Origin: a marine actinobacterium PHSC20C1 | GTDB taxonomy: Bacteria > Actinomycetota > Actinomycetes > Actinomycetales > Microbacteriaceae | Direction: 5' to 3' | Assembly (NCBI GenBank): GCA_000153145.1 | Contig: CH672415.1 | Span: 1,302,750-1,366,749 of the forward strand | DNA length: 64,000 nt | Shown: positions 1 through 64,000 of the stretch, one piece after another | Position numbering within the stretch: position 1 is the first letter of the stretch | Layout: every line of letters begins with the position of its first letter | Translations under genes and position numbers: made by a program | Notes under the pieces: model-generated | What the model saw: the letters and a program-made list of their open reading frames with translations, nothing else | Told to the model about the DNA's origin: nothing | Database searches by the model: none

Positions 1-2
1 TC

Positions 3-1001
3 ACCCCTGACGACCTCGACACGCTAGCTACCATCGATGGGGTTCTCGATGTGGAAGCAACCAAATCCATTTCCCCCGACTGGGTTCAGTATGGGGATGG
101 AACGCAGTACGTGACATCTATCGGTGGACTCGTCAGTGGGCAGACTGTGCAGCTCGCTGCCGGCGCCGCCCCAGCGACGGATGCCTCTCGACTCGAGTTG
201 AACTTGCCAGTCTCCTATGTTGAGCCACTTGGTTTTGCGGATGCTGACGCAGCGATCGGCGAGACCATCACCATCGCAATCACGGACGCTGAGCGCACCC
301 AGCATCTGGTCGAGGCAACCGTTGTTGGAGTCGCCGAGGAAAGCATCGCAGCACCAGGCGCAGGTGGTCTCGTCGTGAATGCCGCGCTCACCGACTCGCT
401 TTATGAGACTCAAAACATCGGTATCCCTACCGACCAACAGGAGCGTTACGCTCAGGCGAGCATCCGATTTGATCCGAGTACGAGTTCGGAAGAGATCACC
501 GCGCTGAAGGAACGTCTCAGTAATGCGGGCTTTACTGGCACCACTGTCGCCGACCAGCTTGGCACGGTCAAAACGGTCATCGATGCGATCGTGCTCGTCT
601 TGAATGCGTTCGCCGTTATCGCACTGCTCGCCGCAAGCTTCGGAATAGTGAACACTCTCTTCATGTCAGTTCAGGAACGCACCCGCGAAATCGGTCTCAT
701 GAAAGCCATGGGAATGGGAAGCGGAAAAGTCTTCGGACTGTTCAGTCTCGAAGCGGTCTTCATCGGCTTCCTCGGCAGCGCAATCGGCGTTGGCATCGGC
801 ATGATCGTGGGAACCAGCATAAGTTCGCTGCTCTCCGGCGCAATCCTCGCCGACCTTCCGGGTCTCACCCTGATCGCATTCGACCCGCTATCGATCAGCG
901 TGATCATCCTCGTCGTGATGGCAATCGCGTTCCTAGCAGGCACCCTGCCCGCCGCACGCGCCGCTAGAGCCGACCCCGTGGAGTCGTTGCGTTACGAGTA
1001 A
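3..1001 (+). CDS. ABC transporter permease, MacB/FtsX type (5' end outside window)
   Basis: The reading frame is open from the window edge, so the N-terminal half is missing; a GTG at 51 is in frame but is unlikely to be the real start. The visible 333 codons show an extracellular MacB-like periplasmic domain (about residues 1-185 of the fragment) and then three hydrophobic segments around the FtsX core, with the typical stretch ending in VQERTREIGLMKAMG and a C-terminal ARADPVESLRYE. This is the end of an exporter permease of the lipoprotein/antimicrobial-peptide class, normally paired with an ATPase upstream. The substrate cannot be told. The stop overlaps the end of the convergent gene at 964-1383 by 38 bases. 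Confidence 0.9.
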   Translation, partial: TPDDLDTLATIDGVLDVEATKSISPDWVQYGDGTQYVTSIGGLVSGQTVQLAAGAAPATDASRLELNLPVSYVEPLGFADADAAIGETITIAITDAERTQHLVEATVVGVAEESIAAPGAGGLVVNAALTDSLYETQNIGIPTDQQERYAQASIRFDPSTSSEEITALKERLSNAGFTGTTVADQLGTVKTVIDAIVLVLNAFAVIALLAASFGIVNTLFMSVQERTREIGLMKAMGMGSGKVFGLFSLEAVFIGFLGSAIGVGIGMIVGTSISSLLSGAILADLPGLTLIAFDPLSISVIILVVMAIAFLAGTLPAARAARADPVESLRYE

Positions 1002-1383
1002 TCAATGCCACCGCTAGCCCGCCAATTAACGCGAAGCCCTGTGCAACAACCGCTATCACTTTGTCTGGGTACCAGACAGGTTCGTAAATCACCGGAAACC
1101 CGATTGCGCTCAAATCCAGTGGCACATAGACCGAAACCACCAGCAGCGCGAGCCCGCCCGCCGCGATCACAGCCGCGACTAACCCGGTCCACCAGCGATA
1201 TACCGCCAAGATCAGGAGGGCCGCAAGGATGTTCACGACGCCCTGAATGCGGAACAGGGCACCCTGGCTCACGAGCGAGCCAACGATGGCATCGAATGGA
1301 GTCGCGAGGAGAAAGTGCACGTAGGCGTTAACCAGCAGCGCGAGTGCAATCCATATCCGTGTCGCAATAACGAAGATTCTCAT
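964..1383 (-). CDS. Small four-helix membrane protein, unknown function
   Basis: The 139-residue product has four predicted membrane segments (about residues 5-28, 42-62, 68-90 and 108-130) joined by short loops, and a basic C-terminus. No catalytic motif is visible. It resembles the many small conserved membrane proteins of actinobacteria, but I do not recognise a named family. The 3' end lies inside the 3' end of the convergent ABC permease gene (38-base overlap). The start is an ATG with purines (AGAAAGGGC) just upstream. Confidence 0.7.
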   Translation of the reverse strand: MRIFVIATRIWIALALLVNAYVHFLLATPFDAIVGSLVSQGALFRIQGVVNILAALLILAVYRWWTGLVAAVIAAGGLALLVVSVYVPLDLSAIGFPVIYEPVWYPDKVIAVVAQGFALIGGLAVALITRNATTPRGRL

Positions 1384-1423
1384 GTTCTTGCCCTTTCTCT
1401 CAACAACTTCCCGGAAATGCTGA

Positions 1424-1460
1424 AGCCGGCGAGGAGCGATTCGTTCGCTCCCCGCCGGCT
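1424..1460 (-). terminator. Hairpin terminator after the lipoprotein gene
   Basis: A GC-rich inverted repeat (arm AGCCGGCGaGGAGCGA, short TTCG loop, matching arm) lies 17 bases after the stop of the lipoprotein gene at 1477-2148. There is no clear U run, so termination strength is uncertain. It sits between that gene and the small membrane protein gene on the same strand. Confidence 0.6.
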
Positions 1461-1476
1461 CAATCGTGAATCAGCT

Positions 1477-2148
1477 TTACTGAATGCCCTTGTTGGCTGC
1501 AATTCCCCCAGCGAGTGCCGTTGCGGTCATCGGCATGTGGCCCGCGGCTTCCTTCAAGAGTGCGAAGTAGGCAGGGTCACCGGCGATGTTCGCATCAATC
1601 GCTGCGACCAACGATGTGGCGTGCATCTCAAGCTCAGCCTGCACGGCTTCAGCCGGCAGCTCAGGAACAACTGAGTTGATCAGCTGGCCGAACGACACCG
1701 CGTAGCCACCCAAATCCGACATTGCCTTGTCGATACCAGCCTGGTCATCGGTAGCCTTCGCGACTGCGTAGTCCACGAAGAACGGGATGTGTGAGCGCCA
1801 TGAATCGAGGAACGGCTGCTCGGCGTCTGGGTAAGCAGAGCCCACCAAGGCTGCAATCTCAACCGAGTTGGAGTCGAGGGTTTCAACTGCCCCGGCGACA
1901 TCGTCCGTCGTGAGGTCGCCACCATCGGCGAGTGCCTGGTCAATTGCTGCACCGGCGAGGTAGACGTGGTCGGCGAGCAGCGCGGTTAGCGTTGCGCGCA
2001 AAGTGGAGCCGTCGCTGTTAACCGTGTCAGTGACCGCGGAAGAGTTCATGTCGTTGGTGCTGGACGGCGACTCTGCTGCCGCTGAGCAGCCCGAGAGTGC
2101 GAGTGCCGCTGCGAGGCCAAGACCAGTGATTGCTGTGATTTTACGCAT
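1477..2148 (-). CDS. Secreted lipoprotein, helical domain, unknown function
   Basis: The protein (223 residues) starts with a short basic n-region, a hydrophobic stretch and a lipobox ending LALSGC, so it should be exported and lipid-anchored at Cys21. The mature part is rich in Ala, Asp and Leu and looks all-helical, with recurring LADHVYLAG and ESW/DSWRSHIPFF-like segments. The family is not one I can name. It lies 53 bases downstream of the cupredoxin lipoprotein gene in the same direction and is probably co-transcribed, which suggests an extracellular redox or metal-related role. A hairpin follows the stop. Confidence 0.75.
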   Translation of the reverse strand: MRKITAITGLGLAAALALSGCSAAAESPSSTNDMNSSAVTDTVNSDGSTLRATLTALLADHVYLAGAAIDQALADGGDLTTDDVAGAVETLDSNSVEIAALVGSAYPDAEQPFLDSWRSHIPFFVDYAVAKATDDQAGIDKAMSDLGGYAVSFGQLINSVVPELPAEAVQAELEMHATSLVAAIDANIAGDPAYFALLKEAAGHMPMTATALAGGIAANKGIQ

Positions 2149-2201
2149 TGTTTCTTCTCCTTGTTGATGTTGTGTTGTTTTGTGTTGTGTCGTGCGGGTT
2201 C

Positions 2202-2669
2202 TTACGGTTCGACCGTGATACTTGCGTTCATGGTCAAGTGCGGTTGGCAGTAGTAGAGGTACTCGCCGGGTTCGTCGAAGGTGTACGAGAAGGTGTCACC
2301 CTCCTGGCCTTTCGGAGCTAGGTCGTGGTCGAAGAGGCCGTCGGGGGTCTGCGTGCCGCGAAGGCCTGTTGACTCGTTCACATCGCCCCAGGCTCCGGAG
2401 GTCACGGTGTGGCCGATCGTCTCGCCGTTCTGCCAAGTAACCGTGGTGCCTACCTTGACGGTGAGGTCCTTCGGCATGAACTTCAGGCCAATCGTCGTAA
2501 CGACGTTTTCGCCCGCTTCCGCAGACTGCTCGGTCCCGCTCGCCTCAGACGGCATCGTTGGGGACGGTTGAGAACCTGCGCATCCCGAAAGCGCGATGAG
2601 AAGTGCTGGCACAATGAGCGCACCTGCGAAGGTGGCTTTCGGTGCCCGAAGTGTTCTGGTGAATGACAT
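2202..2669 (-). CDS. Cupredoxin (plastocyanin/azurin-like) lipoprotein
   Basis: The 155-residue protein has a signal sequence with a lipobox (IALSGC, Cys29), a Ser/Glu-rich linker and a C-terminal cupredoxin fold of about 100 residues. The type 1 copper ligands can be read directly: His in ETIGHTVTSG, then Cys, His and Met in YYCQPHLTMNA. It should bind one copper ion outside the membrane and carry electrons or buffer copper; the redox partner is not identifiable here. It is the first gene of a likely two-gene unit with the lipoprotein at 1477-2148. Confidence 0.9.
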   Translation of the reverse strand: MSFTRTLRAPKATFAGALIVPALLIALSGCAGSQPSPTMPSEASGTEQSAEAGENVVTTIGLKFMPKDLTVKVGTTVTWQNGETIGHTVTSGAWGDVNESTGLRGTQTPDGLFDHDLAPKGQEGDTFSYTFDEPGEYLYYCQPHLTMNASITVEP

Positions 2670-2986
2670 GTAGATGATTCGGCGCCCTGGCCGAAGTGGT
2701 TTGGTGTCAATTTTTGGGCGCGGGGACCGCTGGCTTCATCAGCGGCCTCTCTACCTGCCCGGTGCGCTCTGAAGCCTCAAAGAAGGTGACGTTCTTCTGA
2801 AGGGTGCACTTGCAGTTACGACCCAGTTTCCTCATAAACGAAGAAATGGTCGTTGCAACTCCCAAATTACTGAGTGTTGCAACGACCACCAGAAATCATG
2901 GATCGCCGGACTCTTCGTGAACGAAGTCGCGACTCATCACACCAAACTATTTGCGGGCGCTCGGACCCCCTACGCACTAATAAGAA
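2670..2986. other. Intergenic region (317 bp) with one strong inverted repeat
   Basis: No convincing gene is present. A 60-codon frame at 2707-2889 on the minus strand has no ribosome binding site or recognisable domain. The stretch contains a partly paired element near 2777-2806 (AGAAG and CTTCT arms) and a much better inverted repeat at 2847-2888, listed separately. It should also hold the promoter of the cupredoxin gene. Confidence 0.5.
2847..2888. repeat. Perfect 13-bp inverted repeat with 16-bp spacer
   Basis: The left arm TGGTCGTTGCAAC (2847-2859) is exactly complementary to the right arm GTTGCAACGACCA (2876-2888). Each arm carries the 8-bp palindrome GTTGCAAC, so two identical dyads stand 29 bases apart, centre to centre. 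This could be a pair of operator sites for a dimeric regulator or a hairpin; there is no U run. It lies 178 bases upstream of the cupredoxin start. Confidence 0.7.
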
Positions 2987-3457
2987 TCACCCTGAGACTC
3001 GCGGACTGAGCACCACGACTGCTGTCTCGGTCGAGCGTCGTTTCGCATGGCCATCGAAGTCGTCCAGACCCATTTCGCGCCACAGCGCCCAGAGGCGCGC
3101 ACGCTCGGCTCCTTCTGCCGCGGCCGCACTCACCTCGCGCCGACCATTCACGAGCGCGACGGTCGCCTCGGGATGGGCAAGCAGGTTGAGCCACCATGCC
3201 GGTTCACCTTCGCCCCATCCGTTCATGGCGATGGTGACGAGGTTGGGGCCGTCGTCGAGGTAGCCGAGGATAACGCTGCGTTGTTCCCCCGTGCGACGGC
3301 CGACAGTGGTGACGCGCATCGTTCCAAACTTGTTGGGCCCTGGCAGCCATAACCCGCGGCGACCGCCACTGACCCGATAGATGGCGCGGTGTACCGCCCA
3401 AGCGGTGCGAATGATCCACCGCGGTGGGAGTGTCGAGCTCTTTTTCGACTTGCTCAT
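2987..3457 (-). CDS. Deazaflavin-dependent nitroreductase family protein (DUF385)
   Basis: The 156-residue protein matches the F420/flavin-binding split-barrel family that includes mycobacterial Ddn and Rv1558-like proteins. Typical signs are the central VGRRTG-x-RS motif (about residues 52-60), the DGPNLVTIAMNGWGEGEPAWWLN-type segment and a terminal VVVLSPR strand. Members bind F420 or heme-related cofactors and reduce quinones or nitro compounds; the substrate here is unknown. Its ATG overlaps the stop of the response regulator gene (ATGA), so it is the last gene of a four-gene translationally coupled unit. Confidence 0.8.
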   Translation of the reverse strand: MSKSKKSSTLPPRWIIRTAWAVHRAIYRVSGGRRGLWLPGPNKFGTMRVTTVGRRTGEQRSVILGYLDDGPNLVTIAMNGWGEGEPAWWLNLLAHPEATVALVNGRREVSAAAAEGAERARLWALWREMGLDDFDGHAKRRSTETAVVVLSPRVSG

Positions 3458-4131
3458 GTGTTTAGTCCTTTGTGAGCGTTGTTGGGGCGAACCAGCGACC
3501 AGATTGCGATCTCGACGCGATTACGCACGCCGAGTTTGGTCATGAGACTCGCTAGGTGTGTCTTCACCGTGCTGACGGTGATGTGCAGCTCGCTCGCGAT
3601 CTCACTGTTGCTGAGGCCTCGCGCGACAGTCGCAAGCACTTCCTCTTCGCGTGCAGTCAGCGGCTCGGTCGGCTGCGCTATCGGTTCGCCCACCGGCGAG
3701 GGCTGCCCCGCGAACGCTTCAAGCAGACGTACGGTCACGTTCGGGGCGATGAGTGCGTCGCCGTTGGCGGCGCAGCGGATGGCTTGGCCGAGCAGCGCGG
3801 AGCCGGCATCCTTCAGTAGGAATCCTCGTGCGCCCGCGCGCAACGCCCCGTACACATACTCATCCAGATCGAACGTGGTGATCACGACTATCGCCATCGG
3901 GTTTTCTACACCAGCACCGGCCAAAATGCGGGTCGCCTCGATGCCGTCGACTCGCGGCATCCGGATGTCGAAGAGGCACACATCAGGTCGCAGGGATTGA
4001 GCGAGATCTAGGGCTTCTTGCCCGTCGGCTGCCTCACCGACGACTTCGATGCCGTCTTGCGCATCGAGGAGCGTTCGCAGTCCGGTGCGCACGAGTTCTT
4101 GGTCATCGGCGATTAGCACACGGATCGTCAT
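3454..4131 (-). CDS. NarL/FixJ-type response regulator
   Basis: The 225-residue protein has an N-terminal receiver domain (acidic pair Asp9/Asp10, phosphoacceptor Asp55 in FDIRMPR, Lys near residue 105 in LLKDA) and a C-terminal LuxR-type helix-turn-helix (about residues 158-215, LTAREEEVLATVARGLSN, VSTVKTHLASLMTKLGVRNR). I chose ATG 4131 because it overlaps the kinase stop as ATGA; the frame runs upstream but only as a shadow. It should be phosphorylated by the adjacent kinase and bind DNA as a dimer, with the genes of its own operon as likely targets. Confidence 0.93.
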   Translation of the reverse strand: MTIRVLIADDQELVRTGLRTLLDAQDGIEVVGEAADGQEALDLAQSLRPDVCLFDIRMPRVDGIEATRILAGAGVENPMAIVVITTFDLDEYVYGALRAGARGFLLKDAGSALLGQAIRCAANGDALIAPNVTVRLLEAFAGQPSPVGEPIAQPTEPLTAREEEVLATVARGLSNSEIASELHITVSTVKTHLASLMTKLGVRNRVEIAIWSLVRPNNAHKGLNT

Positions 4132-5273
4132 GCGGCTCCTTCGTTTCGGGGCAGCTCGGCGAGGACGCTCCAACCGCTATCGGGCGAGTAGCCTGCGGTA
4201 AAGGCTCCCCCGAGCAGGGTTACGCGCTCCGTCATGCCGGTGATTCCGTAGCCTGCGACAGCGAGAGGGCCCGGTGCTCCGTCGTCGTTCACGTTCAGGC
4301 GCACCCACTCGGCATCGACGTCGATGTGCACGTCGATTCTGTTTGCGCTGCGGGCGTGACGCCGTGCATTGGTGACGGACTCCTGCGCGATCCGGTACAG
4401 CGCTGATGTCACTGGGCCCGACAACTCTTCGAAGGGCCCGGTGACCCGCACGTCAATCGCTGGTCCTCCGCGATCGCTGCGCGCCAGCTCATGCAGGTCG
4501 AGAAGAGTCGGGGCCGGGGCTAATTCGGCGGCGTTATCTCGGCGCAGCGAGCGCACCATCGAACGCATCTCGGCGAGGGTGCGCGACGCTTCCGTCTCAA
4601 TCACCCTGAGCGCTGCTGTTGCCGCGTCTGGATTTTTCGCAACCGCTACCAGGCCCGCCTGCGCCTGGATCGCGATCGCTGAAACGTGGTGCGCGACAGT
4701 GTCGTGCAGATCACGAGCCAATTCTTCGCGTTCCCGTGATTTGGCGCGGTCAAGCTCACGCACTCTCGACCCGGCACGGAATCGCAGCAGCAACCCCACG
4801 GATGCGGTTAAGAGCAGGACCAGAAGTCCGCCGACCAGGTTGGCGAGATCGAACGGCGCAAAGGCAGCGGAGGTGAGGGTCTCTGCGACCATCAAGGCGC
4901 CGCCAACGAGCAGGGCACGGCCGGAGCCCCAACGGAACACCGCATACACGAGCAACACGAGGTAGCCGGTTGAATAGAGCCGCGAGTCCGCATCCGCACT
5001 GGTCACCAACGCGAAGCCCTCTAGAGCGCCGAACCCGATCGCGAACATCAGAAACGGGCGCGTGCGTCGCCACAGCAGGGTCGCCACGACCGCAATAGTG
5101 ACGGTGAGCGCGGGTACGAGATTCGGCAGGGCGGGCCGCAGCAAGCCTTCGAGCAGGATGAGCGCGGGAAGCAGCACAATGAGCGCCCAGTCACGCCACA
5201 CGCGCTTCGGTGGTGCCGGCGATGCTGGCGACGCAGTCCACACCGCACGCAGGGGCTCGATCATGCTCCTCAT
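4128..5273 (-). CDS. NarL-family sensor histidine kinase
   Basis: About 381 residues. The N-terminal half has some six hydrophobic segments (residues 28-165) without a large sensor domain, so the signal is probably sensed in or near the membrane. A HisKA_3 motif follows, REELARDLHDTVAHHVSAI, with the phosphorylated His near residue 190, then an HATPase domain ending with a GYGITGMTERV lid motif. ATG 5273 overlaps the stop of the DUF2306 gene (ATGA); an internal ATG at 5264 has AGGAG only one base upstream. The frame continues far upstream of 5273, but that part is antisense-like sequence overlapping the DUF2306 gene. Confidence 0.9.
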   Translation of the reverse strand: MRSMIEPLRAVWTASPASPAPPKRVWRDWALIVLLPALILLEGLLRPALPNLVPALTVTIAVVATLLWRRTRPFLMFAIGFGALEGFALVTSADADSRLYSTGYLVLLVYAVFRWGSGRALLVGGALMVAETLTSAAFAPFDLANLVGGLLVLLLTASVGLLLRFRAGSRVRELDRAKSREREELARDLHDTVAHHVSAIAIQAQAGLVAVAKNPDAATAALRVIETEASRTLAEMRSMVRSLRRDNAAELAPAPTLLDLHELARSDRGGPAIDVRVTGPFEELSGPVTSALYRIAQESVTNARRHARSANRIDVHIDVDAEWVRLNVNDDGAPGPLAVAGYGITGMTERVTLLGGAFTAGYSPDSGWSVLAELPRNEGAA

Positions 5274-5932
5274 GATAGTGACGAGCGGCGGATGGCGACC
5301 TCGGCCACCGAAAGGTTGATGATCCAGCCGGCAGCGAGCAGGGCCACTCCGCTCGTCGGATCGGGCGATGCGCCCCCGTTGGCGAGCACCCAGAACAGAA
5401 CTGTGAACACCTGGGTGCCGGCACCGATCCCGATCGCGTACCCGCGAATCATCCACGCCCGGTGGCTGGCGAAGTCTCTCCGCAATACGGCGCGCAGCCC
5501 AAGCAGGATACTGGCGACCATCGCAGCGCCGAAGAACAACCGCACAACCATGTCCAATTCGGGGCGGGGGTAGGTGACGGCCATCCACATCCCGGACAGT
5601 CCCGCGATCACCCCGGCCGGGAGTACGATGCGACCGGCGATGCGATGCCAACTCGGGCGTCCTTTGCGCAGCCAGGGCGCAAACTGGAACGCGCCGAGCA
5701 AGCAAAATACGGTCGCGCTAATGATGTGCACGATCGCGCGCCCCGGCGAGGCCATGAACCGAGCGTTGCTCGCCGTTATTTCGGCGCCGACTGTCAGTTC
5801 GGTGAGGCGCATGGCACCCGCGGCAACCGGCACAAGGCTGAGCAGTAACAGCCCGGCAGGGATGAGCCAGGCGCGCTTTTGGGGGCGCGATGGGCGCCGG
5901 GATGTCGGGCTTGCAGTCTGCTGTTCGGTCAT
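5270..5932 (-). CDS. DUF2306 membrane protein
   Basis: The 220-residue protein has a basic N-terminus and about six membrane segments. The segment ASPGRAIVHIISATVFCLLG followed by GAFQF and HRIAGR carries the conserved His/Arg pattern of DUF2306 (COG5395) proteins, which may bind heme or act as membrane sensors; their function is not known. It is the first gene of the operon with the NarL-type kinase and regulator, overlapping the kinase start by four bases, and so may contribute to signal detection. Confidence 0.8.
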   Translation of the reverse strand: MTEQQTASPTSRRPSRPQKRAWLIPAGLLLLSLVPVAAGAMRLTELTVGAEITASNARFMASPGRAIVHIISATVFCLLGAFQFAPWLRKGRPSWHRIAGRIVLPAGVIAGLSGMWMAVTYPRPELDMVVRLFFGAAMVASILLGLRAVLRRDFASHRAWMIRGYAIGIGAGTQVFTVLFWVLANGGASPDPTSGVALLAAGWIINLSVAEVAIRRSSLS

Positions 5933-6488
5933 GTTCTCAGACTGCTCGATTCATAACTCGTCACGCATCGGGCGAAAGTACGGACTTCTCTCAGCCGAAT
6001 TGATGAGGTGGAGGCCGCGCAGCTCTACGTCATCGATGCCGAATCAACACCGCCCCTGAGCGACAAGGTAGACCGCCCACATCCGGCTTCGTCAACGGAT
6101 GGGTCAACACCGATTGGGGAGAGCCGTGTCGTGAGGATCGTTCCCCCGTTCGACGACGGCCTGTCTCGGTAGCCGTTCGGACTGCTGAAGGTTTGGTTGA
6201 CTCGACCTCTTGGGAAGCGCAATAGGTATCGAAATTGGAGTGTTGGTGCGTGCTGCCTTCCCGTCGAAAATCTATTGGGTTGGATTCGGGTCACGTGTAC
6301 GCTCCCGCCGTCAAAAGCTGACCAGAGAGTCATCGCCGTGACAAAGAAATCGTGAGCCAGCGAACTGCAGGCAAGCCGTGGGCAAAACTGCAGAAACTTG
6401 GGTCAATGCTGCTCAGTTGTGGGCAAACGCAATTCGAAATCCGCGAGATTGCGAAGAAATAGCTACCCTGACCAGCACTCTCATAAAG
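5933..6488. other. Gene-free stretch (556 bp) next to tRNA-Arg
   Basis: I find no gene with a convincing start, ribosome binding site or family signature. Open frames of about 70-100 codons exist on both strands (for example 6025-6333 minus) but have arginine- and serine-rich, unstructured translations. The stretch lies directly 3' of the tRNA-Arg(CCT) gene, a usual integration place for mobile elements, and may be the eroded remains of one. It should also contain the promoter of the DUF2306 operon near 5935-5990. Confidence 0.5.
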
Positions 6489-6560
6489 TGCCCCTGGAGG
6501 GATTCGAACCCCCAACCTGCTCCTTAGGACGGAGTTGCTCTTCCGTTGAGCTACAGAGGC
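6489..6560 (-). tRNA. tRNA-Arg (anticodon CCT)
   Basis: Read on the minus strand, the sequence folds into a full cloverleaf of 72 nt including the discriminator: acceptor arms GCCTCTG and CAGGGGC, D arm GCTC/GAGC, anticodon stem ACTCC/GGAGC with loop GTCCTAA, and T arm with TTCGAAT. The loop gives anticodon CCT, which reads the rare Arg codon AGG. The 3' CCA is not encoded. One mismatch (A-C) closes the anticodon stem. Confidence 0.95.
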
Positions 6561-6631
6561 TGGCCGTTCGAGTGTAGCCGAGTCGCGCGCGACGAAGCCT
6601 CAGACGCCCGGGCTGTCGCTAGAGGGAGGTG

Positions 6632-7030
6632 TCAGCGGGCTGTATCAGCGGGCTCAGCCCCGGTGGCGGGGAGCGACAACTGCAGCGGATGCAGGTCAGG
6701 TTCGAGCCACTGCTCGCGACCAGCAGCAATGCGTTCGGCAGAGTAGAAGCGCTTGATCAGTGACTTCTCAAAGAGCTCAGGTGCCGCATCCAAATCTTCC
6801 ACCGCGGTGATGAGATCGAACCACGCGCGAGTGAGAGTGACGTGAAACGCATCAGGTTTACCAGCACGTACCGCCAACGCCTTGATTCCCGTGACGAGGC
6901 GCTCTAATCCATCGCGTTTTCCGTAGCGGTGCGCGAGACCCCAAGCAACACGCACGTGGTTCTCATGCGAGAACTGAGCCGGAGAAATCTTTCCAGCCTC
7001 GAAAGCCGCAACGAGTTCGGCGTTGTTCAT
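6632..7030 (-). CDS. Conserved protein of unknown function
   Basis: The product is about 132 residues starting at the ATG of MNNAELVAAFEAG; seven extra codons upstream lack support. It contains an FSHENHVRVAW segment, a LVTGIKALAVRAGKPDAFH region and an FHVTLTRAWFDLI motif, so several His residues are placed as in a metal or small-molecule binding site. I recognise the pattern from conserved hypothetical proteins but cannot give a function. It lies 33 bases downstream of the CHAP-domain gene on the same strand. Confidence 0.7.
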   Translation of the reverse strand: MNNAELVAAFEAGKISPAQFSHENHVRVAWGLAHRYGKRDGLERLVTGIKALAVRAGKPDAFHVTLTRAWFDLITAVEDLDAAPELFEKSLIKRFYSAERIAAGREQWLEPDLHPLQLSLPATGAEPADTAR

Positions 7031-7063
7031 CGGCACACTTTCGACGAGCAATCCAACCGGATG

Positions 7064-8044
7064 CTACTGCCCTGGTGGGTAAAGGAACGCCTCAACGTCT
7101 GCTGCTGCAAGCGTGCGCTGGCTGTAGACGCGATTCACGTAGTTATACTCCTCAAGCAGAACGCTGCCATCGGCGTTGACTGCCTTTACGTACGCAACGT
7201 GGTTGTCCCAGCCGAACCATGCGACCGAACCGGCAATGGGGGTAGCGCTCACAGTCCAACCGTGAGCATCCCAAGCGTCTTTCCACTGGGAAGCATTGCC
7301 GCCATTTGGTGTGAGGTCAGCCCACGCCCAACGGAACGGCGCCGAGAAGGACCCGACATCGCGGTTCAAACGCCACGCCACAAAGTCGGTGCACTGGCGG
7401 TAATAATAATTGAGCGGCGACATATCGTAACCAGCAGTAGCCCACGGATAGTCATCGCCCAACGCACGCGCTCCGGATGCTGCATACAGAGCATCCGCCG
7501 ACGCAATTGCTGACTGTTGGCGAATCAGTTCGAGATCCTCAGGCGAAGTCGCATCGAACTGGTCACGTTCCAATTCAGGAAGCGCCAAGTCTGCGCTCAC
7601 CGTTAGCGACTGAACGCTCAACGTCGAAGCATTTGCGGCATCCGCGAACGCCACAGTGGACCCCTCATCGGAGACGAGACCCGACTGAGCATAGGCAGGG
7701 AGCGCAGCAACGGCGAAGAGGCCACCGATGACGGCCATTGACGCCACGGCCCGCAACGGGTTCTTGCGTGCGCGCTTTACTTGAGGAAGTTTGCGCGACC
7801 GGGCAACAGCAACATCGGCAGAAACGGCGGCCTGAGTAGCGATCGTGATCGACGGGGCGATCGTGATCACGGGCTCGGCAGCAACCTCGGCAGCAAACGC
7901 CGCCGGAGCCGCGACAGGCGTGACCGCTGCAGCATCCCTCGCCGCACGCGCTTCACGACGCGAAAGAAAGACAGGTGCATCACTTGTTGGCTCTACCGCG
8001 GGTACACCAAAAGCAGACGTGCTTTCAGATGGCATACGAGACAA
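7064..8044 (-). CDS. CHAP-domain secreted or membrane-anchored peptidoglycan hydrolase
   Basis: The 326-residue protein has a long Ala/Val-rich cytoplasmic N-terminus with basic clusters, one hydrophobic segment ending near AALPAYAQ (about residue 120; membrane anchor or late signal peptide), a coiled linker and a C-terminal CHAP domain (about residues 200-320). The catalytic Cys is in YRQCTDFVAW and the His in GWDNHVAYVK. CHAP enzymes cut peptidoglycan amide bonds and act in cell division or lysis. A TTG start at 8044 is preferred over the ATG at 8035 because AAAGG stands seven bases before the TTG but sixteen before the ATG. Confidence 0.85.
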   Translation of the reverse strand: MSRMPSESTSAFGVPAVEPTSDAPVFLSRREARAARDAAAVTPVAAPAAFAAEVAAEPVITIAPSITIATQAAVSADVAVARSRKLPQVKRARKNPLRAVASMAVIGGLFAVAALPAYAQSGLVSDEGSTVAFADAANASTLSVQSLTVSADLALPELERDQFDATSPEDLELIRQQSAIASADALYAASGARALGDDYPWATAGYDMSPLNYYYRQCTDFVAWRLNRDVGSFSAPFRWAWADLTPNGGNASQWKDAWDAHGWTVSATPIAGSVAWFGWDNHVAYVKAVNADGSVLLEEYNYVNRVYSQRTLAAADVEAFLYPPGQ

Positions 8045-8126
8045 TCGGGAACCTTTAAGTGGAGCGCATTCAAGGAAGATCTAGGGCAAACCTTGAACGC
8101 CGGGAATAATCACAACAGCATAACAG

Positions 8127-8624
8127 CTATGCCGCTGGAGCCAAATATTCTTCCCAATCTGGGAGAGCCCTCTCAATTCCCCTTACCAACCACGCGCTGG
8201 TATGCGGAGGGCGCGGCTTTACAAGAAGGCGCCACTTCATCTCGGCCGGCGTACGGTTGCTCTTCACGTTGTTGCAACGCAAACAACACGCCACCAAGTT
8301 CTCCCACGAATCTTGCCCACCACGCGAACGCGGCAAAACATGATCAATGGTGTTTGCCGAACCACCGCAGTATCCACAACGGTGACCGTCACGGCGAAGC
8401 ACACCCCGGCGTGACACCGGCAGTCTGCGGGTCGAAGGAATGCGCACATAATTTCGCAAAATGATGACTGACGGCCGATCCCACGAACCGCTAGAGCCCC
8501 ACACCGGGTGCTCTGAATCGGCAGCAATGATCGTCGCCTTCTGATTCAGCACGAGCACAATTGCTCGCTTGAAAGACACGACCGCGAGCGGCTCATAGCC
8601 GGCGTTCAGTACCAAAGTGCGCAT
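8127..8624 (-). CDS. HNH endonuclease family protein
   Basis: The protein (165 residues from MRTLVLNAGYEPL) carries an HNH module in its second half: CGYCGGSANTIDHVLPRSRGG, then ENLVACCLRCNNVKSNRTP, with two CxxC zinc knuckles and the catalytic His-Asn residues. Actinobacteria carry one such chromosomal copy near core genes; its role is unclear and may concern DNA processing rather than a homing intron. ATG 8624 is chosen because GAGAGG stands six bases upstream; the ATG six bases earlier has no room for a binding site. A terminator-like hairpin precedes the gene. Confidence 0.88.
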   Translation of the reverse strand: MRTLVLNAGYEPLAVVSFKRAIVLVLNQKATIIAADSEHPVWGSSGSWDRPSVIILRNYVRIPSTRRLPVSRRGVLRRDGHRCGYCGGSANTIDHVLPRSRGGQDSWENLVACCLRCNNVKSNRTPAEMKWRLLVKPRPPHTSAWLVRGIERALPDWEEYLAPAA

Positions 8625-8701
8625 TGTCATCCTCTCGAAAGAGCCTGCACGGCTTGCAGGCAATCGACATTCTTGAGGCTCAACGAATGGGAGGCAGAAA
8701 A

Positions 8702-8730
8702 CAAAAAGGCACCGTCGAAAGACGATGCCT
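8702..8730 (-). terminator. Intrinsic terminator upstream of the HNH gene
   Basis: On the minus strand the arms AGGCATCGTC and GACGGTGCCT pair around a four-base loop (one mismatch) and are followed at once by TTTTTG, a good Rho-independent terminator. It stands about 80 bases before the HNH start codon and directly after a 33-codon frame, so it either ends a short transcript or acts as an attenuator for the HNH gene. Confidence 0.75.
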
Positions 8731-8830
8731 AGTGATTCAGCGCGCAAAAACTGCTGCGCACAGTGCTGCTGTGTCGTATGTAGAAATGAGCACGCGCATC
8801 CACGGTTTGGATGCTGTGCCTACCTAACAT
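8729..8830 (-). CDS. Possible short peptide (33 codons) before a terminator
   Basis: ATG 8830 follows GGAG with about six bases spacing, and the frame of 33 codons ends at a TAG that forms the base of the terminator hairpin. The peptide is rich in His, Arg and Ser and has no known motif. The combination of binding site, short frame and terminator is that of a leader peptide or a small independent gene. A GTTCA-CGAA-TGAAC hairpin lies just before the binding site. Expression is unproven. Confidence 0.35.
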   Translation of the reverse strand: MLGRHSIQTVDARAHFYIRHSSTVRSSFCALNH

Positions 8831-8959
8831 GCGATTCTCCGGTTCATTCGTGAACTCCAAGGGCTACAGGCTAACCCAATTTTTTGTTCACACCGCACGC
8901 GGGCACGCCGAATTACATGACAAGACGATTACGTCTTAGTTAGCAGAAGAAACAGCGTG

Positions 8960-9661
8960 CTAGACGGCAGGCTTCTCTACGAAGATGTGCACAGCGACCT
9001 CATTGGGCAGCTCGAGTCCTTCACCAAAACCGTCAACAGTAACCGCAACATAAGAATCTGCCGCTGAGAACATAGCCGTCCTGCCTGGCATCACCCCGGC
9101 ATTGAACAGTTGCTGCAACAACTCAGGCTCGAACTGCACCGGCTCACCCAGTCGACGAATGTGACCGCTAACAGGTGCCGTAGTTTCAGCAACAAGCTCG
9201 ACAATATTCACCATGCCGGTACTAAACAACGGAGCAGCGATGCCACCCAACTCTTCGAGACCAGGAATTGGGTTTCCGTACGGCGACTCAGTGGGGTGAT
9301 CGAGTATTTCGATGAGCTTGCGCTCAACCTGCTCACTCATTACGTGCTCCCACCGGCACGCTTCGTCATGAACGAGCGCCCAGTCGAGGCCAATAACGTC
9401 AGCGAGAAGTCGCTCAGCGAGGCGGTGCTTGCGCATGACGTGCGTAGCGCGGCGGCGGCCCTCCTCAGTAAATTCGAGGTGGCGGTCGCCTTCAACGACG
9501 ACCAGGCCGTCACGTTCCATGCGGCCGATAGTTTGCGAAACGGTTGGCCCAGAGTGGCCGAGCCGTTCGGAGATGCGTGCCCGCAGCGGAACAATATTCT
9601 CTTCTTCAAGGTCAAGAATCGTGCGCAGGTACATCTCGGTGGTGTCAACGAGATCGGTCAT
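8960..9661 (-). CDS. ideR: DtxR/IdeR-family iron-dependent regulator
   Basis: The 233 residues match IdeR/DtxR in length and order: winged helix (residues 5-70, HSGPTVSQTIGRMERDGL), dimerisation and metal-binding domain (HRLAERLL, then DEACRWEHVMS with Cys, Glu and His ligands; Met10 is also in place) and a C-terminal SH3-like domain. With Fe(II) it should repress iron and heme uptake genes. A box with TTAGG-N4-CCTTA at 24334 in front of the heme-binding protein gene is a likely target. The gene is divergent from serC with 40 bases between. Confidence 0.9.
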   Translation of the reverse strand: MTDLVDTTEMYLRTILDLEEENIVPLRARISERLGHSGPTVSQTIGRMERDGLVVVEGDRHLEFTEEGRRRATHVMRKHRLAERLLADVIGLDWALVHDEACRWEHVMSEQVERKLIEILDHPTESPYGNPIPGLEELGGIAAPLFSTGMVNIVELVAETTAPVSGHIRRLGEPVQFEPELLQQLFNAGVMPGRTAMFSAADSYVAVTVDGFGEGLELPNEVAVHIFVEKPAV

Positions 9662-9674
9662 GAAATAAGACTAG

Positions 9675-10814
<1,140 letters not shown>

Positions 10815-10823
10815 CCTGAACCC

Positions 10824-11069
10824 GTGCGTATCTGGCTTAAAGACTCGGAGCGGCGGCCCGACCCGGAACCGGTCGAGACCGACGACCGCAAAGCGATGCT
10901 CGTTGGCATTGGTTTGTGGGTTCTCGGGCTCGCCGTGCTTCTAATCTTTATTGAGCCGTTGAATGCTGCCGGAAACCTGTGGTGGTTGTGGACAGCGGTT
11001 GCCGGACTCGTGCTTGGCCTAATCGGCCTGATTTACACACATGTGAGACGCGGAAAGCGCTCTCGCTAA
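10824..11069 (+). CDS. DUF2530 small membrane protein
   Basis: The 81-residue protein starts at GTG and has a charged N-terminal part (DSERRPDPEPVETDDRKA), two membrane helices (about residues 27-45 and 53-73) and a basic tail. This is the layout of the actinobacterial DUF2530 family, of unknown role. It lies nine bases after serC, so it is probably expressed with it. Confidence 0.8.
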   Translation: MRIWLKDSERRPDPEPVETDDRKAMLVGIGLWVLGLAVLLIFIEPLNAAGNLWWLWTAVAGLVLGLIGLIYTHVRRGKRSR

Positions 11070-11100
11070 CGCGGCGACAAACGGCTAGGTCGACAGAGCG

Positions 11101-11650
<550 letters not shown>

Positions 11651-11658
<8 letters not shown>

Positions 11659-12034
11659 CTAGTTCGTCCGCAACCTTACGTAGCATGGACGCAATTTTGG
11701 CGCCGTGGGTTTTGTCTGGGTAACGACCACGCTTGAGGCCAGAACCGATTCCGTCCATGAGCTTGACGAGATCTTCAATAATCACGGCCATGTCATCGGC
11801 GGGCTTGCGGTTGAGCTTGCTCATGCTTGCTGGAGCATCCATAACTCGAACGGAAAGAGCTTGTGCACCCTTTTTGCCGTCAGCGATACCGAACTCGAGG
11901 CGAGTTCCCGCCTTCACCCCTGTCGTGCCTGCTGGCAACGCAGAGGCATGCAAGAAGACCTCTTGGCCTTCATCACTCATGATGAAGCCAAAACCCTTCT
12001 CGTCATCGTAAAACTTAACCTTGCCGGTGGGCAT
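11651..12034 (-). CDS. Cold-shock domain protein with C-terminal extension
   Basis: The 127-residue protein begins with a cold-shock domain (residues 1-66): GKVKFYDDEKGFGFI is RNP1 and EVFLHASAL is RNP2. It therefore binds single-stranded nucleic acid. A helical extension of about 60 residues (KPADDMAVIIEDLVKLMDGIGSGL and SMLRKVADELDA) is not found in the small CspA proteins. ATG 12034 is chosen because AAGGAG lies seven bases upstream; the ATG six bases earlier is too close. It is divergent from the small membrane protein gene at 12099. Confidence 0.9.
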
Positions 12035-12098
12035 GGGCATGCTCCTTTGTGATCGTGACTCAAGCTTAGAACGTAAACGGGCGCGTATCCTTGTCAAC

Positions 12099-12365
12099 GT
12101 GACAAATCATTCAACTGAACGCGACCTTCGTATCGAGCGTGTGCTCGCCTACCTCGTCGCCATCTCGATCGCACTAGCCATAGTTAGCTTTGTCGCCGTA
12201 GTCGTTGCCACCGCAGCGGGCCAAACCGATTTTGACAACGGTGCGTGGCCCGCAGTGATTACTATGCCCTACTTTGCTCTGCCATTGGGTGTCGTCTTCA
12301 TCCTCACGCTGTTGTTGTTGAACGGCCGTCGTCGTAAACGTGAATATCGGAATGGCCACAATTAG
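12099..12365 (+). CDS. Small two-helix membrane protein
   Basis: From GTG 12099 (VTNHSTERDLRIER) the product has 88 residues with two membrane segments (about 15-37 and 50-72) and a basic tail RRRKREYRNGHN. Similar actinobacterial proteins are often mislabelled as multidrug ABC ATPases; no ATPase motif exists here. The end overlaps the start of the helicase-associated gene by 14 bases, and the start is divergent from the cold-shock gene, so the 64 bases between must hold both promoters. Confidence 0.75.
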   Translation: MTNHSTERDLRIERVLAYLVAISIALAIVSFVAVVVATAAGQTDFDNGAWPAVITMPYFALPLGVVFILTLLLLNGRRRKREYRNGHN

Positions 12366-14208
12366 TGACGCTGCTCTTCTGCTCGCCGCTCAGCTGCGCG
12401 CACTAGACGATAGTCAACTCCTTGGGTTGTTGCGCTCGCGAGTCGTGCGCAGCAACTCCGTCAGCGATTTCTTTGACCTCGCGGATGCTCTGCAGCAGAC
12501 GACCTCTCTTGAACGAGTTTTCCGCAGCCTCGACAGGCCGACTCTGGCAACACTCGCTGTGATAGCCGATACGACCTCGTTGACTGCTGAAGACGTGGCC
12601 GCCGCGCTCGGACGTTTCGGCACCGACAGGGTGGCTGTGCAGCAGAGGCTCGACAGGCTCGTTTCCGACGCACTTCTCATTTTTCGCGGAGGCCGGTACA
12701 GCGCCCCCGATGGAGTCACCGACCATCTTGCGGGCTGGCCCTTTGACGATCTCCCCACGACGGGCGAACTGCTCGAGACACCGTCACCCTCGACGCTCAC
12801 CTCCGTCGAACCAGCTGAACGCGCCAATATTGACCGAATTGCCGCCGAGAATGCGTTCGCGACGACCAACGAAGTCACCGAGTTGCTCAATCAACTCCGC
12901 AGCAGCCCGGTTCGCGATCTCGCCAGGGGCGGAGTTTCCCTTCCTGACTCAAAACGTCTCGCCGCTGCGATGGGTGTGCCCCTCGACAAAATCGCTGGAC
13001 TCGTCGACATTGCAGAACGCGCCGGGTTGGTGGCGACAACTAACGCTCAATGGATGCCCACTACCGACGCCACAGCGTGGATGTCGCGCTCGGCAGACGA
13101 ACGTTGGGTGCACCTCGCAGAAGCGTGGCATCAGGGTATTCCTGACGACATCCGCACCATTTTGGCCGACCGAACTCAGAGTTTCTGGGGCGACGGTGTC
13201 GAAGCATACGTTCGGTGGCTTTTCCCTGCTGGTGTTGATTCAATGCTTGAGAAGGTTCGTCGCTACAGTCGCGATGCGGCACTTCTTGGCGTGACGGCGG
13301 AACGACTACCCAGCACCGCAGGCGTTGCGCTGCTCACGCGCACGCCGGCCGAAGCTGCCTCGGCAATGGCAGACCTGTTCCCTCGCGAAGTCCATCAGGT
13401 TTACGTGCAACCTGACCTAACCGTGATCTCGCCTGGACCGCTGGCGCCGCACTTGGACGCCCGCCTGCGCACGATTGCCGACGTTGAAACGCGAGCACTG
13501 GCATCCACCTATCGCATCTCACGGTCGAGCCTGCACCACGCGATGACTCTCGGCGAAACTCTTGAGGGTATGCGCGAGTTTTTGACCGAGATTTCACTAA
13601 CGGGAGTTCCCCAGCCTGTTGAATATTTGCTCGCTGAGGCCGCGTCCCGTCACGGAGTGGTGCGCGTAGGGGCACACGGCGCCGGTGGCAGCTATGTCAC
13701 CTCTTCAGACTCTTTGCTGCTTCAGTCAATTGCGGTCGACCCCAATTTCGGCCCCTTCGGGCTGCGGCACGAACCCAACCGCTTAGTCTCACGATTCGGG
13801 GTCGAGCAGCTCTTTTGGGCCCTCAGCGATGCCCGCTACCCCGTTGCCGCAGAGAACCGCGACGGAGACATCTTGTCGTTGCGTCGCGATCAAGTGACGG
13901 ACGCGAGCGTAACGGAAACTCAGGATGCACGCCCAGAAGAACTGCTCGCGAAATTGCGTGCCGGCCAGGGCGGGGTAACGGGCGACGAAGACCAAGCGTG
14001 GCTGTCTCGACAGATCGAGGTAGCTATTCGAAACAAGCTGCTGCTGCGGGTGACTGTGAAAATGCCTGATGGCCGCGAGGTGTTGTACACGCTCGAACCG
14101 TCAAGTGTGGCTGCGGGACGGATGCGCGGCCTCGATCGTGGGGCAGACATCGAGCGCACCCTTCCCCTAGCGAGCATTGTCGGGGTTGAGGCTACGACTG
14201 AACGCTAA
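12352..14208 (+). CDS. Helicase-associated protein (XPB/Ssl2 N-terminal-like)
   Basis: About 618 residues. The N-terminal third is made of helical repeats (LLAAQLRALDDSQLLGLLRSR). The middle has winged-helix-like segments and the C-terminal part contains RDQVTDASVTE and RKQIEVAIRNK-like stretches ending in a WYL-like strand region (VTVKMPDGREVLYTLEPSSV). There are no Walker motifs, so it is not itself a helicase. It is the conserved actinobacterial neighbour of the XPB gene, 24 bases downstream, and is thought to work with it. ATG 12352 is chosen; a GTG four codons earlier is possible. Confidence 0.8.
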   Translation: MATISDAALLLAAQLRALDDSQLLGLLRSRVVRSNSVSDFFDLADALQQTTSLERVFRSLDRPTLATLAVIADTTSLTAEDVAAALGRFGTDRVAVQQRLDRLVSDALLIFRGGRYSAPDGVTDHLAGWPFDDLPTTGELLETPSPSTLTSVEPAERANIDRIAAENAFATTNEVTELLNQLRSSPVRDLARGGVSLPDSKRLAAAMGVPLDKIAGLVDIAERAGLVATTNAQWMPTTDATAWMSRSADERWVHLAEAWHQGIPDDIRTILADRTQSFWGDGVEAYVRWLFPAGVDSMLEKVRRYSRDAALLGVTAERLPSTAGVALLTRTPAEAASAMADLFPREVHQVYVQPDLTVISPGPLAPHLDARLRTIADVETRALASTYRISRSSLHHAMTLGETLEGMREFLTEISLTGVPQPVEYLLAEAASRHGVVRVGAHGAGGSYVTSSDSLLLQSIAVDPNFGPFGLRHEPNRLVSRFGVEQLFWALSDARYPVAAENRDGDILSLRRDQVTDASVTETQDARPEELLAKLRAGQGGVTGDEDQAWLSRQIEVAIRNKLLLRVTVKMPDGREVLYTLEPSSVAAGRMRGLDRGADIERTLPLASIVGVEATTER

Positions 14209-14232
14209 GCATCCGGGCGTAGGCTAGGTCGG

Positions 14233-15879
14233 ATGAACACAGCACCCGACGGACCTCTCATCGTGCAGTCTGACCGCACGGTTCTACTTGAGGTCGCTCA
14301 CCCTCTCGCGGAAGACGCGCGTCACGATCTTGCTGTGTTTGCTGAGCTAGAACGGGCCCCCGAACACATCCACACCTATCGCATCACGCGATTGGGGCTG
14401 TGGAATGCGCGCGCGGCTGGCCATGATGCTGATGCGATGCTTGAAACGCTCGAGAAGTATTCGAAGTTTCCGATTCCGCAGAGCGTCAGTGTTGACATCA
14501 CTGAGACTGTCGGTCGTTACGGTCGACTCGTCATCAATCGGGACGACGATGGCGCCCTCACGCTCACGGCGACAGATCCTGCTGTCTTGCGCGAAATTAC
14601 CCGCGGCAAGAAGGTCGCGAGCCTGTTGTTCGAGCGTCGCGGCGACCACACGTTTGTGGTGCAGGCCTGGGCGCGTGGGCAACTCAAACAAGAACTCTTG
14701 AAATTGGGTTGGCCAGCTGAAGACAACGCTGGCTATACACCGGGAACCCCGCACGAAATGGGTTTGGATGCTTCGGGCTGGGGTTTGCGCGAGTACCAGC
14801 AGCACGCCATCGACAATTTCTTCCACCACGGTTCTGGCGTTGTGGTGTTGCCCTGTGGTGCCGGTAAAACGCTCGTCGGTTTGGGGGCGATGGCCCAAAG
14901 CAAGACCACAACCCTGATTCTAGTGACGAATACGGTTTCTGCGCGTCAGTGGCGTGCTGAGATCCTGAAGCGCACGACCCTCACCGAGGAGGAAGTCGGC
15001 GAGTATTCAGGACAGGTGAAAGAGATTCTGCCTGTCACGATCGCGACGTACCAAATTCTCACCGCGAAGCGTAAGGGCGAGTATGCGCACCTTGCCCTCT
15101 TGGATGCTCTCGACTGGGGCCTTGTCATTTATGACGAGGTTCACTTGCTGCCCGCCCCCGTGTTCAAACTGACGGCTGACCTTCAAGCGCGTCGTCGTCT
15201 TGGCCTCACCGCGACCCTGGTGCGCGAGGATGGACGCGAGGGCGACGTGTTCTCGCTCATCGGCCCCAAGCGCTTCGATGCGCCCTGGAAAGAGATCGAA
15301 GCTCAGGGCTTCATCTCCCCCGCGAGCTGCTTCGAGGTGCGAGTTGACCTCCCCGAGAACCAAAGGCTTGAGTACGCGGCGTCTGCCGATGACGAACGCT
15401 TCAGACTTGCTGCCACGGCTCCGGCCAAAACGGAGGTCGTGAAGGCTCTGGTAGAGAAGCATGCCGGTGAGCGCATACTCGTAATCGGGCAGTACCTCGA
15501 CCAGATTGATGACCTAGCCGAACAGTTGGATGCCCCCAAACTGACCGGGGCAAGTCCGGTAGCAGAGCGCGAACGGTTGTATCAGGAGTTCCGCGAAGGC
15601 ATCACGAAGGTGCTCGTTGTGTCCAAGGTTGCGAATTTCTCAGTCGACCTGCCTGAGGCGACCGTCGCCATCCAGGTCAGCGGCTCTTTTGGGTCACGCC
15701 AAGAAGAAGCCCAGCGCTTAGGCCGTTTGTTGCGTCCAAAGGAGAGCGGTTTGCCCGCCAACTTCTACACGCTCGTCGCGCGCGACACTGTCGATCAAGA
15801 CTTCGCTCAGAACCGTCAACGCTTCCTCGCCGAACAGGGCTACAGCTACACGATCTTGGATGCGGCAGACCTGACCTAG
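14233..15879 (+). CDS. XPB/Rad25-type superfamily 2 DNA helicase
   Basis: The 548-residue protein has an N-terminal damage-recognition-like region (residues 1-170) and two RecA-like domains. Visible motifs are the Q-like REYQQHAIDNF, Walker A PCGAGKT, motif II DEVH, motif III LTAT and motif VI QRLGRLLRP. Bacterial XPB unwinds DNA 3' to 5' and is linked with nucleotide excision repair or strand remodelling. It forms an operon with the preceding helicase-associated gene, and its TAG stop is shared with the convergent exonuclease gene through the tetranucleotide CTAG. Confidence 0.93.
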   Translation: MNTAPDGPLIVQSDRTVLLEVAHPLAEDARHDLAVFAELERAPEHIHTYRITRLGLWNARAAGHDADAMLETLEKYSKFPIPQSVSVDITETVGRYGRLVINRDDDGALTLTATDPAVLREITRGKKVASLLFERRGDHTFVVQAWARGQLKQELLKLGWPAEDNAGYTPGTPHEMGLDASGWGLREYQQHAIDNFFHHGSGVVVLPCGAGKTLVGLGAMAQSKTTTLILVTNTVSARQWRAEILKRTTLTEEEVGEYSGQVKEILPVTIATYQILTAKRKGEYAHLALLDALDWGLVIYDEVHLLPAPVFKLTADLQARRRLGLTATLVREDGREGDVFSLIGPKRFDAPWKEIEAQGFISPASCFEVRVDLPENQRLEYAASADDERFRLAATAPAKTEVVKALVEKHAGERILVIGQYLDQIDDLAEQLDAPKLTGASPVAERERLYQEFREGITKVLVVSKVANFSVDLPEATVAIQVSGSFGSRQEEAQRLGRLLRPKESGLPANFYTLVARDTVDQDFAQNRQRFLAEQGYSYTILDAADLT

Positions 15880-17129
15880 CTGCTCAACAGTCGCACCAAT
15901 CCAGCCTCATCGACCACAGGAATCCCGTAGTCGCGAGCTTTTCGCGCCTTGCCTGAGAGCGAGTCCGGGTCGGCAGCCACCAGCAATCGAACCCTCTTCG
16001 TCACTGCTCGCCACGGCACAAATCCAAACCCCACGATGGTTGCTTCGATTTCGTCCCTCGTGCGGCTCATTTCACCCGTCAGTACGATCAGGTCGCCTGG
16101 TGCCAGCTCAAACGATTCACGTGACCCCTGAGCATCCGTCGTCAACGATTCCTGAGGGCTCGCGGATGCCGAAGCGAGGCTCGCGCTTTCCAGCGCCGCA
16201 GAGATGGTGTCGGTGGGGATATCAAGCAGATCTCCAACATGCACGAGGTCTGCGGTTTCGACATCCGTCAGGATTCCGTCGTCCCACGCCGTTCTGGTGA
16301 GTTGATCGAAGTAGTCGAGATGCAGGGACTCGCAGGTCGAGCGGCTAATCCCGAGGTCTTCTGCGAGCGCAACCAGGGCGCGCGCTTCGTGCACCGAGAG
16401 GTGTCGATCGAGCAAGCAGAGGTCGAGCAGTGCGAGGTAATCCAAGCACTCTGCAGGCCCCGCATATTCGGGCATTTTGTCTGTAACGCGCTTGAGGAAC
16501 GATGCCGCGGTGACCTCTGAGTACGGAGGCCTTGGCAGCCAGGCTCGGTTTTCCGCCGAGACTGTTGGCCATGAGTGGTCAAGCGCAGCATCGAGATGCT
16601 CCCGCCAGATCTCGTCGTTTGCCTCCGACTCGATGTAAGCGGCGAGCAGCTGTGCGGTAGCAAAAGCATCCGCTGATGCACGGTGCGCGTCGTCAAGCTG
16701 AATATCCAGTGCAGCACAACAATCGGCGAGCGCGCGCCCGGCGCCCGGCAGGTACTCCCGCGCCAGCTGCATCGTGCACAAACTCACGAAGTCTGTGCTC
16801 ATCCACGCGGCGGTGCGTTCCAACTCGGCGACAAGAAATTTGAGATCAAAGCTCGCGTTGTGCGCTACCAGCACGCGGCCCTCGAGCAGATCTACGAGTT
16901 GTCCTGCGATGTGCTCAAAAGCTGGAGCATCCACAATGTCGGATGCTCGGATCTGGTGAATCCTCTGCGGCCCAAGGTCTCGCCCTGGGTTGACCAACGT
17001 TTCCCAGCGCCCCTCAACCGTGCCCTGGGCATCAAGATGGACTACGGCGACCTCGACAACGCGATCATGCCCACCGGCAAATAGTCCCGTGGTCTCAAAG
17101 TCGATTACCGCGAATCCGGGACCTGCCAT
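15876..17129 (-). CDS. DEDDh exonuclease with C-terminal BRCT domain
   Basis: The 417-residue protein has a DnaQ-like exonuclease domain (residues 1-175: VIDFETTG motif I, VAHNASFDLKFL motif II, DDAHRASADAFAT motif III with the catalytic His), a helical middle and a C-terminal BRCT domain (about 335-415: GDLIVLTGEMSRTRDEIEATI, RVRLLVAADPDSLSGKARKA). It should remove nucleotides 3' to 5' in repair or proofreading, with BRCT giving DNA-end or partner binding. ATG 17129 is chosen over a TTG four codons earlier. It lies 12 bases after the zinc-ribbon gene and shares CTAG with the XPB stop. Confidence 0.9.
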   Translation of the reverse strand: MAGPGFAVIDFETTGLFAGGHDRVVEVAVVHLDAQGTVEGRWETLVNPGRDLGPQRIHQIRASDIVDAPAFEHIAGQLVDLLEGRVLVAHNASFDLKFLVAELERTAAWMSTDFVSLCTMQLAREYLPGAGRALADCCAALDIQLDDAHRASADAFATAQLLAAYIESEANDEIWREHLDAALDHSWPTVSAENRAWLPRPPYSEVTAASFLKRVTDKMPEYAGPAECLDYLALLDLCLLDRHLSVHEARALVALAEDLGISRSTCESLHLDYFDQLTRTAWDDGILTDVETADLVHVGDLLDIPTDTISAALESASLASASASPQESLTTDAQGSRESFELAPGDLIVLTGEMSRTRDEIEATIVGFGFVPWRAVTKRVRLLVAADPDSLSGKARKARDYGIPVVDEAGLVRLLSS

Positions 17130-17141
17130 AGGAATTTCCAA

Positions 17142-17300
17142 TCAGTTGGAATCACTGTATCCAACAGGGAGCACTGTAACTCCGCAGCGCCAACACGCGG
17201 CGGGGAGCGCGGCCTCAACAATGGCGCCACACTCCGTGCACACGCGAGGCAACCAACACGCTGCATCGCCGCCCGGATCGTCGTCGGTTGCTTCAGACAT
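17142..17300 (-). CDS. Small zinc-ribbon protein
   Basis: The 52-residue protein from MSEATDDD has an acidic start and one four-Cys knuckle pair (VCTECG and CWRCG, 12 residues between), typical of a zinc ribbon. GGAATC before the ATG is a weak binding site. It probably shares a transcript with the exonuclease gene 12 bases downstream. The longer reading frame upstream has no domain support. Confidence 0.65.
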   Translation of the reverse strand: MSEATDDDPGGDAACWLPRVCTECGAIVEAALPAACWRCGVTVLPVGYSDSN

Positions 17301-17451
17301 GATTCCAGTCTGCACCTCGCCGTAACCCACCGTCGAGCGGACCGCGCCTCCAGCGCGCGCAAGCGCTGAACTCCTAAGCGCCCACGGTAGATCAGTGCAT
17401 CCCCGGCTGTACCGTGGAAGACTCACAGGCAATCGCAGAAGGGTAAACCGT

Positions 17452-18099
17452 ATGCCAGCCACGGTAGGGGATCAGAATAAGGCGAGTGCACCGTCCTGGA
17501 ATAGTTACAAGCAATCGATCGGCGACCGAACCGGACTGTTTCGCGCGCTTGCCGAGTCGTGGTCGATCACGACGGCGCTCAATGTCGGCAGTTATCTCGA
17601 CCTCTCGCCATCGACCAGTATTCCGTCGGTCACCTACGTCGATACGGACCGTCGAGCCGCCCGATACTTCGCAAATCACGATCTTGTGATGTCTGAGCTT
17701 GACGGCGAAACGCTTCCGGGCGCCGCAACCACGATCAGTTTTCTCCCGGCCGATTTTCTTGAGCCGCTCGATCTTGCCGACGCGGCGTTTGACCTGCTGA
17801 TTGCTCTCTACACCGGGCCAGCATGGGACTCCTGTGCGCGCTATCTCAAACCGAGCGGATTGTTCCTTGCCAACAGCAGCCACGGGGATGCCAGCCTTGC
17901 CGCCCTCGACTCGCGGCTCGCGCTCGTGGGAGCCATCCACCATCGCGACGGCCGCTATAGGATCGACCGCGACAACCTCGCGCGCTATCTGGTCCCCAAA
18001 AAACCAGAGTCGGCCTCCGCTGAACTTATTCGGGCGAGCGGCCGAGGGATCGCCTATACGAATCCCGCATTCGCTTACGTCTTCCAGCTACGCGGCTGA
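17452..18099 (+). CDS. SAM-dependent methyltransferase-like protein
   Basis: The 215-residue protein begins at ATG 17452, eight bases after AGAAGGG. It has a Rossmann-like order: ALNVGSYLDLSP in the place of motif I, VTYVDTDRRAARYF as the acidic second strand, FLPADFLEP and AAFDLLIALYTGPAWD as later strands. The glycine-rich loop is degenerate, so cofactor binding is not sure. Substrate and pathway are unknown. It is a single gene between two oppositely oriented neighbours. Confidence 0.6.
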   Translation: MPATVGDQNKASAPSWNSYKQSIGDRTGLFRALAESWSITTALNVGSYLDLSPSTSIPSVTYVDTDRRAARYFANHDLVMSELDGETLPGAATTISFLPADFLEPLDLADAAFDLLIALYTGPAWDSCARYLKPSGLFLANSSHGDASLAALDSRLALVGAIHHRDGRYRIDRDNLARYLVPKKPESASAELIRASGRGIAYTNPAFAYVFQLRG

Positions 18100-18118
18100 G
18101 TCGCACAGTTACTCGCGG

Positions 18119-18382
18119 CTAGACCTCGATGCGCGTTCGCCGCTTAACGACGGCATCTCGGATTAGTCCGATTATCGCGAGAACGATCAGCAGGGCGAAG
18201 CTGAGCGCCATAAGCCACATGGCAGTGAAGGCGACACCCATTGGCCACATCGGGGTCAGCCCGTCTGCACTCCCCCACACTGTGCCGTTTGCTCGCGCCA
18301 CGCTCGTGATCGCGGTAATTGCGGCCAAGCTCACGGCTCCTAGGCCAAACGCAATCAGTGTCCCGATAAAAAGTCGCTTCAT
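18119..18382 (-). CDS. Small two-helix membrane protein
   Basis: The 87-residue protein has membrane segments at about residues 5-27 and 48-72 and ends in RDAVVKRRTRIEV, which places the C-terminus in the cytoplasm. No family is recognised. It is convergent with the methyltransferase-like gene and divergent from the response regulator at 18526. Confidence 0.6.
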   Translation of the reverse strand: MKRLFIGTLIAFGLGAVSLAAITAITSVARANGTVWGSADGLTPMWPMGVAFTAMWLMALSFALLIVLAIIGLIRDAVVKRRTRIEV

Positions 18383-18525
18383 TCGTCGTATTCCCCTCCG
18401 CTGATGATCCCGTCCTTTCAGCCTACGCTTAAAACTGATGAGTTCTCAAGTAAACCCCGGGGCCTAAATGGAGACGCGCCCACACCAATCAGCCAACGTT
18501 CAGGAAACACGCAGATACTGGGGCC

Positions 18526-19218
18526 ATGGCTGACGGACCCAAGATTCTTATAGTTGACGACGAACCCAACATTCGCGACCTGCTCACCACGAGCTTGCGT
18601 TTCGCGGGATTTGCGGTGCGCGCGGTAGGAAGCGGCGCACAGACCATTTCTGCGGTTCTTGAAGAAGAACCAGACCTCATTATTCTCGACGTGATGTTGC
18701 CCGACATGAACGGATTCGGCGTGACCAAGCGCCTCCGCGCATCCGGCTACACCTCCCCCATCCTCTTTCTCACGGCAAAAGATGACACCGAAGACAAGAT
18801 CATGGGCCTCACCGTTGGTGGCGACGACTATGTAACGAAGCCATTCAGCTTGGATGAAATCGTTGCTCGCATCAAGGCAATTCTTCGCCGTACGATGCAG
18901 GATGACGAAGAGACGATCATCCGTGCTGGCGACCTCACGATGGACCAGGACACCCACGAGGTCAGCATCGGCAGCGAACAGATCGAACTCAGCCCCACCG
19001 AGTTCAAGCTACTGCGCTACCTCATGCTGAACCCCAACCGCGTTCTTTCGAAGGCTCAGATCCTCGACCACGTGTGGGAATACGACTTCAACGGCGACGC
19101 TGGCATCGTCGAAAGCTACATTTCGTACTTGCGCCGCAAGCTCGACATTCACACCGAAGAGCCGCTTATCCAGACGAAGCGTGGCTTCGGATACATGCTG
19201 AAAGCAGCTAAGGCCTAA
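18526..19218 (+). CDS. OmpR-type response regulator
   Basis: The 230-residue protein has a receiver domain (Asp11/Asp12, phosphoacceptor Asp55 in LDVMLPDMNGF, Lys in VTKPFSLDE) and a C-terminal winged helix (LSPTEFKLLRYLMLNPNRVLSKAQILDHVW, YISYLRRKL, RGFGYML). It most resembles the mycobacterial TcrX/TrcR group. The partner kinase follows after 94 bases. The target genes are not visible. Confidence 0.95.
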   Translation: MADGPKILIVDDEPNIRDLLTTSLRFAGFAVRAVGSGAQTISAVLEEEPDLIILDVMLPDMNGFGVTKRLRASGYTSPILFLTAKDDTEDKIMGLTVGGDDYVTKPFSLDEIVARIKAILRRTMQDDEETIIRAGDLTMDQDTHEVSIGSEQIELSPTEFKLLRYLMLNPNRVLSKAQILDHVWEYDFNGDAGIVESYISYLRRKLDIHTEEPLIQTKRGFGYMLKAAKA

Positions 19219-19312
19219 CCTCGCCTGACGGCCAGTCCAACATGCAATTGTTCATGTTCGGCTGGCCATACTGGTTCCCGATTCCCAGCCACGCAAGGTA
19301 CCTTTCACTATC

Positions 19313-21028
19313 ATGCAGGAGAACATCCCCGACGCGTGGAGCCGCATCTCGCTTCGCACGAAAGTCACCGGTGTCACGGTGCTTCTGCTCACCATGGGCC
19401 TGCTCGTCGCTGGCGTCGGCACCGCGGCCGTATTGCGCGACTACTTGTTGCAGCAGACGGATGAGAAAATCACGGCAGCAGCGGATGATCTCGATGGTCG
19501 TATCCAATACACCGGCACAACTCGCGACCCGCAGTGCAGCGTTTCGCGGCTGCCAAATGACCTCTACTTCGCCGTACTCAACCACGACGGCAGCATGCGA
19601 TGCAACAGCCGTGAAGAGGATGCCGCACGACCCGTTCTTGAAGGCCTCACGATCGCGGTCGCCAACGAGCACACCGGCGAATTCACTCTCCCCAGCACCG
19701 CTATCGGAGGCCAGTGGCGAGTAATCGCTTACCCAGCCATCAGCACGATCGGTCCCGACTTTGTGACAATTGTTATCGCACGCGACTTGGGTGATTCCAA
19801 CAGCATCGTTTCGCGGTATGCCGCCATTTTCCTTTTCTTTGGCCTCACTGTCGTGATCGTGGGTGGCGCGCTAACGCGACTGCTCGTGACGTCGACTTTT
19901 GCACCACTTCGCGAGGTTGAGGCGACAGCGGCACGCTTCGCTGACGGCGACTTCGACCAGAGGCTCTCTGGAGCAACACCCAACACCGAGGTCGGGCGCC
20001 TCAACCGTTCTCTCAACTCCATGTTGGGGCGAATTGATCGCGCTTTCGCCGACCGCGCGCGAACGATCGACCAGATGCGACGATTCGTTGGAGACGCCAG
20101 CCACGAACTGCGCACGCCTCTCGTCACCGTGCGCGGATATGCCGAGCTCTACCGAATGGGCGCAATAACGAAACCAGATGATGTGCTGCAGGCGATGGAG
20201 CGCATCGAGAAAGAGGCCATCCGCATGGGCGGATTGGTTGAGGACCTTCTCGAACTGGCCCGTATCGACGAAACTAAACCTCTCCAGCTCACCGAAGTCG
20301 ATCTATTGCCGCTCGCAAACGATGCAGCGATGGATGCCCGTGCTTCGCTGGGGCGCGTGGTGAACGTAATTAACACGCACCCCACAATTGACGCGCACCC
20401 CACTGTCGGCCCAGAACACAGCACAGACACTATGGCGATCACGCTGCCCGAGAGTTCTCTCCCGCAGCCGACTACTCCGTCACGCGGCGTCGCCGCCGCG
20501 ATGGCGACCGGTCCGATCGCTGCCGCCGGGGCGCGCCTATCTCGACTTGCCTCGAGAAAGAAGACTGCCGCTGTCGCTAAGGCTGCTGCACGCATTACGC
20601 ACTTGAGCACTCCGCCTCCGGCAGACCTGCACGCGGTCGTGATGGCCGAAGAAAACAAGCTCCGTCAGGTGCTCACCAACCTGGTGACAAACGCCTTGCG
20701 TTTTACCCCGGCAGATGTTCCGGTCGAAATCGGTGTCGGTGTTGACCGCGAGCGCCAATTGGCTGTGCTCTCTGTGATTGACCATGGCGAGGGCATCCCG
20801 CCACAGATTCGGGACAAAGTTTTCGAGCGGTTCTGGCGCGCAGACAGCTCTCGCAATCGTGACACTGGCGGAAGTGGCCTCGGTCTTGCGATCGTTGCTG
20901 CAATCGTGCACGCCCACAAGGGCACCGTGCAGGCACTCGAGACGCCAGGGGGTGGCGCAACCTTCCGGGTGGAGCTTCCTCTCCTCCCCAGCCGCCCTGC
21001 GGCCGCTGAAAGCGCCGACGAGGACTAA
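19313..21028 (+). CDS. Membrane sensor histidine kinase with unusual insert
   Basis: The 571-residue protein has two membrane helices (about 18-41 and 168-190) around an extracellular sensor region of some 125 residues with two Cys (Cys75, Cys97). HAMP (190-243), HisKA with His264 in DASHELRTPL and an HATPase domain with Asn456/Asn460 and a GGSGLGLAIV lid follow. Between HisKA and the N-box lies an extra stretch of about 90 residues (351-443), rich in Ala, Thr and Pro with basic clusters, which normal kinases lack. It works with the regulator upstream. A WXG100 gene follows after 39 bases. Confidence 0.93.
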   Translation: MQENIPDAWSRISLRTKVTGVTVLLLTMGLLVAGVGTAAVLRDYLLQQTDEKITAAADDLDGRIQYTGTTRDPQCSVSRLPNDLYFAVLNHDGSMRCNSREEDAARPVLEGLTIAVANEHTGEFTLPSTAIGGQWRVIAYPAISTIGPDFVTIVIARDLGDSNSIVSRYAAIFLFFGLTVVIVGGALTRLLVTSTFAPLREVEATAARFADGDFDQRLSGATPNTEVGRLNRSLNSMLGRIDRAFADRARTIDQMRRFVGDASHELRTPLVTVRGYAELYRMGAITKPDDVLQAMERIEKEAIRMGGLVEDLLELARIDETKPLQLTEVDLLPLANDAAMDARASLGRVVNVINTHPTIDAHPTVGPEHSTDTMAITLPESSLPQPTTPSRGVAAAMATGPIAAAGARLSRLASRKKTAAVAKAAARITHLSTPPPADLHAVVMAEENKLRQVLTNLVTNALRFTPADVPVEIGVGVDRERQLAVLSVIDHGEGIPPQIRDKVFERFWRADSSRNRDTGGSGLGLAIVAAIVHAHKGTVQALETPGGGATFRVELPLLPSRPAAAESADED

Positions 21029-21067
21029 GCCGTCCTGAACGCGGATGCTGCGATCTACCGTCGAGCT

Positions 21068-21358
21068 ATGACTCGATACCAAGTAGATAGTGACGCCGTT
21101 CTCAGCGCAACGAGTGCTGTACAGAACTCCATCGTGCGCATCCAAGGCGAAGTTGCCGGATTACACGGCCAGCTCACGAACCTTCAGGGGTCGTGGACCG
21201 GTCAGGCGGCAACAGCGTTCTCCACCGTTGTCACCGACTGGAAAGCTACCCAGCAGCGAGTGGAAGAGAACCTCGCGGCGATCAACCACGCGCTCTCTCA
21301 GGCCGGGCAACAGTATGCAGAGATTGAGGCCGCCAATGCACGCCTCTTCGCACGCTAG
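21068..21358 (+). CDS. WXG100 (ESAT-6-like) protein
   Basis: The 96-residue protein is a helical hairpin with the turn motif SWTGQAATAF (about residues 42-51) and heptad-like helices on both sides. WXG100 proteins are exported as dimers by type VII secretion. No EccC ATPase, EccD or partner gene is in the window, so it is an orphan here and its export route is not visible. It may be transcribed with the kinase gene 39 bases upstream. A 16-bp tandem repeat begins at its stop codon. Confidence 0.9.
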   Translation: MTRYQVDSDAVLSATSAVQNSIVRIQGEVAGLHGQLTNLQGSWTGQAATAFSTVVTDWKATQQRVEENLAAINHALSQAGQQYAEIEAANARLFAR

Positions 21359-21388
21359 ATCCCGTTAACGCCAGATCCCGTTAACGCC
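21357..21388. repeat. Tandem 16-bp duplication after the WXG100 gene
   Basis: AGATCCCGTTAACGCC occurs twice in direct succession (21357-21372 and 21373-21388), the first copy beginning within the TAG stop and the second ending at the terminator hairpin. Each unit contains the palindrome GTTAAC. Confidence 0.95.
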
Positions 21389-21422
21389 AGAATGGGCGCC
21401 TCCCGAAGGAGACGCCCATTCT
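21389..21422. terminator. Bidirectional hairpin terminator between WXG100 gene and groL
   Basis: Arms AGAATGGGCGCCTCC and GGAGACGCCCATTCT pair around CGAA with one mismatch. It is placed between two convergent genes and may end transcription from both sides, although U runs are short. Confidence 0.8.
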
Positions 21423-21459
21423 GTGTAGTGCTTTTAGCCTGCGTGCAGGGAGTTAGAAC

Positions 21460-23157
<1,698 letters not shown>

Positions 23158-23165
23158 GGGCTAAA

Positions 23166-23192
23166 TTAGCACTCGATAGGGGCGAGTGCAAG
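23166..23192. promoter_or_regulatory. CIRCE operator (HrcA site) 2
   Basis: TTAGCACTC, nine bases, GAGTGCAAG: a perfect left arm and a right arm with two changes. It lies eight bases from the first CIRCE, giving a double operator in front of groL. Confidence 0.8.
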
Positions 23193-23239
23193 ACAGCCCG
23201 GCGCAGTCGATAGGGGCGAGTGCACGACACCCCGGCGCG
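23173..23239. repeat. Imperfect 34-bp tandem duplication covering part of CIRCE 2
   Basis: The 33-base stretch at 23173-23205, beginning TCGATAGGGGCGAGTGCA, recurs at 23207-23239 with three differences. The copy carries the spacer and right arm of CIRCE 2 (GAGTGCA) but not the left arm, so the duplication made a half operator. Confidence 0.85.
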
Positions 23240-23363
23240 CCGGGCAGGAGCGTGCGCGAGTGTCGTTCGCGGTGCGCGAACACTGTTGGTTGTCTGGGCG
23301 CAAGGTCGAAGTCGGGCGTCGGGTTTGGCGCGTACGTTTGCGCCCAACCTTGAGCGCCGCGGT

Positions 23364-23936
23364 CTATTGGCCGGTCGCTAGATAGTCGGATCCGAGCACG
23401 ATGGTGATGTGGGCTGCAGGGAAGACGTCTGCTTCAACGAGCCGAATTTCGCCAACTCCGAGTGTGCTGACGAGCCCGGAAGCTACGTCTTCGTCTCCGG
23501 GGTTGCTGTAGTAGATGAAGGTGTCTTCGATGTCGCGGGCGGAGGCGGGTGTCGCGCTGCCCATGGGCCAACCGGCGGTGCGTAGTTCGTCGGCAACTGT
23601 CGCTTGGAGTCCGTTTTCAGAGGTTCCGTTAAGCAGGTCAATGACGAGAGCGCGAGCGGGGTCGATGGTTGCTGGGTCTGTGAGTGGCTCGACGGCTTCC
23701 GTGGGTTTGGGCGTGGAGACGGGTTCTTCTGGTGAGGCAAAGAAGGGGATGCCTAGGTCGTCACCCAGATATTGACTGAGGGCGAATAGCCCACCGAAGA
23801 CGAGGATTCCGGTTGCGAGCAGCGCCCAGGCAAATCCGATCCAGCCTCGTCCACGTCGTTTGGGGCCGCGGTGTGCACCTACGCGTTCGACGTCGTCTGG
23901 CAACTCGTCGTAACGATCTTTCGGGTAACTCGCCAT
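23364..23936 (-). CDS. LytR C-terminal domain membrane protein
   Basis: The 190-residue protein has a charged cytoplasmic start, one membrane helix (about residues 32-54), a Pro/Glu linker and an extracellular LytR_C domain (about 93-188: ALVIDLLNGTSENGLQATVADELRTAGW, IYYSNPGDEDVA, ITIVLGSDY). Such domains occur at the end of LytR-CpsA-Psr wall-polymer ligases and also alone; the role is probably in the cell envelope. The DUF3263 gene lies three bases upstream, so they share an operon. Confidence 0.85.
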   Translation of the reverse strand: MASYPKDRYDELPDDVERVGAHRGPKRRGRGWIGFAWALLATGILVFGGLFALSQYLGDDLGIPFFASPEEPVSTPKPTEAVEPLTDPATIDPARALVIDLLNGTSENGLQATVADELRTAGWPMGSATPASARDIEDTFIYYSNPGDEDVASGLVSTLGVGEIRLVEADVFPAAHITIVLGSDYLATGQ

Positions 23937-23939
23937 TGC

Positions 23940-24239
23940 TTAGTCTGTCAATTCTTCGTTGTGGTGGGGTGCCGCTCGAACCGTGCGGTTGTGCAGCCGG
24001 TTGTCGCGGGTTCGACGCAGTCGCGATACCAGCATGGGGTCGTACTTTACGGCCGCCGGTGAGTCGATTACTGCGTTAAGCATTTGATAGTAGCGCGCAC
24101 TTGAAACTTGAAACTGGGAGCCGATTGCTTCTTCTTTTGCACCGACGTGACGGGTCCATTCGCGCTCGAAGTCGAGAATCTGAATTGCTCGCTCGGACAG
24201 GCTTGTGCCTGTGTGCGCTGCGGGTTCAGATTCGGACAC
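23940..24239 (-). CDS. DUF3263 protein
   Basis: The 99-residue protein contains ILDFEREWTRHVGAKEEAIGSQFQVSSARYY followed by LNAVID and LRRTRDNR, the mark of the actinobacterial DUF3263 family, which looks like a small helix-turn-helix protein. It is probably DNA-binding; the targets are unknown. It is the first gene of a pair with the LytR_C gene and divergent from the heme-binding protein gene. Confidence 0.88.
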   Translation of the reverse strand: MSESEPAAHTGTSLSERAIQILDFEREWTRHVGAKEEAIGSQFQVSSARYYQMLNAVIDSPAAVKYDPMLVSRLRRTRDNRLHNRTVRAAPHHNEELTD

Positions 24240-24333
24240 GGTGGAACCTCCAATATTGACGCAATCCTAGGGCGTTGGGGCAGTGGCGGTGACGAGCGAC
24301 GCGGCTTGAGAGACCAATTTGAGGCAGCCGAGG

Positions 24334-24352
24334 TTAGGATTGCCTTAGTACC
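24334..24352. promoter_or_regulatory. Probable DtxR/IdeR iron box
   Basis: TTAGGATTGCCTTAGTACC agrees with the first two thirds of the consensus TTAGGTTAGCCTAACCTAA (TTAGG-N4-CCTWA). It stands 19 bases before the start of the heme-binding protein gene, where bound repressor would cover the promoter. A regulator of this family is encoded at 8960-9661. Confidence 0.65.
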
Positions 24353-24370
24353 TTTCACCGATTGGCTTTC

Positions 24371-25477
24371 ATGCGCATACGACTCTTCGCCACTGCTGTG
24401 GTGCTGTCTTGCGTTGTGCTTGCGGCAAGCGGATGCTCGCCCGCATCAGTTTCGGAGAATCCGATGGTCACGGTGACCGCTGATCTTGACGTTCCGCTAT
24501 CGCAACTGACGACTTTGGGCGATGCGAAGGATTACAGCGGGCTGGTGCGCGCAACATTGCCGACATCCGGTATTTCGTCTCCCATTGAAGCGGCAGTGCA
24601 GTCGCTGCCGACGACGGTGGTTTCGCACGATCTCAGCGGCGATACCTCGGTCACTGTTGTGTCGACTGATCGCGTGATCGCGATGGATATTTCGGGTTCG
24701 ATTGCAGCGACGATTGCAGGTTTGGGCTTGCTGGACTCTCTGGTTGCCCGGGACATTTCTACAACCTTCGATCAGGTCGCGGAGTTGCCCGTGATTACAT
24801 CGAACGCCCACACGGTCAATAGCGAGGCGATTCTGGCGCTTCGGCCAGATTTGGTTGTGACGGATGGATCGATCGGGCCCATCGATGTGGTGTTGCAGTT
24901 GCGAGATGCAGGAATTCCGGTTGTATTTGTCGACACTGAGCCGTCTGTCGAAGGAGTTGCGGAATTGGCGCGCCAAACCGCAGATGCCTTGGGTGTTTCG
25001 GGAGCCGGCGATGCATTGGGCGAAATGTTGAGTGCCGAGATTGAAGCGAAAATTGCCGAGATTGCCGAGATCGTTCCTGCCGGCGACCGATTGCGCATGA
25101 TGTTCCTCTACTTGCGCGGAACGTCGGGCGTCTACTACTTGTTTGGCAAAGAGTCGGGTTCAGACGTGCTGATCAATGCTTTGGGTGGGGTGGATGTCGC
25201 GGCTGAGATCGGCCTCACAGGCATGCGCCCGATGACGGATGAGGCGATGGTCGCAGCGAATCCTGATCTAATCCTGGTGATGACGAACGGTCTCGCAAGT
25301 GTTGGCGGCGTGAGCGGACTGCTTGAAGCTCGCCCCGCTGTAGCACTTACTGAGGCCGGCAAGCATCAGCGTTTTGTTGAGATGGATGATGGCGAAATCT
25401 TGAGCTTCGGCCCTCGAACGGTCACAGTGCTAGATGCACTCGCGAGAGCGATTTACGCTCCCGGCTCAGGGTCGTAG
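24371..25477 (+). CDS. hmuT: Heme/iron ABC transporter substrate-binding lipoprotein (HmuT-like)
   Basis: The 368-residue protein has a lipoprotein signal (VLAASGC, Cys21) and a class III periplasmic-binding fold with TDRVIAMDISGSIAATIAGLGLLDSLVARD, LRPDLVVTDGSIGP and FGPRTVTVLDALARAIY. This is the pattern of HmuT heme-binding proteins of corynebacteria. ATG 24371 is chosen; a TTG three codons earlier lacks a site. Permease and ATPase genes (hmuUV) do not follow: the next gene is convergent and encodes an HtaA-domain protein. An iron box precedes the gene. Confidence 0.85.
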   Translation: MRIRLFATAVVLSCVVLAASGCSPASVSENPMVTVTADLDVPLSQLTTLGDAKDYSGLVRATLPTSGISSPIEAAVQSLPTTVVSHDLSGDTSVTVVSTDRVIAMDISGSIAATIAGLGLLDSLVARDISTTFDQVAELPVITSNAHTVNSEAILALRPDLVVTDGSIGPIDVVLQLRDAGIPVVFVDTEPSVEGVAELARQTADALGVSGAGDALGEMLSAEIEAKIAEIAEIVPAGDRLRMMFLYLRGTSGVYYLFGKESGSDVLINALGGVDVAAEIGLTGMRPMTDEAMVAANPDLILVMTNGLASVGGVSGLLEARPAVALTEAGKHQRFVEMDDGEILSFGPRTVTVLDALARAIYAPGSGS

Positions 25478-25485
25478 CTCACTGG

Positions 25486-26289
25486 CTACAGGGATTCTGA
25501 CTCGCTGCTTGTTCCACGGCGACGAGTGACAAGGAACACTACGCCGGCTCCCAGCGCGACGACGAGGACGCCAGCACTCACCATGAGATTGCGAGCCAGG
25601 GCCGTCACGGGGGGCTGCGGTTGGGGCATGCAGTCGGCGGTCGCGCTGAACTTGAGACTGAGTGGGTCGAATTTTTCGCCGGCGGGGTAGGTACCGAAGG
25701 CGGCCGAACCGTCCTCGGTGAGCATTGTTTGTGCCGCATCGAGTCGCGCAGTCCCGTCAGCTACATCAATGTCGGAGATGTCGATGCTGACAAATTCGAC
25801 GCCGCTCTCGTCGACGGGGGTCCCGTCTTGGGTTGTGCCAAAGACATCGAGTACGAGAATGGCGGTGGTGCTGCCATCGAAAACGATACTGAGGTTGGTG
25901 AGGGTGGTGTCCAGGATGCCGTCGTGCCCGGTGAAGCGTAACGTTCCGTCAAATGTGAGGCTGCCGTTGCCGTCGTCGAGTTGACCTGATCCTGCCGCCC
26001 AACCGAAGTCGGGGGTCTCGTAGGTGGCCCCGTCACTTACCGCCCACTCACCGTTCGCGATAGTGCCGCTGATGTAGGACCTCAGTGACTCTTTTACTCC
26101 CCAGATAATTTCGGCATCCGAGATCTGGCAAGTTGCAGCATCGACGGCGAGAGTTGCGTCGTTTGTCGCGGGACGCATGCCCGCAGCATCCGTGGCCGCA
26201 GCAGTGCCGACAAGTGGAGTCAACGCGATGATAACGGCGGTCACGATGAGCGCGGCGGGGCCGAGCACACACACGTTGAGTCCGCGCAT
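25486..26289 (-). CDS. HtaA-domain heme-binding surface protein
   Basis: The 267-residue protein has a signal peptide (residues 1-33), one HtaA domain (about 50-215, beginning IIWGVKESLRSYISGTIANGEW and including GSLTFDGTLRFTGHDGILDTTLTNL) and a C-terminal membrane anchor before RRRGTSSESESL. In Corynebacterium, HtaA-type proteins take heme from hemoglobin and pass it to HmuT, encoded convergently next door. The start codon overlaps the stop of the elaA-like gene by one base (TAATG). Confidence 0.85.
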   Translation of the reverse strand: MRGLNVCVLGPAALIVTAVIIALTPLVGTAAATDAAGMRPATNDATLAVDAATCQISDAEIIWGVKESLRSYISGTIANGEWAVSDGATYETPDFGWAAGSGQLDDGNGSLTFDGTLRFTGHDGILDTTLTNLSIVFDGSTTAILVLDVFGTTQDGTPVDESGVEFVSIDISDIDVADGTARLDAAQTMLTEDGSAAFGTYPAGEKFDPLSLKFSATADCMPQPQPPVTALARNLMVSAGVLVVALGAGVVFLVTRRRGTSSESESL

Positions 26290-26732
26290 TACTGGGCTGC
26301 GCGGTACATCGATTGGTGCATGATGGTCGCCTCTTCGTAGAGGTCGCCAAATGCTTCGAAACCAAACTTTAAGTAGAGCGGAACAATGTATTGCTGTGCA
26401 TGGAGCATCATTGCTTCGCTGTTGAAGTCATCGACAATGCTTTTCATGATGATCTGAGCGAGACCTTCACCTCGACGGTCTTCGCGAACGACGACGCGGC
26501 CGATGACACGGTGGCCATCCAAATATTCGGCGGTTTCGTTGTACAGAACGCGGATGTAGGCGGCAACGCCATGCTCGTCAGCGATCCAATAGTGGCGCGT
26601 TTGGTCTTCTTGATCTCGATCGTCAAGCTCGGTTTCGTCGACTTTTTGCTCAACAAAAAATACGTCTGTGCGTAGTTTCATGATCGAGTAGAGCTCTGTT
26701 GTTGTTAATTCGCCCCAAGACTTGGCGATCAC
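26289..26732 (-). CDS. GNAT acetyltransferase, ElaA family
   Basis: The protein matches ElaA: ELYSIMKLRTDVFFVEQK at the start, HYWIADEHGVAAYIRV, the acetyl-CoA loop RVVVREDRRGEGLAQIIMKS and the terminal YLKFGFEAFGDLYEEATIMHQSM. The substrate is not known. I prefer GTG 26732 because ElaA proteins begin about 15 residues before the LRTDVF motif; a TTG at 26786 gives 18 more codons but no binding site. It is divergent from msrB and directly coupled to the HtaA gene. Confidence 0.8.
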   Translation of the reverse strand: MIAKSWGELTTTELYSIMKLRTDVFFVEQKVDETELDDRDQEDQTRHYWIADEHGVAAYIRVLYNETAEYLDGHRVIGRVVVREDRRGEGLAQIIMKSIVDDFNSEAMMLHAQQYIVPLYLKFGFEAFGDLYEEATIMHQSMYRAAQ

Positions 26733-26801
26733 GGAATCATTAGGCACAACCGCGAGTTTAATGTACTGGGCAGCTAAAGCTGACAAACGAAGGAGACCAC
26801 T

Positions 26802-27200
26802 ATGGCGTACAAGGTGAATAAGACTGAAGAGCAGTGGCGCGAGGAGCTCGGCCTCAAGTACTCGGTACTGCGTGAAGCCGGCACTGACCGCCCGTGGTCT
26901 GGTGCCCTTCTCGATGAAAAGCGTGAAGGAACCTACCGCTGTGGTGCGTGTCAGGCAGAGCTCTTCACGAGCGGAACTAAGTTCGATTCCGGTTCGGGAT
27001 GGCCCAGCTTTTATGAAGCAATCAATCCGGATGCTGTGGAGCTTCGCGAAGATCGCTCGCTCGGCATGGTTCGCACCGAGGTCGTTTGCGCAACCTGTGG
27101 CTCACACTTGGGCCACCTCTTCGATGATGCACACCAGACACCGACGGGTGATCGCTTCTGCTTGAACTCCAGCTCTCTCGAGTTCGAAGAGGACAACTAG
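26802..27200 (+). CDS. msrB: Peptide methionine (R)-S-oxide reductase
   Basis: The 132-residue protein has the MsrB zinc ligands CGAC (47, 50) and CATC (96, 99), the core GSGWPSFY and the catalytic Cys120 in RFCLNSSSLEF. It repairs oxidised methionine in proteins with thioredoxin. AAGGAG lies eight bases before the ATG. The stop is shared with the convergent transporter gene through CTAG. Confidence 0.95.
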   Translation: MAYKVNKTEEQWREELGLKYSVLREAGTDRPWSGALLDEKREGTYRCGACQAELFTSGTKFDSGSGWPSFYEAINPDAVELREDRSLGMVRTEVVCATCGSHLGHLFDDAHQTPTGDRFCLNSSSLEFEEDN

Positions 27201-28180
27201 TTCGATCGAAGTTTTTTGGGCGGTCGCTGACTTGAGAGGGAAGCGATCGCCACGGCGATGAGGGTGAGCATCACACCGATTACGGTGGTCGGTGCCACCC
27301 CATCGCTGTCTGTTGGCAAGAAAATTTCCAACGCGAGCGCACCCGTCAACTGACCGGCAATAGATCCGAGGGCAAAGAACAACACCCCGGTGATGGGCAC
27401 AAGCACTGCGGCTACCGCGATAAAGATCACGCCAATCGCTCCCCCGATGTAGAGCGTAGGATCCGTCGGGAACTGATGTTGCCAACCTCGGGCGAAGCCG
27501 TAGGCCATTGTCGCAATCGCTAGCACCGTGGTTCCGACCACAAAGTTGACGTACGTCGCAGTAAGCGGCGAGCGGGTTACGTGTCGCACGTGACCGTTGA
27601 TGGCTTGTTGCCATCCGATTCCGAATCCGGCAACGAGCGGCAAGAAGACGAGCAAGAAAGGGCCGTCGAGGCGCAAATCGGCGAGTCCAGAAAAAATAAC
27701 TGCACCAACCGCAAGTACGGATGCCGCAACGCGCAAGACGGTGACGGGCCTCTTTTGCAGGCTGCCGATTCCCACTCGGTCGATGACGGCGGAGCTAATG
27801 GTTTGGCTTGCAACGACTGCGACGGTGAAGAGTGCTACGCCTAGGGCCGTGGCGGCGAGGCCCTGAGTGAGAACGAAGAAAGCACCGAATGCACCACCGG
27901 TGAGATACCACCAGGGCAGTCGTTTACTGGCAACTTCGCTTCGAAGGGTTCGGAGGCCAGCTCGCGCGGTGGGAACAAACGGCACGATGAGCGTGAGGAT
28001 GACGAGGCCTGAACCGAAAGAAATCAGGGCTGCGAGAGTGGAGTCCTGAAGCTCTACCGCTAGCTCACCATTGATGCGACTTTGGGCTGAAACGAGGGCT
28101 CCAGCGACGACGGCGGCGAAAATTCCGGCCAGTGCACGACGACGACTTTGCGGATTGGTTGGGAGCATGGGTGTAGTCAT
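27197..28180 (-). CDS. DMT-superfamily transporter (DUF606/YdcZ type)
   Basis: About 327 residues with ten predicted membrane helices in two homologous halves. Each half begins with an AVVAGALVSAQSRINGELA- or PLVAGFGIGWQQAINGHV-like segment, the mark of the DUF606/YdcZ branch of drug/metabolite transporters. The substrate is unknown. ATG 28180 or 28168 may be the start. tRNA-Thr begins 25 bases upstream on the other strand. Confidence 0.85.
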   Translation of the reverse strand: MTTPMLPTNPQSRRRALAGIFAAVVAGALVSAQSRINGELAVELQDSTLAALISFGSGLVILTLIVPFVPTARAGLRTLRSEVASKRLPWWYLTGGAFGAFFVLTQGLAATALGVALFTVAVVASQTISSAVIDRVGIGSLQKRPVTVLRVAASVLAVGAVIFSGLADLRLDGPFLLVFLPLVAGFGIGWQQAINGHVRHVTRSPLTATYVNFVVGTTVLAIATMAYGFARGWQHQFPTDPTLYIGGAIGVIFIAVAAVLVPITGVLFFALGSIAGQLTGALALEIFLPTDSDGVAPTTVIGVMLTLIAVAIASLSSQRPPKKLRSN

Positions 28181-28204
28181 GTCTAAAATAGGACGTTGGT
28201 CCAA

Positions 28205-28278
28205 GCCTCCTTAGCTCAGCTGGCTAGAGCACCGCTCTTGTAAAGCGGGGGTCGTCGGTTCGAATCCGACAGGAGGCC
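28205..28278 (+). tRNA. tRNA-Thr (anticodon TGT)
   Basis: A full cloverleaf of 74 nt: acceptor GCCTCCT with AGGAGGC, D arm GCTC/GAGC, anticodon stem CCGCT/AGCGG with loop CTTGTAA, and T arm GTCGG-TTCGAAT-CCGAC. The anticodon TGT reads ACA and other Thr codons by wobble. The stem of seven is followed by CCA, so either the discriminator is C or the acceptor end is partly encoded. Confidence 0.95.
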
Positions 28279-28289
28279 CAGCAAAGATG

Positions 28290-28330
28290 TCGAAGGCCGT
28301 CGGGGTTATTTAAACCCTAGCGGCCTTCGA
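28290..28330 (+). terminator. Hairpin after tRNA-Thr
   Basis: TCGAAGGCCG at 28290-28299 pairs with CGGCCTTCGA at 28321-28330, with further inner pairing of GGGGTT and AAACCC. The following CTTCGCTGTTT is only weakly U-rich. The position after the tRNA supports a terminator. Confidence 0.7.
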
Positions 28331-28380
28331 CTTCGCTGTTTAACCAGCAGCATCCCTTGCCCTGCCGACGGCCGAGCGCC

Positions 28381-28812
28381 TTATTGCAGACAGAACTCAT
28401 TGCCTTCTGGATCTCGCATCATGATCGCGAATTCCTCAAACGGCCCCCAAGCTCCCTCGAGCAGCTTCTCTACGGAGGCACCGAGAGACACTAGTCGAGC
28501 ACATTCCACCTCGAGCTCATCGCGGCTCGCCCTACGGTCTTCGAACGGCGTGATATCGAGGTGCATGCGGTTGCGCTGGCGGCGCTCATGGCTGTATCGA
28601 GTGAAATAGAAGCGCTGATGTTGCGGATTGCCGTCCCAGGCTTCTGCCCGCGCCGCAATGTCGTGGTCCGTCAGGCCCGCCTCCCTCAGCGAGGCTTCTT
28701 CATCATGCGGCCAGCCGTGTCGCACGGGATAACCCATCACCTTCGACCAAAATTCAGCGAGGGCATCCGGATTTTTGGCATGGAGAGAAACGTTAGAGAT
28801 CCTAGCGGTCAT
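28381..28812 (-). CDS. VOC-family (glyoxalase-like) protein
   Basis: The 143-residue protein has two babbab halves: ARISNVSLHAKNPDALAEFWSKVMGYP at the start and MHLDITPF and MMRDPEGNEFCLQ in the second half. The His of HLDITP and the Glu of GNEFCLQ are usual metal ligands in this superfamily. The reaction cannot be assigned. It is followed on the same strand (upstream) by the alcohol dehydrogenase gene 39 bases away. Confidence 0.85.
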   Translation of the reverse strand: MTARISNVSLHAKNPDALAEFWSKVMGYPVRHGWPHDEEASLREAGLTDHDIAARAEAWDGNPQHQRFYFTRYSHERRQRNRMHLDITPFEDRRASRDELEVECARLVSLGASVEKLLEGAWGPFEEFAIMMRDPEGNEFCLQ

Positions 28813-28851
28813 GCGAAGAGGATAGCCGCAGAGAGCGGACGAACGTGAGAT

Positions 28852-29892
28852 CTACGTCGGGTCGACCATCACCTTGAGGGCGGTACGCTCATCCATCGCC
28901 GTGTAACCATCGGGGGTCTGCTCGAGTTTCACGGTCTGGTCGAACACGAGGCCGGGGTTCACGGTTCCATCGAGTACGCCGGGCAGCAGCTGTTCAATGT
29001 AGGCGCGAGCGGGAGCCACACCACCGGTGAGCGTGACGTTCTTTCCGAAGAGGCTGCGGCGCCCGACTGGAGCATCCTCATACTGAGGAACACCAACGCG
29101 ACTGATTACTCCTCCAGCGCGCACGACGCCGAGGGCTTGCTCGTAGGCGGGCATGAAGCCGACAGCTTCAAGTACTGCATGGCTTCCGGTGCCGCCAGTG
29201 AGTTCGCGCACCTGAGCGATTCCTTCTTCGCCTCGTTCGGCCACGACATCCGTCGCTCCGAACTGGATGCCGAGATCGGTGCGTGCCTTGTGCCGACCCA
29301 TGAGGATGATGCGCTCGGCACCCATCTGTTTAGCCGAGAGCACAGCGAGGAGTCCGACTGCGCCATCCCCGATCACCGTGACGGTTTGGCCCGGCGCGAC
29401 TCGCGCTTTGTGGGCGGCGTGCCAACCGGTGGCGTACACGTCAGAGAGCGAAAGGAGTCCCGCGTACTGCGACTCGTCAACTGTGCCAGGAACCTTCACG
29501 AGGGTTCCGTCGGCGTAAGGCACGCGCACCGCTTCAGCCTGACCGCCGGTTACGCCGCCCATGCCCCAATAGCCGCCGTGGACGCACGACGTCTGCAATC
29601 CCTCGAGACAGAACTCACACGTTCCGTCTGAGTAAGCGAACGGCGCAATCACAAAGTCACCGATCTTGAGGTTGGTGACATCGGCGCCAATCTCTTCGAC
29701 GGTTCCGATGAACTCATGCCCAATCGGGCGGGCATCCGCATCCTTCGGCATGGAATGGAACGGGTGCAAGTCGCTGCCGCACACGCACGCCCGTGTGATC
29801 CGCACAACCGCATCTGAGGCCTCGATGAGCTTCGGGTCGGGTGCAGTGATCACGCGGACATCGCCGGCGCCATAAATGTAAGTAGCTCGCAT
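28852..29892 (-). CDS. Zinc-dependent alcohol dehydrogenase (MDR family)
   Basis: The 346-residue protein has the catalytic zinc residues CGSDLH and GHEFIGTVEEIG. The structural zinc lobe is reduced to CEFCLEGLQTSC, and the NAD(P)-binding segment is VTVIGDGAVGLLAVLSAKQMG. It oxidises or reduces a small alcohol or aldehyde; the substrate is unknown. It stands alone, with the VOC gene downstream. Confidence 0.9.
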   Translation of the reverse strand: MRATYIYGAGDVRVITAPDPKLIEASDAVVRITRACVCGSDLHPFHSMPKDADARPIGHEFIGTVEEIGADVTNLKIGDFVIAPFAYSDGTCEFCLEGLQTSCVHGGYWGMGGVTGGQAEAVRVPYADGTLVKVPGTVDESQYAGLLSLSDVYATGWHAAHKARVAPGQTVTVIGDGAVGLLAVLSAKQMGAERIILMGRHKARTDLGIQFGATDVVAERGEEGIAQVRELTGGTGSHAVLEAVGFMPAYEQALGVVRAGGVISRVGVPQYEDAPVGRRSLFGKNVTLTGGVAPARAYIEQLLPGVLDGTVNPGLVFDQTVKLEQTPDGYTAMDERTALKVMVDPT

Positions 29893-29982
29893 ACCCCCTA
29901 TTCAACTCCTGTGCGAGCCCAGCCACGAATCAGTCTTTATTCAGCGAAGAGGAGTAGCCACGTTCGTTGACACTAAAAAGTG

Positions 29983-30011
29983 TTGACATGACACCATTGT
30001 GGTGTCACTAT
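29983..30011 (+). promoter_or_regulatory. Promoter with operator in the spacer (RHH gene)
   Basis: TTGACA (29983-29988), 17 bases and CACTAT (30006-30011) form a good sigma-70-type promoter. A perfect palindrome TGACACCA-TTG-TGGTGTCA fills the spacer (29989-30007). The start codon is only six bases after the -10 box, so the mRNA would be nearly or fully leaderless. A further TTGACA lies at 29967 and a partial copy, TGGTGTTA, at the start codon. The arrangement fits autorepression by the encoded ribbon-helix-helix protein. Confidence 0.75.
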
Positions 30012-30017
30012 GGTGTT

Positions 30018-30542
30018 ATGGAACTGGGACAGTACATTAACGAACTTCAGCGCCAGCTAGTGGATGCCGCAGAGAACGGCAGCGAAGAAACTCGCGTCGT
30101 CGCCGAGCGACTTGTCACCAAGCTGGACTCCGCTGCGCGGCTCGTTCTGCTCGACGTATTGTCTGCCGCTGCCAGCGAGATCACGCGCGATCTCGCTCCC
30201 AGCTCGGTTGATGTTCGCCTGCGCGGACGCGAGGTCGACTTCGTTGTCGCCCACGCGCCCACTGAAGACGATGACCACGGCATCACTGCCGCCGCCATCG
30301 ATTTTGATGACGCGAGCACTTCACGCACCACGCTTCGCCTTCCCGATGCGCTCAAGGCGCGAGTAGACGAAGCTGCTGCTATTGACGGAGTATCCGTCAA
30401 TACCTGGCTGGTCCGCGCCATCGCGGCCGCCGCACAACCTACCCACCAGACGCCACCGCAGCCGCCCGGGCAACCCCAGCGGCCGAGGACGCCGCAACGA
30501 CCCTCCCCAATAGGCGACTCCTTCGCGGGCTGGGCGCGCTAA
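30018..30542 (+). CDS. HicB-like ribbon-helix-helix regulator
   Basis: The 174-residue protein has a helical N-terminal region, an acidic middle and a ribbon-helix-helix motif near residues 110-145 (SRTTLRLPDALKARVDEAAAIDGVSVNTWLVRAIAAAA), then a Pro/Gln/Arg-rich tail ending DSFAGWAR. Such proteins are annotated as HicB-type antitoxins in actinobacteria but here precede a DUF4097 gene rather than a toxin. The promoter contains a palindrome that it may bind. ATG 30018 is chosen; the frame upstream has no support. Confidence 0.8.
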   Translation: MELGQYINELQRQLVDAAENGSEETRVVAERLVTKLDSAARLVLLDVLSAAASEITRDLAPSSVDVRLRGREVDFVVAHAPTEDDDHGITAAAIDFDDASTSRTTLRLPDALKARVDEAAAIDGVSVNTWLVRAIAAAAQPTHQTPPQPPGQPQRPRTPQRPSPIGDSFAGWAR

Positions 30543-30567
30543 GCCGCCCAACCCATCACCTCCATCA

Positions 30568-30587
30568 ACCCCGCATTACTGCGGGGT
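30568..30587 (+). terminator. Hairpin between RHH and DUF4097 genes
   Basis: ACCCCGCA and TGCGGGGT pair around TTAC, 25 bases after the RHH stop and 31 before the next start. There is no U run, so it may lower readthrough or protect RNA ends rather than fully terminate. Confidence 0.5.
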
Positions 30588-30618
30588 CTCTCACCCACGC
30601 CTACAGAAAGGCGCCAGC

Positions 30619-31467
30619 ATGCCCACCTTCAGCACCCCGGCCCCAATCGATCTCGCGATCAACGCAAAAGTCGGCACCATCGACATCGTTGCAAGCGCGC
30701 GCGAAGACACCATCGTGACAATCACCCCCAGCAACGCGGGAAAAGAGAGCGATCGGCGGGCTGCAGAGAACACCACCATCGATTTCGACAACAACCGCGT
30801 AACCATCACCACTCCGCGCCCCCGATTCAGCCTTGTCGGGCCAACCGAATCCGTGCACGTAAAAGTAGAGCTGCCCGCAGATTCGCGATTCGCGGGAGAA
30901 ATTTCCCTCGGTGATGTGACCACGGTCGGACGACTTGGCGCGACGCGCATCACAAGCGCGATGGGCGCGGTCAACGTCGACATCACCGGTGACCTATGGC
31001 TTCGCTTGTCCCACGGAAACACCGCCATCGGAACCATCGAAGGTGATGCAGAACTCACCGTCGACAACGGCCAAATGCGCATTGGAACCATCACGGGAGA
31101 CGCAACGCTCAAAGCCTCGCACGGCAACATCCGCCTCGGCGAAATCGGCGGCATTCTCGAAGCCAAGCTCTCCTATGGCGACCTCGAGATCAACAAGGCC
31201 CTCACCTCGGTAACGGCAAAAACGGCGTATGGCAGCATCACCCTCGACGAAGTTTCAAGCGGCACCATCGACGTCGGAAGCTCGCTCGGGCAAATCCGCA
31301 TCGGAATCGAAAAAGGCGTCGCCGCGTGGCTCGACCTGGTCTCAAAAACAGGACGTGTCCACAACGAGCTCGAGCCTGGCAGCGCCCCGGCAGACAATGA
31401 GCAATCAGTCTCCGTGCGTGCCAGGGCACAAGTGGGAGATATCCGGATTCGGCGGGCGGCCCAGTAG
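30619..31467 (+). CDS. DUF4097 beta-strand repeat protein
   Basis: The 282-residue protein consists of short repeating strands (TIEGDAELTVDNGQMRIGTITGDATLKASHGNIRLGEIGG pattern), as in DUF4097 (adhesin-like right-handed beta-helix) proteins. No signal peptide is visible, so it is probably cytoplasmic. In many actinobacteria the RHH/DUF4097 pair precedes an ABC exporter; here none follows. AAAGG lies 9 bases before the ATG. Confidence 0.85.
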   Translation: MPTFSTPAPIDLAINAKVGTIDIVASAREDTIVTITPSNAGKESDRRAAENTTIDFDNNRVTITTPRPRFSLVGPTESVHVKVELPADSRFAGEISLGDVTTVGRLGATRITSAMGAVNVDITGDLWLRLSHGNTAIGTIEGDAELTVDNGQMRIGTITGDATLKASHGNIRLGEIGGILEAKLSYGDLEINKALTSVTAKTAYGSITLDEVSSGTIDVGSSLGQIRIGIEKGVAAWLDLVSKTGRVHNELEPGSAPADNEQSVSVRARAQVGDIRIRRAAQ

Positions 31468-31504
31468 TCGGCCAGACGTCAGTGGCCGTTACTAGCATGG
31501 CGTC

Positions 31505-32095
31505 ATGGCCAGCTTCGCCGACAAACCCATCCTCGACTTCACAATTGCCGAATGGACCGCATACCTTGAGGACTCGCCCTCGGTCGACGGCGTGCGCCTC
31601 AAGCTGCGCAAAAAGCTGTCGAAGGCAACGGGCATGACGTGGTCAGAAGCACTCGATGTTGCTCTCTGCTTTGGTTGGATTGACGGCCAAAGTGCGCGCC
31701 TCGACGAGGACTACACGCTCCAAGCGTTCACTCCGCGCCGCAAAAACAGCCCGTGGTCTCAGATCAACCGAGATCACGTTGCCCGGCTCATCGCGGAGGG
31801 CAAGATGCGGCCGGGCGGTCTCGCCGAGATCGAACGAGCCAAGGCGGACGGTCGGTGGGATGCCGCCTACAGCATGAAGAACTTGACGACTCCCCCAGAC
31901 CTGCAAGCCGCCCTCGACGCCAACCCCGCCTCTGCGGAGTTTCATGCCGGCCTCACCAAGAGCGTGCGGTTTCAGATCTACGCCCGCATAACAGCTATCA
32001 AGACACCATCGGTTCGAGCCGCGCGCATCCGCGACATTGTCGAGAAGGGCGCGCACGGCGAACACCACTATGCGCAGCCCAAGCCGCGGCTCTAG
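31505..32095 (+). CDS. YdeI/OmpD-associated family protein
   Basis: The 196-residue protein has the family core LRKKLSKATGMTWSEALDVALCFGWIDGQS, TPRRKNSPWSQINRDHVARLIAEGKM and the C-terminal ITAIKTPSVRAARIRDIVEKGA. Members occur widely as stress-related proteins; E. coli YdeI was linked with bacteriocin or acid resistance, but the mechanism is unknown. The gene stands 37 bases after the DUF4097 gene. Confidence 0.88.
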   Translation: MASFADKPILDFTIAEWTAYLEDSPSVDGVRLKLRKKLSKATGMTWSEALDVALCFGWIDGQSARLDEDYTLQAFTPRRKNSPWSQINRDHVARLIAEGKMRPGGLAEIERAKADGRWDAAYSMKNLTTPPDLQAALDANPASAEFHAGLTKSVRFQIYARITAIKTPSVRAARIRDIVEKGAHGEHHYAQPKPRL

Positions 32096-32123
32096 TCTTT
32101 GCGCCAGGGTGACTGAACGGGCT

Positions 32124-33479
32124 CTAATGCAGCGTCGGAAGCAAGACCTCGACGGTGAGCCCTAGGCCCGGGCGATTATCGAGTCGCACCTTGCCGCCCG
32201 AAACCGAAACGATCCCGGCGACTATGGAAAGCCCGAGGCCGGCGCCCGAGCCGCTGCGAGCCTGCTCCGAACGCGAAAAACGATCAAATGCATGCGGCAC
32301 AAACGACTCATCCATGCCTCCAGCGGTATCGCTGACGCTCAACATTATGTGGTCATCGTTACGAGCGAGTGAAACTTCGATGAGCCCCTCCTCCCCCATC
32401 GCAGCAAGAGAGTTGGCGATGAGGTTGTCACACACACGCCCAAAGTCGGCGACACTCACGGAAACCGATTCCGTCTCAATGAGTCCCTCGGCGCCATATT
32501 CAACCCGGATGTCGCGCGCGCCGACACGAGTCCGGCCACGGTCAGCAGCATCCGCAATTTCCTCCGCGAGCGCCGCAGCAGTCGCAACGCCCGGCGCTGC
32601 CTGAGCATCAATCCGCGAGAGTTCAAGCATGGAAGTTGCAAGCGCCGACAAACGGGCCAGGGTGCGCTGAGCCGCAGCAACATCCTGCTGCATTTGTGGC
32701 AAGGAATGCGACTGGCGCTGCGCGAGTTCAAGCTGAGTGTTCAGAATGGCGAGGGGAGTTCTGAACTCGTGGCTTGCGTCCGAAACAATGTTCCGTTCTC
32801 GTTCCGCGGATGCTCGCAACTGGGCGATGAGTTCGTTTAGTGTATGCGCAAGTTCCGAAAGCTCGTCGCGCGCCGGCCCCACCGGCAGCAACTCATCGCC
32901 CGGAGCGGTCACGAGTTGGGCAGCGCTGCGCCGCAGTCGCGCGACAGGGCTCAGCGCGGCAGAGCCAATAAACCACGAGGCTGCGCCGAACGCGATATTG
33001 ATGCCGGCAATGCTCCCGATCAGCAAAATGGCCACTTGATTGAGGACAGAAGTGTCGGAGTCGTCCAAGGTTGCAGTGATGACGCTCCACGTGCCTGAGC
33101 CACTATCAACCGTCGTAACGCGCACCAAGTACGCTTGCGCGCCATCCTGAACTAGTCGGGTCTCATTGGGACTCTCAAGCAGATTCGGCTCCGCCGCGCT
33201 CAGAAAAGCGGGCAGGGTATCCACGCGAATCTCGCCTTGAGGCGTGACTACGGCAACCAATTGATTTGCGCCTGGCTGGTCGACTTCCTCAGCAGCGTCC
33301 TCGCCCAACGCAACAAGGTACGGTGCTTCAACGTTATCGAGCACTCGCTGCTGGCCATCACTGACGATGCGCTGCACTTGCGCAAAAATGACAATTCCCG
33401 CGATCACCGAGATAAGGATCGCGATAATCAGGCTGCCACCGGTGATGCGGGCACGGATAGTGAGCCGAGACAGGTTCAT
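32124..33479 (-). CDS. Sensor histidine kinase (OmpR system)
   Basis: The 451-residue protein has two membrane helices (about 13-34 and 147-173) around a sensor region of some 110 residues, a HAMP-like segment, HisKA with His237 in SDASHEFRTPLAIL and HATPase with GSGAGLGLSIV. The start ATG 33479 overlaps the regulator stop as ATGA, so the two are made together. The frame upstream of this ATG is a shadow inside the regulator gene. Confidence 0.92.
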   Translation of the reverse strand: MNLSRLTIRARITGGSLIIAILISVIAGIVIFAQVQRIVSDGQQRVLDNVEAPYLVALGEDAAEEVDQPGANQLVAVVTPQGEIRVDTLPAFLSAAEPNLLESPNETRLVQDGAQAYLVRVTTVDSGSGTWSVITATLDDSDTSVLNQVAILLIGSIAGINIAFGAASWFIGSAALSPVARLRRSAAQLVTAPGDELLPVGPARDELSELAHTLNELIAQLRASAERERNIVSDASHEFRTPLAILNTQLELAQRQSHSLPQMQQDVAAAQRTLARLSALATSMLELSRIDAQAAPGVATAAALAEEIADAADRGRTRVGARDIRVEYGAEGLIETESVSVSVADFGRVCDNLIANSLAAMGEEGLIEVSLARNDDHIMLSVSDTAGGMDESFVPHAFDRFSRSEQARSGSGAGLGLSIVAGIVSVSGGKVRLDNRPGLGLTVEVLLPTLH

Positions 33480-34177
33480 TGGCCGTCCGCAATCAACTGG
33501 AATCCGACGCCACGAACGGCGACGATGCTCACCGGCGAGCCCACACTGTCTAACTTCTTTCGCACGTACCGCACGTACTGGTCGACAATATTCGCATCGA
33601 TATAGGCAGCCGCACCCCAAATGGTGTCAATGATCTCAGCGCGCGGGAGGATGCGTGTGTGGTTCTCTGCCAACAATCGAAGCAACTCGAATTCAGTTCG
33701 GCTGAGCCGCAATGGTGTTCCACCCGCGCTGATCGCGTGGCGGGTCATGTCGATGTGCAGCCCTCCGACATCGATTCGGGATGCTCCGATGAGGTCCCTC
33801 CGGCGCAGCGCACGCAGCCGGGCTGCGAGTTCCGCAAACTCGAACGGTTTCGTTAGGTAGTCATCCGCACCAGCATCGAGGCCACGCACTCGATCGTCGA
33901 GAGCATCCCGCGCAGTGAGCAACATGATCGCGATGCCGGTGGACTTCTCGCGAAGCCTGCGGCAGAGTTCGAACCCTGACATGCCTGGCAGCATCACATC
34001 GAGCACCGCGGCGTCGAAGCTCGCAGCACCCGCGAGGGTCATCGCGTCGATCCCGTTGCCAGCAACGGTGACCGCGTAACCCTCTTCCTGTAGCCCTCGC
34101 ACGAGAAGGGCAGCCATCTCAGGCTCATCTTCGACTACCAGGATCTGTGGGGTCACGCAGTCAACAGTACGGTGCAT
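33476..34177 (-). CDS. OmpR-type response regulator
   Basis: The receiver domain has ILVVEDEPEM, the phosphoacceptor Asp in AVLDVMLPGMSGF and the TKPFEF Lys. The C-terminal winged helix has LSRTEFELLRLLAENHTRILPRAEIID, VRYVRKKL and VRGVGFQLI. ATG 34177 gives 233 residues; GTG 34156 (VTPQILVVEDE) is also possible and neither has a clear binding site. It follows the membrane protein gene by 13 bases and overlaps the kinase gene. Confidence 0.93.
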   Translation of the reverse strand: MHRTVDCVTPQILVVEDEPEMAALLVRGLQEEGYAVTVAGNGIDAMTLAGAASFDAAVLDVMLPGMSGFELCRRLREKSTGIAIMLLTARDALDDRVRGLDAGADDYLTKPFEFAELAARLRALRRRDLIGASRIDVGGLHIDMTRHAISAGGTPLRLSRTEFELLRLLAENHTRILPRAEIIDTIWGAAAYIDANIVDQYVRYVRKKLDSVGSPVSIVAVRGVGFQLIADGQ

Positions 34178-34190
34178 TGTGCGGGTGAGA

Positions 34191-35006
34191 TCAGACCGTC
34201 ACTGAGACACTTGCCAGTTCGACTACTTCAGCATCCCCGCGCTGCTTTCTGACCTTGATCCCCAAATACGTTGCGACCGCAACGATCACAATGAGGAACG
34301 TCACGCTAGTAGCCGTTGTGCCGATTCCTAGACCGCCATCTGCAGGAGCCTGAGAGAGCAAGTCTCCGATGGAAGCGCCGAGCGGACGAGTGAGCACGTA
34401 GGCAGCCCAGAAGCAGAACACGATATTCGCGTTGAAGGAGTACCGCGCAATTACGATCACACCAATGAGCGCTGTGAAGAGGATCACACCAACGAGGTAA
34501 CCCAATCCGAAGCCCTCAGTGATGAGGTCACCTGCGGCAGTGCCCAGTGCAAAGGTGAAGAGGATTGCAACCCAGTAGAAGGCCTCACGTCGTCGCGTGA
34601 AGATGGTGTGGATCGAAAGGGTGCGTTCACGAATGAACCAAATTCCAAACGTCAGAGCGAGAAGCGCGCTAAAGAAGACGGTGCTCGCCCATAGCTCAAC
34701 ACCAAGAACATCCGTGAGAGTGTCGGTGACGAGGGTGCCGACAACGCTGATGAGCACGACAGCCGTCCAGTAAATTCCTGACGTGTAGCGCTTAGTCGCA
34801 AACTGCGCGATGAGGGCAGCAACGAGCAACCCTCCCATCACCCACGTCGTCACGGTCAAGCCGAGACCGACATCAACGTTGAGATAGTCAGCGAACGTCT
34901 CACCTGTTGTGGTCGACAGTATTTTGATCACCCAGAAGGCGATTGTGATCTCAGGTACCCGGTTGAACAGGATAGTGCGGATGTGGTGGGGAATTGTTTC
35001 GGTCAT
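34191..35006 (-). CDS. COG4705-type multi-helix membrane protein
   Basis: About 271 residues with eight or more membrane helices. Repeated features are KILSTTTGETFADYL, LVTDTLTDVLGV, TFALGTAAGDL and YVLTRPLGASIGDLLS, all with Thr/Gly and Asp in helices, as in COG4705/DUF347 proteins sometimes linked to manganese or metal tolerance. It is the first gene of an operon with the response regulator and kinase, so it may belong to the same stimulus. ATG 35006 is chosen over a GTG seven codons earlier. Confidence 0.8.
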   Translation of the reverse strand: MTETIPHHIRTILFNRVPEITIAFWVIKILSTTTGETFADYLNVDVGLGLTVTTWVMGGLLVAALIAQFATKRYTSGIYWTAVVLISVVGTLVTDTLTDVLGVELWASTVFFSALLALTFGIWFIRERTLSIHTIFTRRREAFYWVAILFTFALGTAAGDLITEGFGLGYLVGVILFTALIGVIVIARYSFNANIVFCFWAAYVLTRPLGASIGDLLSQAPADGGLGIGTTATSVTFLIVIVAVATYLGIKVRKQRGDAEVVELASVSVTV

Positions 35007-35074
35007 GACGCTCACACTCGCGGTCACCGCTGAGGGTTCGCTCGCGAAAACGGCACGTTTCTGTGAACGTTTTT

Positions 35075-36319
35075 TCAGAATCGGGGTGAATTGTCTCGCA
35101 ACTCAGCAATACGCCGATCGAGGTGCAGCTGTTCGGAACGGTTCGTTGCGAGTTCGCGGGCTCTCACGAAAGCAGGAGCCGCGGCATCCGAGTCGCCCGA
35201 TCGCAGAAGCAGTTCGGCCTTAGTCGCCCAGTACAGGTGGTAATCGTCAAGACCCGTCACTTCGCGCAGAAGCCGGAGCCCGGCATCCGGCCCGTCAGCC
35301 ATCGACACCGCAACAGCTCGGTTTAGCGCGACTACTGGCGAGCCGCCCGTCATAGCCAGCAGAACGGAATAGGCGGATGCGATCGCCGGCCAATCCGTGT
35401 CAACAGCCGTGCGGGCGGTGGCATGGTGTCGCGCAATCACAGCCTGGGTTTGGAAAGGTCCCGGCTGCATGCGGGCAAGTGCGCGGTTCAGTAACCCATT
35501 CGCCTGCTCGATAAGTTCACCATCCCAGCGGGTGCGGTCTTGCTGATCAAGCAGTACGAGCTCATCGCCAGTGAATCGGGTGTCGTGGCGGGCACGAGCG
35601 TATAGTTCGAGAGCGAGCAGCCCCTCAACTTCGGCGTTAGCCGGCATGAGTTCGTGCGCCGTGATGGTGAGACGAATTGCCTCCTCAACAAGGTCTACTC
35701 TCGCCCCAGAGCCAGTCCCCCTGGAAAGGTAGCCCTCATTGAAGATGAGGTAGAGGACCGTGAGTAGAGCATCTACTCGTAGTGTGAGGTCAGCTGGGAT
35801 AGTAAGCGGGATTCCGGCATCCCGAATTTTTCGCTTCGCACGCACAACCCGCTGAGCGAGAGTTTGTTCAGGAACGAGAAAAGCTGCCGCGATCTCAGCG
35901 GTGGTCAGGCCGCCGACGAGACGCAATGTCAGCGCCACTTGCGCGTCACGATTAAGCGCAGGGTGGCAACACAACAGCAGCAGCCGCAGGTGTTCATCGC
36001 CCGAATAGTGAGCATCATCGATCATCGTGGGAGTCACCTCCTCGTCATCGTCGTACGGCAGCAGCTCAGGTGCCGCCCTCGACAGTTTCCGAGCAGCGGC
36101 GGCCTCACGGCGGATGCTGTCAACCGCACGATTGCGCGCCACCGTATAGAGCCAGGCAGCGGGACTTTCAGGAATGCTGCGCCAGTTCAACGCCTCGACC
36201 AGCGCATCCTGCACAGCATCATCGGCCACATCGAGGCCAAAGCGGTGCGTGAGAAGAGCAAGCACATGCGCACTCTCCTCACGCGCCAGGCGAGTAATCG
36301 CCTCTGAAATGTCAGACAC
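35075..36319 (-). CDS. ECF sigma factor, ECF42 type with TPR-like extension
   Basis: The 414-residue protein begins with sigma region 2 (FGLDVADDAVQDALVEALNW, AAWLYTVARNRAVDSIRRE) and region 4 (LRLVGGLTTAEIAAAFLVPEQTLAQRVVRAKRKIRDAG). A helical C-terminal extension of about 230 residues with TPR-like repeats follows (LLALELYARARHDTRF, ALNRAVAVSMADGPDAGL, YWATKAELLLRSGD). This long form with a neighbouring DGPF gene is the ECF42 group, which has no anti-sigma factor; the extension is needed for activity. It starts one base after the DGPF gene stop. Confidence 0.9.
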   Translation of the reverse strand: MSDISEAITRLAREESAHVLALLTHRFGLDVADDAVQDALVEALNWRSIPESPAAWLYTVARNRAVDSIRREAAAARKLSRAAPELLPYDDDEEVTPTMIDDAHYSGDEHLRLLLLCCHPALNRDAQVALTLRLVGGLTTAEIAAAFLVPEQTLAQRVVRAKRKIRDAGIPLTIPADLTLRVDALLTVLYLIFNEGYLSRGTGSGARVDLVEEAIRLTITAHELMPANAEVEGLLALELYARARHDTRFTGDELVLLDQQDRTRWDGELIEQANGLLNRALARMQPGPFQTQAVIARHHATARTAVDTDWPAIASAYSVLLAMTGGSPVVALNRAVAVSMADGPDAGLRLLREVTGLDDYHLYWATKAELLLRSGDSDAAAPAFVRARELATNRSEQLHLDRRIAELRDNSPRF

Positions 36320-36320
36320 C

Positions 36321-36668
36321 CTAGGAGGGCACCACCGGGCGCACCTCGAGCGAACCAGCCTGAATCGGGACGGCCGCTGCGAGGGCTAGCGCCTCATCCA
36401 GATCCTTGGCCTCAACGAGGTAGATGCCGCCGAGATGTTCCTTCGTCTCGGCAAAGGGCCCATCGACGACAGTGTCAGTGCCGCCGGAGGCACGACGAAT
36501 GGTGGTCGCGGTTTCTGTGCCCTGAAGTTGGGCCGCGGTAACCATGTGGCCGCCGTCGACCAGTTTTTGGTTGAAGGCCATCCACGGCGCCATCATTTCC
36601 TCGAAGCCGGGCGCTCCTGGGTTGGGGCCTTCCATCGGTTCTGAATGAATCAGGATCATGTATTGCAT
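36321..36668 (-). CDS. YciI-like DGPF-domain protein
   Basis: The 115-residue protein has the YCII fold start MQYMILIHSEP and the name-giving motif VVDGPFAETKEHLGGIYLVEA. DGPF proteins are the regular targets and partners of ECF42 sigma factors; their activity is unknown. AAGGAG lies eight bases before the ATG. The sigma factor gene follows directly. Confidence 0.9.
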   Translation of the reverse strand: MQYMILIHSEPMEGPNPGAPGFEEMMAPWMAFNQKLVDGGHMVTAAQLQGTETATTIRRASGGTDTVVDGPFAETKEHLGGIYLVEAKDLDEALALAAAVPIQAGSLEVRPVVPS

Positions 36669-36869
36669 GTTTTTCTCCTTAGCCGATCAGCGAACTCTGG
36701 CCACGAAGGCCAATGACGATGGACATGACGACGAGAACTGCGTGCAGCCAACAATAATCATGTCCTTCGTGAGGCGGGGACTTCCCTTCTCACTGACATG
36801 ACGCAGCGGGTGTGCCAGATCGACACCTTCGCTGAAAGTTTTTTCACGGGAGTTTGGCGCCAAATACAA

Positions 36870-36901
36870 AGTGCCCCCGATCCTTGTGGATCGGGGGCAC
36901 T
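36870..36901 (-). terminator. Intrinsic terminator of the DsbA-like gene
   Basis: AGTGCCCCCGATCC and GGATCGGGGGCACT pair perfectly around TTGT, 21 bases after the stop codon. On the minus strand TTTGTATTTG follows, a fair U-rich run. It is a strong Rho-independent terminator. Confidence 0.9.
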
Positions 36902-36922
36902 GTTGTTCTACGCTGACGCGAC

Positions 36923-37882
36923 CTACGGAGCAGGTGTCGGGGTCGGCGTTGAGGTCGAGCTTTCGTTGAAGTCGTCTCCAGCTGCCTGGATGACGAACGC
37001 CTGGAATGCAGCGAGATCGTTTACTGCACCTTCGTACTTGACTCCGTTCACGAGAACCGTGGGGGTTCCGGTGACTTGAGGGACATCGGAGTTAGGAATC
37101 GGGCCTGAGAGAGCGCGAGCTGTCGAATTCTTGACCCACGACTTGAAGCTCTCATCTTGGATGCACTCGCTGATCGCATCAACGTTTTCTACGCCTGCGG
37201 TGTCGAGAAGCGCAATCAGGTCGTCATTGTTGAGTCCACTCGTGTTCTCTGCAGGTTGCACACCTTCTGAAAGCAGCAGCGTGTGGTACGCGTAGAAGTC
37301 GTTTGGTGACGAGTCAGCGACGCACGCGACCGCGTTCACCGCGCGCGAGGAATAACGCTGCCCCTGAGAGAGTCGGTCAAGGATGGTGATGGGGTGAACT
37401 TCGAGAGTGGCAGCGCCATTTTCAACGAGGCCTTCGATATATGCGGCGTTGGTCTGCTCGAATGCGCCACAGATTGGGCACAAATAGTCGACGTAAATCT
37501 GGATGTCGAGAATGCCGGACTCTTCATCCGGAACGCTCGGGATGGGGTCAGCATCGGCGTCAAGAGCGGCCGTTGGAGTGGCAATGAAGCCTTGATTCAC
37601 CTGCACACCGTCGCTGGCGAAGTTCTTGGGTCCTGGGCCTACCGGCTGGTTTGAATTTACGAGCACGAGCGCGATTACTGCGACGATCGCAATCAGGGCG
37701 AGACCTACGCCGCCCTGGAGGTACAGCTTGGTGCGACGGTCCTTCTTCTTCTGCACATCCCGCTGCACCCGAGCTTTTTCTCGAGCCGCTTCTCGTCGCT
37801 CATTCTTGCTGAGTCGGCTGTCGCCGGAATTGCCGTTGCTCAATCGAACCTCATCTACCGTGTGTTTCGCTGTGTCGGGCAC
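36923..37882 (-). CDS. Membrane-anchored DsbA-like thioredoxin-fold protein
   Basis: The 319-residue protein has a highly charged cytoplasmic start (residues 20-50, Lys/Arg-rich), one membrane helix (55-76) and an extracellular DsbA-like domain with Cys135-Pro-Ile-Cys138 in VDYLCPICGAF and the cis-Pro in VTGTPTVLVNG. The tail is Thr/Pro-rich. It should form or rearrange disulfides in exported proteins. The start is a GTG at 37882. A strong terminator follows. Confidence 0.9.
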   Translation of the reverse strand: MPDTAKHTVDEVRLSNGNSGDSRLSKNERREAAREKARVQRDVQKKKDRRTKLYLQGGVGLALIAIVAVIALVLVNSNQPVGPGPKNFASDGVQVNQGFIATPTAALDADADPIPSVPDEESGILDIQIYVDYLCPICGAFEQTNAAYIEGLVENGAATLEVHPITILDRLSQGQRYSSRAVNAVACVADSSPNDFYAYHTLLLSEGVQPAENTSGLNNDDLIALLDTAGVENVDAISECIQDESFKSWVKNSTARALSGPIPNSDVPQVTGTPTVLVNGVKYEGAVNDLAAFQAFVIQAAGDDFNESSTSTPTPTPAP

Positions 37883-37977
37883 CAGAAAAGACGGCGCACC
37901 CGTCGAATTCTAGGAGGAATCTCTGGGAAATGCCCAACTGCTTTCTGAGATCGGCGGTTTGGCGGGCTGAACCACTC

Positions 37978-38008
37978 GGTCACGTGACCCCTAAAAGAGT
38001 GCAATAAT
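37978..38008 (+). promoter_or_regulatory. Palindrome and -10 box before ugpC-like gene
   Basis: The perfect 12-bp palindrome GGTCACGTGACC (37978-37989) covers the expected -35 position of a promoter whose -10 box is AATAAT (38003-38008). It could be an operator for a sugar-responsive repressor. The start codon is 82 bases downstream, and a CCGGCA/TGCCGG hairpin lies in the leader near 38050-38066. Confidence 0.5.
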
Positions 38009-38089
38009 GACCCAACGCGATTTCGATCGCTGTCCATTCACTAAGGATCGTCCGGCACGTACCTGCCGGTGAAGGAGAAAAATACAACA

Positions 38090-39190
38090 ATGGCGTCTGT
38101 AACTTTTGACAACGCAACCCGCCTCTACCCCGGATCAACGATCCCGGCTGTAGACAAGCTCAATCTTCACGTAGAAGATGGCGAATTCCTCGTACTTGTC
38201 GGCCCATCGGGTTGCGGTAAGTCCACCAGCCTCCGCATGCTCGCCGGCCTCGAAGAGGTCAATGGCGGCAGCATCCTCATCGGAGACCGTGACGTTACTG
38301 ACGTTCCTCCGAAGGACCGCGACATCGCAATGGTCTTCCAGAACTACGCTCTCTACCCGCACATGACGGTTGCCGAGAACATGGGCTTCGCGCTCAAGAT
38401 CGCTGGCATCAACAAGGAAGAACGCGCAGCCCGCGTACTTGAGGCAGCAAAGTTGCTTGACCTTGAGCCTTACCTCAGCCGTAAGCCCAAGGCTCTCTCG
38501 GGTGGTCAGCGTCAACGTGTTGCCATGGGTCGCGCTATTGTTCGCCAGCCTCAGGTCTTCCTCATGGATGAGCCGCTCTCGAACTTGGATGCGAAGCTTC
38601 GCGTTCAGACTCGTACGCAGATCGCTAGCCTTCAGCGTCGACTCGGAGTCACCACTGTTTACGTGACCCACGACCAGACCGAAGCCCTCACGATGGGTGA
38701 CCGCATCGCAGTCCTCAAGGATGGCCTCCTCCAGCAGGTCGGCACCCCTCGTGACCTGTACGAAGCACCGCAGAACATTTTCGTTGCTGGCTTCATCGGC
38801 AGCCCCGCGATGAACCTGTTCAGTGTTGACATTGTCGACGGCGGACTGCAGTTCGGCGACGCTGTTGTTCACGTTGATCGCGAGACTCTCGGCGAGACCA
38901 CGGCCACGAACGTGACCATCGGCGTGCGGCCAGAAGACGTCATTGTTTCGACCTCAGGCAGCGGCCTTCCTGTCGATGTCGACCTCGTTGAAGAGCTCGG
39001 TGCTGACGGTTACCTCTATGGTCACGCAGAGATCAAGGGCGAGCGTGTTGACATCGTTGCCCGCGTTGATGGTCGTTCACACCCGAACGCCGGCGACAAG
39101 GTATTCCTCACGCCAGAACCGCACCACGTTCACGTGTTCGATTCAGAGTCGGGCCTTCGCCTGACGAAGAAGCCGGTTACCGCCAGCTAA
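38090..39190 (+). CDS. ugpC: Sugar ABC transporter ATPase (UgpC/MsmK type)
   Basis: The 366-residue protein has Walker A GPSGCGKST, the signature LSGGQRQRVAMGRAI, Walker B VFLMDEPLSNLDAKLR, the H-loop YVTHDQTEALT and a C-terminal MalK-type regulatory domain (about 240-360). Such ATPases serve several carbohydrate importers at once; no permease or binding protein is encoded nearby. ATG 38090 is chosen; GAAGGAG is 12 bases upstream. A terminator follows. Confidence 0.93.
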   Translation: MASVTFDNATRLYPGSTIPAVDKLNLHVEDGEFLVLVGPSGCGKSTSLRMLAGLEEVNGGSILIGDRDVTDVPPKDRDIAMVFQNYALYPHMTVAENMGFALKIAGINKEERAARVLEAAKLLDLEPYLSRKPKALSGGQRQRVAMGRAIVRQPQVFLMDEPLSNLDAKLRVQTRTQIASLQRRLGVTTVYVTHDQTEALTMGDRIAVLKDGLLQQVGTPRDLYEAPQNIFVAGFIGSPAMNLFSVDIVDGGLQFGDAVVHVDRETLGETTATNVTIGVRPEDVIVSTSGSGLPVDVDLVEELGADGYLYGHAEIKGERVDIVARVDGRSHPNAGDKVFLTPEPHHVHVFDSESGLRLTKKPVTAS

Positions 39191-39206
39191 CACACCGCTT
39201 TACGAT

Positions 39207-39252
39207 CGAGCCCGTCGACGTCGAACTTTGTTCGGATGCTTCGACGGGCTCG
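39207..39252 (+). terminator. Intrinsic terminator after ugpC-like gene
   Basis: CGAGCCCGTCGA (39207-39218) and TCGACGGGCTCG (39241-39252) pair over 12 bases with a 22-base loop, followed by TTTC. It lies 16 bases after the stop codon and 21 before the next start. Confidence 0.8.
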
Positions 39253-39273
39253 TTTCAGCTTAAGGAAACGTGA

Positions 39274-40590
39274 ATGACTGGTTCTGTAAACATCACCGCA
39301 GCTACGGTCGATCCTGCCCTGCTGGATCTGCCCTGGGCCTTGCCACTCGAACTTTGGCCCGACGACGCGATTGCGACGCTCCCCAAGGGAATCTCGCGAC
39401 ACTTGGTGCGTTTTGCGAACCTCAGTGGCTACATCGTTGCTATCAAAGAGACGTCAGGCGAGCTAGCTAAACGTGAGTACGACATGTTGCGTACTTTGCA
39501 GAAGCTTGACGTGCCGTGCGTTGATCCTTTGGCTGTCATCACTAACCGCACGAGCGCCGACGGCGAAGAACTGAAGTCGGTTCTCGTTACTCGTCACCTC
39601 AGATTTTCACTGCCGTATCGTGCGGTGTACTCGCAGAGCCTGCGTCCCGAGACAGCGCGCCGCCTCGTCGATGCCCTCGCAGTATTGCTCGTTCGGTTGC
39701 ACATTGTCGGCTTTTTCTGGGGCGATGTTTCGCTCTCAAACACGCTGTTTCGTCGTGATGCTGGCGCCTTCGCCGCCTACTTGGTGGATGCCGAAACTGG
39801 GCAACTCTACGACAAGCTTTCAAATGGTCAGCGCGAGAACGACCTCGAAATTGGACGCGTCAATATCGCGGGGGAATTGCTCGACCTTCAGGCCGGCGGT
39901 CGCCTCTCGGAGGACATCGACCCCATTGAGATCAGCAACGGCATCCTCGCCCAGTACCGCACACTCTGGCAAGAGCTGACTGGGTCTGAACGCTTCGACC
40001 ACTCCGAGCGTTGGCGCATTAACCAGCGCGTGGAGCGCCTCAATGCTCTCGGGTTCGACATTGAAGAACTTGCCATCAAGACGGAAGATGCGGGGACGCG
40101 CGTCCGAATCCAACCCAAAGTGGTGGATGCCGGACACCACTCTCGCCGCCTGCTGCGTCTCACCGGCCTCGACGCCCAAGAAAATCAGGCCCGTCGGCTG
40201 CTCAATGATATGGACTCGTATCGTGCCGCCTTTGATAAGCAAGACATGGATGAAGAAATGCTCGCCCACGAGTGGGCTGCTCGCGTTTTCGAGCCCGTGA
40301 TTCGCGCCATCCCGAAAGCATTGCGCGGAAAGCTTGAACCTGCCGAGATCTTCCACCAGTTGCTCGACCACCGTCGCCAACTCGCTCAAGATTCCGGCCA
40401 CGACATTTCACTTGCCGAAGCGGTCGGCAGTTACGTCGAGAACGTGTTGCAGTTCCGTCGCGACGAAGCAACGATGATCAACCCGCCGACGGGAGCCTTC
40501 ACCTCACCCATCACGATTCCCAGTGATGATCTGACGGATGATGATGACGACGATCCTGACGACAGCACTGACTGGCGAATTACAGTCTAG
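39274..40590 (+). CDS. DUF4032 protein with kinase-like N-terminal part
   Basis: The 438-residue protein has a lipopolysaccharide-kinase-like segment (IVAIKETSGELAKREYDMLRTL as the Lys-Glu pair, IVGFFWGDVSLSNTLF as the catalytic loop with Asp and Asn, AAYLVDAETG as the DxE metal site), then the DUF4032 domain (about 230-395) and an acidic tail DDLTDDDDDDPDD. The kinase motifs look intact, so it may phosphorylate a small molecule or protein. The function is unknown. The TAG stop is shared with the convergent Lrp gene through CTAG. Confidence 0.85.
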   Translation: MTGSVNITAATVDPALLDLPWALPLELWPDDAIATLPKGISRHLVRFANLSGYIVAIKETSGELAKREYDMLRTLQKLDVPCVDPLAVITNRTSADGEELKSVLVTRHLRFSLPYRAVYSQSLRPETARRLVDALAVLLVRLHIVGFFWGDVSLSNTLFRRDAGAFAAYLVDAETGQLYDKLSNGQRENDLEIGRVNIAGELLDLQAGGRLSEDIDPIEISNGILAQYRTLWQELTGSERFDHSERWRINQRVERLNALGFDIEELAIKTEDAGTRVRIQPKVVDAGHHSRRLLRLTGLDAQENQARRLLNDMDSYRAAFDKQDMDEEMLAHEWAARVFEPVIRAIPKALRGKLEPAEIFHQLLDHRRQLAQDSGHDISLAEAVGSYVENVLQFRRDEATMINPPTGAFTSPITIPSDDLTDDDDDDPDDSTDWRITV

Positions 40591-41069
40591 GAAAGAAGCT
40601 GCTCTAGGCCACGGCCCGTCACGTGCTCGAAAACGAGATTCGTCTCCGTGTGAGAGACCGCCGGATGACTTGCCAAGTAGGTGAGCATGAAGTCGCGGAG
40701 CTCGGCGGCGCTGTGTGCAGCGACGTGCAACAGGTAGTCGTCTGATCCGCCGGTGTGGAAGAAAGCCAGCACCCCAGGCCAGTTGGGTGCAGCGCTGCGG
40801 AACGCATCAACATCGTCGCGCACATGTTTGACGAGCTTGATGGAGATCAGCGCTTGAACGCTCATCCCCAACTTGGCAACGTCAATGTCGGCATGGAACC
40901 CGCGCAGGTACCCATCGTCGTGGAGACGGCGGAGCCGCTGCGAAACAGTGGACTCGGCAACACCGGCAGCTGACGCGAGTGCAGACCCCGACATCCTTGC
41001 GTTTCGGGCCAAGCTTGCCAGAATGGCGCGATCGATTGAGTCAATGGGCAATGTTTTTGATTCGGTCAC
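40587..41069 (-). CDS. Lrp/AsnC-family regulator
   Basis: The 160-residue protein has the N-terminal winged helix (DSIDRAILASLARNARMSGSALASAAGVAESTVSQRLRRLHDDGYL) and the C-terminal RAM domain (VQALISIKLV, GVLAFFHTGGSDDYLLHVAA). It probably senses an amino acid and controls the divergent Cys/Met PLP enzyme gene, as MdeR does for methionine gamma-lyase; that link is inferred from position. Confidence 0.92.
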   Translation of the reverse strand: MTESKTLPIDSIDRAILASLARNARMSGSALASAAGVAESTVSQRLRRLHDDGYLRGFHADIDVAKLGMSVQALISIKLVKHVRDDVDAFRSAAPNWPGVLAFFHTGGSDDYLLHVAAHSAAELRDFMLTYLASHPAVSHTETNLVFEHVTGRGLEQLLS

Positions 41070-41169
41070 GGTGTCCTCCTGGATCGCAGCTTATGCGGAA
41101 AACGTCACAATTCGTGAAGATTCTGCATAGGGAGTTGCGTTGCGTCGAAGTTTCTGCTCATATCTAGAG

Positions 41170-42354
41170 ATGCTGCCTCACGATATTCGCCTAGAAACCC
41201 TTGCTGTTCACGCGGGACTGGAGGGCGTCCGCGAATCGGGCCAACACGTTCCCTCAATAGACCTCTCGACCACGAACCCACTGCCCAACGTTGAAGTTGG
41301 TGGAGACTCCTACGAGAACCTCGCCACGGGAAACCCCATCATCGATGGCCACTCCGCGGTGTACCAGCGCCTCTGGCAGCCGGGAGTCGCCCGCTTCGAA
41401 GACTCTCTCGCCGCACTCGAGGGCGCCGAAGCCGCCGTCGCGTACGCGAGTGGAATGGCTGCGCTCGCTGCCGTACTAATCTCCATCGCTTCTGCCGGTC
41501 GTCCCCACGTTGTAGGCGTGCGCCCTCTCTACGGCGGAACCGATCACGTGCTCGACAACGGCCTGCTCGGCACTACCGTGACGTGGGCTGACGCAGATTC
41601 CGTTGCGGATGCTATCCAGGCTGATACTGGTCTCATCGTCATCGAGTCTCCTGCCAACCCCACGCTTGAGCTCGTCGACATTAGAAAGATCGTTGCGGCG
41701 GCAGGCTCGGTTCCTGTGCTCGTCGACAACACCTTCGCGACGCCAGTGCTGCAACGCCCTCTCGAGCTCGGCGCTTCCATGGTGCTGCACAGTGCCACCA
41801 AGTACCTCGGCGGCCACGGCGACGTCATGGGTGGCGTTATCGCCACCAGCGAAGAGCTTGCCAAGAGCTTGCGGAACGTTCGAGCCCTCACCGGTGGCGT
41901 TCTGCACCCATTCGCGGCCTACCTGCTCCACCGCGGTCTTCGCACACTTCCTCTGCGCGTACGCGCCCAGCAGGACACCGCTGGAGAACTCGCTCGTCGA
42001 CTTGACGGACACCCTGCTCTCGCCCGCGTTCTCTACCCCGGCCTTCCTGGTCAAGACCCTGCCGGCCTCATTGGCACGCAGTCTGAAGGCGCTGGTTCGC
42101 TCATCGCTCTCGATCTGGCTGGTGGCTATGACGCCGCCGCCAAGTTCACCGAGTCAGTAACGCTCATTACCCACGCTGTATCGCTCGGCGGCATCGACAC
42201 ACTCGTGCAGCATCCGGCATCGCTCACGCACCGCCCCGTAGCATCAGAAGCAAAGCCGGGCGCCGGAATTGTTCGCATCTCAATCGGTCTTGAGCACATT
42301 GACGACCTAATGAACGACATCACCGCAGCACTTGACGCGGTGAGCGGCAAGTAG
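41170..42354 (+). CDS. Cys/Met-metabolism PLP enzyme (gamma-lyase or synthase type)
   Basis: The 394-residue protein belongs to the cystathionine gamma-synthase/methionine gamma-lyase superfamily. It begins LETLAVHAG; AYASGMAA binds the PLP phosphate, DNTFATP carries the PLP-stacking Asp, and the PLP lysine is in HSATKYLGGHGDVMGG. The usual YxRxxNPT loop is replaced by YQRLWQPGV, so the exact reaction is open. ATG 41170 is chosen. The divergent Lrp gene suggests control by a sulfur amino acid. Confidence 0.85.
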   Translation: MLPHDIRLETLAVHAGLEGVRESGQHVPSIDLSTTNPLPNVEVGGDSYENLATGNPIIDGHSAVYQRLWQPGVARFEDSLAALEGAEAAVAYASGMAALAAVLISIASAGRPHVVGVRPLYGGTDHVLDNGLLGTTVTWADADSVADAIQADTGLIVIESPANPTLELVDIRKIVAAAGSVPVLVDNTFATPVLQRPLELGASMVLHSATKYLGGHGDVMGGVIATSEELAKSLRNVRALTGGVLHPFAAYLLHRGLRTLPLRVRAQQDTAGELARRLDGHPALARVLYPGLPGQDPAGLIGTQSEGAGSLIALDLAGGYDAAAKFTESVTLITHAVSLGGIDTLVQHPASLTHRPVASEAKPGAGIVRISIGLEHIDDLMNDITAALDAVSGK

Positions 42355-42373
42355 ACGTAACCGCTGCGACGCG

Positions 42374-42407
42374 AAGAGCCGCTGTCCTCTCGGGGACAGC
42401 GGCTCTT
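42374..42407. terminator. Bidirectional terminator
   Basis: AAGAGCCGCTGTCC and GGACAGCGGCTCTT pair perfectly around TCTCGG (42374-42407). It lies between the PLP enzyme gene and the convergent rlmB gene. Short U runs are present on both sides. Confidence 0.85.
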
Positions 42408-42462
42408 TACGTGTGCGGTTCCCGCACGGCCGGCACACGTCGTGCGCGGCCAGGCGCAAACG

Positions 42463-43500
42463 CTACTTCTTTTTGCGGGCTGCTGAACGCAGCTTCGAGA
42501 TCTCATACAACGTCACGCTCGCGGCAATTCCGGCATTGAGCGACTCAGTCGACGCGCTGATCGGGATCGAGACGATAGCGTCACAGTTCTCGGTGACGAG
42601 ACGCGACAGGCCCTTGCCCTCGCTGCCGACAACGATCAGCACTGGCTCTTTTGCCAGCGGAAGTGACGGCAGCGACACATCCCCGTCGCCATCGAGACCC
42701 AGCACGAAAACGCCGCGCTTCTTGTATTCCTTGATCATCTGGGTGAGGTTGTTTGCCATCGCTACCGGAGTACGTGCAGCAGCACCAGCAGATGTCTTCC
42801 AAGCGGATGCCGTCATGCCAACCGAGCGACGCTGAGGAACAATGACGCCCTGGCCACCAAACGCCGCAACCGAACGAACGATTGCGCCGAGGTTGCGCGG
42901 GTCAGTAATTCCATCCAAAGCCACAAGCAGCGGAACCTGGCCGCGAGCCTCTACCTTGTCGAGCAACTCCATCGGGTGCGCGTACTCATAGGGCGGCACC
43001 TTGAGGGCAAGACCCTGGTGAACGGAGTCGAAGCCGGCGAGGCGATCAAGTTCTGGACGCATCACTTCAAGTACAGCAATGCCACGAGACGTTGCAAGCT
43101 TCAAGATCTCTTTAACGCGGTCATCGTATTCGATTCGCGTTGCCATGTAGAGAGTATGTGCGGGAATCTTGGCGCGCAGTGCCTCAAGCACCGAGTTGCG
43201 CCCGGTGACCATCTCAGATTCGTCAGCTGACTTTGCTACGCGCGACTGGGCGGGCCTTGTCGAACGCTGCTGCTGAGGTGCATCCGTTGGCTTGCCGCCA
43301 CGACGCCCGCCTACAGCGGCGTCATAGCGCTCCGCAGCAGCCTTGCGCTTGCCTGCGGGGTGGTACGGACGATCTTCAGCTTTTGGGGTGGGCTTGCGAC
43401 CTTCGAGAGCTTGACGTCCCTGGCCTCCCGAGCCGACCTGGGGGCCCTTACGGCCCTTGCGTACCGCTCCTGCGCGGGGTTTGTTACCTGGGTTTTTCAC
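42463..43500 (-). CDS. rlmB: 23S rRNA 2'-O-methyltransferase RlmB
   Basis: The 345-residue protein has a long basic N-terminal extension (about 95 residues, rich in Lys, Arg, Gly and Gln), then the SpoU substrate-binding domain ([13 protein letters not shown]) and the SPOUT knot: [35 protein letters not shown] and [22 protein letters not shown]. It methylates G2251 in 23S rRNA. It lies 31 bases after cysS, the usual actinobacterial order. Confidence 0.95.
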
Positions 43501-43531
43501 GAGTGTTGCTCCTGTCGGAAGCGCCGATTAT

Positions 43532-44962
43532 TCACGGCAAGCTCCAATGCGATCCGGTCGAGTCATCCTCTACAGTGATGCCCGCCGCTGATAGTTCATC
43601 ACGGATTCGGTCTGCAACAGCAAAGTCCTTTGCTGAGCGGGCCGTATTGCGATCCTCAATGAGCTTCTCGACCAGTGCTGAAAGAGCAGCAACGGCCGGT
43701 TCTGAACGTTCAGAACCCCATCGTGGATCTAGTGGGTTGATACCCAAAACCTGTGCCATCGCGACCACTTGTGATCGCGCGGTAGCAACTGCCGCGAGAT
43801 CTCCATCGTCAAGCGCGGCATTGCCTGCCCGAATTGTATCGTGAACAACTGCGAGAGCCTGGGGTACAGCAAGATCGTCGTCCATTGCTTCGCCGAATGC
43901 TTCGGGAACCTCATTGATATTGGCTACATCGAAGCGCGTATCGCGAAGACGACGCGTTGCACGCTCGATGAACACTTCAAGACGCTCAAAGGCGGCCTCT
44001 GCTTCGGCAAGCGAATTATCGGTGTAGTCAATAGTGGAGCGATAGTGCGCGGCCCCCAAGAGGTAGCGCACGACGATAGGGCGGGCAGCATCCAGAAGTT
44101 CGCGAGCAAACACTGAATTGCCGAGAGACTTCGACATCTTCTGACCGTTGACGTTAACCATGCCGTTGTGCACCCAGTGCTGCGCAAAGTCGTCGCCGAG
44201 TGCACTCGACTGCGCCAGTTCGTTTTCGTGATGCGGAAAGCGCAAATCGAGGCCACCACCGTGGATGTCGAACCCGCTACCCAAATAGCGACGCGACATT
44301 GCCGAGCACTCAATATGCCACCCCGGGCGCCCGTCGCCCCACGGCGACGACCACGAGGCGGACGTTGGCTCGGTGGGCTTGCTGCCCTTCCAGAGGGCAA
44401 AATCGCGCGAGTCGCGCTTGGCGCGAGGATCGGCGTCGGCGGCCGCAACCATGTCATCGAGCTTCTGACGGGTTAGTTCACCGTAAGTAGGCCACGACTG
44501 GGTATCGAAATAGACGTCGCCAGAGTCATCCGCTGCGGCGTAGGCGTGACCTCGTTCGATGAGAGACGCAATGAGTTCGCGCATCTCAGAAATGTTTGCT
44601 GTTGCGCGCGGCTCGTACGTTGGCGGCAGAATGCCCAGTTCGTTGTAGCCTGCTGTGAACTCGAGCTCGATGCGGTAGGCCAGGGCCCACCACTGTTCGG
44701 CTGAACCTTCTGCAGCGGCATCCACTGCTTGGTTCAATATCTTGTCGTCAATGTCAGTGACATTGCGGACGAGTGTGACGTCGAGCCCGCGGTAGGTCAG
44801 CCACCGGCGCCAAATGTCGTAGACGAGTGCTGAACGAAGGTGGCCGATGTGTGGCGCAGCCTGCACTGTGGGTCCGCACACGTAGATACCTACTTTGCCC
44901 GCTTCACGGGGTTTCAGGTCGACGAGGCTGGCACTTCGAGTGTCATACAGGCGAATAGTCAC
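43532..44962 (-). CDS. cysS: Cysteinyl-tRNA synthetase
   Basis: The 476-residue protein is full length: YVCGPTVQAAPHIGH contains the zinc Cys and HIGH motif, HGGGLDLRFPHHENE provides zinc ligands and GQKMSKSLGNS is the KMSKS loop. It charges tRNA-Cys. In related actinobacteria it follows ispDF directly; here an 11.6-kb block separates them. The tail shows the class Ia anticodon domain, so it is CysS and not the shorter MshC. Confidence 0.95.
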   Translation of the reverse strand: MTIRLYDTRSASLVDLKPREAGKVGIYVCGPTVQAAPHIGHLRSALVYDIWRRWLTYRGLDVTLVRNVTDIDDKILNQAVDAAAEGSAEQWWALAYRIELEFTAGYNELGILPPTYEPRATANISEMRELIASLIERGHAYAAADDSGDVYFDTQSWPTYGELTRQKLDDMVAAADADPRAKRDSRDFALWKGSKPTEPTSASWSSPWGDGRPGWHIECSAMSRRYLGSGFDIHGGGLDLRFPHHENELAQSSALGDDFAQHWVHNGMVNVNGQKMSKSLGNSVFARELLDAARPIVVRYLLGAAHYRSTIDYTDNSLAEAEAAFERLEVFIERATRRLRDTRFDVANINEVPEAFGEAMDDDLAVPQALAVVHDTIRAGNAALDDGDLAAVATARSQVVAMAQVLGINPLDPRWGSERSEPAVAALSALVEKLIEDRNTARSAKDFAVADRIRDELSAAGITVEDDSTGSHWSLP

Positions 44963-45036
44963 TGACCAAGTTTAGCGACCTCTACTCCCCTGTTACACGA
45001 TCTGCTGTGTAGAACCCTCCAGTTAGGCGCACGAGT

Positions 45037-46047
45037 GTGTATACGCCAGTAGAATGGGTGCGAATACGCAACGATGCACGAGAGAGGGATGGACCAATAC
45101 CAAGTCCACGCAATCAAGCCATGCTTGTGAAAGCCGCCACTCTCTACTACCTCGACGGCAAGTCACAAGCCGAGGTCGCTCAAGAAATTGGCGTCTCGCG
45201 CTCCAACGTGTCGCGAGTGCTAGCCGATGCCCGCAAGAACGGCATCGTTGACATCCGCATCAACGACCCGTTCGGTCGGTCTCAAGACTTAGAAACTCAA
45301 CTCATTGCCCGCTACGGCCTGCGCGAGTGCCGAGTTGCTCCCAGCACCGGCGCAGACAATCAGTTGTCGCGCGTTGGCGCCCTCGGCGCCCAGTGGCTCA
45401 TCGACAACCTCCCGCGCGATGGCGGAGTTGCCCTCTCGTGGGGCTCAAGCGTGCAGGCCGTCGTTGACGAGATTCCCGATGACGCTTCTCACGAAAAAAT
45501 TGAAGTGCTACCTCTTGTTGGCGGACTGTCAATTGTCGACTCCGCCCGAGACGGCAACGTGCTCGTGCGCCTGCTGGCGACCAAGCTCGGGGCCCAACAC
45601 CGTCGCCTTTATGCTCCTGCCGTTGTCGAGTCGCGCGAATCTCGCGAAGCGTTCTTGCGTGAACCGTCCATTACGGGAGTGCTCAACGCCTCACGTCGCG
45701 CCAAGATTGCCATTGTCGGTGTGGGAAATGTCGGCGTCGGCGCGTCGGGCGCCATCATCGAATCAATGAACTTGAGCCGGAGCGAACGCTCAGAGTTCGC
45801 ATCATCCGGAGCAGTCGGTGACTGCTGCACGCGCTTTTTCGATCGGAACGGAAAGCCAGTTGAATCCGTCGTCAACGATCGAGTAATCGCTATCGACCTC
45901 GACGAACTCGGCAACATTCCCACTGTTGTAGGCGTCGCTGCTGGCGCCCACAAAATGGAGGGTACCCATGCCGCGCTCGCTGGTGGGCTATTCGACGTGC
46001 TCATCGTCGACTCTGAACTCGCACTGGCGCTACTCGCCCAGCGCTAG
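45037..46047 (+). CDS. SorC-family sugar-responsive regulator
   Basis: The protein has a helix-turn-helix (LVKAATLYYLDGKSQAEVAQEIGVSRSNVSRVLADARKNGIVDI) and a C-terminal sugar-phosphate binding domain of the SorC/CggR/DeoR-like group (VALSWGSSVQAVVDEI, EVLPLVGG, LLATKLGA, HKMEGTHAALAGGLFDVLIVD). The start is uncertain: GTG 45037 gives 336 residues and ATG 45121 would give 308. A TACAC-N8-GTGTA dyad before the gene may be its own site. It should sense a phosphorylated polyol and control the PTS island that follows. Confidence 0.88.
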   Translation: MYTPVEWVRIRNDARERDGPIPSPRNQAMLVKAATLYYLDGKSQAEVAQEIGVSRSNVSRVLADARKNGIVDIRINDPFGRSQDLETQLIARYGLRECRVAPSTGADNQLSRVGALGAQWLIDNLPRDGGVALSWGSSVQAVVDEIPDDASHEKIEVLPLVGGLSIVDSARDGNVLVRLLATKLGAQHRRLYAPAVVESRESREAFLREPSITGVLNASRRAKIAIVGVGNVGVGASGAIIESMNLSRSERSEFASSGAVGDCCTRFFDRNGKPVESVVNDRVIAIDLDELGNIPTVVGVAAGAHKMEGTHAALAGGLFDVLIVDSELALALLAQR

Positions 46048-46069
46048 CCCGCACACTCAGCACTGGGTC

Positions 46070-46113
46070 GGCTAGCTTCGTGAGCACGGCAGGCTGGCTT
46101 CGCAAGCGCAGCA
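46070..46113. repeat. Two imperfect 22-bp tandem repeats
   Basis: The units at 46070-46091 and 46092-46113 both follow GGCTrGCTTCGyrAGCrCrGCA and each contains a small GCTT..AAGC-like hairpin. They lie between the convergent SorC and IIA genes and could help to end transcription. Confidence 0.7.
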
Positions 46114-46135
46114 GGCGCGGTGGTGGCCAGAACTA

Positions 46136-46624
46136 TTAGCTCGTCGAAGCGAGCAGTTCTGCGAACGTGGCGGCCAACACTTCCGGGGTTTTCGCAGTAC
46201 TCAACTTTTCGTACCAGCCGTCGAGTTGAAACACAGCAATGAGTTGCGTAAGCATTTCAGTTTGAGCGTGTGGTTCGGTCACCAGGATGAGCACGGCGAC
46301 TTGTGCTGCAACCGTCGAGTCAGCTCCACCCATTTCTCCAAACGCGACTGGTGTGGCCAGCATTGCGATACCAAGTCCAGATTCAATCGCATGCTCAACA
46401 TCCGCGTGCGGAATGGCGACGGGGATGACGGTAGGCAGCCCTGTCGGATAGGCCAGTTCGCGCGCCAGTAGTGCGGCCTTGTAGCTGGGATGGACCGCAC
46501 CAACTTCGAGCGCCCGAGCCGCAAACGCAGAGAGCACGCTGGAGCTGTCTGCCGCCTCCAACCCAACGAAACTGAGATCTGCGCGGGGAACCACTGCGGT
46601 TTCTGGGTTGTCTGCTTCGCTCAT
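46136..46624 (-). CDS. PTS EIIA, galactitol/fructose type
   Basis: The 162-residue protein is an EIIA of the PTS_EIIA_2 fold. The phosphorylated His73 is in IPVAIPHADVEHAI, with HPSYKAALLARE and ILVTEPHAQTEMLTQLIAVF around it. It receives phosphate from HPr and gives it to EIIB. It is transcribed divergently from the IIB-IIC pair, and the 129 bases between them contain operator-like motifs. Confidence 0.9.
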   Translation of the reverse strand: MSEADNPETAVVPRADLSFVGLEAADSSSVLSAFAARALEVGAVHPSYKAALLARELAYPTGLPTVIPVAIPHADVEHAIESGLGIAMLATPVAFGEMGGADSTVAAQVAVLILVTEPHAQTEMLTQLIAVFQLDGWYEKLSTAKTPEVLAATFAELLASTS

Positions 46625-46680
46625 GAATCCTCACTCTGCACCGACTGCCATGTCGGCGATAGTCAAAAATGGAACTTCTT

Positions 46681-46717
46681 TTACACATTTGTACACCAAA
46701 GGTGCATAATTGTGACA
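46681..46717. promoter_or_regulatory. Candidate SorC operators between IIA and IIB genes
   Basis: TTACACATTTGTACACC (46681-46697) and TGCATAATTGTGACA (46703-46717) resemble each other and the motif TTGCACATTTGTGAGCA in front of the srlA-like gene. Both divergent promoters must lie here, so a regulator bound at these sites could act on the whole galactitol-type PTS. Confidence 0.55.
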
Positions 46718-46753
46718 AAGCCACTGCCCCGCGAATACATTGGAGTATCGATA

Positions 46754-47035
46754 ATGGCCACACAACGCATCCTCGTAATCTGCGGCACTGGAGTCGCAAC
46801 CTCGACCGTGGTCGTAACGAAAATTCGAGCCTTCTGCGAATCCAAAGGACTCGACGCGAAAATCTCGCAGGGCAAAGTAACTGACACTCTGCGCGGCAAC
46901 CTCGACGCAGACTTCATCGTCGCCACTACCCAAGTGCCCGACTCCGTTGGTATCCCCGTCATCGCCGGCCTCCCCTTCCTCACCGGAATGGGACTCGACA
47001 AGGTGTATGCCGAAATCGAGAAGCAGTTCGAATAA
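46754..47035 (+). CDS. PTS EIIB, galactitol type
   Basis: The 93-residue protein has the phosphocysteine loop VICGTGVATSTVV with Cys10 near the N-terminus and the rest of the small IIB fold (DFIVATTQVPDSVGIPVIAGLPFLTG). It passes phosphate from EIIA to the substrate moved by EIIC. GGAG lies nine bases before ATG 46754; the long frame upstream is a shadow of the IIA gene. Confidence 0.92.
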   Translation: MATQRILVICGTGVATSTVVVTKIRAFCESKGLDAKISQGKVTDTLRGNLDADFIVATTQVPDSVGIPVIAGLPFLTGMGLDKVYAEIEKQFE

Positions 47036-47111
47036 CGAACTCACTCGCACCACGAATCAATCGAACCTCACCAGCACCACTCAACTCACATAGAGAATTG
47101 GACGTTCAGCG

Positions 47112-48548
47112 TTGAACATAATTGAAGATATTTTGACAAATATCACTGGCTACCTCACGGCTCTCGGAGCCGCCGTCACCCTGCCGATCCTCATCACCAT
47201 CTTCGGCATGATCCTTGGTCAAAAGTTCAGCCAGGCACTGCGTGCTGGTGTACTCATCGGCATCGGGTTTATTGGAATCAACCTCGTGATTGGCCTCATG
47301 GCCTCCACAGTTGGTCCAGCAGCCCAAGCTCTTGCCGTGAACCTCGGCGTGAACCTCACAGTGCTCGATGTCGGCTGGCCCGCGAGTGCGGCCATCGCCT
47401 TCGGGTCAACAATCGGGGCGGTGATTATTCCGGTCGGCATCCTCGTGAACATGTTGCTGCTGTGGTCGGGCTTGACTCGCACGTTCAACATCGACCTCTG
47501 GAATTTCTGGCACTTCGCCCTCGTTGGGGCTCTCGTTGGCGCAGTAACCGACAACTTCTGGATCGGCATCGCCGCAGCAGCAGTGCACATGGTGATCGTT
47601 TTGGCTCTTGCAGACCTCTCAGCGCCGTGGATTCAAAAGTACTTCAACTTCCCTGACATCTCGTTCCCCCACGGCACCAGCGCCCCGTACATCGCGTTCG
47701 CGGTTCCCCTGCAGTGGCTCTTCGACCGCATCCCTGGTTTCCGCAACCTCAAGGCCGACCCCCAGACCATCGAGAAGCGCTTTGGTGTATTCGGTGAGTC
47801 GATGATTCTTGGTCTTGTCCTGGGAATCATCATTGGGTTGGCCGGCTTCGGCTTCGACGACCCACGTGCAGACTCGATCGCGATCCTTGTACTCGCCATC
47901 AGTCTTGCTGCGGTTCTTCTGCTCCTGCCACGCATGGTGTCGATCCTTATGGAAGGCCTTATTCCGGTCTCTGACTCCGCTCGTGAGTTTGTTCAGAAGC
48001 GCTTCCCTGGCCGTAAGTTCTACATCGGTCTCGACACAGCAATCGCCGTAGGCCAGCCCGCTGTGCTCGCGACGTCGCTCGTGCTTGTTCCCGTCACAGT
48101 GCTCATCGCTATCGCGCTTGCTCCGGCTGGAAACCAAGTGCTCCCGCTCGTTGACCTCGCAACCCTGCCGTTCATTGTCGCCATGATGGTTCCGATTTTC
48201 CGTGGAAACATCGTGCGCTCTGTGATTGGTGGCGCCATTGTGATTGGGATCGGCCTGTTCATCGCTACGGCAACGGCACCACAGTTCACCGCCATTGCCG
48301 AAGCTTCGGGATTCAGCGACACACAGGGCTCGCAGCTCATCTCGTCGCTCGTCGACGGCGCTAACCCGCTAACCGGCCTGTTCTTCGGGGTTGCCAACCT
48401 CGGCGGCTGGACTATCGGCGTACTGGGCGTCCTTGCCCTCGGATTCGCCTACTGGGTGAGCCGCCTCGAGAAGAAGCGCGACATTGTGCGCGCTCAAATC
48501 GAAGCGGATGCCGCAGCAGCATCCGAAGAAGAAGCAGCCAAGGCCTAA
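47112..48548 (+). CDS. PTS EIIC, galactitol type
   Basis: The 478-residue protein has ten or more membrane helices and the GatC pattern (ITIFGMILGQKFSQALRAGVLIGIGFIGINLVIGLM, FPHGTSAPYIAFAVPLQWLFDRI, RKFYIGLDTAIAVGQPAVLATSLVLVPV). The Ala/Glu-rich tail is cytoplasmic. The start is TTG 47112 (no ATG fits). GatC-type IIC proteins carry galactitol, D-arabitol and related polyols; the actual substrate is not known. A strong terminator follows the gene. Confidence 0.92.
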   Translation: MNIIEDILTNITGYLTALGAAVTLPILITIFGMILGQKFSQALRAGVLIGIGFIGINLVIGLMASTVGPAAQALAVNLGVNLTVLDVGWPASAAIAFGSTIGAVIIPVGILVNMLLLWSGLTRTFNIDLWNFWHFALVGALVGAVTDNFWIGIAAAAVHMVIVLALADLSAPWIQKYFNFPDISFPHGTSAPYIAFAVPLQWLFDRIPGFRNLKADPQTIEKRFGVFGESMILGLVLGIIIGLAGFGFDDPRADSIAILVLAISLAAVLLLLPRMVSILMEGLIPVSDSAREFVQKRFPGRKFYIGLDTAIAVGQPAVLATSLVLVPVTVLIAIALAPAGNQVLPLVDLATLPFIVAMMVPIFRGNIVRSVIGGAIVIGIGLFIATATAPQFTAIAEASGFSDTQGSQLISSLVDGANPLTGLFFGVANLGGWTIGVLGVLALGFAYWVSRLEKKRDIVRAQIEADAAAASEEEAAKA

Positions 48549-48568
48549 TCGCCTCTGGTCTCGCAACC

Positions 48569-48604
48569 AAAAGCCCCACTCCGCCAGAACGGAGTGGGGC
48601 TTTT
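48569..48604 (+). terminator. Intrinsic terminator after IIC gene
   Basis: AAAAGCCCCACTCCG and CGGAGTGGGGCTTTT pair perfectly around CCAGAA; TTTT closes the right arm. It may act on both strands. Confidence 0.9.
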
Positions 48605-48640
48605 GTGCGTGAAAAAGAGTGTGGCTTTTGTGAGTAAAAA

Positions 48641-48669
48641 AAGGGCCGCACCGAAGTGGTGCGGCCCTT
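48641..48669 (-). terminator. Intrinsic terminator of the HPr gene / catabolic operon
   Basis: On the minus strand AAGGGCCGCACC and GGTGCGGCCCTT pair around a five-base loop and are followed by TTTTT. It ends the long operon 14 bases after the HPr stop. Confidence 0.92.
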
Positions 48670-48682
48670 GAGTCTCAATCGA

Positions 48683-48940
48683 TTATTCGACGGTGGCGAG
48701 CAGTTCCACGAGTTCGTCGAGCACGCTATCTGCACTCTCTTCGTCTGAAGCGAGCGTGACTGTCTCGCCCTGAGCAACGCCAAGAGAAATAACCGCGAGG
48801 ATGCTCGCTGCGTTGACAGCCTTGTCACCCTTCGCAACCGTGATCTTGAAACCACTCTTGCTAACCGCTTGCGTGAACAGCGCGGCCGGGCGGGCGTGAA
48901 GGCCCGAGGGAGAAACGATTGTTACTGTGCGTTCAGACAT
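48683..48940 (-). CDS. ptsH: PTS phosphocarrier HPr
   Basis: The 85-residue protein has the phosphorylated His15 in PSGLHARPAALF and a Ser46 in NAASILAVISLG. It moves phosphate from enzyme I to the EIIA proteins. It is the last gene of the minus-strand operon, 81 bases after the E2 gene with a small hairpin between. No enzyme I gene is in the window. Confidence 0.95.
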   Translation of the reverse strand: MSERTVTIVSPSGLHARPAALFTQAVSKSGFKITVAKGDKAVNAASILAVISLGVAQGETVTLASDEESADSVLDELVELLATVE

Positions 48941-48997
48941 GTTTTACCTGTTTCGAAACGTGGTGGATAGCGCCCAAACGGAGCGCATGTGGTGGTG

Positions 48998-49015
48998 AAC
49001 CCGCGACTGCGGGTT
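48998..49015 (-). other. Small hairpin between E2 and HPr genes
   Basis: AACCCGC and GCGGGTT pair around GACT (48998-49015). It lies seven bases after the E2 stop without a U run, so it is more likely an RNA-stabilising or processing hairpin than a full terminator. Confidence 0.45.
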
Positions 49016-49021
49016 GCGGCA

Positions 49022-50299
49022 CTAGAGCAAGCGCTCCGGGGTCGCGACGAGGTTCGTGATGGTCGCAAGCATGCGCGCGGCATCCGCACCGTCAGCTACA
49101 CGGTGATCGACGGTGAGGCCGATCGTGCAGCTCAACCGCACACCAAAGGTTCCGTCATCAAACACACGCATGCGTGGTTTGACGGCTCCCGACGACAAAG
49201 CTGTCGACTGTGGTGGGGTCAACAGTGCGTTGAACGATTCCACACCGAACCCGCCCAAATTCGAGAATACGCTGGTTCCGCCTCCGAGTCGTGCCGGTGG
49301 CAGAGTGCCGTTGCGAGTTTCGTCTACGACAGTAGCAATTTCGGCGACAAGGTCTGCGAGAGTTCCCTCGTGCGAGTTCGTCAGCACCGGAGCAATAAGC
49401 CCCGATGGTGCGTCAATCGCGAGCGCAATTCCGATGTGCTCGTTGGCGGCGACTCCCTCATCAGTCCAGGTGCCATTGAGCGCAGCGTTCTCCGCCAGAG
49501 CGATCGCTTGAGCCCGCACTAGAAGTGCGGTCCAGCTTGCGCCGCCGAGCGTGGTTTTGCGCACGGCGGCCAGAGCTGACAGGTCAAGGTCAACGTAGGC
49601 GGTGAATTGGGGAACAAGAGCGGATGCGGACATCACCTTTGCGACTTGCTTGCGGGTACGTAGTCGGCGAGCTTCAACCGGATCCACAACCTTCGCTGGC
49701 GTCGGCGCTTGGGCAGCAGCTGGCGCTGCGACTGGTGCACTCGGTGCGGCTGGTGCACTCGGTGCACTCGCAGCGACGGGCGCCGCGGTGGGCGCGGTAG
49801 CGGCCGGAGCAGGAGCAGTTCCCGCTGCAGCAGCTTCGACATCCGATACGCGCACCGTATTGTCAGGACCGGTTGGTGTCACTGAAGACAGATCAACGTT
49901 GTGTTGTTCCGCGGCGCCGCGAGCGGCAGGAACCGAGGGAATCCAACCGGTTTCGATGGGTGCTGGAGGCGCGATGGGTGCAGCCTCAGCGGCAGTTGGC
50001 GCCGCGGCTGGTGCTTCATCGGTTGGTTCGTCGAAGAGTCCGCCGAGCAAGTCGTCGGCATCTGTCGTGATGAACGCAATCGTGTCGCCTACGGCGTAAA
50101 CGTCGTCTGGCTGGGCGATGATCCGGGCCAGAGTCCCATCAAATGGCGACTCCACCTCCATATCAACTTTGTCGGTTGCGACTTCACAAATCGGTTCGCC
50201 TGAGCGAACGGGGTCGCCGACGTTCTTGAGCCACGCGACCATGGTGCCCTCTTCCATGGTCATCGACATCTTGGGCATTGTCAGAGGCAGCTCGGCCAT
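49022..50299 (-). CDS. 2-oxo acid/acetoin dehydrogenase E2 (dihydrolipoyl acyltransferase)
   Basis: The 425-residue protein has one lipoyl domain (residues 1-80, lipoylated Lys44 in EVATDKVDMEVE), a subunit-binding domain (about 118-160, PSVPAARGAAEQHNVDLSSV), a long Ala/Pro linker and a catalytic domain whose last part carries the active His399 in VDHRVADG. It takes an acyl group from E1 and gives it to CoA. It begins one base after the E1beta gene. No E3 gene follows, so a dihydrolipoyl dehydrogenase from elsewhere must be used. Confidence 0.92.
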   Translation of the reverse strand: MAELPLTMPKMSMTMEEGTMVAWLKNVGDPVRSGEPICEVATDKVDMEVESPFDGTLARIIAQPDDVYAVGDTIAFITTDADDLLGGLFDEPTDEAPAAAPTAAEAAPIAPPAPIETGWIPSVPAARGAAEQHNVDLSSVTPTGPDNTVRVSDVEAAAAGTAPAPAATAPTAAPVAASAPSAPAAPSAPVAAPAAAQAPTPAKVVDPVEARRLRTRKQVAKVMSASALVPQFTAYVDLDLSALAAVRKTTLGGASWTALLVRAQAIALAENAALNGTWTDEGVAANEHIGIALAIDAPSGLIAPVLTNSHEGTLADLVAEIATVVDETRNGTLPPARLGGGTSVFSNLGGFGVESFNALLTPPQSTALSSGAVKPRMRVFDDGTFGVRLSCTIGLTVDHRVADGADAARMLATITNLVATPERLL

Positions 50300-50300
50300 G

Positions 50301-51341
50301 TCACCACTCCCGAACGAGATCAGTGGCGGCCTTCACAATGTCCTCAACCTGGGGAACCGATGCGCGCTCAAGCTTGGGCGCGTACGGGATAGGGATATCG
50401 AGGCCGGCGAGGCGTTTGATCGGCGCACGCAGGTAACCGAACGCATCCGATTCTGCGATGATCGCTGAGACTTCTGACATGAAGCCGAGCGTACGAACTG
50501 CTTCCTGAACTAGCAAGACCCTGCCGGTCTCTTTAACCGTACGAAGAATGGTGCCGCTGTCGAGCGGCTTGAGCGTGCGAGGGTCAACCACGGTTGCTTC
50601 AATTCCGTCAGCGGCGAGAATCTCTGCCGCTTCAAGTGCCCGGCTTACTTCGATGCCGGTCGCAATGATCGTGAGGTCTTTACCTTCACGCGGGACGGCG
50701 GCAACACCGAGAGGGGTGCGAATGTCGCCAACTCGAACGTCACCAGAGGTCTTGTAGAGCAGCTTGTGCTCGATAACCATGACCGGGTTGGGGTCGTCGA
50801 TTGCCGAAAGCAGCAGGCCCTTGGCATCATCCGCGGTCGCCGGCATAACAACCTTGAGTCCCGGGATGTGCACAAACCAGGCTTCGAGGCTCTGCGAGTG
50901 CTGCGCGGCAGCTCCCGTTCCTGAGCCACCGGGGGCGCGAATAACCATCGGTACATTCACGGCACCACCGAGCATGAAGTGAATCTTCGCTGCCTGGTTG
51001 GCGATTTGGTCCATTGCCTGAGCAGTGAAGTCAGAAAACTGGATCTCAACAATCGGACGCATGCCCGTCATCGCTGCGCCAACGCCGGCTCCCATGATGC
51101 CGAGCTCGCTGATGGTCGTGTCGCGAATGCGCTCGGGGCCAATCTCGTTAATCAGTTCACCGGTGACTCCGAAAGCTCCACCGTACGTTCCGACATCTTC
51201 ACCCATGATGAAGACGGCAGGGTCCTTAGCCATTGCGATGCGCATCGCATCGCGAATGGCTTCGGAGTAGGTCATTACTGCGGTCTCTGCCGATGCGGCA
51301 GGTGCCGCTGCGGACTGGGCCGCGGTCGTCTCAATAGTCAT
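50301..51341 (-). CDS. Thiamine-dependent dehydrogenase E1 beta subunit
   Basis: The 346-residue protein has the transketolase-type pyrimidine-binding start ([29 protein letters not shown]), the EIQFSDF segment, the [31 protein letters not shown] motif and the C-terminal domain. It resembles both PdhB and acetoin dehydrogenase AcoB. It forms the heterotetramer with E1alpha, whose gene ends five bases upstream. Confidence 0.92.
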
Positions 51342-51346
51342 AGTCG

Positions 51347-52330
51347 TTACCTTGCGTAGACGGCGGAAAGAAGGTCGTCAGCGGTGGCATCCGGCGCGGC
51401 GTTGGCGCGCTGGACAGCGCTGCGCAGCTCGGTGCGCACTTTGTCGCGAACGGCGTCGATGTCGGCCTGGGTCAGACCTCCCGCTGCGAGAGCCTGAGCT
51501 TCGAACAGCGGAATCGGGTCTTTGCCGCGCCACTCATCGATCTCGTCGCGCGTACGGTACAGGTTCTTGTCTGACTTCGAGTGACCGCGCCAGCGGTAGG
51601 TCTTGGCCTCAATGAAAGTGGGTCCCCCGCCATTGCGGGCACGGTCGACCGCTTCTTGCGTAGCGTCGTAGACAGCCTGAACGTCGTTACCGTCGACGGT
51701 GACGCCGGGGATGCCGTAGCCGCGCGCGCGGTCAGAGAGCTTTTCGAGGTTGAAGGCCTTCTCTGATGACATCGACATTCCATAGAGATTGTTCTCACAC
51801 AGGAACACAACGGGAAGCTGCCACATAGCCGCGAGCACTACGCCCTCGTGCCAGGCGCCTTCACCCATTGCTCCGTCGCCGTGGAAGCTGACGGCTACTT
51901 GCTTGGTGCCGCGCATCTTGGCTGAGAGAGCGGCGCCGGTTGCGATCGGAACTCCACCGGCAACAATGCCGTTCGCGCCGAGGTTTCCGGTTTCAGTATC
52001 CGCAATGTGCATCGACCCGCCGCGCCCACGGCAGTAGCCGGTTTCTTTGGCGAGGAGCTCGGCCATCATGCGCTCCATGTCTGCGCCCTTAGCAATGCAG
52101 TGGCCGTGACCGCGGTGCGTTGATGTGATGTAGTCATCTCGATTGAGTGCGAGGCACGCTCCCGTCGGTACGGCTTCTTGGCCGATAGAGAGGTGCATGG
52201 TGCCGTGCATGAGTCCGCGGCCGTAGAGGTCTTCCACTGCTTCTTCGAAGCGGCGGATCTTCCACATGGTTTCGAGACTGGATGCTGCGAGCTCAGGGTT
52301 CGCGGCGATAGGCGTATTGATGATGGTCAC
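51347..52330 (-). CDS. Thiamine-dependent dehydrogenase E1 alpha subunit
   Basis: The 327-residue protein binds thiamine diphosphate: [15 protein letters not shown] with a following ENN is the GDG-N27-NN motif. It also shows [14 protein letters not shown] and GGSMHIAD, which are typical of AcoA and related E1alpha chains, and the phosphorylation-loop-like RWRGHSKSD. It should attack a ketone next to a hydroxyl or carboxyl group. Sequence alone does not separate pyruvate from acetoin-like substrates. It starts five bases after the DRL-like gene. Confidence 0.92.
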
Positions 52331-52335
52331 CTTTC

Positions 52336-53661
52336 TTAGACAGAGAGCAGTGCAGCGAGAGCGGGAACCTGCAACTGGCCGTCGGCCAGCAGCGCATCCT
52401 GCAACTTGCGCAAAATCACGATGGTTTTAGTTTCGTCAAGCTGGACATCGTCGTACGTGATGGCCGTGCCTTGAGCGACATCACGGATGAGAGTTCCTGC
52501 CGAAGCCAAACCGATCGGCAGTTCTCGACCGGCCTTCGCTTCTGCAGCCGGGACCGCGTCACCGTAGACGTGCTCGCCGCCGATGCCGTCAATCTTTTCG
52601 CCGGCCTTGAGGTCGCGCTTCGCCATTGCCGATACATCGGCGTTCCAGGCAACAGGAGCGAGCGAAGGCTGGCGATCAATCATGACTTCACCGATCGAAA
52701 GCACTGCTTCGACGCTGGCGAGGTGATACGGGCGGTAGAAGGCGAAGTAGGGGCCTTCGCCGAGCTTGAGGTAGCTGAGCTCCTCATGAACTACGGGGTC
52801 AGTCGCCTTGGCCACAACGAAAACTCCGGGAGCGACCGGGCCGGTGGCGTAGTCAACAACACCGCTGCGGTCGAGGATGCCGCCGTCTTCGATGGGCTTG
52901 AAGATGTCCTGAAGCGTGGGAACGGTTGCAGCCGGTCCGTGCATCGAACGCTTCGTGAGCTCAAGGTCTGCCGCGTTTGCGAGGGCAGCCATTTCAATCA
53001 TTGTCTTGGTGCCGTCGACAAAGCTGCACAGCATCCGCGGGTTCATGCCCTTGATCTTTGCTTCGGCTTCGAGAGAGCTTGGGGTCGCCGTCTGGTTGAG
53101 CGGGTTGTTTTTGCCCTTGCCAGCCAGAACAACATCGAGACCGATGTCTTCTACGTATTCAACAAGCTTGAGGCACTCAACGGGTTCGTCACCGCGGCAC
53201 ACCGTGTAAATGTTGCCGGTTTGCGCAGCGATGCGTGCGAGCAGGAGCCCTACGGTTACGTCTGCTTCGACGGTCATGAGTGCGACGTCTTTGCCGCCGA
53301 GGAGTGAGGCGAGCGCAACCTTCGCTGCTATCTCGGGTACACCTGAGCACTCGATAACCATGTCGATGGGGAGTCGTGGCAGCGCGAGGGCATCGTTGAC
53401 GACGACGTGTCCGCCAGCTTCAATCGTGGCGGTGAGAGTCTCGAGGTCTCCTGACTGGTCAACGTCCGTGATTCCGGCATTGGCCAAGGCGCTTACCGCA
53501 CGGTCGATCGCGATGTCGGCTACCGCGGTGATGTCGACGCCCTTTTGGCGGGCAATTTGGGCGATGAAGCCTGACCCCATCTGTCCTGCTCCGACGAGTC
53601 CGATGCGCACTGGGCGACCGACCTCACGCTGACGGGCGAGCAGTTTGTTTGTGTAACCCAT
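52336..53661 (-). CDS. DXR-like (DRL, COG4091) oxidoreductase with SAF domain
   Basis: The 441-residue protein has an N-terminal Rossmann fold (GLVGAGQMGSG, residues 21-31), a central catalytic part (VEADVTVG 131-138, GDEPVECLKL, AGKGKNNPLN 180-189, HGPAATVPTLQ, GPYFAFYRPYHLAS) and a C-terminal SAF-like domain (about 345-425). Length and motifs agree with my memory of the Brucella DRL enzyme, which makes 2-C-methyl-D-erythritol 4-phosphate from 1-deoxyxylulose 5-phosphate with NADPH; older annotation says 'homoserine dehydrogenase-like'. Between polyol PTS and E1 genes it probably runs in the oxidative direction. It has its own operator-like dyad upstream. Confidence 0.85.
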   Translation of the reverse strand: MGYTNKLLARQREVGRPVRIGLVGAGQMGSGFIAQIARQKGVDITAVADIAIDRAVSALANAGITDVDQSGDLETLTATIEAGGHVVVNDALALPRLPIDMVIECSGVPEIAAKVALASLLGGKDVALMTVEADVTVGLLLARIAAQTGNIYTVCRGDEPVECLKLVEYVEDIGLDVVLAGKGKNNPLNQTATPSSLEAEAKIKGMNPRMLCSFVDGTKTMIEMAALANAADLELTKRSMHGPAATVPTLQDIFKPIEDGGILDRSGVVDYATGPVAPGVFVVAKATDPVVHEELSYLKLGEGPYFAFYRPYHLASVEAVLSIGEVMIDRQPSLAPVAWNADVSAMAKRDLKAGEKIDGIGGEHVYGDAVPAAEAKAGRELPIGLASAGTLIRDVAQGTAITYDDVQLDETKTIVILRKLQDALLADGQLQVPALAALLSV

Positions 53662-53685
53662 GACAACCCCTTTGTAACCACGTTA

Positions 53686-53700
53686 TTTGCACTTATGTGC
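53686..53700 (-). promoter_or_regulatory. Candidate SorC operator before the DRL-like gene
   Basis: TTTGCACTTATGTGC contains the dyad GCAC-TTAT-GTGC and resembles the motif before the srlA-like gene. It lies 25 bases before the DRL start. On the minus strand TTGATT lies upstream of it with CAAATA as a possible -10 box, so the dyad would cover the promoter. AAAGGGG stands before the ATG. Confidence 0.55.
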
Positions 53701-53789
53701 GCTTGTTAATCAAGTATGTGTATTTAGTATGCCCCGATAGGGACGACGATGCAACGCCGGATGCCGAAACACCCGAACCTGCCAGCTTC

Positions 53790-54191
53790 CTAGCCGCGTG
53801 GTGCGGCCGGCACGCTTCGCTTGTAGGTAACCCAGTACTGCTTGGTCGCGTAATCGACCGCTTCGGTCATCTTCTTCTCGCTCGTGCGCATAACGGCAGT
53901 GTCAAGATCGCCGAGCAGCTCAGGACGAGGCTTGAAGCGCGCGAGCACTGAACCACCCACCATGGCCTCTGCGGCCACGATGCGAGTTGTTGAGGCGTCG
54001 ACGACCATCAGAACGATGGCTCCGCGCAAGAATCCCTTGCCGCGACCAGAGACGAGAAAGTGGTCCTTGGCACCGAGAAAACCCAGGCCAATACGCTTAG
54101 TTGCGCGCGAGTACGTGCGCTGTTGAAAGAGACTGAATACAACGCTCAGTAGGAGCGCTCCAATCAGCAGTACGGCGAATCCGGTATCCAT
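53790..54191 (-). CDS. gutM: GutM-like protein (glucitol operon activator family)
   Basis: The 133-residue protein has one N-terminal membrane helix (about residues 4-22) and the GutM pattern QQRTYSRATKRIGLGFLGAKDHFLVSGRGKGFLRGAIVLMVVDASTTRIVAAEAM. In E. coli GutM activates the glucitol operon. It begins one base after the IIA gene stop and belongs to the glucitol-type PTS unit. Confidence 0.88.
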   Translation of the reverse strand: MDTGFAVLLIGALLLSVVFSLFQQRTYSRATKRIGLGFLGAKDHFLVSGRGKGFLRGAIVLMVVDASTTRIVAAEAMVGGSVLARFKPRPELLGDLDTAVMRTSEKKMTEAVDYATKQYWVTYKRSVPAAPRG

Positions 54192-54192
54192 G

Positions 54193-54567
54193 TCAATTGC
54201 CTTCGATGAGCTCGATGGTGACGCCTGCGTCTGGGAGCGTTAGCGATCCCTTTGCGTGGATGGCGCCAGGAAGAATCTTCTGACTGTCTTCTGGGTCGCT
54301 GTAGACCACGAAGTGGCCAAGCGTGCGGAGGTTGTGGCCAGCAAGTTCGCCGACCTCCGTAATGGTGACGACAGAGTCACCGACCCGCAGCACGTCTCCC
54401 GGTTGGGGATCGCGCTGCGGGTGGTGGTGCGATACAGCGTGAACAACACTTACCTCAGCCAACTCAGCGGGGCACGGTTCTCCAAAGAAAATCACGACTC
54501 CCCCGTCGAACATCTCAGTGGCGTCCGTTCCGATGGACGTTACTTCGCTGCGGTAATAAGTAGTCAT
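54193..54567 (-). CDS. srlB: PTS EIIA, glucitol/sorbitol type
   Basis: The 124-residue protein matches SrlB: it starts with YYRSEVTSIGTDATEMFDGGVVIFFGEPCPAEL, has His residues in VVHAVSHHHPQRDPQPGDVLRVG for phosphate transfer, and ends in LGHFVVYSDPEDSQKILPGAIHAKG and a short beta stretch. It receives phosphate from HPr and passes it to the IIB part of SrlE. It is tightly followed by gutM. Confidence 0.93.
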   Translation of the reverse strand: MTTYYRSEVTSIGTDATEMFDGGVVIFFGEPCPAELAEVSVVHAVSHHHPQRDPQPGDVLRVGDSVVTITEVGELAGHNLRTLGHFVVYSDPEDSQKILPGAIHAKGSLTLPDAGVTIELIEGN

Positions 54568-54612
54568 TGCTGTCTCGCTTTTCTCTGCTGTTACTAGTGG
54601 TGGACGTACTGG

Positions 54613-55665
54613 CTAGATCAGCGCGAAGCTTGCGCCCCACGCAATCAAGACTGCCAGCGGCGAGGTGATAAGGCGAGAGAAGAGTACCGCGGGCACTCCC
54701 ACTGCAACCGTCTCAGGCTTTGCCTCTCCCAGGGCGAGACCAACCGGCACGAAGTCACAACCGACCTGACCGTCAATCGCGAACAGGGTCGGAAGTGCGT
54801 ACTGCACCGGTAGTGCGCCAGCAGCGATCTGCGTACCCATGAGTACACCGATCACCTGAGCGATTGCGGCACCTGGGCCGAGAATGGGCGAGAGGAACGG
54901 CAGTGCCGTAATCACACCCAACAGGATCAGGCCGAACGGGTTAGACGCCAGTGGTGTAACCCCTTGCGCAATGACTTCCGAAAGCCCTGAGTAGGTAACG
55001 AAACCAATCAGAAGGCTCACGTAGGCCATAAACGGCAGAATCGTCTGCAGCACGAGCTGGATTGTCTGCCGACCAGACGACAGCAGCGTGTTGATGATGT
55101 TTCCGATTACCGCACCGAATCGCGTCGCAACATTGGAGAAGAAACCAATGAATCCGCCACCGGTCGTGGTCTGCGCCGTGAAGTGCTGAACGTCGCTGCT
55201 ACCGAAGGCACCCTTGGGTGCTTCGCTTCCGATTGCCGCGCTTGATGCCGCCGCCGCTTCCGCAGCGTGCGTTGCGAATGCTGCTTCACCGACGATCTCG
55301 ACGTTGTCTGTGCCGACAGCAGAGACGAAGACGTCGTCAGTGATGTATTTCGCGAGAGGACCGGAGGGCTCTCCAGGGAACACATCGACCGTCATCATGC
55401 GCTTCTTGGGGTAGACACCGATTCGTGCAGTTCCGCCACAGTTGATTACTACGGCGACAACGCGCTCTTCAGCGATGCTGTTGGTGAACCCGTCGACCGC
55501 TTCAGCTCCAGTGAGTTCGGCGATGCGTGCAGCAACCGGGTGGATTCCGCCACCCGTAACCGAGAGAACTACGTTCTTTACTTCGGAGGCTTCGAGCATC
55601 AAGCCCTTGCCCCATCCGCCGTTGCCTGGCTTTACAAATACTTTGTTGTAGGTGTTCTCAGTCAT
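54613..55665 (-). CDS. srlE: PTS EIIB-C, glucitol/sorbitol type
   Basis: The 350-residue protein has an N-terminal IIB domain with the active Cys76 in VVINCGGTARIG, a linker around residues 140-170 and a C-terminal membrane part (about 180-350: IIGNIINTLLSSGRQTIQLVLQTILPFMAYVSLLIGF, GLILLGVITALPFLSPILGPGAAIAQVIGVLMG, IDGQVGCDFVPVGLALGEA). It forms the glucitol-type permease with SrlA. ATG 55665 directly follows the SrlA stop at 55668. Confidence 0.93.
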   Translation of the reverse strand: MTENTYNKVFVKPGNGGWGKGLMLEASEVKNVVLSVTGGGIHPVAARIAELTGAEAVDGFTNSIAEERVVAVVINCGGTARIGVYPKKRMMTVDVFPGEPSGPLAKYITDDVFVSAVGTDNVEIVGEAAFATHAAEAAAASSAAIGSEAPKGAFGSSDVQHFTAQTTTGGGFIGFFSNVATRFGAVIGNIINTLLSSGRQTIQLVLQTILPFMAYVSLLIGFVTYSGLSEVIAQGVTPLASNPFGLILLGVITALPFLSPILGPGAAIAQVIGVLMGTQIAAGALPVQYALPTLFAIDGQVGCDFVPVGLALGEAKPETVAVGVPAVLFSRLITSPLAVLIAWGASFALI

Positions 55666-55667
55666 GA

Positions 55668-56378
55668 TCACACCGTCCCTTCAGTGGCAACCGAGGATCC
55701 GGTTTTCTTGGTCTGCTTCGCCTCGATGAATCGCGCGCTTGCGCGGGCGAATTCGCGGTCATACTCGTCGAAGACTTCGGTGAGTCCCTGGCGACGGATA
55801 AGGAGGTTGGTGATCCATTCCGTGACGACTCCACGGATGAAGATCACGACGATGCCGGTTGTGAAGTAGAGCAGTGCAAGTAGCGGATACTTCTCGGGAG
55901 CGATCGCGAGCACACCAGCAGATACGCCAGCCCAGACGAAGATCTCGCCAGCGTTAGCGTGCGGGAAGAACGCGGTCACAGGGTGCACGAACGACACGGC
56001 CGAGTCGTAGAACGCCGGCTTCTGCCTCTCGGGCAGGTAGATGCCAAACGAGTACGCCATCGGGTTCGTGAGTACGATAACCGCGATTACTGGCATGAGC
56101 GTGTAGCGCGTGATTGCCCATCGTGCCGACCACTGCACGGCTCGAGTCATGCGCTCTTCGCCCACCCATGTGGTGATTGCGTACATGAACGTGAGCAGCA
56201 CGATCAGCGTGGGAAGGATGCCGGTTGCAAGCCCCATAAGCGCTTCGCCCGAAGCATTGAACAGACCGATGAAGTGCGTTGCACCCCAAGTGAGCGCCTG
56301 AATAATCGGGTTGTCGCTGGCGGGCACTGGCGGCGCATCTTCCGCCGCCCAAATTAATGTGTCCAGAACAGATTGCAT
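55668..56378 (-). CDS. srlA: PTS EIIC2, glucitol/sorbitol type
   Basis: The 236-residue protein is the SrlA membrane subunit: NASGEALMGLATGILPTLIVLLTFMYAITTWVGEERM, LMPVIAVIVLTNPMAYSFGIYLPE and FVHPVTAFFPHANAGEIFVWAGVSAGV. ATG 56378 is chosen, six bases after AAAGG; the longer frame lacks a site. It is the first gene of the minus-strand catabolic operon. The imported polyol could be glucitol or another alditol. Confidence 0.93.
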   Translation of the reverse strand: MQSVLDTLIWAAEDAPPVPASDNPIIQALTWGATHFIGLFNASGEALMGLATGILPTLIVLLTFMYAITTWVGEERMTRAVQWSARWAITRYTLMPVIAVIVLTNPMAYSFGIYLPERQKPAFYDSAVSFVHPVTAFFPHANAGEIFVWAGVSAGVLAIAPEKYPLLALLYFTTGIVVIFIRGVVTEWITNLLIRRQGLTEVFDEYDREFARASARFIEAKQTKKTGSSVATEGTV

Positions 56379-56472
56379 CTCACACCTTTCTCCAGCCGCA
56401 ACTTCGTTGTCGGCGCCTGTCAGGGCCTGTGGCTGTGACGGAGGTGTGTCACCATCGACCCTGTTGTTGCAT

Positions 56473-56508
56473 TTGCACATTTGTGAGCATTGGACTCACA
56501 CCCGTGTA
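56473..56508 (-). promoter_or_regulatory. Candidate SorC operators before the srlA-like gene
   Basis: TTGCACATTTGTGAGCA (56473-56489) and, a few bases on, TCACACCCGTGTAA (from 56496) are two dyad-like sites about one helical turn apart. They resemble the sites in front of the galactitol-type PTS and DRL-like genes and lie about 100 bases before the srlA-like start. Confidence 0.55.
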
Positions 56509-56620
56509 ATAACAGGTATAGCAGTCGACAAAGCTCTGCACCAAGGCACAGGAGAAAATAAATATCGCTCAGATTTTAAAAGGCGTCACCATCGACGCTC
56601 TGAATGCCTAGAGGACGAGG

Positions 56621-57826
56621 CTAATCGCTAGCGTGTGCCGCTTCGGCAACCGTACGCGCATGAACGAGAGCAGTTGCAATCGCTGCCATACCCTCGCCTC
56701 GTCCAGTGAAGCCGAGGGCGTCCGAGGTGGTGCCGGCAATACTGACCGAAGCCCCCAGGAGACCGGTCAAGAGCGACTCCGCCTCTACCCGACGGCGCGA
56801 CACCATCGGGTGATTACCAATAAGTTGAACCGAAACGTTGCCGACCTCAAAGCCTGCATCACGAATCAAGTGAAGTGTCTCGCGCAAAAACACGTCGCCG
56901 TGCGCGTCTTGGAACTTGGGATCACTCGTGCCAAAGACACTGCCGAGGTCGCCGAGCTTCGCCGCAGAAAGCATGGCATCGCAAATCGCATGCGAGACAA
57001 CATCGCCATCGCTGTGTCCGCGAAGTCCAACTTCGTCTGGCCAATACAGTCCTGCGAGCCACAGCGGCTTGGTCTCGTCGTACGCGTGCACATCTGTGCC
57101 CGTACCGACGCGGATGCCCGACGCCGCTGATGCGGTAAACAACTGCTCTGCTCTACGCAGCTCCCACGCCGTGGTGATCTTGAAAGCCAGATCATCTCCA
57201 GCGATCACTGAAACGGGGAATCCTGCAGCGGCAACGAGAGCAGAGTCGTCCGTGAATTCTTCTGTTGCGGATTCGTGAGCGGCAACGAGTTGCGCGCGAG
57301 GGAACCCTTGCGGCGTCTGAACAGCCATGAGAACAGAACGATCAACCGTCTCAACAACGAAACCTGCGTCATCCGTGCGCTTGATCGTGTCAGCAACGGG
57401 CAGTCCAGGCACAACGCCTGCGCCTGAGGAAAGAACTTCAGCCGCAACAGAATCGAAGACGACACTCGGAGTCAGTGGGCGCGCTGCGTCGTGCACGAGC
57501 ACGACCTCGACTGACGAATCGAGATACTTGAGAGCAGCAGCAACTGATTCCTGACGAGTCGATCCACCCAGAATGACCGTAGTGTCACGATCCCGCCCGC
57601 CCGGAACCGAGCGTGCAAGCTGCTTGGCGATCGGAATAAACGATGGCGGCACGGTGACAATTACTTGAGCTTGCTCATCCATCGCGAATACAGCTTCGAG
57701 TGCACGGCTGAGGGTTGGACGCCCCGCGAGGTGCACAAAAGCCTTCGGCTCGTTTCGCCCGAGGCGAGTACCGTTTCCTGCTCCAAGAACAATGACGGCA
57801 ACGCGGGGCTCATTAGTCGGGCTCAT
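56621..57826 (-). CDS. ispDF: Bifunctional IspD-IspF (MEP cytidylyltransferase / MECDP synthase)
   Basis: The 401-residue protein is a fusion. Residues 1-230 are IspD (VLGAGNGTRLGRNEPKAFVHLAG, VLVHDAARPL, AVQTPQGF). Residues 237-401 are IspF (GTGTDVHAYDE with the zinc Asp and His, LRGHSDGDVVSHAICDAML, LGDLGSVFGTSD). It takes 2-C-methyl-D-erythritol 4-phosphate to its CDP derivative and later closes the 2,4-cyclodiphosphate. IspE is separate. It follows carD by 110 bases, a usual order, but cysS no longer follows. Confidence 0.96.
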   Translation of the reverse strand: MSPTNEPRVAVIVLGAGNGTRLGRNEPKAFVHLAGRPTLSRALEAVFAMDEQAQVIVTVPPSFIPIAKQLARSVPGGRDRDTTVILGGSTRQESVAAALKYLDSSVEVVLVHDAARPLTPSVVFDSVAAEVLSSGAGVVPGLPVADTIKRTDDAGFVVETVDRSVLMAVQTPQGFPRAQLVAAHESATEEFTDDSALVAAAGFPVSVIAGDDLAFKITTAWELRRAEQLFTASAASGIRVGTGTDVHAYDETKPLWLAGLYWPDEVGLRGHSDGDVVSHAICDAMLSAAKLGDLGSVFGTSDPKFQDAHGDVFLRETLHLIRDAGFEVGNVSVQLIGNHPMVSRRRVEAESLLTGLLGASVSIAGTTSDALGFTGRGEGMAAIATALVHARTVAEAAHASD

Positions 57827-57936
57827 GTGTGGCGGGTATCTCCAGATCGATGGGCGAGGAAATACTCCTCCGCCAGAAAGACGTAGCGAACCAGATTACC
57901 CATGCTCACCTGTGAATACGGCTAGCAAGCCAAGAA

Positions 57937-58419
57937 TTAGGAGGCAAGAACCTCGTCGAGAACGAGTGATGCCTTCTCTTCGTCAGTCTTCTCAGCCAGA
58001 GCGAGCTCAGAGATCAGAATCTGACGTGCCTTAGCGAGCATGCGCTTTTCGCCAGCAGAGAGGCCACGATCTTGGTCTCGACGCCACAGGTCGCGAACGA
58101 CCTCAGACACCTTGATGACATCGCCAGAGGCAAGCTTCTCAAGGTTGGCCTTGTAGCGACGCGACCAGTTAGTTGGCTCTTCAGTAAACGGGGCGCGAAG
58201 CACTTCGAAAACCTGATCAAGACCCTCGCGGCCGATAACGTCACGGACACCGACGAGGTCGACATTCTCAGCGGGTACTTCGATCGTGAGATCACCCTGC
58301 GTTACGTTGAGCTTGAGATAGATTTTCTCTTCGCCCTTAATGGTGCGCTTCTTCACCTCGGTGATGGTTGCAGCACCGTGGTGGGGATAAACGACAGTCT
58401 CGCCGACCTCAAACAACAT
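57937..58419 (-). CDS. carD: CarD-family RNA polymerase-binding regulator
   Basis: The 160-residue protein has the N-terminal RNA-polymerase-interacting Tudor-like domain ([35 protein letters not shown]) and the helical C-terminal DNA-binding domain ([49 protein letters not shown]), with the Trp that wedges the open promoter. It stabilises open complexes at rRNA and many other promoters. The upstream region is shared with a divergent lipoprotein gene. Confidence 0.96.
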
Positions 58420-58469
58420 GAATAGTGGTCCTCTCGAAGAAAACCCAGTTTACCACAGTAAAGGCATGG

Positions 58470-58487
58470 TAAGGCTGACCTAACTAA
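58470..58487. promoter_or_regulatory. Possible iron box between carD and lipoprotein gene
   Basis: TAAGGCTGACCTAACTAA has the TWAGG-N4-CCTAA core of DtxR/IdeR boxes and agrees with about 14 of 19 consensus positions. It lies in the 101-base divergent region, about 50 bases before the carD start. It may be chance. Confidence 0.35.
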
Positions 58488-58520
58488 ACCCCTCGGCGAA
58501 GCTATCGATAGTATGGGTGT

Positions 58521-59030
58521 GTGACAGTACGCACTCGCGCAGCACGCGCCGCAGCATCCGCCCTCATCGCCGGCGCTCTCCTCGTGGGCACCGCAGGTTG
58601 TTCGTTCATTACGCCAACCGCAACGCTCAACCACTACGACCCCAGCGATGGCATCGGTGCCACCGTTGGCGATGTCGAGGTTCGCAACGTTCTCGCGATC
58701 AGCAACGAAGATAACTCTGCTGTGAGCATCTCGCTCACCATCATCAACACTGGCTCATCGAGCGGCAGCCTTCGACTGCAGTACGAGTCGGAAGATGGCG
58801 AACGGGTCGACATTTCCAAGCCGATCTCGTCGAGCGCGGTCAAGAGCTACGGAAGCGTTGTCGACGGCGACACGATCATCATTAGCGACGCTGGGGTCTC
58901 CGCCGGTCAGCTCTTGCCGATTTACTTTCAGTTCGGCAACGACAGCGGCACTGAGCTTCTTGTTCCGGTCCTCTCCAGCGACAACCCGGAGTACGCCGAA
59001 CTCGCTCCCGCTAGCGCGCTAACCAAGTAA
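58521..59030 (+). CDS. Secreted lipoprotein, LpqE-like position
   Basis: The 169-residue protein starts at GTG and has a lipobox (LVGTAGC, Cys27). The mature domain is beta-rich with VGDVEVRNVLAISNEDNSAVSISLTIINTGSSSGSLRL, an immunoglobulin-like copper-chaperone-like fold (PCu(A)C/DUF461-like) but without clear Met/His ligands. Divergence from carD matches mycobacterial lpqE. The role is unknown. Confidence 0.8.
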   Translation: MTVRTRAARAAASALIAGALLVGTAGCSFITPTATLNHYDPSDGIGATVGDVEVRNVLAISNEDNSAVSISLTIINTGSSSGSLRLQYESEDGERVDISKPISSSAVKSYGSVVDGDTIIISDAGVSAGQLLPIYFQFGNDSGTELLVPVLSSDNPEYAELAPASALTK

Positions 59031-59043
59031 CATCCGCGTAAGC

Positions 59044-59062
59044 ACTCGGCAGAACGCCGAGT
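59044..59062. terminator. Short hairpin between lipoprotein gene and regX3
   Basis: ACTCGGC and GCCGAGT pair around AGAAC between two convergent genes. There is no U run on either side, so it is a weak candidate. Confidence 0.4.
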
Positions 59063-59101
59063 CACGCGAAGCTCGCCCCGAGTTAGGGCTACGCCCGAAA
59101 C

Positions 59102-59782
59102 TCAATCTTCGAAGCGATAGCCGAGCCCACGCACCGTCACGAGCAACTTAGGCTGCGACGGCGTCTTCTCAATTTTTGAGCGGATGCGCTTGATGTGAAC
59201 GTCAAGCGTCTTGGTGTCACCGAAGTAGTCAGCGCCCCACACTCGATCAATCAGTTGACCTCGAGTGAGCACTCGGCCGCAATTGCGCAGGAGCAACTCG
59301 AGCAGTTCGAACTCCTTGAGCGGCATCGTCACATCGGCGCCGTCGACGGTGACGGTGTGACGTTCAACGTCCATCCGCACCCCGCGGGCTTCTAACACCA
59401 GCTCGTGGTCGTCGATGTCTTCTGTGCGGCGTCGGAGAACAGCACGGATGCGCGCCAGGAGCTCTCGAGTGGAATACGGCTTCGTCATGTAGTCGTCCGC
59501 ACCCAGTTCAAGACCAACGACAATATCCACTTCGCTGTCCTTTGCGGTGAGCATGATGATGGGAACGCTTGAGCGAGTACGAATCTCCCGGCACACTTCG
59601 GTACCGGCTAGGCCAGGAAGCATCAGATCGAGAAGCAGGAGATCAGCCCCGTTGCGATCGAATTCAGCAAGACCCGCTAATCCGTCTTCGGCGATCGTTG
59701 TCTCGTAGCCCTCACGCTCCAGAAGAAATGCAAGCGGCTCACTCAAAGACGACTCATCTTCGACGATCAGAATTCGGGTCAT
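59102..59782 (-). CDS. regX3: Response regulator RegX3 (phosphate)
   Basis: The 226-residue OmpR-type regulator has the phosphoacceptor Asp52 in LLLLDLMLPGLAG and the C-terminal winged helix (LKEFELLELLLRNCGRVLTRGQLIDRVWG, VHIKRIRSKIE, VRGLGYRFED). With SenX3 and the divergent phoU, it is the phosphate-starvation system. The ATG at 59782 overlaps the SenX3 stop (ATGA). Confidence 0.94.
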   Translation of the reverse strand: MTRILIVEDESSLSEPLAFLLEREGYETTIAEDGLAGLAEFDRNGADLLLLDLMLPGLAGTEVCREIRTRSSVPIIMLTAKDSEVDIVVGLELGADDYMTKPYSTRELLARIRAVLRRRTEDIDDHELVLEARGVRMDVERHTVTVDGADVTMPLKEFELLELLLRNCGRVLTRGQLIDRVWGADYFGDTKTLDVHIKRIRSKIEKTPSQPKLLVTVRGLGYRFED

Positions 59783-60933
59783 TTCTTGTCTCCTGTTGAC
59801 TGGGTTACGTCGCTGTCGATTTCGGGCAGTCGGATCGTGAAAGTTGAACCTTGGCCAAGCTGCGACCACACGCGGATGTCGCCACCGTGATTTTGCACAA
59901 CATGTTTGGCAATACTGAGCCCGAGCCCACTGCCGCCAGTGTGCCTGCTGCGGGCAGGATCACTGCGGTAGAAGCGCTCGAACACTCGGTCAAGTTCGTC
60001 GTCGGGAATTCCGACACCCTGGTCAGTGACCGAGATCTCGATCGCTCCATTCTTGCGGCGAACGCCGATACCGACGCGAGTGTTCTCCGGTGAATACTGC
60101 ACGGCGTTCGAGATGAGATTGTCGAGTGCGAGCACGAGAAGGGTTTCGTCGCCAAAGACTTCAATGCCGGTCGCTCCCCCCCGAATGAGCGAGACGCGGT
60201 TGAGATCGGCAACCACACGGTTCTGATCGATGGCCGCCGCGAGCACGGTGTCAATTTCTACCGGCACAGCCTCTGCAAGGCCGTCTGCGGACTGCAACCT
60301 TGAGAGTTCGATGATCTCCTGCGTGATGCGTGCAAGACGCTGAGATTCCTTCGTGAGCCGTTTCGCGAAGCGCTTCACTTGGTCTGGCTCATCTGAGGCA
60401 CTCACGAGGGCTTCAGCAAGCAGCCCCACTGCGCCGATCGGCGTCTTGAGTTCATGACTGATGTTGGCGACGAAGTCACGACGCACTTCCTCAAGGCGGT
60501 ACGACTCTGTTCGGTCTTCGGCCAAAAGCAAAACGTAGCGCGTTCCTAGGCGTGCAACTCGAACGAAGAGATAAATGTTGGCATCACCGAAAGGTCCGCG
60601 AGAGACGTGCACTTCTTGAGCGATTGGATCACCGGTACGGCGAACCTGATCGACAAATTCGATGAGTTCCGGATGCACGAGGGCGTGGTTCCACACGAGG
60701 CCATAAGTCAGTGCGGCGTGTGAGGCCTTCATTATGTTGTTCGAGGGGTCGAGCACGATGCCAGCGGATTCCAGCGCATCAATGACCTGATCGACGCCAT
60801 CCGGCACCGCAGAAGACACCACATGCGCTGCCCGCTGCCCGCGTCGAGCAGCCGCGTAAATGATGAAGGACATACCTCCGCCGAGAAATACCCCAAAAGC
60901 GAGGGCGGCTGGCACGAGCCACGCAGAGTCCAT
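59779..60933 (-). CDS. senX3: Sensor kinase SenX3 (phosphate)
   Basis: The 384-residue protein has one N-terminal membrane helix (residues 5-28), a PAS-like domain (about 50-140), HisKA with His160 in FVANISHELKTPIGAVGLLAEAL and HATPase with GGSGLGLSIAKHVV. In mycobacteria SenX3 activates RegX3 at low phosphate and is held off by PhoU and the Pst transporter. ATG 60933 is chosen over an upstream TTG. Confidence 0.93.
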   Translation of the reverse strand: MDSAWLVPAALAFGVFLGGGMSFIIYAAARRGQRAAHVVSSAVPDGVDQVIDALESAGIVLDPSNNIMKASHAALTYGLVWNHALVHPELIEFVDQVRRTGDPIAQEVHVSRGPFGDANIYLFVRVARLGTRYVLLLAEDRTESYRLEEVRRDFVANISHELKTPIGAVGLLAEALVSASDEPDQVKRFAKRLTKESQRLARITQEIIELSRLQSADGLAEAVPVEIDTVLAAAIDQNRVVADLNRVSLIRGGATGIEVFGDETLLVLALDNLISNAVQYSPENTRVGIGVRRKNGAIEISVTDQGVGIPDDELDRVFERFYRSDPARSRHTGGSGLGLSIAKHVVQNHGGDIRVWSQLGQGSTFTIRLPEIDSDVTQSTGDKK

Positions 60934-61100
60934 AGCGACTAGATTAGTTACATCTGGAGCATTCACTTGCCGCAAGTTCGCGACGAGTGCTCACTTCAGC
61001 TAAAGTTCAGGCCGCCAACACCTGCTGTTAACCTGACGCGGGCAGGGTGGCCTAAGCCGTGCGGGCTTCGTCATGCCCGTATCGAAGGGACGTAGATAGC

Positions 61101-61754
61101 GTGCGCGAAGTATTCCAACAGGAACTACGCGAGGTGCAAGACCGCCTCGTCGAAATTGCCAGCCTTGTGGCGGTCTCAATCGAGAACGCAACAAAAGCAT
61201 TTAATGAGTCTGATGTCTCGCTCGCCGAAACGGTGATCGCAGATGATGATGAAATCGATGCAGCTGCAGCAGAACTCGACGAGCTAGCGATCAATATCCT
61301 CGCTCGTCAACAACCAGTCGCCCGCGACTTGAGAATTGTAGTGAGCGCGCTGCGCATCAGTGCATCTCTCGAGCGCATGGGTGACATGGCTGAGCACATC
61401 GCTCAGCTTGCGCGATACCGGTTCCCCGACAAGGTGGTCCCGAAGTCGTTGCGCGGCACATTCGCAGAGCTCGGCGCACTAGATGTTGCGGTCGCCAAGA
61501 AGCTCGTCGAGTTGCTGAAGCATGAAGATGTTCGCATTGCGGAAGAGATTCGCAATGACGATGACAAGATCGATGCTCTGCACTTGAGCGTTTTCGACAA
61601 GGTGCTCGGCGAAACTTGGAAGGGTGCAGCGGTCGATACCGTGGATGCCACTCTGGCGTCGCGTTACCACGAACGTTTTGCAGACCACGCGGTCTCGATC
61701 GCCAAGAAGGTGCAGTACTTGGCCACTGGCGACTGGGTACCGACAGACGACTAA
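61101..61754 (+). CDS. phoU: Phosphate signalling protein PhoU
   Basis: The 217-residue helical protein has two PhoU repeats with the metal-binding motifs ADDDEIDAAAAELDE and RNDDDKIDALHLSVFD, plus ALRISASLERMGDMAEHIAQLA and HERFADHAVSIAKKVQYLATG. It links phosphate uptake to SenX3-RegX3, whose genes are divergent. GTG 61101 is chosen (VREVFQQELREV); upstream codons have no support. Confidence 0.94.
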   Translation: MREVFQQELREVQDRLVEIASLVAVSIENATKAFNESDVSLAETVIADDDEIDAAAAELDELAINILARQQPVARDLRIVVSALRISASLERMGDMAEHIAQLARYRFPDKVVPKSLRGTFAELGALDVAVAKKLVELLKHEDVRIAEEIRNDDDKIDALHLSVFDKVLGETWKGAAVDTVDATLASRYHERFADHAVSIAKKVQYLATGDWVPTDD

Positions 61755-61772
61755 GGTCGCCGCCTAACGTGA

Positions 61773-61809
61773 AGAAGCCCCGACGAGAATTGTTCTCGTC
61801 GGGGCTTCT
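61773..61809. terminator. Bidirectional terminator between phoU and gpmA
   Basis: AGAAGCCCCGACGAGAA and TTCTCGTCGGGGCTTCT pair perfectly around three bases. It serves the convergent phoU and gpmA genes. Confidence 0.9.
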
Positions 61810-61841
61810 CGCGTGTGATCGTGTTGCGGTGAAGTACCGCG

Positions 61842-62585
61842 CTATTTTTTGCCCTGCGAAGCAACCGCGGCTGCTCCGGCTTCTGCTGCCTCGGGGTCGA
61901 GATAGTAGGCGGGCTTGATTGGCATGAAGTTGTCGTCGAGTTCGTAGACGAGCGGAATTCCGGTAGGAATGTTGAGGCTTGCGATGGCGTCATCGGAGAT
62001 GCCATCGAGGTGCTTGACGAGGGCGCGCAGGGAGTTGCCATGCGCGGTCACGAGCACCGTCTTGCCCGCAGCGAGATCCTTGGTGATGTCGGATTCCCAG
62101 TACGGCAACATGCGGTCGATGACGAGCTTGAGGCTTTCGGTGCGAGGAATCTCGCCGTCGATGCCCACATAGCGAGGTTCATGGACCTGGCTGTATTCAG
62201 CGTCATCGTCCAGTGCGGGTGGCGGCACGTCGAAGCTGCGACGCCACGTCATGAACTTCTCTTCGCCAAACTCTTCGAGAGTCTGCGCTTTGTCTTTGCC
62301 CTGCAGCGCACCGTAGTGACGCTCGTTGAGTCTCCAGGAGCGCTTCACCGGCAACCAGTCGAGGTCGGCAACCTGCAGCGCAATGTTTGCCGTGTGGATC
62401 GCCCGCTTGAGCAGCGAGGTGTACTGCACGTCTGGCTGCTTCTCAAAAGCTGCGATCAGTTCGCCGGCGCGTGTTGCTTCTGTGCGACCTTGATCGGTGA
62501 GTCCTACATCCACCCATCCGGTGAAAAGGTTCTTCTGGTTCCATTCGGAGTTGCCGTGGCGCAACAAAATCAGGGTGTGAGTCAT
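61842..62585 (-). CDS. gpmA: 2,3-bisphosphoglycerate-dependent phosphoglycerate mutase
   Basis: The 247-residue protein has the active His in [26 protein letters not shown], the second His in [15 protein letters not shown] and the [16 protein letters not shown] loop. It interconverts 3- and 2-phosphoglycerate in glycolysis. As in mycobacteria, it lies next to the senX3-regX3 region. The ygfZ-like gene is 35 bases upstream. Confidence 0.96.
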
Positions 62586-62620
62586 ACCTAAAGAGTACCG
62601 AGAATGAGTGGATGCTGCTG

Positions 62621-63688
62621 CTAGCGCTTGACTGCTCCGAGTCGAGGCAGTCGAGGCACGTTTGCTTCGGCTCCTGCATCTGTCGGCACGATGACTTCTT
62701 GTGCGGCGGCAATAGCCCCGACGTCGGAGGCAACAGCGAGAGTCTCTGCGGCATCCACCCCACGTTTGATCATGGCCAATGCAATGGGGCCGAGTTCGAA
62801 GTGACGAGCCGTTGCCGTAACGGTGCCGACAACCTTCTCGCCGAGCGAGACTTCTGCGCCAGCTTCGGGCAGCGCGCCTTCTGAACCGTCGAGGTGAAGC
62901 AATACGAGTCGGCGGGGTGGATGCCCGAGATTGTGCACTTTCGCGACGGTCTCTTGGCCCCGGTAGCAGCCCTTACTGAGGTGAACGGCTGAGCGCATCC
63001 AGTCGAGTTCGTGCGGGATGCTGCGATCGTCAACTTCGGTACTGAACCATGGGCGCCAAGCCGCGATGCGGAGTGCTTCGAATGCGAGAGAACCGGATGC
63101 CGCAAAGTCGCTGAGGTCGGAGTCGACAGCGACGAGCGACTCCCGGTAGTTCCATGTGGCGCCGGGATGTTGTTCGGCACGGGAGTACTGGTGGCCGCCC
63201 CTCGCGACGGCCGCCCACGAGTCGTTCCACACGAGAGGGATTTCGTGCGAAACAGCGACGGGAAGGCCGAGGTCGCCAAAGCTGCCGATCGTAACAAAGT
63301 CGTCACTGCGATCGGCTATCTCGACGCGAAGCGTAAAGCGCATACGATCCAACCACTTGGCGAGTGCTTCGCGTGCTGAACCATCGATGAGCAACCAGAG
63401 AGTTTCGGAGTCATCAACGACACGCATGGCGTGTTCGATTCGCCCGTTCGGATTCAAAAGAAGTGTCTCTGCGCTATCGCCAGCTCCAAGCCCCGTCAGC
63501 GCCTGAGTCGTAAGCGAGTCGAGCCATGTGAGGCGATCCGGCCCAGTGATTGTGAGAACGGCCCGGTCAGCCAGTTCAACAACCGATTGCCCAGCGGCCA
63601 AAGCGCGCTGCTCGCCGAAGGGGTTACCGTAGTGCTCTGGTGGAGTACCCACAGCACCGGGGCGGGAAGAAAAAGTACTATTCGACAC
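62621..63688 (-). CDS. ygfZ: Folate-binding YgfZ/GcvT-like Fe-S maintenance protein
   Basis: The 355-residue protein has the GcvT-like folate-binding fold and the YgfZ signature KGCYRGQE (Cys in the KGCYxGQE motif). It also shows [20 protein letters not shown] and [14 protein letters not shown]. YgfZ helps to repair or assemble iron-sulfur enzymes with tetrahydrofolate. GTG 63688 ([10 protein letters not shown]) is chosen; its first 11 bases overlap the end of the FABP gene, so they are coupled. Confidence 0.92.
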
Positions 63689-64000
63689 GAGCGAGCCGTC
63701 CTGACGCGTGATTGCGAAGGTCTTGGCCGAGGGCGGCGATATCCCACGCCCACAGCAGGTGAGCATCCACGAGTCCGTAGAGGCGGGTTGCCGCAGTGTA
63801 TTCCTTGGCGCTTTCGGAGCGCATCACAGCGTCGGTAGCGAGATCGATACGTGGCCCGGTTACTTCGCCAATATAGAACTCGTTGATTCCGCCCGGATGC
63901 ACCATCGAGACTTCAATCTCAAAGCCGCCGTTTGGCGTGCGCAAGGTTTCGACCTGCTCTGCGGAGGTGAATGGTCGCTGCCCAACAGCTGGCAATAGCC
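63678..64000 (-). CDS. FABP/nitrobindin-like beta-barrel protein (5' end outside window)
   Basis: The last 107 codons of a gene that runs off the right end of the window. The sequence (PNGGFEIEVSMVHPGGINEFYIGEVTGPRIDLATDAV, AKEYTAATRLYGLVDAHLLWAWDIAALGQ) is the C-terminal half of the FABP-like DUF1794/nitrobindin family, with beta-barrel strands and His residues that may bind heme. Full members have about 190-200 residues, so roughly 90 are missing. The stop overlaps the ygfZ start. Confidence 0.85.
   Translation of the reverse strand, partial: LLPAVGQRPFTSAEQVETLRTPNGGFEIEVSMVHPGGINEFYIGEVTGPRIDLATDAVMRSESAKEYTAATRLYGLVDAHLLWAWDIAALGQDLRNHASGRLARVE

What the first reader, a model, noticed from the sequence alone, without database searches (positions are those of the whole stretch)
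45037..56508. Possible catabolic system for 2-C-methyl-D-erythritol or a related methyltetrol
Seen: one gene block with a SorC regulator, two polyol PTS systems, a DRL-family (DXR-like) oxidoreductase, E1alpha-E1beta-E2 of the acetoin/pyruvate dehydrogenase type, and HPr, in one long minus-strand operon plus a divergent PTS unit. There is no polyol-phosphate dehydrogenase of the usual MDR/SDR type, no aldolase and no kinase. Known: DRL enzymes interconvert 2-C-methyl-D-erythritol 4-phosphate (MEP) and 1-deoxy-D-xylulose 5-phosphate (DXP); acetoin dehydrogenases split an alpha-hydroxyketone with thiamine and CoA. Inferred: PTS import gives MEP, DRL oxidises it to DXP, and E1/E2 split DXP to acetyl-CoA plus glyceraldehyde 3-phosphate. 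Methyltetrols occur in plants and in isoprene-derived aerosols. I know of no described pathway of this kind.
Basis: inference. Interest (0 to 1): 0.95.

Follow-up and report, generated by a model that had tools for sequence, protein, structure and literature searches.

The report
Operon likely eating 2-C-methylerythritol
A widespread bacterial gene cluster appears to import a methyl-branched sugar alcohol and break it down by running the first steps of isoprenoid synthesis backwards, which would explain why many bacteria carry a second, seemingly redundant isoprenoid enzyme.

Summary
The window (Salinibacterium, Microbacteriaceae) carries SorC, galactitol-type and glucitol-type PTS units, GutM, DRL (DXR-II type), E1alpha-E1beta-E2 and HPr, with no usual polyol-phosphate dehydrogenase, aldolase or kinase. 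The genome also has a canonical DXR.

DRL with E1 genes recurs in Actinomycetota, Chloroflexota, Alphaproteobacteria and one Bacillota plasmid. In some, ABC or MFS transport plus a kinase replaces the PTS. Eight genomes with DRL and E1 have no detected DXR-I, IspG or strong IspD; seven of them have HMG-CoA reductase. There DRL cannot serve MEP-pathway synthesis. One is Chloroflexus aurantiacus, whose DXR-II was reported to complement dxr-deficient E. coli. A Rhizobium cluster DRL is 74% identical to Brucella DXR-II. None of 34 non-redundant cluster-linked DRLs has the basic NADP-type residue; 10 of 12 stand-alone ones do. E1 carries residues unlike PDH and acetoin dehydrogenase.

Best reading: PTS makes MEP, DRL oxidises it with NAD+ to DXP, and E1/E2 splits DXP into acetyl-CoA and glyceraldehyde 3-phosphate. 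The catabolic role and the MEP/DXP chemistry are well supported by context. The exact substrate in this lineage and the E1/E2 step are inferred. My literature searches found no description.

The parts
45037..46047 (+). SorC-family sugar-binding transcriptional regulator
   Evidence: PF04198 E 1.3e-64; a SorC gene is near 27 of 31 non-redundant E1-linked DRLs
46136..46624 (-). PTS EIIA (PF00359) of the galactitol-type unit
   Evidence: PF00359 E 6.5e-20
46680..46696 (+). operator-like palindrome TTTRCACWTWTGTRNRC, EIIA/EIIB divergent promoter region
   Evidence: exact match; same place in 4 other Salinibacterium loci with 1-2 mismatches
46754..47035 (+). galactitol-type PTS EIIB
   Evidence: PF02302 E 5e-12 on the longer ORF 46490-47035
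47112..48548 (+). galactitol-type PTS EIIC
   Evidence: PF03611 E 3e-82
48641..48669 (-). terminator-like hairpin at the end of the minus-strand operon
   Evidence: 12 pairs, 9 GC, T run; the region as a whole has no excess of such hits over shuffles
48683..48940 (-). HPr
   Evidence: PF00381 E 3e-25
49022..50299 (-). E2, lipoyl acyltransferase
   Evidence: PF00198, PF00364, PF02817
50301..51341 (-). E1beta
   Evidence: PF02779 and PF02780; 41-46% to two PDH and two acetoin DH references, 51% Thermus, 53% C. difficile plasmid E1beta, 54-62% to eight cluster rows of other families, 51% to L077
51347..52330 (-). E1alpha
   Evidence: PF00676 E 5.5e-89; residues H42, T44, Y99, S186, K252, N256, W267 shared by the cluster rows and absent from five references
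52336..53661 (-). DRL (DXR-II clade oxidoreductase), predicted NAD-type
   Evidence: PF21135 E 4e-63; 42% to Brucella DRL; tree; D55/I56 fingerprint
53686..53702 (+). operator-like palindrome upstream of DRL
   Evidence: exact match; same place in 4 other Salinibacterium loci with 0-2 mismatches
53790..54191 (-). GutM
   Evidence: PF06923 E 1e-10
54193..54567 (-). glucitol-type PTS EIIA (SrlB)
   Evidence: TIGR00849 61 bits, below its cut-off of 189.55
54613..55671 (-). glucitol-type PTS EIIB (SrlE)
   Evidence: NF049924 420 bits, cut-off 400
55668..56480 (-). glucitol-type PTS EIIC (SrlA); likely start at 56378
   Evidence: NF049923 180 bits, cut-off 150; start from reading
56472..56488 (+). 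operator-like palindrome upstream of SrlA
   Evidence: exact match; same place in 4 other Salinibacterium loci with 0-1 mismatches
56621..57826 (-). neighbour: IspDF fusion, MEP-pathway gene upstream of the operon in the same orientation
   Evidence: TIGR00453 and TIGR00151 over cut-off; not found at the same chromosomal address in Terrimesophilobacter

Best explanation
This is a SorC-controlled catabolic operon for 2-C-methyl-D-erythritol or a very close methyl-branched tetritol. The glucitol-type PTS imports and phosphorylates it to the 4-phosphate (MEP). [quoted passage not shown] The E1alpha/E1beta/E2 complex, with a shared E3, adds thiamine diphosphate to the ketone, splits the C2-C3 bond and passes the two-carbon unit to CoA, giving acetyl-CoA and glyceraldehyde 3-phosphate. 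The galactitol-type PTS probably brings in a second compound of the same pathway (possibly 1-deoxyxylulose). Shown: the gene set, its conservation, DRL clade membership, occurrence without the MEP pathway. Literature: DXR activity of a DXR-II that I identify as cluster-type. Inferred: the exact substrate, direction and cofactor, the DXP split, the role of the second PTS.
For: Same core in four phyla: Rhizobium L038, Pseudoroseomonas L133, S. meliloti L042 with ABC and PfkB kinase, Priestia L039 with MFS and FGGY kinase, Actinomycetota, Chloroflexota. In the DRL tree (72 of 96 collected rows) E1 lies within 10 kb in 31 of 45 DXR-II-clade rows against 1 of 16 and 0 of 10 in the two other DRL groups; SrlE in 30 of 45, 0 of 16, 0 of 10; E1alpha, E1beta and E2 are all seen in 27 of the 31. 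DRL and E1 distances correlate (r 0.93 and 0.90, 31 loci, 0 of 5000 permutations). Eight genomes with DRL and E1 lack DXR-I, IspG and any IspD match above 44 bits; 7 of 8 have HMG-CoA reductase. C. aurantiacus: genome identified by size; its cluster DRL is its best match to Brucella DXR-II (309 bits against 239 and 214); DXR-II activity reported by complementation. 74% and 72% identity of Rhizobium and S. meliloti cluster DRLs to Brucella DXR-II. Arg or Lys at position 56 in 0 of 34 non-redundant cluster-linked DRLs and in 10 of 12 stand-alone ones (all rows: 0 of 44 and 20 of 24). An IspD gene lies in or next to the cluster in several MEP-pathway families, beside another IspD elsewhere in eight genomes. 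E1 residues absent from PDH and acetoin DH references; the two other E1alpha of this genome that were checked share 1 and 2 of the 7. PDH E1 mutants make DXP, and purified PDH makes 1-deoxyxylulose (PMC3424233 passages).
Against: No activity was measured. The window's clade departs from DXR-II consensus at G121A, E174K, F178Y and V351N. Listeria and L. salivarius relatives have DRL plus Srl PTS without E1/E2; L. salivarius has fsa and tkt instead, so the product may be used otherwise there. A C. difficile plasmid E1 shares 6 of the 7 E1alpha residues but has no DRL beside it, while L077, which has DRL, shares 5 and was left out of the residue count. Under the strict rule (absent from all nine references) no E1 residue is cluster-specific. 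Monophyly of cluster E1s is not shown (E1alpha support 34/84; E1beta p-AU 0.40). On independent tree pairs the cofactor association is 2-3 to 0, not significant, and 11 of 24 stand-alone rows have under 3 kb on one side or, for Brucella, were not examined for context. In G169 and G131 the cluster DRL (NAD-type) is the only DXR candidate found in a MEP-pathway genome (not all DRL candidates were scored).
Confidence: 0.56

Rival explanations
1. The pathway has the same logic but another branched polyol: the DRL of this lineage acts on apiitol, 2-C-methylthreitol or a similar compound, and E1/E2 splits the resulting ketose phosphate (for xylulose 5-phosphate this would give glycolyl-CoA and glyceraldehyde 3-phosphate).
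For: Window clade substitutions at 121, 174, 178 and 351; L. salivarius locus with fsa and tkt.
Against: Fosmidomycin-anchoring K191, K193 and T229 and also H250 are kept in the window DRL; clustered DRLs elsewhere are close to proven DXR-II; IspD linkage points to MEP. Xylulose 5-phosphate would not need E1/E2.
Confidence: 0.2
2. Exogenous methylerythritol is salvaged for isoprenoid synthesis (MEP to CDP-ME through IspD) rather than burned.
For: ispDF lies beside the operon, and an IspD lies by the cluster of eight relatives that have another IspD as well.
Against: Eight genomes with DRL and E1 have no detected MEP pathway; salvage needs neither DRL nor E1/E2. Salvage may exist as a side use.
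Confidence: 0.08
3. DRL is a redundant biosynthetic DXR, and the neighbours are a sorbitol PTS and a pyruvate or acetoin dehydrogenase brought together by chance.
For: DXR-II is known as a biosynthetic enzyme (PMC3847144); DXR-II-clade relatives without any cluster exist (f28, L067, L124).
Against: Association conserved across four phyla; canonical DXR present here; hosts without MEP pathway; NAD-type fingerprint.
Confidence: 0.04
4. An ordinary glucitol or galactitol operon in which DRL replaces the polyol-phosphate dehydrogenase and E1/E2 serves pyruvate.
For: PTS families are named for sorbitol and galactitol.
Against: DXR-II chemistry is not a simple dehydrogenase; the PTS can be swapped for kinase systems while DRL-E1-E2 stays; the E1 residues differ from the two PDH references.
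Confidence: 0.08

Closest known systems
DXR-II / DRL (Brucella abortus 3upl; Carretero-Paulet 2013)
   Same: Same clade, fold family and substrate-anchoring Lys191, Lys193, Thr229; 42% identity for the window, 72-74% for rhizobial cluster DRLs
   Different: Lies in a PTS-E1-E2 operon in a genome with DXR-I; NAD-type instead of NADP-type fingerprint; four DXR-II consensus positions changed
Glucitol/sorbitol PTS operon (srlAEBD-gutM)
   Same: EIIA, EIIB, EIIC and GutM present
   Different: No srlD-type dehydrogenase; SorC regulator; DRL and E1/E2 instead
Acetoin dehydrogenase (AcoABC)
   Same: E1alpha/E1beta/E2 able in principle to split an alpha-hydroxyketone with CoA
   Different: Seven E1alpha and five E1beta positions differ from both acetoin DH references; no acetoin or butanediol genes; no E3 gene in the block
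MEP pathway of isoprenoid synthesis (DXS, DXR)
   Same: Same two intermediates, DXP and MEP
   Different: Proposed to run backwards, with E1/E2 in place of DXS

Membership tests
DXR-II (DRL) | DRL_cat, NAD-binding and SAF domains | tested here: met
   PF21135, PF03447, PF08666
DXR-II (DRL) | Falls on the DXR-II side of the family tree with Brucella DRL, apart from the two other DRL groups (read here as DLO1/DLO2) | tested here: met
   46-row clade, support 90/91; the other groups 100/99 and 100/100. No sequence named as DLO in the paper was included; the label rests on tree and residue pattern
DXR-II (DRL) | Thr229, Lys191, Lys193, His250, Arg320 (Brucella numbering) | tested here: met
DXR-II (DRL) | Gly121, Glu174, Phe178, Val351 | tested here: not met
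   Ala, Lys, Tyr, Asn in the window
DXR-II (DRL) | Converts DXP to MEP | not testable with these tools
   Reported for C. aurantiacus DXR-II and others (PMC3847144), not for this protein
Acetoin dehydrogenase | Acetoin or butanediol genes adjacent | tested here: not met
   None between ispDF and cysS; present in references L130 and L134
Acetoin dehydrogenase | E1 groups with acetoin DH E1 | tested here: inconclusive
   Cluster E1s lie outside the two acetoin DH rows (except E1beta of L077), but support for the split is weak
Glucitol PTS operon | Glucitol-type EIIA/EIIB/EIIC and GutM | tested here: met
   (EIIB and EIIC over cut-off; EIIA below its NCBIfam cut-off)
Glucitol PTS operon | Sorbitol-6-phosphate dehydrogenase | tested here: not met
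   No MDR/SDR gene in the block
MEP-pathway biosynthetic gene | Host depends on it for MEP synthesis | tested here: not met
   DXR-I in the same genome; DRL with E1 in genomes without detected MEP pathway

The most novel reading that the evidence does not exclude
A dedicated pathway degrades 2-C-methyl-D-erythritol by reversing the DXR step with NAD+ and replacing DXS by a thioclastic E1/E2 that yields acetyl-CoA and glyceraldehyde 3-phosphate. DXR-II was originally this catabolic enzyme and was recruited several times, with a switch from NAD to NADP, into isoprenoid synthesis (Brucella lineage, Actinomycetota family f28, G319). This would explain the scattered DXR-II distribution, including its presence in genomes with DXR-I or with no MEP pathway.
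Probability: 0.45. Interest if true: 0.93.

Novelty: new variant of a known kind. Interest (0 to 1): 0.87.

Why it matters
DXR-II has been treated as an alternative isoprenoid enzyme whose distribution shows no defining pattern beyond overrepresentation in certain pathogens; a 2026 review still says so (PMC13001223 passages). Bacteria with DXR-II but neither MEP nor MVA pathway were reported without a role proposed for it in the sections I read (PMC3847144). A catabolic origin explains both and can be tested directly. It would also add a carbon source, methylerythritol (a plant and MEP-pathway overflow product; recalled, not checked), a use of E1/E2 complexes on a sugar phosphate, and an NAD-dependent reverse DXR.

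Tried and rejected
MVA marker HMG-CoA synthase PF08540 was uninformative (0 of 21 over cut-off); HMG-CoA reductase replaced it. E1 residues absent from all nine references under the strict rule: none; the relaxed rule used five references (two acetoin DH, two PDH, L047) and set aside the C. difficile, Thermus and two Haladaptatus rows and L077. Shared 14-mers between intergenic regions found only local repeats; the operator pattern was then read by eye. One DLO-type locus (L047, G043) also has E1/E2 nearby and was kept in the counts. The sample of the class of G106 (Alphaproteobacteria) gave only 2 of 385 hits at E <= 1e-75, neither with E1 seen nearby (one contig is 5 kb); plasmid records served instead (103 with a match, 60 listed, 6 opened). 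HypA and HypB of L038 have no Pfam match. Structure prediction was not run: it would not give residue distances in the E1 heterotetramer. Literature searches: (all ten allowed). None of the listings showed a methylerythritol catabolic pathway; most subscription papers are not held, and Sangari 2010 was not held.


Full report
WHAT IS THERE. The window lies in a 2.77 Mb one-contig genome of the genus Salinibacterium: its nearest DRL relatives at 97% are Salinibacterium records. Between ispDF and cysS sits SrlA-SrlE-SrlB-GutM-DRL-E1alpha-E1beta-E2-HPr on the minus strand, followed by a terminator-like hairpin. A galactitol-type EIIB-EIIC on the plus strand, a divergent EIIA and a plus-strand SorC follow. 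Six of 27 genomes of the genus, the window's own included, carry this DRL. Canonical DXR is elsewhere in the genome and IspG is present.

ONE REGULON. A palindrome TTTRCACWTWTGTRNRC, read by eye in the window, occurs exactly at three places: before the GAT unit, before DRL and before SrlA. With up to two mismatches there are 4 hits in 64 kb against a shuffle mean of 0.32. Because the pattern came from these sites, the better evidence is its presence (0-2 mismatches) at the same three places in 4 of 4 other Salinibacterium loci scanned and at two of them in Terrimesophilobacter. It was found once in one Cryobacterium locus and not in three others or the Nocardioides MAG. That SorC binds it is inference.

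CONSERVATION. DRL with E1 genes occurs in Cryobacterium, Terrimesophilobacter and Anaerolineales, in Actinomycetota families f25, f32, f34, f47 and f83, in Chloroflexota, in Rhizobium and Pseudoroseomonas plasmids, in S. meliloti pRM41A and in a Priestia plasmid. S. meliloti has an ABC transporter with a PfkB kinase and adds lpdA and lipA. Priestia has MFS with an FGGY kinase and adds lpdA. G160 carries a PTS-type set and a second one with FGGY kinases, where a single 757-residue ORF bears E1beta. So the constant core is DRL-E1-E2, mostly with SorC (27 of 31 non-redundant E1-linked loci), and what varies is the way a phosphorylated polyol would be made. Both PTS types together occur in Actinomycetota, Chloroflexota and Alphaproteobacteria.

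CONTROLS. 96 DRL-family sequences were collected, the window and Brucella included. 24 near-duplicates or fragments were dropped, and 72 rows gave a tree with one DXR-II clade (46 rows, with Brucella, support 90/91) and two other groups. E1 genes lie within 10 kb of DRL in 31 of 45 DXR-II-clade loci (Brucella not counted), 1 of 16 and 0 of 10; SrlE in 30 of 45, 0 of 16 and 0 of 10. Of the 14 unlinked loci, six belong to family f28 with small genomes, three end within 4 kb of DRL, L032 has E2 and Srl genes at a contig end, L040 and L041 have Srl genes without E1, and L067 and L124 have neither. DRL and E1 distances correlate, though shared taxonomy alone could cause part of this.

NOT BIOSYNTHESIS. 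DXR-I (PF02670) was found in 20 of 41 genomes, three of them only just over the cut-off, and IspG in 33 of 42. Nine genomes lack both: G101, G104, G105, G108, G192, G224, G1001, G1033, G1067. Their best IspD matches are 27 to 44 bits, against 131 or more in all other genomes tested but G319 and G379. Eight of the nine show DRL with E1 (G1067's contig ends; G108 is seen on a 3.4 kb contig only). HMG-CoA reductase is present in all nine but G224 and in none of the 11 MEP-pathway genomes tested. Terrimesophilobacter (G101), in the window's own family, keeps the operon at the same address (CarD, then ptsP and the operon, SorC, cysS, rlmB) while ispDF is not there.

CHEMISTRY OF DRL. G1001 is taken to be Chloroflexus aurantiacus: its contig is 5,258,541 bases, the genome size in PMC3150298 (passages). 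PMC3847144 says that the Chloroflexi representatives would use solely the MVA pathway and that the DXR-II activity of C. aurantiacus J-10-fl was shown by complementation (abstract, parts of section 4, sections 7 and 9 read; supplementary files not seen). Of its three DRL-family proteins the one in the PTS-E1-E2 cluster is by far the best match to Brucella DXR-II, so I take it as the tested one; this is inference. Rhizobium and S. meliloti cluster DRLs are 74% and 72% identical to Brucella DXR-II. The window DRL is 42% and keeps K191, K193, T229, H250 and R320, but differs at 121, 174, 178 and 351.

DIRECTION. At the end of the second Rossmann strand all 44 cluster-linked DRLs (E1, E2 or Srl genes near; three have no E1) have Asp55 and no basic residue at 56, the NAD-type pattern (general knowledge of Rossmann folds). 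Of 24 stand-alone ones, 20 have Arg or Lys at 56, as Brucella does; the four exceptions are two f28 rows and two on truncated contigs. These counts hold near-duplicates, and one locus is in twice (L033 and L117). In the non-redundant tree rows the figures are 0 of 34 and 10 of 12. Counting only stand-alone rows with 3 kb or more on both sides, 12 of 13 (8 of 8 non-redundant) have Arg or Lys; Brucella's neighbourhood was not examined. Within one genus, G169 and G131 (clustered) have Asp-Val, and G319 (alone) has Asp-Arg. On independent branches the association is 2-3 to 0, too few for significance.

E1/E2. Against two acetoin dehydrogenases (L130, L134), two PDHs and L047, cluster E1alpha has seven diagnostic residues, five of them invariant in 33 rows; K252 is in 97% and N256 in 88%. 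L077, which also has DRL, was left out of this count and shares five of seven. Against all nine references no residue passes. By the alignment, T44 faces human chain residue 65 (Phe) and K252 lies next to chain Ser268, which by recalled numbering are active-site Phe61 and regulatory Ser264. A lysine there could bind the DXP phosphate; this is inference. The genome has three other E1alpha paralogues; the two checked share one and two of the seven residues. PDH E1 variants make DXP in E. coli, and purified PDH makes 1-deoxyxylulose (PMC3424233 passages), so the reverse cleavage is chemically reasonable. The E1 trees do not prove one cluster clade, and a C. difficile plasmid E1 without DRL beside it shares six of the seven E1alpha residues.

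ISPD LINK. IspD genes lie in or beside the cluster in MEP-pathway relatives of several families, though none was seen in the f34 clusters (four confirmed by Pfam). In G124, G304, G176, G951, G942, G933, G1031 and G1176 the genome has another IspD as well (G176's other match is an 85-bit part). None was seen in the clusters of genomes without the MEP pathway. This points to MEP as the shared metabolite and suggests part of it may enter isoprenoids.

JUDGEMENT. Catabolic cluster: very likely. MEP-to-DXP by DRL: likely for the family, somewhat less sure for the window clade. DXP split by E1/E2: probable, untested. My literature searches found no such pathway described; the library lacks most subscription papers.

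Noticed in passing
L081, L091, L092, L096, L097, L100 (family f28): Small-genome Actinomycetota carry a stand-alone DRL, mostly with NADP-type fingerprint; the six f28 genomes tested have IspG and no DXR-I, so DRL is probably their biosynthetic DXR.
   Followed up: partly
L066, L070 (G169, G131) and L067 (G319): In one genus without detectable DXR-I, two genomes have the only DRL found inside the PTS-E1-E2 cluster (Asp-Val, NAD-type) and a third has a lone DRL (Asp-Arg), a natural test of recruitment into isoprenoid synthesis.
   Followed up: partly
L041:9001-16575: Ligilactobacillus salivarius plasmid has DRL, Srl PTS and GutM followed by fructose-6-phosphate aldolase and transketolase instead of E1/E2, perhaps another way to break the product.
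   Followed up: no
L040:7796-12610: Listeria innocua has SorC, DRL, GutM and Srl PTS without E1/E2.
   Followed up: no
L128:5968-11888: Clostridioides difficile plasmid has SorC, E1alpha, E1beta, E2 and lpdA beside an MFS transporter and glycoside hydrolases, with six of the seven cluster E1alpha residues but no DRL beside it.
   Followed up: partly
L047 (G043): A DRL of another family group also has E1/E2 genes nearby, possibly a related pathway for a different substrate.
   Followed up: no
L064:8873-9592, L109:13916-14842, L032:5703-6488: IspD-type cytidylyltransferase genes (Pfam) lie next to DRL clusters, in eight genomes beside another IspD elsewhere.
   Followed up: partly
L079 and L080 (G160): Two nearly identical DRL and E1beta copies in one genome, one in a PTS-type set and one in a kinase-type set, suggest a recent duplication with exchange of the uptake genes.
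   Followed up: no
L038:12742-14224, L042:15232-16686, L133:7237-7887: Proteins of unknown function recur beside the alphaproteobacterial clusters; the two L038 proteins scanned (HypA, HypB) have no Pfam match.
   Followed up: partly
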